A stretch of DNA of 32,775 nucleotides, taken from Opitutaceae bacterium. Lineage in GTDB: Bacteria; Verrucomicrobiota; Verrucomicrobiia; Opitutales; Opitutaceae. Below are positions 1 to 32,775 of this stretch, in pieces. Location of the stretch: positions 1-32,775 of the forward strand of contig JACSRI010000095.1 of the NCBI GenBank assembly GCA_014879845.1. The letters run 5' to 3'. Numbering within the stretch: the first letter of the stretch is position 1; the number at the start of each line of letters is the position of its first letter. Below the pieces are notes generated by a model. It saw nothing but the letters and a program-made list of their open reading frames with translations, was not told the origin of the DNA and did no database searches. A program made the translations under genes and the position numbers.

Positions 1-85
1 GGTGGCAGAGTGGTCGATTGCGGCGGTCTTGAAAACCGTTGGGCCAGCGATGGTCCCGGGGGTTCGAATCCCTCCCCTTCCGCCA
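1..85 (+). tRNA. tRNA-Ser(UGA), first 5 bases cut off by window edge
   Basis: Decodes UCN serine codons. The anticodon loop CTTGAAA gives anticodon TGA, held by a five-base-pair stem (gcggt/accgt). A D-stem (gca/tgc), a long class II variable arm typical of serine tRNAs, a T-arm with loop TTCGAAT, the 3' acceptor strand cccttcc, discriminator G and an encoded CCA end are all visible. The acceptor pairing implies a 5' strand of ggaaggg, of which only the last two bases are in the window, so five bases lie outside. The truncation is the window edge, not a defect. Confidence 0.95.
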
Positions 86-117
86 GCGCGCCGGAGGCGC
101 GCGGTCAATACAGCGGC

Positions 118-205
118 TTCAAAAATGTCGTGGCCGTTTCACGGGCGCAAATCCTGTCGTCTCCTTCGAAAGTCGAGTGCGCTTCACGGCTACGACATTT
201 TTGAA
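118..205. repeat. Inverted repeat just downstream of tRNA-Ser
   Basis: Two 20-base arms (118-137 and 186-205) are reverse complements with one mismatch; the left arm reads TTCAAAAATGTCGTGGCCGT. They enclose about 48 bases. The A/T-rich arm ends contrast with the surrounding GC-rich DNA. The position, about 30 bases after the CCA end of a tRNA, is typical of integration scars or miniature inverted-repeat elements, but no integrase or target duplication is visible. It could also fold into a long hairpin in the tRNA read-through transcript. Confidence 0.6.
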
Positions 206-455
206 ACGGCTCTAGGCAGGGAGGGATGAGAACCCTTGGGTTCGACACGGAGGGTCTGCAGGGCGACCCGATGGTCGGCGCAGCGCCGGGTCGCAGACCC
301 GAGCGGGGCCCGGCTCGCGAGCCAATCCCACCGCGGACGGACGATCCGCGGTGCGCCTCGCCAGCTTCTTGCGTAGCAAGAAACGAGAGATGAACGCGGA
401 GCGTTCTCACCCACCGCGCACCGCGGTCCGCGGTGCCTCCCCATCGCACGCAGAT
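206..455. other. Non-coding palindrome array (possible structured RNA or dispersed repeat)
   Basis: Together with the preceding repeat this fills the 444 bases between the tRNA and imuA, and no convincing gene is present. At least six hairpins occur in series: gggtctgc/gcagaccc, the perfect palindrome ggctcgcgagcc, ccgcgga/tccgcgg, ttcttgc-gta-gcaagaa, gaacgc-gga-gcgttc, and accgcgg-t-ccgcggt. The density of self-complementary segments suggests a folded RNA or a degenerate mobile repeat rather than protein. A 133-residue minus-strand open frame crosses it, but it has low-complexity, Arg/Pro-rich composition and runs through the inverted repeat, so I do not call it. Which strand is transcribed is unknown. 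Confidence 0.45.
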
Positions 456-499
456 CATCATGCAGTTGGAAATTTCCGAGGCTACGAGGGTTGACTTAG

Positions 500-513
500 T
501 GATCATCTGTTCA
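500..513. promoter_or_regulatory. Candidate LexA operator of the mutagenesis operon
   Basis: The 14-base string TGATC-ATCT-GTTCA lies 16 bases before the imuA start. The Verrucomicrobia LexA motif known from Verrucomicrobium is TGTTC-N4-GAACA; this site matches 7 of 10 specified bases with the right spacing. Mutagenesis cassettes of this type are standard LexA targets, which supports the call by position. The match is imperfect, so it could be chance. Confidence 0.35.
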
Positions 514-529
514 CTGTTATGCCGATGCC

Positions 530-1324
530 GTGCTCTCCGATCCTGCCAGCAAACTCGCCGCCTTCGCCCGCCTCAGCCGGCAGCTCGATGCGCGCCGCCG
601 CAGCGGCACCGCGCGGGGTGACGAGCAGGCCGTGGCGACCGGGCTGGCGGGAGTCGACGAGGCGCTCGGCGGCGGGCTGCCGCGTGGGGCGCTGACGGAG
701 CTGGTTTTCGCCGCACCCAGCAGCGGCGGGCAGCTCGTGCTGCTTCACCTGCTGCAGGCGGCGCGGCGGCTGCACCGCTTCCTGGGATTCGTCGACGGGG
801 CGGACGGGTTTGATCCGCAGACGATCGAGCCAGCGGGGTTGTTGCATCACCTGCTCTGGGTGCGCTGCGCCGGCGCGGCGGCGGCGTTGCAGGCGACCGA
901 CCTGATCGCGCGCGACAGCAACTTCGCCCTGCTCGCTCTCGACCTGCGCGGCTGCGCGGCGCGCGAGCTGCGGCGCACGCCGTCGACCGTGTGGTACCGG
1001 CTGCAGCGCGTGCTCGAGCCGACCAGCACGGCGCTCGTCGTGCTCACGCCGCAGCGCCTCGTGCCCGCGGCGCGCGCGCGGCTGATGTTCACCCGTCCCC
1101 TGCCCCTCACCTGCCTGACCATGGAACAGGACGCGATCGGCGAGCAGCTCGCACCCGCGGTCGAGCGCGTGCGCGCGGGGGCGGGCTGGGAAACAACGAC
1201 GGCCGCCGCCACGAGCCCGACCATCGCGTATTCACAGGGTCATGGCGACGAGGCCCTGGAGTCCGACACCCGCATCGTGGCCGAGGAAACCGATGGTTAT
1301 GCGGCGATCGCAGCCGTGGGATGA
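530..1324 (+). CDS. imuA: ImuA-like RecA-fold protein of the SOS mutasome
   Basis: A 264-residue protein of the ImuA family, the RecA-related accessory factor that works with ImuB and DnaE2 in damage-induced mutagenesis in bacteria lacking UmuDC. The region ATGLAGVDEALGGGLPRGAL (about residues 36-55) is the usual lead-in to the RecA-like core. The Walker A position reads APSSGGQL (about 62-69), lacking the Lys-Thr of a functional P-loop, as is common for ImuA, so ATP hydrolysis is doubtful. The start is GTG at 530: an in-frame stop lies at 500 and no in-frame ATG lies between. The possible LexA site sits immediately upstream. Identity rests on the fold-level match and on the imuB and dnaE2 neighbours. 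Unusually, 239 bases with a repeat separate it from imuB. Confidence 0.85.
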   Translation: MLSDPASKLAAFARLSRQLDARRRSGTARGDEQAVATGLAGVDEALGGGLPRGALTELVFAAPSSGGQLVLLHLLQAARRLHRFLGFVDGADGFDPQTIEPAGLLHHLLWVRCAGAAAALQATDLIARDSNFALLALDLRGCAARELRRTPSTVWYRLQRVLEPTSTALVVLTPQRLVPAARARLMFTRPLPLTCLTMEQDAIGEQLAPAVERVRAGAGWETTTAAATSPTIAYSQGHGDEALESDTRIVAEETDGYAAIAAVG

Positions 1325-1360
1325 AAACCATGATTGTCCTGAGATCGACAGCCAGACGGA

Positions 1361-1517
1361 CCACAGAGGACACGGAGGACGGGCAGCGAGTGCACGGAGC
1401 GTCGCATGCCTGCGGTCGTCGGATGGCAGAGCCTCATCATTCGAATGGACACGAGGCTGCAAAACCTGAGCGCCAGGACTCTGTGACCTCGGGCTTCCCG
1501 TCCGTGCTCTCTGTGAC
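1361..1517. repeat. Palindromic repeat with 'ccacagaggacacggagg' ends, between imuA and imuB
   Basis: The left end ccacagaggacacggagga (1361-1379) is matched in inverted orientation by tccgtgctctctgtg at the right end (about 1501-1515); about 13 of 17 positions pair. The interior is unrelated sequence. Short elements with these ends are, from general knowledge, widespread in Opitutaceae and related genomes and are often mis-annotated as small proteins. It fills most of the gap that splits what is normally a tight imuA-imuB gene pair. No transposase is present. Confidence 0.6.
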
Positions 1518-1563
1518 CCATGGCTGCTCCGCGTGAATCCGCGGAGCACCGGGATGAATCACC

Positions 1564-3057
1564 ATGCCTGTCTTCGCCGTCCTTCTCGTGCCCGATTTCG
1601 CGCTGCAGGCGCTCGTGCGGCTCGAGCCGGCGCTGGCGGGCAAGCCGCTCGCGCTCCTCGCCGATGACTCGCGCAAGGCGCCGATCCTGCAGCTGAGCGC
1701 GGCGGCGCGCGCGGCCGCGATCGAGCCGGGTCAGACGGCCACGCAGGCGATCACACGCTGTCCCGCGCTCATCGTGCGCCAGCGCGCGGCGGCGGCGGAG
1801 GCGGCGGCGCGACGGCTCCTGGTCGACGCGGCCTTCGCGCTGGCCCCGCGCGTGGAGGAGACAGCCGAGGGCGTGTGCACGATCGATCTCATGGGCGGCG
1901 GGGGACTGCGCGCGGCGGAGGCGGCGGCGCGGCCGCTGCTCGCGCGCCTCGCCGAGCTGGGCCTGCAGGCCCAGGCCGGGCTGGCGGAAAATCCCGAGGT
2001 GGCCCGGCTGGCTGCACAGGCGACGCCGGCTGGCTCGGTGCTGCTCGTCGACGCGCCCCGGAAGTTTCTCGCCGCACTGCCGCTCGCGGCGCTCGCGCCG
2101 GAACCCGCGCTCGCGGAGATCCTCGCGCGCTGGGGCATCCGCACGCTAGGCGAGTTCACCGACCTGCCGCGCCACGAGATCGGGCGGCGGCTCGGCGAGG
2201 CCGGGCTCGCGCTCTGGGACCGCGCGGCCGGGCGCACGGAGCGCGTGCTGCGGCATGTCGCGCCGCCGGAGATTTTCGAGGAGTCGATCGGGCTCGATCA
2301 CCGCGTGGAGACGCTCGAGCCGCTGGTGTTTCTGCTGCGGCGCTTCATCGACCAGCTCGTGCTGCGGCTCGAGGGCGCGCATCGCGTGGCCGGGGCGGTG
2401 TTGCTCAAGCTCCTGCTCGACGACGGCACCGAGCACCAGCGGCGTTTTCGCCTGCCCGAGCCGACGTGCCGCGCCGAGTCGATCCTGCGCATGCTGCACA
2501 CGCACCTCGACAGCGTGCGCACGGAGGCGCCGATCGTCGGGCTGAAACTCCGGCTCGTACCCGTGCGGCCGGCACACCGCCAGCAGGGACTCTTCGAGGC
2601 CGACCTGCGCGATCCGGTGCAGTTTGCCGAGACGCTCGCCCGCCTCGTCGCCGTGGCGGGCGACGGACGCGTGGGCTCGCCGCGCGTCGACGCCACGCAC
2701 CGGCCCGATGCCTTCACGCTCGCGCCGCTCGAGACGGCCAACGCCATCGACGCCACGACCACCGCCGGCGACGCCCCGGCGCTCGCGCCGCTCGGCCTGC
2801 CGCTGCGGCGGTTTCGCCCGCCGGTGCCGGCGAAGATCGCGTGCGCGGAGGGCCGGCTCGAGCGCATCGACTCCGCGGCCGCGTGCGGCGCCGTGCGCGA
2901 CTGGCGCGGCCCGTGGCGCGCGTCCGGCGAATGGTGGGAGGCCGGCCGCAGCTGGGCGCGCGACGAGTGGGACATCGAACTGACCGACGGCGGCCTCTTC
3001 CGACTCGTGCGGCTGCAGGCCGACGGCCGGTGGTTCATCGAGGGGGAATACGCGTGA
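1564..3057 (+). CDS. imuB: ImuB, catalytically inactive Y-family polymerase homologue
   Basis: A 497-residue ImuB, the hub of the ImuA-ImuB-DnaE2 mutasome: a Y-family polymerase fold that no longer polymerises but tethers the polymerase to the sliding clamp. The N-terminus ([20 protein letters not shown]) has the typical ImuB start. The second catalytic motif, S-x-D-E in active enzymes, reads CTIDLMG (about 104-110), so the Glu is missing as expected. QQGLF (about 340-344) matches the clamp-binding motif. The segment [14 protein letters not shown] and the C-terminal tryptophan-rich stretch are also characteristic. The length is normal. Its stop overlaps a GTG in the dnaE2 frame with gaggggga just upstream, suggesting translational coupling. 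The call is strong. Confidence 0.92.
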
Positions 3058-6000
3058 GCGAGGACGACGGACAAGGGACAGGTGCCGGCATGGAGGGCGG
3101 TGCTCCTGCACCGCCGCGAGAACGGATGAGTGACGAATGCGAGACGATGTTCGACGGCATCGGGGTCGTCGCGGCCGGGCAGGAGCCCGGCCCTCCTGGA
3201 GACAGCGACCACCAGCAACTCCCGCATGGCCTCATCCCCTTCCCCGCCCAGGCCGCGCGTGGCACGCGCGGCTACGCGGATTCCGGTGCACGCGGGCACG
3301 GCGGAACGGCCGCTCCCACCTACGTCGAACTCCACGCACGCAGCGCCTTCAGCTTCCTGCGCGGCGCGTCGTCGCCGGAGGATCTCGCGGCGGGCGCGGC
3401 GCACCTCGGGTTGCCGGCGATGGCGCTGTGCGACCGCGATGGCGTGTATGGCGCGCCGCGTTTTTTCCAGGCGGGTCGCGAGCAGGGCGTGCGCGCGATC
3501 GTCGGCGCGGAGATCACGCTCGAGGATGGCAGCGCCCTGCCGCTGCTCGCCGCGACGCGCACCGGTTATCAGAATCTCTGCCAGCTCATCACCGAGGCGA
3601 AGTGCACCGAGCGCACGGGCGCGGCGCATGCCTTCGTGCAGGAGCGCGCGGCACTCGAGCCCGACACCGCGGCCGCACTGCCGCGCAAGCGCCCTTGCTA
3701 CGCCACGTGGGAGGAGCTCGCGCGGTTTTCCGAGGGACTGATCGCGCTCACGGGCGACGACGAGGGCCCGCTCCTGCGCGCCTGGCGCGCGCACGGCGAG
3801 GCGGCGGCCGAGGTGACGCTGCAGCGGCTGGCCTCGGTCTACGGCGAGGACCACCTCTACGTCGAAGTGCAGCGCCATCTCGTGCGCGGCGAGGATCGCG
3901 CCGTGCGGATGCTCGCCGCGCTCTCGGCCGACCACGCGCTGCCGCTGCTCGCGACCGGCGGCATCACGCACGCCACACCGGACGAGCGCGAGGTGGCCGA
4001 CGTGTTCACTTGTCTCCGCCATCACACGACGCTCGACGCCGCCGGCCGCCTGCTCGCGCCCAACGCCGAGCGCCACCTGCGCGGGCCGCGCGAGATGCGG
4101 GCGCGTTTTGCCGACCTGCCCGAGGCCGTGACCAACACCATCCGCCTGGCCGACCGGCTCGAGTTCACCCTGCGCGACCTCGGTTACCGCTTCCCGGATT
4201 TTCCCGTGCCGGCCGGCGAGACCCAGGCCGGTCACCTGCGCGAGCAGGCCTATGCGGGCGCGCGTATCCGTTATGGCGGCACGCTCACGCGCGCGGTCGT
4301 GGCGCAGCTGGAGAAGGAGCTCGCACTCATCACGCACCTCGGCTTCTGCGGGTATTTCCTCGTCGTCTGGGACATCTGCCGCTGGTGCCGCGAGCACGGC
4401 ATCCTCATCCAGGGACGCGGCTCGGCCGCAAACAGCCTCGTCTGCTACGCGTTGCACATCACCGCGATCGACCCGATACGCTACAAGCTCCTCTTCGAGC
4501 GGTTTCTCAGCGAGGGCCGCGTCGGCGCCGACGGACATCCGTCGTGGCCGGACATCGACCTCGACCTCCCGAGCGGCGACCTGCGCGAGAGCGCGATCCA
4601 GGAGGTGTTTCGCCGCTACGCCCCGCGCGGCGCCGCCATGACGGCCAACGTCATCACCTACCGCGGACGCAGCGTCGCGCGCGAACTGGGGAAAGTCCTC
4701 GGCCTGCCCGAGGACGTGCTCGACACCTTCTCGCGCCTGTTTTCCGGCGGTGACTTCCCGCACACGCTCTCACTGGAAAACCAGTTGAAGATGGCCGGCC
4801 TGCCCGCGCAGCACCCGCGCCTGCCCGCGCTCGCGCGCCTGTATCGAAAAATGTACAGTCTGCCGCGCCATCTCGGCCAGCACTCCGGCGGCATGATCGT
4901 GTGTTCGGGCGGGCTCGACCGCGTGGTGCCGATCGAGCCGGCCGCGATGGAGGGCCGCAGCGTCGTGCAGTGGGACAAGGACGACTGCGAGGACCTCGGC
5001 ATCGTGAAGGTCGACCTCCTCGGCCTCGGCATGATGGCCGTGCTGCAGGACTCCTTCGCGCTCTGCCGCGAGCGTGGGCATCCCGTCGAGTTGCACACCA
5101 TTCCGCCCGACGACGCCGCGACCTTCGCCATGATGCAGCGCGCCGACACCGTCGGGGTTTTCCAGATCGAGAGTCGCGCGCAGATGTCGACCCTGCGCCG
5201 GCTGCTGCCCGCGTGTTTCTACGACGTGGTCATCGAGGTGGCGATCGTGCGGCCGGGCCCGATCGTCGGCCGCGTCGCGCATCCGCTGCTCAAGCGCCGC
5301 GCCGGCGAGGAGCCGATCGTCTGCCTCGACCCGAGCGTGGACGCGCTCATGCGGCCCGTGCTCGAACGCACGTACGGCGTGATCCTTTTCCAGGAACAGA
5401 TGCTGCAGGTCGCGATGATCCTCGCGAGCTTCACCGCCTCGGAGGCCGAGGAACTGCGCCGCGCCATGGGCTTCACCAAAGGCACGGAGCGCCTCGAGCG
5501 CGTGATGAAGAAACTCCGCGCCGCCATGCGCCGCAACGGCCACAACGACACGGTCATCGAGGCCGTGATCACCTCCGCGGAGTCGTTCGCGCTCTACGGT
5601 TTTCCGGAGGCGCACGCCGCGAGTTTCGGGCTGCTCGCCTATGCCAGCACCTGGCTCAAGGCCAACCGCCCGGCGGAGTTTCTCGCCGCGCTGCTCAACA
5701 ACCAGCCGATGGGCTTCTATTCTCCGGCGACGCTCATCCAGGATGCGCGTCGCCACGGCGTGCATACGCTGCCACCGGACATCGCGCACTCGGCCTGGGC
5801 CTGCACGGTGGTGAGCGACACGGAGATCCGCCTCGGCCTGCGCCACGTGCGCGGCGTGCGCCAGGAAACGGCCCGGCGCATCCTCGCCGCGCGCGCGGAG
5901 CGGGCCTTTGACTCGATCGAGGACTTCGTGCGCCGCACGCGCTGCAGCCGCGGCGAGCGTCGCGCGCTCGCCGCCGTCGGCGCGCTCAATGCCTTCGCCG

Positions 6001-6605
6001 GCCACCGCCGCGCCGCGCTGTGGGAGGCGGAAGCCGCGGACGGCGAAAGTGCGGAGTTCGGATTGCGGAGTGCGGAGTGTTCCAAGCCCGACCCATCCGC
6101 CCCGAATCCGGACCCACCCGCACCGGCGGAGTGTTCCATTCCGCACTCCACACTCCGCACTCCGCACTCGCCGTCATCGCCCCTCCCGGCGATGACACCG
6201 TCGGAGCGCATCCAGGCCGACTACGCCGGCATGGCGCTCACCACCGGTGTGCACCCGATGAAGCTCCTGCGCGACCAGTTGCCCGGCGTGTTGCGTGCCG
6301 GCGATCTCGCATCGCACCGCGATGGCGCGCGCGTGACCGTGGCTGGCGCGGTGATCTGCCGGCAGCGGCCGGGCACGGCCAAGGGGTTTGTTTTCATCAG
6401 CCTCGAGGACGAGACCGGCATCGCCAACGCCATCGTCGAGCCCGACCTCTTCGAGCGCCGGCGGCTCGTCATCGTGCAGGAGCCGTTTTTGCGCATCACC
6501 GGCCGGCTGCAGATCGACTGCGGCGTTGTCCACGTCAAGGCCGCGCGCATCGAGCCGCTCATCGAGCACAGCCTGCCGGCCGAGGCGTCGCACGATTTTC
6601 ACTGA
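3054..6605 (+). CDS. dnaE2: Error-prone DNA polymerase III alpha subunit DnaE2 (ImuC)
   Basis: The catalytic translesion polymerase of the SOS mutasome. From GTG 3054 it has 1183 residues, longer than the usual 1050-1100. The PHP domain begins near residue 89 ([20 protein letters not shown]). The catalytic aspartates are in [11 protein letters not shown] (about 500) and KVDLLGL (about 651). A helix-hairpin-helix region follows, and a C-terminal OB fold starts near 1090 ([10 protein letters not shown]). GTG 3054 overlaps the imuB stop and has gaggggga ten bases upstream; ATGs at 3090, 3126 and 3147 are alternatives. Two stretches look foreign: about 88 residues before the PHP domain, encoded partly by a pair of inverted REP-like hairpins, and about 45 residues before the OB fold, encoded by an inverted repeat. 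Both keep the frame open, so the gene appears intact. Confidence 0.93.
3092..3200. repeat. Pair of inverted REP-like hairpins (REPIN-like) in the dnaE2 5' end
   Basis: Hairpin one (3096-3115) is ggcggtgc-tcct-gcaccgcc; hairpin two (3173-3192) is ggccgggc-agga-gcccggcc. Read on the opposite strand, the second and its flanks (GGAGGGCCGGGCTCCTGC, then CCGGCCGCGA) align with the first (GGAGGGCGGTGCTCCTGC, then ACCGCCGCGA). They are therefore two copies of one REP-like unit in inverted orientation about 60 bases apart, the layout of a REPIN. A third copy lies near 25949. The element falls between the imuB stop and the conserved PHP domain and is read through in the dnaE2 frame. Confidence 0.65.
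6048..6169. repeat. In-frame inverted repeat ('gcggagtgcggagt' family) inside dnaE2
   Basis: The left arm, beginning agtgcggagttcggattgcg at 6048, and the right arm, ending cactccgcactccgcact near 6168, are near-perfect reverse complements over about 28 bases, with roughly 60 bases between them. The tandem gcggagt units resemble dispersed repeats common in Opitutaceae. It is translated as a Ser/Pro/His-rich linker between the helix-hairpin-helix region and the OB fold of DnaE2, without breaking the frame. Confidence 0.7.
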
Positions 6606-6777
6606 AGACCGGCGACGCCCGCGCGCAGGGCCGGCTGGAGGATCATACCGTGCCGTGCAGCCAGGTCATCCGTCGTAGGCAGGCCGGCACGATTCTGAAA
6701 ACACCGGACGGCTTCGTCGCCTCGATCAGGCTCGCCGCGGAACCCGCGCCTCTCGATCGTTTCCCACTCCACGCACC

Positions 6778-7203
6778 ATGCGCCCATTTCTTCGCTTCGC
6801 CACGCTCGCCTTCTCGCTCGCGCTCGCCGCGACCTCGCTCCTCCGCGCCCAGGACGGCCCGGAGCCGACCGACGCCGACAAGGCCTTCTTCCGCGACTTC
6901 AAGCGCGCCGTGCTTGCCGGCGACCGCGCCTGGGTCTCCGGGCACGTGTGTTTTCCGGTCCGAGCGGTCATCGATGGACGCTCGCGCATGATCGCCAACG
7001 CCGAGGACCTCGACGCCGCCTACGCCCAGATCATGACGCTCGATGTGGTCAACACGATCCGCCGCCAGACGCCCGAGGCGCTCGTGCGCACCACTCGCGG
7101 CGTGATGATCGGCGACGGCGAAGTCTGGCTCGGCGAGGATCCGGCCGTGCCTGCGGGGGCGCCGGCCAAGGTCTGCATCATCGCGTTCGGCAACGCGGAC
7201 TGA
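6778..7203 (+). CDS. Small exported protein of unknown function
   Basis: A 141-residue protein with a clear Sec signal peptide: MRPFLRFATLAFSLALAATS with a likely cleavage after Leu-Arg-Ala near residue 23. The mature part is about 118 residues, mixed helix and strand. FFRDFKRAVLAGDRAWVSGHV followed by a strand-rich second half (VRTTRGVMIGDGEVWLGED) resembles the general layout of small NTF2-like or cystatin-like folds, but I see no diagnostic motif. It has no lipobox. It lies 172 bases after dnaE2 and 172 bases before the pyrophosphatase gene, both on the same strand; these gaps do not suggest a tight operon. I do not recognise the family. The reading frame, codon use and signal peptide support a real gene. 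Confidence 0.75.
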   Translation: MRPFLRFATLAFSLALAATSLLRAQDGPEPTDADKAFFRDFKRAVLAGDRAWVSGHVCFPVRAVIDGRSRMIANAEDLDAAYAQIMTLDVVNTIRRQTPEALVRTTRGVMIGDGEVWLGEDPAVPAGAPAKVCIIAFGNAD

Positions 7204-7375
7204 CGCTCGCGCGACCGGGCCGCGGGGCACAGGCGTCGCCCGCGCCCCGCGTGTCCAGCACCGGGCGGCGACTCGCGCCCGCACGGTTTGTCAACTGAGC
7301 CGTGAGGTTATTTGCCTCGATCCAGCGTCAGTCGTGTGGCAGGCAGGAATCACCCCAATCGTTCCTTCCTAGCCT

Positions 7376-9841
<2,466 letters not shown>

Positions 9842-9864
9842 GGCACGGGGAGTAGGCTGTCGGT

Positions 9865-9891
9865 GTAGCCGCGTCTGGCAGACGCGGCTAC
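9865..9891. repeat. Perfect 13-base-pair palindrome, REP-like
   Basis: The arms GTAGCCGCGTCTG and CAGACGCGGCTAC flank a single central G, 23 bases after the pyrophosphatase stop. There is no T tract, so it is a poor intrinsic terminator. The 15-base core GCGTCTGGCAGACGC recurs with one change at 13651, showing a dispersed family. Confidence 0.75.
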
Positions 9892-9922
9892 GGAGCTGCT
9901 ACCGAGCTGCGCGCCGAAGTGT

Positions 9923-9945
9923 AGCTGCCTCTGCCAGATGCAGCT
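9923..9945. repeat. Degenerate second copy of the REP-like hairpin
   Basis: The arms agctgcctct and agatgcagct pair at 9 of 10 positions around the loop gcc. The arm agctgcctct recurs exactly at 10481-10490, a lone half element upstream of the sugar dehydrogenase gene. Confidence 0.6.
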
Positions 9946-9959
9946 CGCTTCTTCCTTCG

Positions 9960-10364
9960 CTACTCGACCCGACCAAAGCCCCAGGAGAACGAGGCCCGAA
10001 ACCCTTCCTGGCCGCCGATGCGCACGCCATGAAACATCGTTTCCGCCATCTTTGTGCCGCCCATGGCGCGGGCCACATCGATCATGAGTTCAGCGTCCGC
10101 GACGAGTCGCTCCACGTCCTCTCCCGGATACCCGGCCCAGTACTTGAGGTCGTGTAGGAAACACGGCGCATAGAGCGACACACCCTGCCATTCGTTGAAC
10201 CAGCCGGTGCAGCCATCGCTCGCGAACGGCTTCGCGGGCGGGTCGCGCTCGATCTTCTGCCAGAGTGCCGGCAGGCCGTAGTGGGCGCAGATCTCCCGGA
10301 TCTTTTCGAGCGGGACGACTTCATTGACCGGAGGCAGGTCCATGGGGCGATGTTTGGACGGCAC
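9960..10364 (-). CDS. Small protein with phospholipase A2-like His-Asp core, function unknown
   Basis: 134 residues from GTG at 10364, or 127 from the ATG at 10343 (MDLPPVNEVV); neither has a clear ribosome binding site. The central segment DGCTGWFNEWQGVSLYAPCF followed by LHDLKYWAGY and then VADAELMIDVA resembles prokaryotic phospholipase A2: a Cys, a second Cys before a catalytic His-Asp pair, and a later Asp on the next helix. There is no signal peptide, unlike secreted PLA2 enzymes, so the substrate and location are unclear. It is transcribed against both neighbours and flanked on its 3' side by two REP-like hairpins, so it is likely a single-gene unit. It could alternatively be a conserved domain of unknown function that shares only the His-Asp motif. 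Gene reality is fairly secure; the fold assignment is tentative. Confidence 0.7.
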   Translation of the reverse strand: MPSKHRPMDLPPVNEVVPLEKIREICAHYGLPALWQKIERDPPAKPFASDGCTGWFNEWQGVSLYAPCFLHDLKYWAGYPGEDVERLVADAELMIDVARAMGGTKMAETMFHGVRIGGQEGFRASFSWGFGRVE

Positions 10365-10496
10365 GTCGCGCCCCGCAAGACCGTCCCTCCGGACTCATGT
10401 CACGCGCCGCGGATGTAAGAGCTGCGTCAACCTGCACGCGCGGCAGGCAACCCCGTTGCGATCCTGCGGTCTCAGGATACAGCTGCCTCTTCGCCT

Positions 10497-13400
10497 ATGC
10501 TGTCCCCCCACCGTCTGCACCTGGCCTTGGCGATCATCTTCGCCAGCCTGCTCTCGTCCGCGGGCGCCCAGCCACTCACCCGCGTCGCCGCCACCTCCCT
10601 CGCTCTGCCCGCCAACCCGCCGACGCTCGGCTACACGACGCAGCGGGCCCTCGGCACGCTTTCGTTCAATCAGCCTGTCGCGATCGTCTCCGCTCCGGGC
10701 GAGACTGACCGCCTGTTCGTGGTCGAGAAACCCGGGCGCATCATCGTGGTGCAGAACCCAGGCTCCGCATCGCCGACCTCGTCGGTGTTTCTCGACATCA
10801 GCGCGCGCGTCGGCGACTCATCGGGCGAGCAGGGACTCCTCGCGCTCGCCTTTCATCCCAACTTCGCGACCAACGGTTACTTCTACGTCTGGTACACCCT
10901 GAGCACCACGACACCCGCCGGAACCGGCCGCCACGATCGACTCGCGCGCTTTCGCGTGTCGTCCGGGGACGCGGATGTCGCCGACGCCACCTCCGAACAG
11001 CCCCTGATCACCCAGCGCGACGAGGCGAGCAACCACAACGGCGGCGACATCCACTTCGGCCCCGACGGCTATCTGTATCTGTCGACCGGTGACGAAGGCG
11101 GCGGCAACGACCAGTATGCCAACGGCCAGCGCATCGACCGCGACTTCTTCTCCTCGATCCTGCGCCTCGACGTCGACCAGCGCGCCGGCTCGCTCGCGCC
11201 CAACACCCACCCCGCCGTCCACGCGGGCACCTACACGGTGCCGCCTGACAATCCCTTCATTGGGGCCACGACGTTCAATGGTGCCGCGGTCTCTGCCGCC
11301 GCCGTCCGGACGGAGATCTGGGCGATCGGCCTGCGCAACCCCTGGCGCTTTTCCTTCGACCGCGACACCGGCCGCATCTGGATCGGCGACGTCGGCCAGG
11401 GTGCGCGCGAGGAGGTCAGCGTCATCACCGCGCCGGGCCAGAATTTCGGCTGGCCCTACCGCGAGGGTTTCATCGCCGGGCCGCGCGCCAATCCCCCCGC
11501 CTCGGCCGCGCTCGTCGACCCGGTCTGGGACTACCCGCGCTCCGCCGGCAACTCCATCACCGGCGGCATCGTCTACCGCGGCAGCGCGCTCTCGCAGCTT
11601 TATGGTCGCTACATTGTCGCCGACTACGGTTCGGGCAACATCTGGGCGCTCGCCTACGACGGCACCGCCCCCGCCTCGTCGATCCTGCTCACGACCGACG
11701 GCGGCATCGTCGGCTTCGGCGTGAATCCAGCGAATGGCGACATCCTTCTCGCCGACATCGGCGAGGGGCAGGTCAAGCGCCTCGCCTACAACTCCACGTC
11801 CACCGGCACTCCGTTTCCGACGACGCTGAGCGCGACCGGGGCATTCTCCTCGCTCGCCACACTCACGCCGGCCGCGGGCGTGGTCGAGTACGAGCCCAAC
11901 GTCTCGTTCTGGTCCGATCATGCGCGCAAGCGCCGCTGGTTCGCGCTGCGCGACACGACGAGCACGTTTGGCTTCGAGGCCGTGAACAACTGGTCGCTGC
12001 CCACCGGCGCCGTGTGGGTGAAGCACTTCGACCTCGAAACCACGCGCGGTGACCCGTCGACGGCGCGTCGCATCGAAACGCGGTTCCTCGTGAAAACGGC
12101 GACCGGCGTCTACGGCATCACCTACCGCTGGAACGACGCCCAGACCGAGGCGACACTCGTTCCCGAGGAGGGAGCCGACGTCGACTTCACCATCACCGAC
12201 GGGGGCGCGAGCCGCACGCAGACCTGGCGCTACCCCTCGCGCGCACAGTGTCTCGCCTGCCACACCCCGCAGGGTGGATACGCCCTCAGCTTCAACACCC
12301 GCCAGCTGAATCGCGCCCACACCTTCCCCGGCGGCGCGGCCAACCAGATCACCGCGCTCTCCGACGCGGGTTATCTCGCCGCCGCCGCGCCCGCGCCGGC
12401 CACGCTCGCCCGCCTCGCTCCCGCCGACGACACCTCGGCGAGTCTCGAGTGGCGTGCACGCTCCTACCTCGACGCCAACTGCTCGAACTGCCACCGCCCC
12501 GGAGGTTCGGCTCTCGGCACGTGGGATGCCCGCAGCAAGACGCCGCTCTCGCTCGCACGCATCGTCAACGGTGCACTCACCAACAGCGGTACCGATCCGG
12601 CCACTCGCGTGATCGTGCCCGGCGACACCGGCCATTCGCGTCTCCTTCATCGGATCCAGGGCAGCAACGGCACCTCGCGCATGCCGCCCCTCGGCTCGAA
12701 TGAGCGCGACCTGACTGGTGAACAGCTCATCACCGACTGGATTGCCGACCTCGCGGTTGCGCGCCCCGCCTCGCGGGTCGTCAACCTCTCCGGCCGCGCC
12801 CTCGTCGGCTCCGGCGACACCGTGCTCATCCCGAGTTTCGTCGTCAGCGGCACGGCCCCGAAAGCGGTCCTGCTGCGTGCGATCGGCCCGGGGCTCGCGC
12901 GGTTCGGCGTGACTGGATTTATCCCGGAGCCGTCGCTCACGCTATTCTCCGGCCAGGCTCCCCTCGCCTCGAACACGCGCTGGGCCACGGCGGTGAACGC
13001 CACCGAGATCGAGACGGTCTCCGCAACGCTCGGCGCGTTCACGCTCGACCGGGCCAGCGCCGACTCGGTCCTGCTCGTGGCACTCGCCCCGGGTTCCTAC
13101 ACCGCGCACATCCGGGCGTCCGGCACGACGGCCGGCGGCGTTTCGCTCTTCGAGGTCTACGATGCCGACGAGTCCGCTCCCGGCACGGTCCGACTCGTCA
13201 ATACCGCCGTGCGTGCGCAAGTCGGCGGCAGCGCGGGCGTGGCGATTCCCGGACTGGTCGTGAGCGAAGGTGCGATGAAACGTGTGCTTATCCGCGCCGT
13301 CGGCCCCGGGCTCGCGCGGTTCAACGTCACCGGCGTGCTCGCGCGGCCCGTGCTCACACTCTACGCCGGCGACGAAGCCTACCTCTCGAACGAAGGCTGG

Positions 13401-13589
13401 TCCCACGCACCCAATGTCGACGAGATCATCGCGGCAAGCACGGCGGTGCACGCGTTCGCACTCGCCGAGGACAGCGCTGACTCGGTCATCCTCACCACGC
13501 TCAGTCCCGGGTCCTACACCATGCACGTCACGGGAGCCGGCGACACCAGCGGTGTCGTGCTCGTCGAAGTCTACGAGGCGGGCTTGTGA
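10497..13589 (+). CDS. Exported PQQ-type sugar dehydrogenase fused to a diheme cytochrome module
   Basis: A 1030-residue secreted protein with several parts. The signal peptide covers about residues 1-24 (ends SSAGAQ). A glucose/sorbosone dehydrogenase beta-propeller follows (about 45-440), with the catalytic-His motif NHNGGDIHFGPDGYLYLSTG (about 180) and LRNPWRFSFD. Residues 450-750 resemble the SO2930/HNE_0200 family (EPNVSFWSDHARKRRWFAL) and carry two heme c sites, CLACH (about 585) and CSNCH (about 662). The C-terminus has two copies of a 125-residue beta domain, each with a VLLRAIGPGLARF or VLIRAVGPGLARF signature, common on exported Opitutaceae proteins. It probably oxidises a sugar in the periplasm or outside the cell and passes electrons to its own hemes. 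The substrate is not predictable. It stands alone on this strand before GH9. Confidence 0.88.
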   Translation: MLSPHRLHLALAIIFASLLSSAGAQPLTRVAATSLALPANPPTLGYTTQRALGTLSFNQPVAIVSAPGETDRLFVVEKPGRIIVVQNPGSASPTSSVFLDISARVGDSSGEQGLLALAFHPNFATNGYFYVWYTLSTTTPAGTGRHDRLARFRVSSGDADVADATSEQPLITQRDEASNHNGGDIHFGPDGYLYLSTGDEGGGNDQYANGQRIDRDFFSSILRLDVDQRAGSLAPNTHPAVHAGTYTVPPDNPFIGATTFNGAAVSAAAVRTEIWAIGLRNPWRFSFDRDTGRIWIGDVGQGAREEVSVITAPGQNFGWPYREGFIAGPRANPPASAALVDPVWDYPRSAGNSITGGIVYRGSALSQLYGRYIVADYGSGNIWALAYDGTAPASSILLTTDGGIVGFGVNPANGDILLADIGEGQVKRLAYNSTSTGTPFPTTLSATGAFSSLATLTPAAGVVEYEPNVSFWSDHARKRRWFALRDTTSTFGFEAVNNWSLPTGAVWVKHFDLETTRGDPSTARRIETRFLVKTATGVYGITYRWNDAQTEATLVPEEGADVDFTITDGGASRTQTWRYPSRAQCLACHTPQGGYALSFNTRQLNRAHTFPGGAANQITALSDAGYLAAAAPAPATLARLAPADDTSASLEWRARSYLDANCSNCHRPGGSALGTWDARSKTPLSLARIVNGALTNSGTDPATRVIVPGDTGHSRLLHRIQGSNGTSRMPPLGSNERDLTGEQLITDWIADLAVARPASRVVNLSGRALVGSGDTVLIPSFVVSGTAPKAVLLRAIGPGLARFGVTGFIPEPSLTLFSGQAPLASNTRWATAVNATEIETVSATLGAFTLDRASADSVLLVALAPGSYTAHIRASGTTAGGVSLFEVYDADESAPGTVRLVNTAVRAQVGGSAGVAIPGLVVSEGAMKRVLIRAVGPGLARFNVTGVLARPVLTLYAGDEAYLSNEGWSHAPNVDEIIAASTAVHAFALAEDSADSVILTTLSPGSYTMHVTGAGDTSGVVLVEVYEAGL

Positions 13590-13650
13590 GCCGACGTGGT
13601 CGTCCCGCAGGCCGCATCAGCCGATCGGACTGACGGCGATGTGACCGACC

Positions 13651-13715
13651 GCGTTTGGCAGACGCAGCCAGCGACCACGGGATCTCTCCTCGTTGCCGTG
13701 TTTGCTAAACGCGGC
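13651..13715. repeat. Two more REP-like hairpins between the dehydrogenase and GH9 genes
   Basis: The first, GCGTTTG-G-CAGACGC at 13651-13665, differs by one base from the core at 9871. The second, gccgtgttt-gct-aaacgcggc at 13695-13715, pairs fully with one G-T wobble. They occupy the 247-base gap between the dehydrogenase stop and the GH9 start; I see nothing else in it. Neither has a following T run. Confidence 0.65.
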
Positions 13716-13836
13716 GCGACGCCGACAACGCCGACATCGGCCGGAACCTCGCCGCCGTTCAAACGTGCGCACGATTGTGTGTTTCCATTTTGAGCCGGCC
13801 GATGTCTCCTTGGTCATGCAGTCGATCTGTATCCCC

Positions 13837-15483
13837 ATGCGTCGCCTCATCCTCACGTCGCTCCTCCTTCTCGTCGCCCCCGTCGCCCGCGCCGAGTTTC
13901 CGCCCGTCTCGACCATCCGCCTCAACACCGTCGGTTTTCTGCCCGACGCGGCCAAGGTCGCGACCATCGCAGCGCCCGGGCCGGGCGTGTTCACCGTCAC
14001 CGATGCCTCCACCGGTGCGACCGTCCTCGAGCAGCCGCTTGTCGGGCCACGTGAAGATGCGGATACGCGGGAACTCCTCTGGATCGCCGACTTCTCGGTG
14101 CTGACACGTCCGGGCCGCTATAACCTGAAGGCCGCCGGCACGACCTTCACGGCCGATTTCACCATCGCGCCCGACGCCTTCGCCGCTCCCTTTCGCACCG
14201 TGGCGCGCGGTCTTTACCTCTGGCGCTGCGGCACGGCCGTGCGCGGCGAGCACAACGGGGATATCTTCGCGCAGCGCGCCTGTCACCTGGACGACGCCTG
14301 GATGGATCACGTCACCGGCGAACACGTGCGCCGCGACGGCACGGGCGGCTGGCACGACGCCGGCGACCACAACAAATACATCGTCAACGCCGCGATCACC
14401 GTCGGCGCGATGCTGCGCGCATGGGACGATTACGGTCCGGCAGTCCGCGCCATCCGTCTCGACATCCCGGAGACGGGCGGCCCGATTCCCGACCTCCTGG
14501 CCGAGGTGAAGTGGGAGATGGATTGGTTCTTCAAGATGCAGCTCGAGGACGGTCGCGTCCTGCACAAGCTCAGCACGCTGCACTTCGGCGGCATGATCAT
14601 GCCCGACGTCGAGGACACGCCGCGTTACTTCACCTCGTGGAGCACGGCCGCGACCGCGGGATTTGTCGCGAACATGGCGCAGTTCGCGCGCATCGTCCGG
14701 CCGTTTGACGCCGCCTACGCCGATCGCTGCCTCGCCGCCGCCCGCAAGAGCTACGCCGTGCTCGTCGCCCACCCCGAGGACACGCCGTCGGACATGTCCA
14801 AGTTTCGCACCGGCACCTATGGCACGAAGGATCCCGACGACCGCCTCTGGGCCGCCGCCGAGCTGTGGGAGACCACGGGTGACGCCGCCGTGCTGGCCGA
14901 CCTCGAGGCGCGTATCCGCGCGCTCGGCACGAGGTTCGACGAGGACTTCGGCTGGGGCTCGGTCAAGAACATGGGCTTCCTCACCTACCTGCGCTCCACA
15001 CGCGATGGGCGCGACCCGGTCCTGGTCGACGTCCTTCGCAAGGAGCTGATCGCCATGGCCGACCTCATCATCGGGCGCTCACAACACGGCGGCTACGGCC
15101 GGCCCCTTGGCTCGATCTACTACTGGGGCTGCCACGGCGGTGTCGCCATGCAGACTATGCTGCTGCAAAACGCCCACCGCCTCACCGGCCGCGCGATCTA
15201 CCGCACCGTCGCCCTGCAATCCGTCGACCACCTGCTCGGCCGCAACTACTTCGGCCGCTCCATGGTCACAGGCGTCGGGCGCTTTCCGCCCATGCGCCCG
15301 CACGATCGACGCTCGGCCGGCGACCAGGTCGACGCTCCATGGCCTGGATACCTGGTCGGCGGTCCCGAAAAAGGCGCGCGCGACTGGGACGACCTCACCC
15401 CCCGCTACCAGGTCAACGAGACCGCGATCAACTGGAACGGCGCGATGATCTACGCGCTCGCCGGCTTCTTGCCCACTCCGTAG
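13837..15483 (+). CDS. Glycoside hydrolase family 9 endoglucanase, exported
   Basis: A 548-residue secreted cellulase-type enzyme that cleaves beta-1,4-glucan bonds with inversion. The signal peptide is MRRLILTSLLLLVAPVARA. An N-terminal Ig-like domain follows (about 24-110: RLNTVGFLPDAAKVATI), then the alpha/alpha-barrel. GGWHDAGDHNKYIVN (about 170-184) is the GH9 signature with the catalytic-base aspartates. A C-terminal NETAINWNGAMIYALAGF (about 528) carries the proton-donor glutamate. ATG 13837 is chosen because it directly opens the signal peptide; ATG 13816 would add seven residues. No carbohydrate-binding module or dockerin is visible. Activity could be on cellulose, xyloglucan or mixed-linkage glucan. 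It is convergent with the next gene. Confidence 0.92.
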   Translation: MRRLILTSLLLLVAPVARAEFPPVSTIRLNTVGFLPDAAKVATIAAPGPGVFTVTDASTGATVLEQPLVGPREDADTRELLWIADFSVLTRPGRYNLKAAGTTFTADFTIAPDAFAAPFRTVARGLYLWRCGTAVRGEHNGDIFAQRACHLDDAWMDHVTGEHVRRDGTGGWHDAGDHNKYIVNAAITVGAMLRAWDDYGPAVRAIRLDIPETGGPIPDLLAEVKWEMDWFFKMQLEDGRVLHKLSTLHFGGMIMPDVEDTPRYFTSWSTAATAGFVANMAQFARIVRPFDAAYADRCLAAARKSYAVLVAHPEDTPSDMSKFRTGTYGTKDPDDRLWAAAELWETTGDAAVLADLEARIRALGTRFDEDFGWGSVKNMGFLTYLRSTRDGRDPVLVDVLRKELIAMADLIIGRSQHGGYGRPLGSIYYWGCHGGVAMQTMLLQNAHRLTGRAIYRTVALQSVDHLLGRNYFGRSMVTGVGRFPPMRPHDRRSAGDQVDAPWPGYLVGGPEKGARDWDDLTPRYQVNETAINWNGAMIYALAGFLPTP

Positions 15484-15485
15484 GC

Positions 15486-15501
15486 CGCCCGCTCGCGGGC
15501 G
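15486..15501. terminator. GC-rich hairpin between convergent genes
   Basis: The arms cgcccgc and gcgggcg with a two-base loop sit three bases after the GH9 stop, in the 34-base gap between convergent genes; a second short stem (cgcgc/gcgcg) follows. There is no T tract, so a bidirectional terminator role is inferred only from position. Confidence 0.35.
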
Positions 15502-15517
15502 ACACGCGTCCGCGCGC

Positions 15518-16426
15518 TCAACGCGCGATCTTCTCGATCCGGACCGACCACGCACCTCCGGCCTCGATCCCATGCGCCGCGGCGAAGCTGCGCATGTTGA
15601 GCGCCAGCGAGACGTTGAGGAGGCTGTTCAGGTAAAGCAGAGGTTCGCTCTCGGCCACGTCGCCAAAGGAGTGCGCGTACGGCATCTCGCCCGCGTAGAC
15701 CTCGCGTCCCTCCTTCGCGATCACGACGCGAAACCGGTCGCCGAACGCCGGTTTCAGCTCGGCGAACAACGTGTCACCGATGTCCGTCCAGACGTTGCCG
15801 TAGCGCACATCGAGCGCCGGGATTCCACCCACGACGGCCATTCCGTCGCGCCGTGCCTTCTCATGCGCCAAACGGACGATATCGCCGTCGACGACCGGGC
15901 CGACGTCCTCGAAGCTGATCACGCCGGCCGCGAGCCGCGCCCCCGTGTAGGCAAACACATCGCGCCCGTGGAACGTGTGGCTCTTCTCCGAGCCGGCCAG
16001 TCGGTTCACCGTCTCGTCGATCGCGCGCACGGCCTCGATGCCGAGGTCCTCGGCGAGGAGCGTCAGCGTGCCGTTGTCCGGCGTCACGACGAGGTGCCCG
16101 GACCGCGTCTTCAGAACCACCGAGCGCCGCTCGGTGCCGACGCCCGGATCCACGACGGAAACAAACACCGTCCCGGCCGGCCAATACGACACGGTCTGCT
16201 TCAACCGATAGGCCGCAGACCAGATGTCGTAGGCGGGAATCTCGTGTGTGAGATCGAAGATGGGCAGGCGCGGGTCGACTTGCACCGCCACGCCCTTCAT
16301 CGCCGCCACGGCACCATCGGCCGTACCAAAATCCGTCTGCAGCACGAGCGCACCAGCCCAGGCACTCGACCAGCCCGCACTCGCCAACCAGACGATCCCC
16401 AGTGCCCCACGCAACGTCCGCTTCAT
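15518..16426 (-). CDS. Exported SAM hydroxide adenosyltransferase (DUF62 family)
   Basis: 302 residues from ATG 16426; an upstream GTG at 16441 adds five. The family hydrolyses S-adenosylmethionine to adenosine and methionine and is related to fluorinase and chlorinase. Characteristic elements are LQTDFGTADGAVAAMKGVAV (about 30-49), VDPGVGTERR and the FHGRDVFAYTGARLAAG segment; together they supply the Asp-Arg-His triad. TPDNGTLTLL is also typical. The halogenase-specific loop of fluorinases is not evident, so a hydroxide-using enzyme is more likely. The N-terminus MKRTLRGALGIVWLASAGWS followed by SAWAG is a strong signal peptide, which is odd because SAM is cytoplasmic. It lies 45 bases downstream of the pectate-lyase-like gene on the same strand, a likely two-gene operon. 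Confidence 0.88.
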   Translation of the reverse strand: MKRTLRGALGIVWLASAGWSSAWAGALVLQTDFGTADGAVAAMKGVAVQVDPRLPIFDLTHEIPAYDIWSAAYRLKQTVSYWPAGTVFVSVVDPGVGTERRSVVLKTRSGHLVVTPDNGTLTLLAEDLGIEAVRAIDETVNRLAGSEKSHTFHGRDVFAYTGARLAAGVISFEDVGPVVDGDIVRLAHEKARRDGMAVVGGIPALDVRYGNVWTDIGDTLFAELKPAFGDRFRVVIAKEGREVYAGEMPYAHSFGDVAESEPLLYLNSLLNVSLALNMRSFAAAHGIEAGGAWSVRIEKIAR

Positions 16427-16471
16427 GACGCAGCAACGCACACCACACCCGGCACTCGCGCAAGTGCGCAG

Positions 16472-17995
16472 TCACTTCGTCTTGATCTGCCGGAGACGAT
16501 CGATCAGCACGCGCATGTTCTCGATATAGCGCGCCGTGGAGATCCCGATCACGGGCTGCTCCGGCGGATACGGCGAAGTGTCCCAGGTGTCGCCGACCTG
16601 CGATTGGGCGAACTCGCCCGGCGCCACCTCCGCCGGCGCCTCGCCGCGGTACGGGTGACTGATCCGCGCCAGCGGCGCCGGCCAGTACCCAGCGGCGCTG
16701 AGCTCCCGCAGGACGACTGGGACATCGCCCCGGTGGCGCACTGAACCAGCCGATGGCAGCCGCCGCGGCGGTGTCTCCTGCTGGCAGCGCTCCAGTTCAC
16801 GACGGAGGCCGCGCACATCGATGGCGCGAAACGACGCATAGTGCGCGACCGTCGTGCTCGGATTGCGGTCGACATAGTAGCGACCGTTCGCGGCGTTCGA
16901 ACCGGACCGGTGGATATAGAGCGGCTGATTCGTGCCGAGCTCGATGAATGTCGGGTGCGTCCGGCCGGTCTCGCGCTGCAGGTCGCGTGGCAACGCCACG
17001 GCGTCCAGCCAGTCGAGCGCCTCCGGGACGCGCGCGAGATACTTCCCATCGCCGGTCATCCGATAGAACCGGAAGAGCTGCTCGATGTTCTCGGCCGTGG
17101 CGTGGGTCGCGAGCGCGCGCGGCTCGTAGGTGCGCGCCCCGGCGGGCTGCAGGTCCACGGTGTATTGCAGGGCCCATCCCGGCTGCGGCGGCGGCAGCTG
17201 CGCGAGCAGGAAGGCATCCATGCCGCGTCGCGCCGCCTCGGCCAGCCGCGGCTGCCCCAGCGTCTCCGCGGCACGCAGGAGCAGGTCGATGTTTTCCGCG
17301 GCAACGTCGTCGTTGAACGTCGCGAAACCGCTGTAGTCGGGATGCCCGTCCTTGGAAAAGCCCGACATCAGCGGAAAACGCTGAGGCCATGCGCCGTTGG
17401 GATACTGCGCGTCGAGGACGAACTGGATCGCACGATCGAGGGCGGGGCGGAACGCCTCGTCGCGCCGCGCGAGATAGAGTTGAAGCAGAAAACGCGCGGC
17501 CGACGCCGTCACGCTATCGTCGAAGGTGGCGTTGCCGTAGTAGTGCTGAAACTCCTCGAGGCGCCAGGCGTTGCGCCCGACGGTGGCATACCAAGCACGC
17601 AGCGACTCCTCGCCGGCGAAGTCGGCGCAGTAGTTCCAGCCGCCCGAGGGATGTTGGGCCCGGATGAGGGCACGCGCCGTGCGCACCGCGGCGTCGTAGT
17701 AGAGGGCATCGCCGGTCGCCGCGTGCGCATCGAGGAACACCTCGCCCATGCTCGCCGTGCCCGGCGGTTGTATCCAGATCATGGTGGGACTCGCCTCGAG
17801 CTCGCCCCAGCGGCGCGACAAGTCCGGCAGGTAGTTCCAGACGTAGCCGCCCTCATGGCTCACTGTCTCGACCATGAAGCGCGTGGCGCGCCGCATCGCG
17901 TCCTCAATGCGCTCCCGCTCGGTTGCCGCTTCGACCGAAGGCGAAGCCACGGCTGCGCCGGCGAGCAAGCAGACCAACGAGGCCGCCCGCCGCAT
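16472..17995 (-). CDS. Exported pectate-lyase-like protein (PL10-like alpha/alpha fold)
   Basis: 507 residues from ATG 17995, chosen because MRRAASLVCLLAGAAVASPS begins a signal peptide; a longer frame reaches 18073 but adds a non-signal leader. Repeated helices with GGWNYC, then AQYPNGAWPQRFPL (about residue 211-224) and FATFNDDVAAENIDLLLRAA (about 239) match polysaccharide lyase family 10, which cleaves polygalacturonate by Ca2+-assisted beta-elimination. The C-terminus ends in ISTARYIENMRVLIDRLRQI, typical of this class. The catalytic Arg and Lys cannot be assigned confidently by eye, so it may be a non-catalytic or differently specific homologue. It is co-directional with the SAM enzyme gene. 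Upstream, 74 bases separate it from mrpG on the same strand, so read-through from the antiporter operon is possible. Confidence 0.75.
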   Translation of the reverse strand: MRRAASLVCLLAGAAVASPSVEAATERERIEDAMRRATRFMVETVSHEGGYVWNYLPDLSRRWGELEASPTMIWIQPPGTASMGEVFLDAHAATGDALYYDAAVRTARALIRAQHPSGGWNYCADFAGEESLRAWYATVGRNAWRLEEFQHYYGNATFDDSVTASAARFLLQLYLARRDEAFRPALDRAIQFVLDAQYPNGAWPQRFPLMSGFSKDGHPDYSGFATFNDDVAAENIDLLLRAAETLGQPRLAEAARRGMDAFLLAQLPPPQPGWALQYTVDLQPAGARTYEPRALATHATAENIEQLFRFYRMTGDGKYLARVPEALDWLDAVALPRDLQRETGRTHPTFIELGTNQPLYIHRSGSNAANGRYYVDRNPSTTVAHYASFRAIDVRGLRRELERCQQETPPRRLPSAGSVRHRGDVPVVLRELSAAGYWPAPLARISHPYRGEAPAEVAPGEFAQSQVGDTWDTSPYPPEQPVIGISTARYIENMRVLIDRLRQIKTK

Positions 17996-18069
17996 CAGTC
18001 GACGGATATCCAGGTGCACGGGGAACACCGAACCAAGGACGCCGAAACAGCCGCGCCGGGCGAGCCGTT

Positions 18070-18420
18070 TCAATGCCCCCCGGGAGGGCGCCGGTCGACG
18101 CGATCCTCGTCGACCTCGAGCGCTCCGTGCCGCGGGTAGCCACGCTCCACCACGACCCGAGCCAGGAGATGACTTGCGACGGGAATGGTCAGGAACTGAA
18201 AGAACACGGCGGCGATCACCTTCAGGCCGGCCAGCTCAGTCCCCAAGCTCAGCCACAGGCTGACGAGCAGCATCGAGACGCCCAGCGTCATGCCCTTGCC
18301 CAGCGCATGCGCGCGGCAGAGCGCATCGGGCAGGCGGACCAGCCCCACCATGCTGATGAGGATGACCAGCGCACCGCCCAGGCCCAAGGCCGCAGTCAGG
18401 ATGTCGCGCCACGCACTCAT
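18070..18420 (-). CDS. mrpG: Mrp cation/proton antiporter subunit G
   Basis: A 116-residue, three-helix membrane subunit of the Mrp complex. ILTAALGLGGALVILISMVG, then LVRLPDALCRAHALGKGMTLG (helix 1 and loop) are the family hallmarks. The start at ATG 18420 overlaps the mrpF stop by four bases (ATGA), so translation is coupled. The tail GALEVDEDRVDRRPPGGH is hydrophilic and cytoplasmic. It is the last gene of the operon in the canonical order. Confidence 0.92.
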   Translation of the reverse strand: MSAWRDILTAALGLGGALVILISMVGLVRLPDALCRAHALGKGMTLGVSMLLVSLWLSLGTELAGLKVIAAVFFQFLTIPVASHLLARVVVERGYPRHGALEVDEDRVDRRPPGGH

Positions 18421-18725
18421 CGATGCGGACCCTCCGTTCCCTTGTCTGGCCCGCGGGCCGCACCGACCTCGGCACGCTGCAGGTAGGCGGCGAACGCCAC
18501 CGTTCCGAAGAAACCCAGCGACGAGACGATGAGGATCAACTCGAGGAAGTGCGGCGTGCGCCAGAAATCGGAGAGCAACACGGTCAATCCAACCGCGCAC
18601 AGCACGACCGCATCGAACGCCAGGATACGATCGACGATGGTGGGGCCGCGCGCGAGGCGCACGACTCCGAGCAACGCCGCGACCACGAGCACACCGAAAG
18701 CCAGGTTGAGAACGAGTTCGGTCAT
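18417..18725 (-). CDS. mrpF: Mrp cation/proton antiporter subunit F
   Basis: A 102-residue, three-helix subunit. The stretch RLARGPTIVDRILAFDAVVL is diagnostic of MrpF/PhaF. The helices span about 4-22, 36-53 and 62-82, and the length matches the family. It begins four bases after the mrpE stop and overlaps mrpG by four bases, consistent with a single polycistronic message and stoichiometric assembly. Confidence 0.92.
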   Translation of the reverse strand: MTELVLNLAFGVLVVAALLGVVRLARGPTIVDRILAFDAVVLCAVGLTVLLSDFWRTPHFLELILIVSSLGFFGTVAFAAYLQRAEVGAARGPDKGTEGPHR

Positions 18726-18729
18726 GGTG

Positions 18730-19206
18730 TCACCGCGTGAAAGAGAGGATGCCGCGCCGCAACGTGCGGTCGATCTCGAGCCGGACAGCCTCGGGGTCCG
18801 GCGCGTCGAGCACGTGCAGCAGCAGGTGGCTGCGGTCCGCGGCCACGTCGACCGTCGTCGTGCCCGGCGTGAGGCTGATGCAGTGCGAGAGGAGCAGGAC
18901 TTCCGTCTGCGTGAGCCCGCGCACGTCGTAGGTGATCAACCGCGGACGCAGCGAGCGCACGGAACGGAAGAGCGAGACCACGACGAGTTGCCAGCAACTC
19001 AGGGCAAAGGCCCAGGCAAACAGCAGGAGGAACGCGCCAAACCCGATCGCGCGCCGCACATAGTCGCCGCTCCCGAGAATGGGCTGGAAGAGCGCGAGCA
19101 GCACGAACCCGACGACCCAGCCCGTGAGCAGCACGACCGGCGCGGCCGAGCCCTGCAGCAGCATCCAGATGATGGCGACAGCGACATTGATCAGGACCGA
19201 TTTCAT
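18730..19206 (-). CDS. mrpE: Mrp cation/proton antiporter subunit E
   Basis: 158 residues. Two or three N-terminal helices (VLINVAVAIIWMLLQGSAAP onward) precede a cytoplasmic domain with LTQTEVLLLSHCISLTPGTT, the conserved MrpE signature, and a C-terminal HVLDAPDPEAVRLEID. The length is normal for the family. The start overlaps the mrpD stop by four bases. MrpE stabilises and completes the antiporter complex rather than forming the main pathway. Confidence 0.92.
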   Translation of the reverse strand: MKSVLINVAVAIIWMLLQGSAAPVVLLTGWVVGFVLLALFQPILGSGDYVRRAIGFGAFLLLFAWAFALSCWQLVVVSLFRSVRSLRPRLITYDVRGLTQTEVLLLSHCISLTPGTTTVDVAADRSHLLLHVLDAPDPEAVRLEIDRTLRRGILSFTR

Positions 19207-20711
19207 GGCGCAGCCACGGCCTCCCCTGCCGCGCCCAGCACCAGACGCACGTACCCTTCCTGGTCAAGCACCTCGCGCGCCGTCTCAAAGGCAAGGTCCA
19301 TGAACGGCGCGGCCCCGAGACCGATCGCGAGCGAGAGCACCACCATCCCGCCGGTCACCGCCGCCATGCCGCGCCAGCGGCCGTCGTCGCGGCGCACGGG
19401 GACGGACGGATCCTCGGCCCAGAAGCTGGTGTTCCAGATCTTCAGCATGCTGAAGAGCGTCAGCACGCTCGCGACGAGCGACAGGACGACCAGCACCCAC
19501 TGACCCTGGCGCACGCCCTCGACCACGATCATGTATTTTCCCCAGAAACCCGACAGCGGCGGCAGGCCTGCCAGCGACAGTGCGGGCAGGAGGAAGAGCA
19601 GCCCGACCACCGGCATCGTGCGCCAGAGGTTGGCCGAGCGGTCGAGATCATCGCTGCGGTTGAGCACGCCGACCACGCCGCCCGCCATGAAGAGCGAACT
19701 CTTCACGATGATGTGGTGCACGATGTAGAACACCGCCGCCGCGACGGCGTATTCGGTGAAGAACCCGATCGCGAGCACCATGAAGCCGATCTGGCTGAGG
19801 ATGTGGAAGGAAAGGATCCCGCGGATGAAGTTGCGCGAGACCGCCCCGAGCACGCCGAGGATCATGGTCAGTCCGGCCAGCCAGGCCAACGCCGCGTGCA
19901 GGCCCGTGAGGTCGTGCGGCAGCAGTGTGCCGCAGGCGCGCAGCAGCACGTAGACACCGACCTTGGTCAACATGCCCGAGTAGAGCGCGGCGACTGGCGC
20001 CGGCAGGATCGGATAGGCGTTGGGGAGCCAGTAGTAGAGCGGGAAGACCCCGGCCTTGATGGCGAAGACGGTCAGCAGCAGCACCGCCCAGGCCATGACG
20101 CGCGGGTCTCCGCTCATCTCCACCGCGCGCGCGGCGATGCCGGCGAAGTTGAGCGTGCCGAACAACCCGTAGGCCAGGCCCGCCGCCCCGAGGAAGAGCG
20201 CACCGCCGACGAGGTTGACAGTGAGATAGGGCAACGCGTGCTTCACGTCGCGGTCATCGGCCTCGAGCGTGAGCAGCGCATAGGACGCGATCAACATGAC
20301 CTCGAACGCGACGAAGAGGTTGAAGAGGTCGGCCGTGGCGAAGGACAGCGAGATGCCCGCCACCAGGAACTGCACCAGCGGCAGGCGCAACGGATGTTCG
20401 AAACGCACCGGCTGCTGGGCGAATCCGTAGAGCATCGACGCGAGCGCCGTGATCGCACCGAGCGTGAGCATGATCGCCGAAAGGCGATCGACGATGATCG
20501 CGATGCCATAGGGCGCGGCCCAGCCGCCCACCCCGAGCACGGCCGGACCGTGCGTCCGCGCCGAGTCGACGAGCACGAGCGCGAGCACGAGCTGCGCGAG
20601 GCCGACGAGCGCGAAGGCGACGCGACGCGCCGTGCCGCACCGCCACCAGAACAGGCCGACCACGCCGGCCAGGGCCGGCACGATCACGGGCATGACCGCG
20701 AGGTTGTTCAT
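19203..20711 (-). CDS. mrpD: Mrp cation/proton antiporter subunit D
   Basis: A 502-residue proton-channel subunit homologous to complex I NuoM/NuoN. A conserved membrane Glu lies in VAFEVMLIASYALLTLEADD, a helix-embedded Lys in LLLTVFAIKAGVFPLYYWLP (about 212-231), and a second Lys-bearing helix in LYSGMLTKVGVYVLLRACG. HHIIVKSSLFMAGG and GLPPLSGFWGKYMIV are also family hallmarks. It has about 14 transmembrane helices. It overlaps both mrpC and mrpE by four bases. It conducts protons in exchange for Na+ handled with the other large subunit. Confidence 0.95.
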   Translation of the reverse strand: MNNLAVMPVIVPALAGVVGLFWWRCGTARRVAFALVGLAQLVLALVLVDSARTHGPAVLGVGGWAAPYGIAIIVDRLSAIMLTLGAITALASMLYGFAQQPVRFEHPLRLPLVQFLVAGISLSFATADLFNLFVAFEVMLIASYALLTLEADDRDVKHALPYLTVNLVGGALFLGAAGLAYGLFGTLNFAGIAARAVEMSGDPRVMAWAVLLLTVFAIKAGVFPLYYWLPNAYPILPAPVAALYSGMLTKVGVYVLLRACGTLLPHDLTGLHAALAWLAGLTMILGVLGAVSRNFIRGILSFHILSQIGFMVLAIGFFTEYAVAAAVFYIVHHIIVKSSLFMAGGVVGVLNRSDDLDRSANLWRTMPVVGLLFLLPALSLAGLPPLSGFWGKYMIVVEGVRQGQWVLVVLSLVASVLTLFSMLKIWNTSFWAEDPSVPVRRDDGRWRGMAAVTGGMVVLSLAIGLGAAPFMDLAFETAREVLDQEGYVRLVLGAAGEAVAAP

Positions 20712-21100
20712 CGCCCGGCCTCCTGTGTCGGAGCCTTGGGAGCTGCCGGTTCACGACCCGGCGCGTCGGCGAAGAGTTCCTCGGCATCCGCCGTGCCCTG
20801 GTCGAGAAAAGTCCGATACAGCAGCACCACGAGATACGCGATCACACCGAACCCGATCACGATCGCCGTGAGCACGAGCGCCTGTGGCAGCGGATCGACC
20901 GGCGGCAGACCACCCACTGCGTCGCCGACGATCGGCACCTTCCGCCCCCGTGGCTCGCCCGAGGCGAGCAGGACGAGCAGGTTGATGGCGTTGGAGAGCA
21001 GAACGAATCCAAAGAGGATCCGCACGAATCCCGGCTGCAGGATCAGGTAGACCGCCACGGCCACGAGGAGCCCGACGAGGATGCACGTCTCAATCAGCAT
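20708..21100 (-). CDS. mrpC: Mrp cation/proton antiporter subunit C
   Basis: 130 residues, a NuoK homologue with three helices. The ATG at 21100 is chosen because MLIETCILVGLLVAVAVYLI opens the first helix; the longer frame upstream gives an Arg-rich leader unlike any MrpC. GFVLLSNAINLLVLLASG and DPLPQALVLTAIVIGFGVIA are the family signatures (NuoK-like Glu replaced by Asn-type helix, second motif PQALVLTAIVI). It overlaps the end of the fused A-B gene by 11 bases and mrpD by four. Confidence 0.94.
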   Translation of the reverse strand: MLIETCILVGLLVAVAVYLILQPGFVRILFGFVLLSNAINLLVLLASGEPRGRKVPIVGDAVGGLPPVDPLPQALVLTAIVIGFGVIAYLVVLLYRTFLDQGTADAEELFADAPGREPAAPKAPTQEAGR

Positions 21101-24092
21101 GACGCACCCTCCTCGCGGTTTCGCCGGCCGCGGCGACCGGCCCCTCGATCGGCTCCTCCACGCTCGAGGCGTAGCGCCGCGTCTCCTCGCCCGAGAGCGC
21201 GCCGAGGCCATCAACTGAGCGCGCGAGCACGAAGACCAGCTTGCACGTCACGCCCACCACCACGAGGTACACGCCCACGTCGAAGACCAGCGGTGTGCCC
21301 ACGGCAAGATCGCCGATGAACGGGAGTTCCTTCAGCTTCCAGTTCCAGTGCTTGAGCAGCGGCTGCCCGAGCAGCACCGGCACGACCGCCGTCGCAAACG
21401 CGATCGCCAGACCCGTGGCCGCCACGCGCACCGGATCGGCCCGCAGGACGCGCTGCGCCCGCTCCACGCCATACGCCAGCGCGAGCAGGATGAACGACAG
21501 CCCCGACCCGACGCCGGCGATGAAACCGCCGCCCGGGACGTTGTGCCCGCGCCACAGCAGATAGAGCGCGAAGATGTTGATGAGGAAAAACAGGATCGCC
21601 GCCACCGTGCGGAAGATGATCGAGCGATCGCCCGTGATCCCCGCGCCGGATGGGGCCGCGACGACAGCCTCGCCGCCGCGTGCGATCGTCGGAGTCCCCG
21701 CGTTCGCCGCATCATCCATCCCGGCTTCGCCCGGCAGCGCACCGCGCGTGTCAGTCGGACGCCTGTGCCGAGTCAACAAGCCCAGCACGCCGAGCGTCGC
21801 GATGCCCAGCACCGTGACCTCAAGCAGCGTGTCGAAACCGCGGAAGTCGACGAGGATGGTGTTCACCGCATTGGTGCCCTTCGCGAGCGGGAGCGAGTTG
21901 GCCAGGTAGAACTGCCCGGCCGGATCACCGTGCCGCTCCGAGACGACCGCGAACGCGAGCACGGTCACGACGATGCCCGCGCCCGCCGCCAGCGCCACAT
22001 GGAGCACGCGCCGGGCCGGGCGCACCGCGCGGCGCTGTTCGCCCGCCTCGACCGAGCGCGGGAAACGCGCGAGCAGCAGCATGACAAAAACAAGCGTGGC
22101 GGCCTCGATGAGGATCTGCGTGAGCGCGAGATCCGGCGCGCGAAAGAGCACAAACAGGAAGGTGACGAGAAAGCCCACGATCGAGAGCGCGATCAATTGC
22201 CCCGACCAGCGCGGGAGCGCGAGCACCAGGGCCATCGCCACGACGATGAGTCCGCCGACAAAAGCCCGCAGCGGGTCCACCGGCGCCTGCGCGGCCTTCT
22301 CGACGAAAGCGCCGAAGAGCCCCCCTTGCCACAGCGCAGCGCCCAGCGCCACGACGACGAAGCCGAACAGGATTGGCAGAAAGTCCGCCGGGCGGTCGGC
22401 ACGCAGCAGCGCGGTCACGCGCTTGGCCACCTTGGGCAATGCCGCCACCGCCGCCTCGAAGCCGCGGTCAAAGCGCATCCAACCCGGCACGACAGCCGCG
22501 CGCCAGTCGGTCGCGCGCATCAGCGCGTAGACTGCGGCTCCCGAGGCCACGATCGCGAGGCTGAGCACGAACTCGCGCGTCACGCCGTGCCAGAGGTGCA
22601 GGTCCGTGATGTCCGGCAGGTGCAGCCCCGGCACGCTCAGCGTTCGCAGCGCCGGCGTCATGAGCCCCGGTGCCAGGCCGAACACGAGGCAGCCGACCGC
22701 GAGGATCGTCGGCGGCACTTGGATCAACCACCCGGGCCGATGAAACTCCTCCGCCATGCGGCCCGGCATTTTCCCCGGAAACACATCGAGCCACAGTCGC
22801 AGGCAGAACGCGACCTTCAGCGCCGAGGCCAGCGCCACCGCCACGAGCGGGAACCAATTGATGAACTCATCACCGCCCCAGTAATCGAACTTCTCCTTGA
22901 GCATGTATTCCTTGCTCACGAAGCCGATCGTGCCGGGCAGTCCCGCCATCGTCGCGGTCGCGACCAGGGCGATGGTGGCGAGAAAAGGCGCCTTGCGTCC
23001 GAGCCCCGCGAGTTCGCGCACATCGCGCGTGCCGGTGCAGTGATCGATGATGCCGGCCACCATGAAAAGGCAGCCCTTGTAGAACACGTGGTTGGCCACG
23101 TGCATGAGGTCGTAGTGGACGCCCTCGCGCGAACCGATGCCGTAGAAGCCAATGAGAAAACCCAGCTGGCTCACGGTCGAGTATGCGAGGATCGCCTTGA
23201 GGTCGGTCGCGCACAGCGCCATCCACGCGCCGAGGATGAGCGTGGTGAAACCCGCCGTGACGAGGAGCGGCGTCCACAACTCGACCTCGCGAAACACCGG
23301 GAAGAGCCGTGCGACGAGGAAGACGCCGAGCTTTACCATCGTGGCCGAGTGCAGGTAGGCGCTCACCGGCGTGGGCGCGGCCATCGCGTTCGGCAGCCAG
23401 AAGTGGAAGGGAAACTGCGCCGACTTGCCGAAGGCCCCCACCGCCACGAGCACGAAGGCCACGGTCACCGAGGGGCTTGACGCGTCCAGATGGCCGCCGG
23501 CCATCAGCTCCGAAATGCGCCACGTCCCCGCCTCGAGGCCGGTCAGGATCAACCCGGCCATGAGCACGAGCCCGGTGATACCCGTGGTCAGCAGCGCCAT
23601 CCGCGCGCCGGCGCGCGAGACGGCCTCACCGTGCAGGAATCCGATGAGCAGGAACGACGCGATGCCCGTCAGCTCCCAGAAGACGAAGAGCAGGAGCACA
23701 TGGTCGGAAAACACCGTGCCCAGCATCGCCGCCATGAAGAGCGCGAGGTAGGCGTAGAAGCGCCCGTGGTGCTCATAGTGGTCGTCGAGATAACCCGCGG
23801 CATAGAGCACGATGAGCGCGCCCATGCCCGAGACGACCAGGCCGAAGAAGAGCGAGAGTCCGTCCGCCAGCAGGTCGATGCCGAGCCCGAGCGCCGGTAT
23901 CCACGGCAAGGATGCCGTGCGCTGGGCCATCGGCTCCTGTCCCGCGGCGGCCAGCGCGACGCATGCGAGCGAGGTCAGCGCGATGGCCAGCGCCGGCCAG
24001 CAGGTGTGGCGGCCGAGCCAGCGACCCGCCACCGCCAGCAGAGGAGCGCCGAGCAAAGGCACGGCCATGGCGGTGAGGAGGAGCGGCATCAT
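21090..24092 (-). CDS. mrpA: Fused Mrp cation/proton antiporter subunits A and B
   Basis: 1000 residues from ATG 24092 (an adjacent ATG at 24089 is equally possible). The first two thirds are a NuoL-like channel: the Glu-bearing helix LLLFVFWELTGIASFLLIGF, the Lys-bearing VAVGAFGKSAQFPFHFWLPN, SAYLHSATMVKLGVFLVARL, and HVANHVFYKGCLFMVAGIID. The region with RAPDLALTQILIEAATLVFV is the MrpA C-terminal NuoJ-like part. The last part (about 830-960), IIFRTVAAILFFLINIFALY followed by HNVPGGGFIAGVGSGL and GVYLVVVGVTCKLVFVLARS, is MrpB. Fusion of A and B defines group-2 Mrp operons. It heads the A-C-D-E-F-G operon and lies 107 bases after the other antiporter gene. Confidence 0.95.
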   Translation of the reverse strand: MMPLLLTAMAVPLLGAPLLAVAGRWLGRHTCWPALAIALTSLACVALAAAGQEPMAQRTASLPWIPALGLGIDLLADGLSLFFGLVVSGMGALIVLYAAGYLDDHYEHHGRFYAYLALFMAAMLGTVFSDHVLLLFVFWELTGIASFLLIGFLHGEAVSRAGARMALLTTGITGLVLMAGLILTGLEAGTWRISELMAGGHLDASSPSVTVAFVLVAVGAFGKSAQFPFHFWLPNAMAAPTPVSAYLHSATMVKLGVFLVARLFPVFREVELWTPLLVTAGFTTLILGAWMALCATDLKAILAYSTVSQLGFLIGFYGIGSREGVHYDLMHVANHVFYKGCLFMVAGIIDHCTGTRDVRELAGLGRKAPFLATIALVATATMAGLPGTIGFVSKEYMLKEKFDYWGGDEFINWFPLVAVALASALKVAFCLRLWLDVFPGKMPGRMAEEFHRPGWLIQVPPTILAVGCLVFGLAPGLMTPALRTLSVPGLHLPDITDLHLWHGVTREFVLSLAIVASGAAVYALMRATDWRAAVVPGWMRFDRGFEAAVAALPKVAKRVTALLRADRPADFLPILFGFVVVALGAALWQGGLFGAFVEKAAQAPVDPLRAFVGGLIVVAMALVLALPRWSGQLIALSIVGFLVTFLFVLFRAPDLALTQILIEAATLVFVMLLLARFPRSVEAGEQRRAVRPARRVLHVALAAGAGIVVTVLAFAVVSERHGDPAGQFYLANSLPLAKGTNAVNTILVDFRGFDTLLEVTVLGIATLGVLGLLTRHRRPTDTRGALPGEAGMDDAANAGTPTIARGGEAVVAAPSGAGITGDRSIIFRTVAAILFFLINIFALYLLWRGHNVPGGGFIAGVGSGLSFILLALAYGVERAQRVLRADPVRVAATGLAIAFATAVVPVLLGQPLLKHWNWKLKELPFIGDLAVGTPLVFDVGVYLVVVGVTCKLVFVLARSVDGLGALSGEETRRYASSVEEPIEGPVAAAGETARRVRHAD

Positions 24093-24199
24093 CGGCTGGC
24101 CCCCATGGTATGCAGCAGCCGGCCAAGTCAACCGCCTCCGGCCGATTGCAGCGCGCGTCACTCACGCCATCAGCGCCGCGCACGACGGCGCGACCGCCG

Positions 24200-25777
24200 T
24201 CAAGGCAGCAGCATGAACGCGAAGCCGAGGATCACCGTGGGCACGAGCGCGCCGAGGAACAGGCCCAGCGGCGACACGCCACCTTCGAAAAAGCGCTGCA
24301 GGATCGACTGGCCCGCGGGATTGGGGGCGTTGGCGATGACTGTGAGGCCGCCGCCAGTCACGGCGCCGGCGACGACGGCATACTTCATCTCCGGCGTGAA
24401 CCCGGGCACGAGCGACGCCAGGTAAGTGATGGCCGCGTTGTCGTTGAAGGCTGTCAGCACCGTGGCCCCGAGCATGAGCGGGAGCGTCGACAAGCTGCCG
24501 AGCACCGGCTCGATCCACCACTGCTGCAGCCCGCCGTGGATCACCAATCCGGCGAGGAAGAAGCCGACGAGCAGCGCAGGCTTCAGTTTCACGTCCTCCT
24601 GGTGGTGAAAAGTCGTGGTGACGAAGGCCAGGAAGAAGAGGAAACCGCCGATGAAGAGCGACGGGTAGTGTGCGGTGAGCACCGTCCAGGCCATGAAGGC
24701 GAGATGCACGGCCGTGACCCACACCGGCACGGGCCAGTCGTGTTCCTGCCAAGGAGTCTCGCCGCCGTCCGCCTCGCGGCGCACCGGCACCGCCCGATGT
24801 GCAGCCAGCGCGCGCAGTTCGCGCCGAAACCAGACGAAATAGAGGACGTTGCACACGAGGATGCCGACCACGGCCTTCCAGCCGAGATTCATGAACATGA
24901 ACCCCAGGCCCCACTGCCACTTTGCCGCCACCATCAGCACGGGCGGCGCCGCGAAATGGGTGAGCGTGCCGCCGACCGACACGTTGACGAAGAGCAGGCC
25001 CAGGGTCGCATACTTGAGCGCGCGCCCAGGGTGATATTCGAAGAAACGACGCGCGAGGAGCAGCGCGGAGATGGTCATCGCGGCCGGCTCGGTGATGAAC
25101 GAGCCCAGCACGGGTCCGACCGTCAGGATGGAAAACCACCAGGCCGCCGGCGTGCTGCCACCCAGTCGCGCGAAGCGGGCCATGACCTGCTCCGCGAGGC
25201 GCACGACCGGTCGCGTCGCCGCGATGGTCATGATCACGACGACAAACAGCGGTTCGGTGAAGTTGACGCCAAACCCGACATACTCCTCGGCCGTGTGAAA
25301 ATCGTGCGTGATCGTGATCGCCACGATCAGCGGGATCACCCACAGGCCAAAAATCGCCTCCACCTCGCCGAGGAGGTGCAGCACCTCGGCCTTGAAGCAG
25401 ACGGCATCTTCCTTGAACGGCCGGCCCTCGCGCCGGGCCCGGTCGCGCTCCGCAGCCTGCCGCTCCTCATGCGCGTGATGGGCCTTGTGGGCGATCGCCC
25501 GGATCGGCCCGGCGCAGAAAGTGTGGATGATCGCGCACAGGAAAAGGAGCGACGCCACGAGGTTGAAGGGCTGCTCCTCGATGCGGTGCCGGAGCACTTC
25601 GCCCAGCGCCATGCCCGACTCTTCCGCCACGTAGGACTCGAGCGGTGCAGGGAAGCCGGCGGCAGCCTCGTCGCCCTTCGCCCCCGCGGCCCGGGTCGCG
25701 ACCGCGGAAGAAAACCACGCGGAGAGAACCACGAGGACCAACAGAAGGTGACGGCCGATGGTGTTCGCCCAAAGCAT
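24200..25777 (-). CDS. Putative Na+/H+ antiporter (PF07399-type)
   Basis: 525 residues from ATG 25777; a GTG two codons upstream is also possible. It belongs to the ion-transporter-like family annotated as putative Na+/H+ antiporter. The N-terminal hydrophobic signal (LLLVLVVLSAWFSSAVATRA) is followed by a roughly 60-residue extracytoplasmic segment, and there are about 11 further helices. Conserved polar helix breaks include GSFITEPAAMTISALLLARR, FVNVSVGGTLTHFAAPPVLM, LTAFNDNAAITYLASLVPGF and VIANAPNPAGQS; these resemble the ion-binding pairs of NhaD/CitM-type carriers. A charged cytoplasmic loop (EERQAAERDRARREG) follows the second helix. It lies upstream of and co-directional with the Mrp operon and may be co-transcribed, giving two mechanistically different antiporters under one control. 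Transport specificity is inferred. Confidence 0.82.
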   Translation of the reverse strand: MLWANTIGRHLLLVLVVLSAWFSSAVATRAAGAKGDEAAAGFPAPLESYVAEESGMALGEVLRHRIEEQPFNLVASLLFLCAIIHTFCAGPIRAIAHKAHHAHEERQAAERDRARREGRPFKEDAVCFKAEVLHLLGEVEAIFGLWVIPLIVAITITHDFHTAEEYVGFGVNFTEPLFVVVIMTIAATRPVVRLAEQVMARFARLGGSTPAAWWFSILTVGPVLGSFITEPAAMTISALLLARRFFEYHPGRALKYATLGLLFVNVSVGGTLTHFAAPPVLMVAAKWQWGLGFMFMNLGWKAVVGILVCNVLYFVWFRRELRALAAHRAVPVRREADGGETPWQEHDWPVPVWVTAVHLAFMAWTVLTAHYPSLFIGGFLFFLAFVTTTFHHQEDVKLKPALLVGFFLAGLVIHGGLQQWWIEPVLGSLSTLPLMLGATVLTAFNDNAAITYLASLVPGFTPEMKYAVVAGAVTGGGLTVIANAPNPAGQSILQRFFEGGVSPLGLFLGALVPTVILGFAFMLLP

Positions 25778-26149
25778 ACGCACGCCCGTCGTTGTCAGAG
25801 GATTCCCGCCTGCGGCAAGCGCAAGGTCGCGTGGCCGTGCGATTTATCGCACGGCGCGAATCACGCGGCGATTGGATTAGGGCGTGTTCTCAACCCGACG
25901 CTTGGTCCCCGGACTGCCAGAGCTGCGACACGAGGTGTTGGCGTTCCTTGGAGGGCCGCGCTCCCGCGCGGCCGCGCACACAGCGACGCGTCCGCACGTC
26001 GCCCGGTGACCCAACGCCGCTCGTGCGCGCGGCGGTGCGGCAGCACCACCCTCCACGCTGGCGCCGCGATCGCCGGCTGGGAGGGCCCGCGGCTCACTAC
26101 TTGCCAACGAGCCGCGACTTTGCTGCGCTCCGCCCCTTTCCATCCAGCC
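25778..26149. other. Divergent intergenic region with two palindromes
   Basis: These 372 bases separate the divergent antiporter and DUF1015 genes and must hold both promoters; I cannot assign -35/-10 elements. It contains a perfect 9-base-pair hairpin ccgtgcgat-tt-atcgcacgg (25835-25854), a REP-like hairpin (next entry), and a looser stem cgcggctc/gagccgcg just upstream of the DUF1015 start. No credible gene is seen. Confidence 0.6.
25949..25975 (+). repeat. Third copy of the GGAGGGC-type REP-like hairpin
   Basis: The sequence GGAGGGCCGCGCTCCCGC followed by GCGGCCGCG shares the head GGAGGGC, the central GCTCC and the tail GCCGCG with the two units at the dnaE2 5' end. The stem is ggccgcg/cgcggcc with a six-base loop. 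It is a single copy here, in contrast to the inverted pair near 3100. Confidence 0.6.
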
Positions 26150-27367
26150 ATGCGCATCCGTTCCTACCGCGCCCTGCGTCCCGTTCCCGCACTCGCCAGC
26201 CGCATCGCGTCGCTGCCCTACGACGTGGTCTCCACGGCCGAGAGCCGCGCCCTCGTCGCGGGCAATCCCGACAGCATGCTGCGCATCGCGCGCTCCGACC
26301 TCGAATTCCCGGACGACACGGACCCGTATTCGGAACCCGTTTACGCCAAGGCCAAGACCAACTGGGACCGACTCGTGCGCGAGCAGCGCCTGGTCAAGGA
26401 GGACGCCGCCTCGCTCTATGTCTACCGCCAGCAGATGGGCCAGCACGTGCAGACCGGCGTGGCCGCGCTCTGCCATGTCGACGACTACGACGCCGGCCTG
26501 ATCAAGAAGCACGAGAAGACACGCAAGGACAAGGAGGACGACCGCGTCCGCCACACGAGCACGCTCTCCGCCAATCCGGGCCCGGTGTTCCTGACCTACC
26601 GCGGTCAGGCCGCGATCGATGCGCTCGTCACCCAGGCCACCGCCGGCGCGCCGCTCATCGACTTCACCGCGCACACTGGCGTGCGGCACAGCATCTGGCG
26701 CATCGCCGCGCCCGCGGCGCTCGTCGCCGCCTTCGCCGCCGTGCCCTGCACGTATATCGCCGACGGCCACCACCGCGCCGCCAGCGCCGCGCGCGTCGCC
26801 CGCGAGCGCCGGGCCGCCAATCCGCAGCACACCGGCACGGAGGACTACAACTGGTTCCTCACCGTCCTCTTCCCCGCCGAGCAACTGCGCATCCTTCCCT
26901 ACAACCGCCTCGTCGTGGACCTCAACGGTCGCACCTCGGCTCAGTTTCTCGCCGAGCTTGGCAAGGCCGGCGTGGTCAGCGTCGAATCGACTTCCGAGCC
27001 AGCGGCGCCTGGTGATGTGCGTGTCTATCTCGACGGACGCTGGCACGGACTCTCGCTCACGCCCGCGGCCGACGCCGACCCGGTCTCGCGGCTCGACGTG
27101 AGCCTGCTGCAAGATCGAGTGCTCGCGCCGATGCTCGCCATCGACGATCCGCGCACGAGCAAGCGCATCGATTTCGTCGGCGGCATCCGCGGCACGAAGT
27201 TCCTCGAGGACGCCGTCAACGCCGGCCGCGCCAAGGTCGCGTTCTCCCTGCATGCGGTCACGATCGAGCAGCTCATGGACATCGCCGACGCGGGCCAGAT
27301 CATGCCGCCGAAGAGCACGTGGTTCGAGCCCAAACTCCTCGACGGCCTCTTCATGCACACGTTCTGA
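26150..27367 (+). CDS. DUF1015 family protein (COG4198)
   Basis: A 405-residue cytoplasmic protein of the DUF1015 family, whose biochemical role is not established to my knowledge. Family features are the N-terminal RALRPVPALASRIASLPYDV, YVYRQQMGQHVQTGVAALCH, KKHEKTRKDKEDDRVRHTST (about 121-140), the YIADGHHRAASAARVARER motif (about 202-220) with its conserved Asp-Gly-His-His, DYNWFLTVLFPAEQLRILPY, and the C-terminal IMPPKSTWFEPKLLDGLF. The ATG 26150 start gives the standard beginning. In many genomes this family sits beside serA/serC of serine biosynthesis; that context is absent here. There is no signal peptide or membrane segment. The DGHHR motif suggests a nucleotide- or metal-dependent catalytic site, but this is inference. 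Confidence 0.88.
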   Translation: MRIRSYRALRPVPALASRIASLPYDVVSTAESRALVAGNPDSMLRIARSDLEFPDDTDPYSEPVYAKAKTNWDRLVREQRLVKEDAASLYVYRQQMGQHVQTGVAALCHVDDYDAGLIKKHEKTRKDKEDDRVRHTSTLSANPGPVFLTYRGQAAIDALVTQATAGAPLIDFTAHTGVRHSIWRIAAPAALVAAFAAVPCTYIADGHHRAASAARVARERRAANPQHTGTEDYNWFLTVLFPAEQLRILPYNRLVVDLNGRTSAQFLAELGKAGVVSVESTSEPAAPGDVRVYLDGRWHGLSLTPAADADPVSRLDVSLLQDRVLAPMLAIDDPRTSKRIDFVGGIRGTKFLEDAVNAGRAKVAFSLHAVTIEQLMDIADAGQIMPPKSTWFEPKLLDGLFMHTF

Positions 27368-27409
27368 TCGTGCCTCGCCCTCCGGGCTTGGCGGCATGAG
27401 CGCGGACGG

Positions 27410-27431
27410 TCACGCCGAGGCATCGGCGTGA
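27410..27431 (+). terminator. Terminator-like hairpin after the DUF1015 gene
   Basis: A perfect 9-base-pair stem, tcacgccga-ggca-tcggcgtga, starts 43 bases after the stop codon. No T tract follows (gattcccgc), so it would be an atypical intrinsic terminator or a message-stabilising stem. Confidence 0.4.
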
Positions 27432-27588
27432 GATTCCCGCATTCACACAAGGTTATGGCAGGCGCCTCTCTGCGGCCGCAGGCCTGAGACCAACGAGCCC
27501 AGCGAGTGAAAATCGGAGCGAGCCTCGAGGCGGATTGCCTCCCGAGCCGCATGAACGCCCGCGGTTCCGTCGGTCTTTGTCGCCCGGC

Positions 27589-27602
27589 TTGACCGGGGTC
27601 AA
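27589..27602. promoter_or_regulatory. Perfect Crp/Fnr-type operator, TTGAC-N4-GTCAA
   Basis: The 14-base string TTGAC-CGGG-GTCAA is fully palindromic and fits the general Crp/Fnr superfamily pattern (Fnr TTGAT-N4-ATCAA; nitric-oxide regulators of the Dnr/NnrR type tolerate C/G at the inner positions). Its centre is about 89 bases before the cytochrome ATG; if it acts as a class II activator site (centre near -41.5), transcription would begin near 27637 with a leader of about 48 bases. The -10 region cannot be recognised by eye. Confidence 0.6.
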
Positions 27603-27684
27603 ATTCCGCCGCGAAAACACTCTCCCGGGCGATGTGAATCGGTAGCGTGGCGGTGGCCTACCCCGCCCGGATCGACTTATCGCC

Positions 27685-29883
27685 ATGCCTTCCCCCGACC
27701 CCTTGTCAGTCGCGGGCGCGCCGCCGCAGGTGCGCCTGTCCGCCCACGGCTGGACGTCGCGTCTCACGCTCGTCGTCCTCGCGGGCCTCGCGCTCGAGAC
27801 GGCTACGGGTTTCTGGACGCTGTTCGCGCCCTTTTCCCTCCTCGGGCAGTTCCAGGTGCTGCTTCACACCGTCGCAGGGCTTCTGCTCCTGACGCCTTAT
27901 GCCGCCTATCAACTGCGCCACTGGCGCGACTGGAGCGACCAGACGCTCTCCGTGGTCAAGGTCCTCGGCTATGCCGCGATGGTCGTGACGCTGGGGTGCA
28001 TGGCCAGCGGGCTCGTCGTCTCAGCCCAGGCGCTGGTCGGGCGGCGTATCACCGTGTTTTGGGATCGGATACATCTGACCACGGGCCTGGCGACCGGCGC
28101 CCTCGTGGTCATCCACCTCATCATGGCCTGGGTGCGCCGCCGCGACCACCTGGCCCGTCTCGACGGATTCCCGTCCGCGCTGCGCCGCCGGCGTCGGCTC
28201 GGAGTCGCCGTGCTCGCCGCGCTCTACGCCGCCGTCGTGCTGGCACTGTCGCTCGCGCCCCGCGTGGCGGCGACACTGCCGATGCCCACGGACTACACCA
28301 TGCCGGAGTATGCTCAGCAGTTCGCCGAGTATCGCGGCAGCCCCTTCGCGCCGAGCTTTGCGCGCACATCCACGGGCGGGTTGGTCAACCCCGCCGTCCT
28401 CGGCGGCTCCGACTCCTGCGGCACCGCCGGCTGCCACGAGCAGATCCACCACGAGTGGCTGCCGAGCGCCCACCGATTCTCCGCGATGAATCCGCCGTTC
28501 CAGGCGGTGCAGAGGAGCTTTGCGGACGACCGCCACCCGGCCGAGACGCGTTACTGCGCGGGGTGCCACGACCCGATCTCGCTCTTCGCCGGCGCGAAGG
28601 ACATCCACAACCTCAGCCTTTCCGCGCCCGGCATGCAGGAGGGCATTTCCTGCATCGTCTGCCACACCATCTCGCACGTCGATGAGCGGGGTAACGCCGA
28701 CTACGTGCTCACGCCACCCGCGCGTTACCTCGGCGAGGGCACGACCGGCCTGACCAAACGCATCTCCGACTTCCTGATACGCGCCTACCCGCGCCAGCAT
28801 CTCGCCGACTACGACCGGAACATCCTGCGCACCCCCGAGTTCTGCGGCGCGTGCCACAAGCAGGTCATCCCCGAGGCGCTCAACCGCTTCGGCGCGAGCC
28901 CGGCGCAGAACCAGTTCGACGAGTGGCGCAAGAGCCATTGGCACAACTCGATGGAACCGGACAAGTCGCTGAGTTGCCGCGACTGCCACATGCGCCTGGT
29001 CCACGGGTCGACCGATCCCGGCGCCGGCGAAGGCGGCGACCTGCGGCGCGCGGCCGGCGACGGCGCACACCGCCACCACGGGACGATCGCAACCAATCTC
29101 TTCATGCCCGAAGTGCTCCAGCTGCCGGAGCGCGAGCGCCACGTCGCGCTCACGCGCGACTGGATCGAGGGCCGCACGGTCATCCCCGAGATCGCGCATC
29201 TCTGGCCCGAGGGCCCGGTGGCTGCGGTTGAGATCGAGGCCCCGGCGACGGCCGCGCCCGGCGAGATCCTCGAGTTCTCGGTCTCGATTCGCAATCGCAA
29301 GGCCGGGCACAACTTCATCACCGGCCCGCTCGATTTCCTGCGCGCCTGGCTGCACGTGACGGTGGAGGACGCCGATGGACACCGGCTCGCCGAATGGGGT
29401 GGGATCGATCCAGTGACGCGCGACATCCTCGATGAGCCCGGCGCGATCCACGAGGCCGGTCGCCCGCGCGACGCCGGCACGCTCGTGCTCGAGAGTATTC
29501 CCGTCGACGACCAGGGCGCACCGATCCTCCGGCACGAGCTGTGGCGCAAGGCCGGTGCCGCCGCCACACGCATCGTGGTCGCGCGCTACAGCGACCGACA
29601 GGTCTACCGCGTAGCCGTGCGCGACGGCGCGCGGAGTCCGTTGCGCGTACGCGCCGACCTGAACTTCCGCCGCTACCGGCAGGAGTTTCTCAACCTCGTG
29701 CTCCCGGAGATGGAAAGCGAGAGCGGCGTCTATCAGCCGACGCTAACCAAGGACTCGGCCACGCGCGAAATCCCGCTCGCCGACGCCGTCGCTCCGGCCT
29801 CCGCATCCGCGCCCGCGGCCGCCAGGAGCGATGGACCGAGCGCTCCGCTCGCTGCCGCAGCACCCTCGATCCGCGCACGCTGA
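27685..29883 (+). CDS. Membrane b-type cytochrome fused to a five-site multiheme cytochrome c
   Basis: 732 residues. The N-terminal 195 residues form about five membrane helices (near 26-47, 53-75, 88-113, 128-150, 172-194). His61 and His79 in or near helix 2, and His130 and His144 in helix 4, are well placed to bind two b hemes. The exported part has a CX4CH site (Cys245-His251) and four CXXCH sites: CAGCH 291, CIVCH 323, CGACH 387, CRDCH 431, with additional His residues for bis-His ligation. This resembles the cytochrome c554/NrfB-like multiheme class. The final 270 residues are a beta-rich domain (EILEFSVSIRNRKAGHNFIT) and an Ala/Ser/Pro-rich tail. It probably passes electrons between the quinone pool and a periplasmic partner; the direction and substrate are unknown. 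It is preceded by a Crp/Fnr-type site and followed after five bases by the FG-GAP gene. Confidence 0.85.
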   Translation: MPSPDPLSVAGAPPQVRLSAHGWTSRLTLVVLAGLALETATGFWTLFAPFSLLGQFQVLLHTVAGLLLLTPYAAYQLRHWRDWSDQTLSVVKVLGYAAMVVTLGCMASGLVVSAQALVGRRITVFWDRIHLTTGLATGALVVIHLIMAWVRRRDHLARLDGFPSALRRRRRLGVAVLAALYAAVVLALSLAPRVAATLPMPTDYTMPEYAQQFAEYRGSPFAPSFARTSTGGLVNPAVLGGSDSCGTAGCHEQIHHEWLPSAHRFSAMNPPFQAVQRSFADDRHPAETRYCAGCHDPISLFAGAKDIHNLSLSAPGMQEGISCIVCHTISHVDERGNADYVLTPPARYLGEGTTGLTKRISDFLIRAYPRQHLADYDRNILRTPEFCGACHKQVIPEALNRFGASPAQNQFDEWRKSHWHNSMEPDKSLSCRDCHMRLVHGSTDPGAGEGGDLRRAAGDGAHRHHGTIATNLFMPEVLQLPERERHVALTRDWIEGRTVIPEIAHLWPEGPVAAVEIEAPATAAPGEILEFSVSIRNRKAGHNFITGPLDFLRAWLHVTVEDADGHRLAEWGGIDPVTRDILDEPGAIHEAGRPRDAGTLVLESIPVDDQGAPILRHELWRKAGAAATRIVVARYSDRQVYRVAVRDGARSPLRVRADLNFRRYRQEFLNLVLPEMESESGVYQPTLTKDSATREIPLADAVAPASASAPAAARSDGPSAPLAAAAPSIRAR

Positions 29884-29888
29884 AACCG

Positions 29889-31739
29889 ATGTCCGCCCGT
29901 CCGCGCCTCTCGCCGCGCCAGCGCCGTCTCGTGCTGGCCACCGTCGCCACCGTGGCCGGCACGAGCTTGATCGGCCTCGCCGTCTGGTGGATCGAGGCGC
30001 GCCGCAGCACCGATCTCGCCGACGCCCGCGCCGGCGTGACCTCGACCTTCACCGCGGAGGCGCGCGCCGCGACCACGCCCGTGCGCTTCACCGACGTGAC
30101 CGCGGCCGCCGGCATCGCGATGCGTCACGGCGCGTCCGCCCGCCGACGCGCCCTGCCGGAGGACAACGCCTCCGGGCTCGCCTGGGGCGACTACGACGGT
30201 GATCGCTGGCCCGACCTCTATGTGGTCAACCACCCGGGAATCCTTGGCGATCCGGCCGATCCCGCCCACGCCAACCGCCTTTTCCGCAACCGTGGCGACG
30301 GCACCTTCGAGGACGTGACCGAACTCGCCGGCGTGGGCGACGCCGCCGGCTTCGGCATGGGCGCGACCTTTGTCGACTACGACGCCGACGGCCACCTCGA
30401 CCTGCACGTGACCAATCTCGGCACCGATCGCCTGTATCGTAACAATGGCGACGGCACTTTCACCGATGTGGCCGCGCGGGCGGGCGTGGCCAGCCCGCTC
30501 TGGAGCACCGGCGCGGCCTGGGGCGACTACGATCGCGACGGGCATGTCGACGTCTACGTCTGCCACTACGTCGACTACGACGCCGCCGGACGCGAGCCGC
30601 CCGCCGCCGTCGGCAGCTCGGGTCGCGCCGGCGACTACGAGGCGCCCTACACCATCAATCCCAGCGCCTTCAATCCGCAGCCCAACACCCTGTATCGCAA
30701 CCGCGGCGACGGCACCTTCGAGGACGTCACCCGCGCGACCCGTGTCGCCGACCCCGACGGCCGCAGCCTCTCGGCCACCTTCTGCGACCTCGACGGGGAC
30801 GGATGGCTCGACCTCTACGTGGCCAACGACGTCTCGCCCAATCGCCTCTTCCGCAACACCGGTGGCGACTACGCGGCCACCGGCCCGGGCGAAACCGGGG
30901 AGGACTTTCCCGTCACTTTCATCGACCTCTCCGCCTTCACCGGCACGGCCGACACGCGGGGCTCGATGGGCATCTCGGTCGGCGATTTCGGCGGGCTGGC
31001 CGGGGAGGCCGACGATCTGCCCGACCTCTTCCTCTCCCACTGGCTCGCCCAGGAGAACGCCCTCTACCTCAGCCTGCGCGGCCGGTCGGGGCAGCTCGAA
31101 TACCGCGACCGCGCCCGCCCGCTGCGTCTCGGTGAGGTCTCGATCGACCGCGTCGGCTGGGGCACGGCCGTGCTCGACATCGACCTCGACGGACGCGCCG
31201 ACATCGCGGTGGCCAACGGCAGCACGCTCGAGCGGCCTGAGGACGGTTACCGGCTCAAGCCCGAGCCAATGTTTCTCTTCGTCAACGACGGCGACGGATT
31301 CCGCGACATCGCACCCATCGCCGGCGAGGCGACCGCCATCCCGCGCAATGCCCGCGGACTCGCTGCGGCGGACTTCGACTGCGACGGCGACATCGATCTC
31401 GCCCTCGCCGTCAACCAGGGCAGTCCGGTGTTGCTGCGCAACGACACCGAACGCGGCGGCCACCACGCACTCAGCATCAGACTCGCGGGTCCGGAGGCGC
31501 TCGCACGCGGCGCCCGCATCGAGGTGCATCAGGGCACCCGACATCAGCTGCGCTGGTGGGCGGCCGACGTTTCCTACCTCAGCGGCCATGCGGCGGAATC
31601 GATCTTCGGCCTGGGCGACAGCCCGCGCGCCGATCTCGTGCGCGTGCGCTGGATGGATGGCCGCGTGACGGAGATTCGCGACGTGCCGGCCGGAGACGTG
31701 CGCCTCGCGCACGCCGATGCTGTCATGCCCGCTCCATGA
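29889..31739 (+). CDS. Exported FG-GAP/VCBS repeat protein with ASPIC/UnbV domain
   Basis: 616 residues of the CRTAC1-like type. The start at ATG 29889 lies five bases after the cytochrome stop, indicating one operon. An Arg-rich N-terminus and one helix (about 14-33, LVLATVATVAGTSLIGLAVW) form a signal anchor. At least six calcium-loop repeats follow, forming a beta-propeller: DYDGDRWPDLY, DYDADGHLDLH, DYDRDGHVDVY, DLDGDGWLDLY, DIDLDGRADIA and DCDGDIDLA. The last 70 residues (ARGARIEVHQGTRHQLRWW, then SYLSGHAAESIFGLGD and VRVRWMDGRVTEI) are the ASPIC/UnbV module. The protein is likely extracytoplasmic and calcium-stabilised. It has no catalytic motif I recognise; a scaffold or partner role for the multiheme cytochrome is inferred from the operon. 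Its last 17 bases overlap the convergent regulator gene. Confidence 0.88.
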   Translation: MSARPRLSPRQRRLVLATVATVAGTSLIGLAVWWIEARRSTDLADARAGVTSTFTAEARAATTPVRFTDVTAAAGIAMRHGASARRRALPEDNASGLAWGDYDGDRWPDLYVVNHPGILGDPADPAHANRLFRNRGDGTFEDVTELAGVGDAAGFGMGATFVDYDADGHLDLHVTNLGTDRLYRNNGDGTFTDVAARAGVASPLWSTGAAWGDYDRDGHVDVYVCHYVDYDAAGREPPAAVGSSGRAGDYEAPYTINPSAFNPQPNTLYRNRGDGTFEDVTRATRVADPDGRSLSATFCDLDGDGWLDLYVANDVSPNRLFRNTGGDYAATGPGETGEDFPVTFIDLSAFTGTADTRGSMGISVGDFGGLAGEADDLPDLFLSHWLAQENALYLSLRGRSGQLEYRDRARPLRLGEVSIDRVGWGTAVLDIDLDGRADIAVANGSTLERPEDGYRLKPEPMFLFVNDGDGFRDIAPIAGEATAIPRNARGLAAADFDCDGDIDLALAVNQGSPVLLRNDTERGGHHALSIRLAGPEALARGARIEVHQGTRHQLRWWAADVSYLSGHAAESIFGLGDSPRADLVRVRWMDGRVTEIRDVPAGDVRLAHADAVMPAP

Positions 31740-32172
31740 CGGCACGGCGGACGCATGTCAGCGGCCGGGCCGCCGCCGGCACGGCAAGTGTCGTGTCCCG
31801 CAGGAAGCGAATCCAGCGGCTCGTGACGCCGTGGAGCGAGGCGTGCAGCGGACACGGTGCCATCGCCTCATTCCCGACGGCCCCGAGCGGGCAGCGCACA
31901 TGGGGCTTCGCCGACTCGAACACCGCCGCTATCTCGGCCAGCGAGATGTCCTGAGGCGATCGCGAGAGGCGGTAGCCGCCGTGCAGTCCGCGCGTCCCCC
32001 GGACGAGGCCCGCATGCGCGAGCCGCCCGAGGATCTTGGCCACGAACGCACGCGGCAGCCGCTGCTGGCGCGCGACTTCGCAGGCGGTGAGGCAACCGGC
32101 GTCGGCACCGGCCGCGCGGGCAAGGCACGCCATGACCCAGAATGCCGACCAGGTCGTCCGACGACAGTGCAT
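31723..32172 (-). CDS. Rrf2-family transcriptional regulator with altered cysteine cluster
   Basis: 149 residues from ATG 32172; GTG 32181 would add three. A winged helix-turn-helix of the Rrf2 family: EVARQQRLPRAFVAKILGRL (about 32-51), then GLVRGTRGLHGGYRLSRSPQ (about 55-74), the standard wing. Members such as IscR and NsrR bind an iron-sulfur cluster through three cysteines in the next loop. Here that loop, CPLGAVGNEAMAPCPLHASL, has only Cys94 and Cys107; the middle Cys is absent, although Cys3, Cys16, Cys27, Cys31 and Cys140 occur elsewhere. It could bind a cluster with an unusual ligand, sense redox by disulfide, or be cluster-free. It follows the DUF2249 gene by 21 bases (12 from GTG) on the same strand and is convergent with, and overlaps, the FG-GAP gene. 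Confidence 0.85.
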   Translation of the reverse strand: MHCRRTTWSAFWVMACLARAAGADAGCLTACEVARQQRLPRAFVAKILGRLAHAGLVRGTRGLHGGYRLSRSPQDISLAEIAAVFESAKPHVRCPLGAVGNEAMAPCPLHASLHGVTSRWIRFLRDTTLAVPAAARPLTCVRRAVMERA

Positions 32173-32193
32173 CAGGGACACAGTACGCCAGCG

Positions 32194-32706
32194 TCAACTT
32201 GCGACGGCACGCGACGGTCCCGCGGGAGCATGCCGGACCGAGACGATCCACGTCCCCTCGCCCGCGTATTCGCAGAAGTGCTCGAGCCCGCGACGCCGCA
32301 GGCCGCGCAGCACGGTGTCCGGCCGTCCACGCACACACCCGTGCACGACCGAGCCCTGCCGCCCGGTTTCGAGGGCCGCGAGCAGACGCCGGGCAGCCCG
32401 GTCCGGCTGCGGCGCGAGGCGCACGACCGAGGCCAGCGCCGGCGACCGCGGAACCTCGCGTCGATGAAGCGGATCTGGGCCCAGCCGGCGCACCGCGACG
32501 TGGCAGCGTCCGGCCGGATCACCCACCCGATTCCACGCGAAGACGCCCTCGCGGGAGTGGAAGAACTTGTGCAGCAGCGCCAGCGGCATCGTCGGAGCGA
32601 CGAGCAGCAGCACCGTGCCGACCTCGAGGGCGGCCCAGGCAAAGGCCAGCGCTTCCTCGTGCTCGGCTTCGGGGATGGTGGTGAGATCCAGGCGTGACTC
32701 GGACAT
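32194..32706 (-). CDS. Protein with two TusA-like DUF2249 domains
   Basis: 170 residues from ATG 32706 (MSESRLDLTTIPEAEHEEAL); the frame extends upstream but with unrelated sequence. Domain one (about 5-76) fits DUF2249: LDLTTIPEAEHEEALAFAWA, LLLVAPTMPLALLHKFF, then FAWNRVGDPAGRCHVAVRRL. Domain two (about 85-157) repeats the layout with a TusA-like sequence: PQPDRAARRLLAALETGRQG, RGRPDTVLRGLRRRGL, EYAGEGTWIVSVRHA. DUF2249 proteins are small cytoplasmic proteins often found next to Rrf2 regulators, hemerythrins and nitric-oxide or denitrification genes; their biochemical role is unknown. Here it forms a two-gene unit with an Rrf2 regulator. A TTGAC half-site lies about 30 bases upstream of the start (32736-32740), within the last 69 bases of the window, where I see no further gene. 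Confidence 0.78.
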   Translation of the reverse strand: MSESRLDLTTIPEAEHEEALAFAWAALEVGTVLLLVAPTMPLALLHKFFHSREGVFAWNRVGDPAGRCHVAVRRLGPDPLHRREVPRSPALASVVRLAPQPDRAARRLLAALETGRQGSVVHGCVRGRPDTVLRGLRRRGLEHFCEYAGEGTWIVSVRHAPAGPSRAVAS

Positions 32707-32775
32707 AGGCCAGGGGTGCGCGGGTTGGGACGGGGTTGACTGCGACCATGATTCCGACAGCAGGCGCATCGCCCC

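Follow-up and report, generated by a model that had tools for sequence, protein, structure and literature searches.

What does a gene that joins a probable diheme b-type membrane domain to a multiheme c-type domain contribute to respiration, and which signal acts through the Crp/Fnr-type operator in front of it? These questions arose from a preliminary description of the window, by which we mean the whole stretch of 32,775 nucleotides analysed here (contig JACSRI010000095.1 of an Opitutaceae bacterium, hereafter the host). The gene (27685..29883, + strand) encodes a fusion protein of 732 residues in which a diheme-b domain, a pentaheme-c domain and an Ig-like domain follow one another, and the ATG at 27685 is the sole start of its frame past the upstream stop. 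Together with the gene that follows it, it forms a real two-gene respiratory unit, made of a b/c-heme membrane protein and a propeller-like partner. An assembly or gene-calling artefact was discarded, as the identical protein type is encoded on contigs from many genomes.

The membrane half consists of five helices spanning approximately residues 25-190 (27757..28254, + strand), modelled by AlphaFold2 with pLDDT values of 76-93 by ten-residue block. Four histidines of this domain, H61 (27865..27867), H79 (27919..27921), H130 (28072..28074) and H144 (28114..28116, all on the + strand), are kept in all 19 close sequences aligned, window included (18/19 for H61, L014 being truncated there), and are also invariant in 17 distant homologues, 36 aligned sequences in total. 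In the model these four residues lie in two helices, as in DUF4405 and cytochrome b561-type proteins. As loops 2 and 4 are positively charged and the segment after helix 5 is negatively charged (loops set by hand from the AlphaFold2 model), the positive-inside pattern would put these two loops in the cytoplasm and the c domain outside. From this topology, H61 and H130 are proposed to bind a b heme on the periplasmic side and H79 and H144 a second one on the cytoplasmic side. The suspicion that the membrane histidines might vary among homologues was thus dispelled, a single truncated sequence aside.

Profile searches carried out separately on each half gave a divided answer. In the c half, PF14522 and PF13435 were found over their cut-offs, and at E 0.001 they were present in 16/16 and 15/16 members, respectively. 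The membrane half of the window protein remained below the cut-off of PF14358 (DUF4405; E 3e-4, 21.6-21.7 of the 26.7 bits needed); this profile was detected at E 0.01 in 9/15 fusion members, window included, and PF01292 matched the membrane half weakly. Structural comparison with cytochrome b561 (4o6y) gave a Z of 7.6, level with unrelated entries, and the Foldseek hits of the full-length model, with unrelated large proteins at the top, were set aside.

The c half carries five c-heme motifs, all on the + strand. Motif 1 is of the CX4CH type (CGTAGCH, 28417..28437), a spacing found in the 19 close sequences and in eight distant ones of type 2 (see below) and replaced by CXXCH in nine of type 3. 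The four others are of the CXXCH type: CAGCH (28555..28569), CIVCH (28651..28665) and CRDCH (28975..28989), whose Cys and His are invariant, and CGACH (28843..28857), conserved in 18/19 close sequences, Tyr replacing the second Cys in L016. The complete set is accordingly found in 18/19 close sequences. As the preliminary description had announced, one chain does hold a diheme-b membrane domain and a multiheme c domain, the latter with five motifs.

Downstream of the motifs, an Ig-like domain (residues 510-700; 29212..29784, + strand) was recognised by its structural match to 5ze8. This structure, T. tepidum cytochrome c552, was the top match of the C-terminal part (Z 11.1, 150 residues aligned over residues 462-696 of the model, 3.4 A); in a second comparison the Z was 11.4, approximately 2 Z units over the next entry. 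The profile built from all subtypes also matched 5ze8 (E 5.6e-7) through the region of hemes 1-3, which is the C554-type first-heme region. Since the structural and the profile matches concern different parts of the protein, they argue together for kinship with the pentaheme cytochromes (PHC). A profile match to MccSep (9wt8) was obtained at E 2e-4. The same E value was returned by the ExtKL model (NF040886 equivalog), yet with scores of only 18.8-19.9 bits against the curated 250. We thus file the fusion with the pentaheme cytochrome family and not with ExtKL. It should be mentioned that the heme region is mostly at pLDDT below 50 both in the full-chain model and in that of the c half alone; modelling the c half alone brought no improvement (mean pLDDT 51).

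How widely is this protein distributed? The host genome holds a single copy of the fusion gene. Three genomes of the same family encode it at 60-68% identity, one of them (EW11) with a distant second copy in addition, and a scan of GTDB contigs yielded 16 loci that align along most of the protein at approximately 50-68% identity (L014 is truncated). EW11 was found in both searches (L010 = G033) and counted once, so that the close set, called type 1, comprises 19 sequences including the window; in one of them, L015, the fusion frame is broken. The subtype names are those of this analysis. The close homologues come nearly all from MAGs and bear seven phylum-level labels: Opitutaceae, Marinimicrobia, Planctomycetota (with Pirellulaceae and Planctomycetaceae), Gemmatimonadetes, Bacteroidetes, Acidobacteriota (with Holophagae) and Deltaproteobacteria. 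Within the host phylum, full-length close forms are rare (5/387 genomes, host counted). Among the Planctomycetota, 191 of the 392 sampled genomes have a match to the fusion profile at E 0.001 or better, many of these being of a distant subtype or partial; at least 15 genomes have a match above 1000 bits, and at least 13 further matches of 400-692 bits cover both halves. Type 2 groups Planctomycetota forms of 28-40% identity with heme 1 as CX4CH (n=8 examined), and type 3 comprises forms with heme 1 as CXXCH, in frames of 931-1065 residues (n=9 examined, second copy of EW11 included). The C-terminal extension of type 3 looks repeat-like by eye. Because the distant Planctomycetota homologues keep the architecture, 15/17 of them together with the partner gene described below, the fusion is not rare. 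The view that joining b and c carriers in one chain is unusual had therefore to be qualified: Planctomycetota use this architecture regularly, and CbcL of Geobacter is a further case.

The second gene of the unit (29889..31739, + strand) begins 5 nt past the fusion stop and encodes an FG-GAP / UnbV_ASPIC ("CRTAC1") protein of 616 residues, with PF13517 (E 5e-44) and PF07593 (E 6e-13) over cut-off; inspection by eye also suggests that its N terminus is anchored in the membrane. The survey of genomic neighbourhoods was rewarding. The CRTAC1 gene comes next after the fusion in 18/19 type 1 loci, the contig ending there in L009, with a gap of -11 to 183 nt (17 loci, without L015, whose frames are broken). 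Among types 2 and 3 the gene lies downstream in 15/17 loci (14 by tblastn, L007 by frame reading); it is missing in the 11 kb of L095, and L100 stops at the contig edge. The distances among fusions and among CRTAC1 proteins are correlated over 17 loci (r 0.78, 0/2000 permutations), a relation to which shared species history may contribute. Besides CRTAC1, no cluster of conserved neighbours was common to more than two loci, based on simple gene calls. To our knowledge, the role of CRTAC1/UnbV proteins has no explanation, and their almost constant association with a membrane cytochrome of seven hemes provides a candidate one. In PMC12758564, CRTAC1 genes are described beside hydrazine-synthase-like genes in other bacteria.

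We then turn to the operator. The sequence TTGACCGGGGTCAA (27589..27602) is an exact TTGAC-N4-GTCAA palindrome of the Crp/Fnr type, just as the preliminary description had it, and its 3' end lies 82 nt before the fusion ATG. It is the only match of the window at one mismatch or fewer, where shuffled windows gave 0.26 matches on average and at least one in 22/100 cases. Relatives were scanned with start codons set by a fixed rule, the window being excluded and two relatives offering less than 250 nt upstream. A box with 9-10 of the 10 bases was found within 250 nt in 4/17 close relatives, at -68, -69, -72 and -74, against 0.2 in shuffles, none of 1000 of which reached 4. Three other relatives have weaker, candidate boxes of 8/10 at -75, -76 and -79. 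Boxes of 9/10 or better are lacking in 13/17 close relatives, ten of which, G020 included, have nothing similar. The palindrome is thus shared clearly by some relatives, weakly by others and not by the remaining ten. As types 2 and 3 have a box of 9/10 or better in only 1/17 cases, at -43 (starts guessed), the operator appears to belong chiefly to the close subtype. A chance palindrome was rejected in view of the window shuffles, of the constant distance in four relatives and of the genome count that follows.

The 5.4-Mb host genome contains 10 TTGAYN4RTCAA boxes, compared to 4 for the reversed pattern. Six of the 10 precede genes, including the present operon. The five others lie before a DUF2249 gene (PF10006), before a gene resembling PLP enzymes by eye, between an azurin-like gene and a divergent Crp/Fnr gene, before an nrfH fragment on the edge of its contig, and at a YwiC operon not far from a second Crp/Fnr gene; this last box reaches into the 5' end of the first frame predicted there. 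The boxes on contigs C9, C54 and C207, within coding frames, and the unassigned one on C185 were counted as chance. A NirK-like gene is convergent to the first Crp/Fnr gene; it should be noted that the azurin-like, nrfH and NirK-like genes all score under the curated NCBIfam cut-offs. In seven carriers, boxes and reversed patterns numbered respectively 12 and 3 in G003, 21 and 8 in G020, 11 and 9 in G033, 4 and 3 in G423, 6 and 1 in G438, 2 and 0 in G433, and 36 and 5 in G435. The genes behind the boxes were read in the carriers G020 and G438 and at one G033 site. In G020, 10/21 boxes fall within 30 kb, where an even spread would give 0.1. A crp gene and COX1/COX2-type genes are found in this stretch, along with nirK, which passes its cut-off, and an azurin-like gene, which narrowly misses its own; the last box of the cluster is situated approximately 1 kb downstream of the fusion operon, and none lies ahead of the fusion. 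EW11 has one box before the fusion and another before a nirK over cut-off. In G438, the genome of L023, genes lie behind 5/6 boxes: besides the fusion, these are a hemerythrin gene, a porin-like gene of the Alginate_exp type and two genes for PF13447 multiheme cytochromes. Two Crp genes lie near two of its boxes, and neither encodes the ETLSR motif.

Two Crp/Fnr proteins were detected in the host by PF13545, a search that regulators without this domain escape, and both carry ETLSR. In oxygen-sensing Fnr, the cysteines of the Fe-S cluster are three near the N terminus plus one. Each host protein has one Cys in its first 30 residues and lacks the Fnr cysteine pattern. Given this and the position of one Crp/Fnr gene between the azurin-like and NirK-like genes, a DNR/NnrR-like regulator seems, judging from sequence, likelier than an oxygen-sensing Fnr. 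The earlier proposal of oxygen- or NO-regulated respiration is partly supported, the box recurring before some relatives and before nitrite/NO-type genes of the host; its narrowing toward NO is our own reading of these arguments.

Co-occurrence did not single out a known pathway. nosZ was not enriched (4/20 carriers versus 5/30 same-family non-carriers), nor was nirK over cut-off (5/20 versus 8/30), and nrfA was matched strongly (E < 1e-80) in 8/20 carriers versus 12/30 non-carriers. Within the host family, nrfA was present in 5/5 carriers versus 12/30 others (P ~0.02, computed with 34 genomes, the true total being 35). The fusion as a classic denitrification marker is thus unsupported, and the missing enrichment of nosZ and nirK points either to lineage-specific partners or to chemistry performed by the module itself.

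Taken together, these results lead us to propose, with about even confidence, that the fusion is a quinol dehydrogenase with seven hemes in one chain, which works as an electron-transfer hub and feeds nitrite/NO metabolism, aided by CRTAC1 and controlled by a DNR/NnrR-like regulator. Menaquinol would deliver its electrons to the two b hemes, one above the other in the membrane with H61/H130 on the outer and H79/H144 on the inner side. The five c hemes of the periplasm would receive them next and supply periplasmic nitrite/NO metabolism, with the help of the FG-GAP propeller partner encoded in the same operon, which may form a complex with the fusion. A DNR/NnrR-like Crp/Fnr protein would turn the operon on together with nitrite/NO genes. 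The sequence itself establishes the fusion with its conserved ligands and five c-heme motifs, the kinship with pentaheme cytochromes, the partner gene and the shared operator, whereas heme occupancy, topology, quinol oxidation, the direction and the acceptor of the electrons, the regulator and complex formation are deduced.

Less likely in our view, the fusion would act as the terminal reductase: fed by quinol, it would reduce NO, nitrite or hydroxylamine at an open c heme, one chain thus corresponding to NrfH-NrfA. The operator, common to the nrfH fragment and to other N-oxide-type genes of the host, is consistent with this, and so is the histidine count: among the columns counted, only four non-motif histidines (H263, H372, H465 and H542) are common to all three subtypes, for five c hemes. 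Pentacoordinate hemes also appear in models of related pentaheme cytochromes, according to PMC11976967. However, type 1, the subtype of the window, keeps H418, H462 and H464 almost without exception, unlike types 2 and 3, so that all five hemes could be six-coordinate, and kinship with NrfA is limited to PF02335 at E 0.02, under cut-off. In its most far-reaching form, this reading would make the fusion a new and widespread class of quinol-linked N-oxide reductases whose own open c heme reduces NO, nitrite or hydroxylamine and of which CRTAC1 is a standing subunit. We consider this form unlikely; if true, it would define an unnamed complex of Planctomycetota, Verrucomicrobiota and other phyla, and CRTAC1 would accompany multiheme enzymes of nitrogen metabolism in general, in line with its hydrazine-synthase-like neighbours.

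An entry point for extracellular electron transfer, similar to Geobacter ExtKL or CbcL and with an operator that merely reports anoxia, appears improbable. The c half is indeed akin to ExtKL and T. tepidum c552, and such a role is proposed for ExtKL in PMC11976967, but no porin-cytochrome genes were found among the 30 neighbouring proteins scanned, which are part of the neighbours, and the box companions are mostly of the nitrite/NO type, though one box in the genome of L023 precedes a porin-like gene. Highly improbable is the oxidative direction, with c hemes oxidising a reduced nitrogen or sulfur compound and b hemes reducing quinone: CRTAC1 beside hydrazine-synthase-like subunits elsewhere (PMC12758564), the boxes before two PF13447 cytochromes in L023's genome and the sulfur role suggested for c552 (PMC11976967) speak for it, but the host box companions look reductive (nrfH fragment, azurin-like gene, NirK-like gene next door) and similarity to hydrazine dehydrogenase was not significant (E 0.98, 0.31 and 0.3).

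The quinol dehydrogenase and hub that we favour can finally be compared with known systems. The pentaheme cytochromes c552, ExtKL, sPHC and MccSep are, as far as is known, soluble proteins, and MccSep (9WT8) is probably a member of the PHC family. Compared to this family, the fusion adds a diheme membrane domain in front, a CX4CH heme 1 and a CRTAC1 gene after it. T. tepidum c552 (5ZE8), Geobacter ExtKL and the cable-bacterium sPHC share with it five c hemes, the first of the C554 type, and the Ig-like domain. PMC11976967 gives c552 no clear function beyond the suggested link to sulfur, ties ExtKL to extracellular electron transfer, and presents the cable-bacterium members as potentially catalytic cytochromes given the pentacoordinate hemes of their models. 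With the DUF4405 / b561-type diheme cytochromes, among which a DUF4405 protein bound heme b (PMC11334425), the fusion shares the four core histidines and weak PF14358/PF01292 matches. It differs from DUF4405 proteins in scoring under the Pfam cut-off and in having a c-type domain fused to it rather than a tie to flavinylation. CbcL resembles the fusion in its b/c domain make-up, a b-type domain in the membrane and a domain with several c hemes sharing one chain; its heme number is unlike that of the fusion, and we know of no CRTAC1 partner for it. CbcL is presented as a Geobacter inner-membrane quinol dehydrogenase in PMC7096707. NrfH-NrfA offers a comparable quinol-to-periplasm pentaheme route and has the same box type in the host. 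It is made of two proteins, with a NapC-type donor and a CXXCK active heme. The hydrazine-synthase-like alpha/beta-gamma clusters (clades I-III in PMC12758564) place CRTAC1 beside genes for multiheme proteins, as here; their cytochrome subunits differ from the fusion, and the likeness is one of gene arrangement. No description of the fusion and CRTAC1 pair was recognised in a search of the open-access literature. The parts are of known kinds, and what seems new is their combination with a near-fixed CRTAC1 partner. The unit connects a sizeable group of orphan proteins with a function that can be tested; if it serves nitrite/NO respiration, it would constitute an extra route that current denitrification and DNRA gene markers do not count.

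Two genes at the end of the contig converge with the operon formed by the diheme-b/pentaheme-c fusion gene and its CRTAC1 partner, and were assigned by profile searches to an Rrf2-family regulator (31726-32181, minus strand) and a DUF2249 protein (32197-32769, minus strand). In the profile search of the Rrf2-family regulator, the NsrR and IscR models both scored below their own cut-offs. A related Rrf2 gene occupies the equivalent position in the homologue locus L008, where it adjoins genes encoding NrfD and Fe-S proteins. Elsewhere in the host genome, on contig C81, a Crp/Fnr-type box stands before another DUF2249 gene, and further DUF2249-like genes were noted by eye in the host and in the related carrier genome G020.

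The window also encodes a putative Na+/H+ antiporter (24203-25783, minus strand; PF07399, E 4e-171), and the adjoining gene run (18070-24161), as judged by eye only, resembles an Mrp-type antiporter operon.

Regarding the neighbours of the fusion operon in relatives, a second FG-GAP gene (L025 5411-7741, reverse complement) is divergent from it in G020. On two Planctomycetota contigs, the genes next after the CRTAC1 partner (L011:12051-14354 and L019:12048-14450) are related to each other, the former encoding the hydrogenase maturation factor HypF. A second form of the fusion is common in Planctomycetota and is represented by L007, L093-L096 and L100-L103. In it the b domain is joined to a c part whose five hemes all have CXXCH motifs, the C-terminus carries a long extension, and the CRTAC1 gene comes next after it in most of these loci.

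In the genome of the relative L023, an operator box stands in front of each of two multiheme cytochrome genes (L070:2992-4518 and L071:1267-2550) whose products match PF13447; both also matched the hydrazine dehydrogenase model with scores below its cut-off. Finally, the family profile of the fusion matches PDB 9wt8 and 9wt9, the solved structures of the multiheme cytochrome c selenoprotein MccSep, over heme 1 (E 2e-4).
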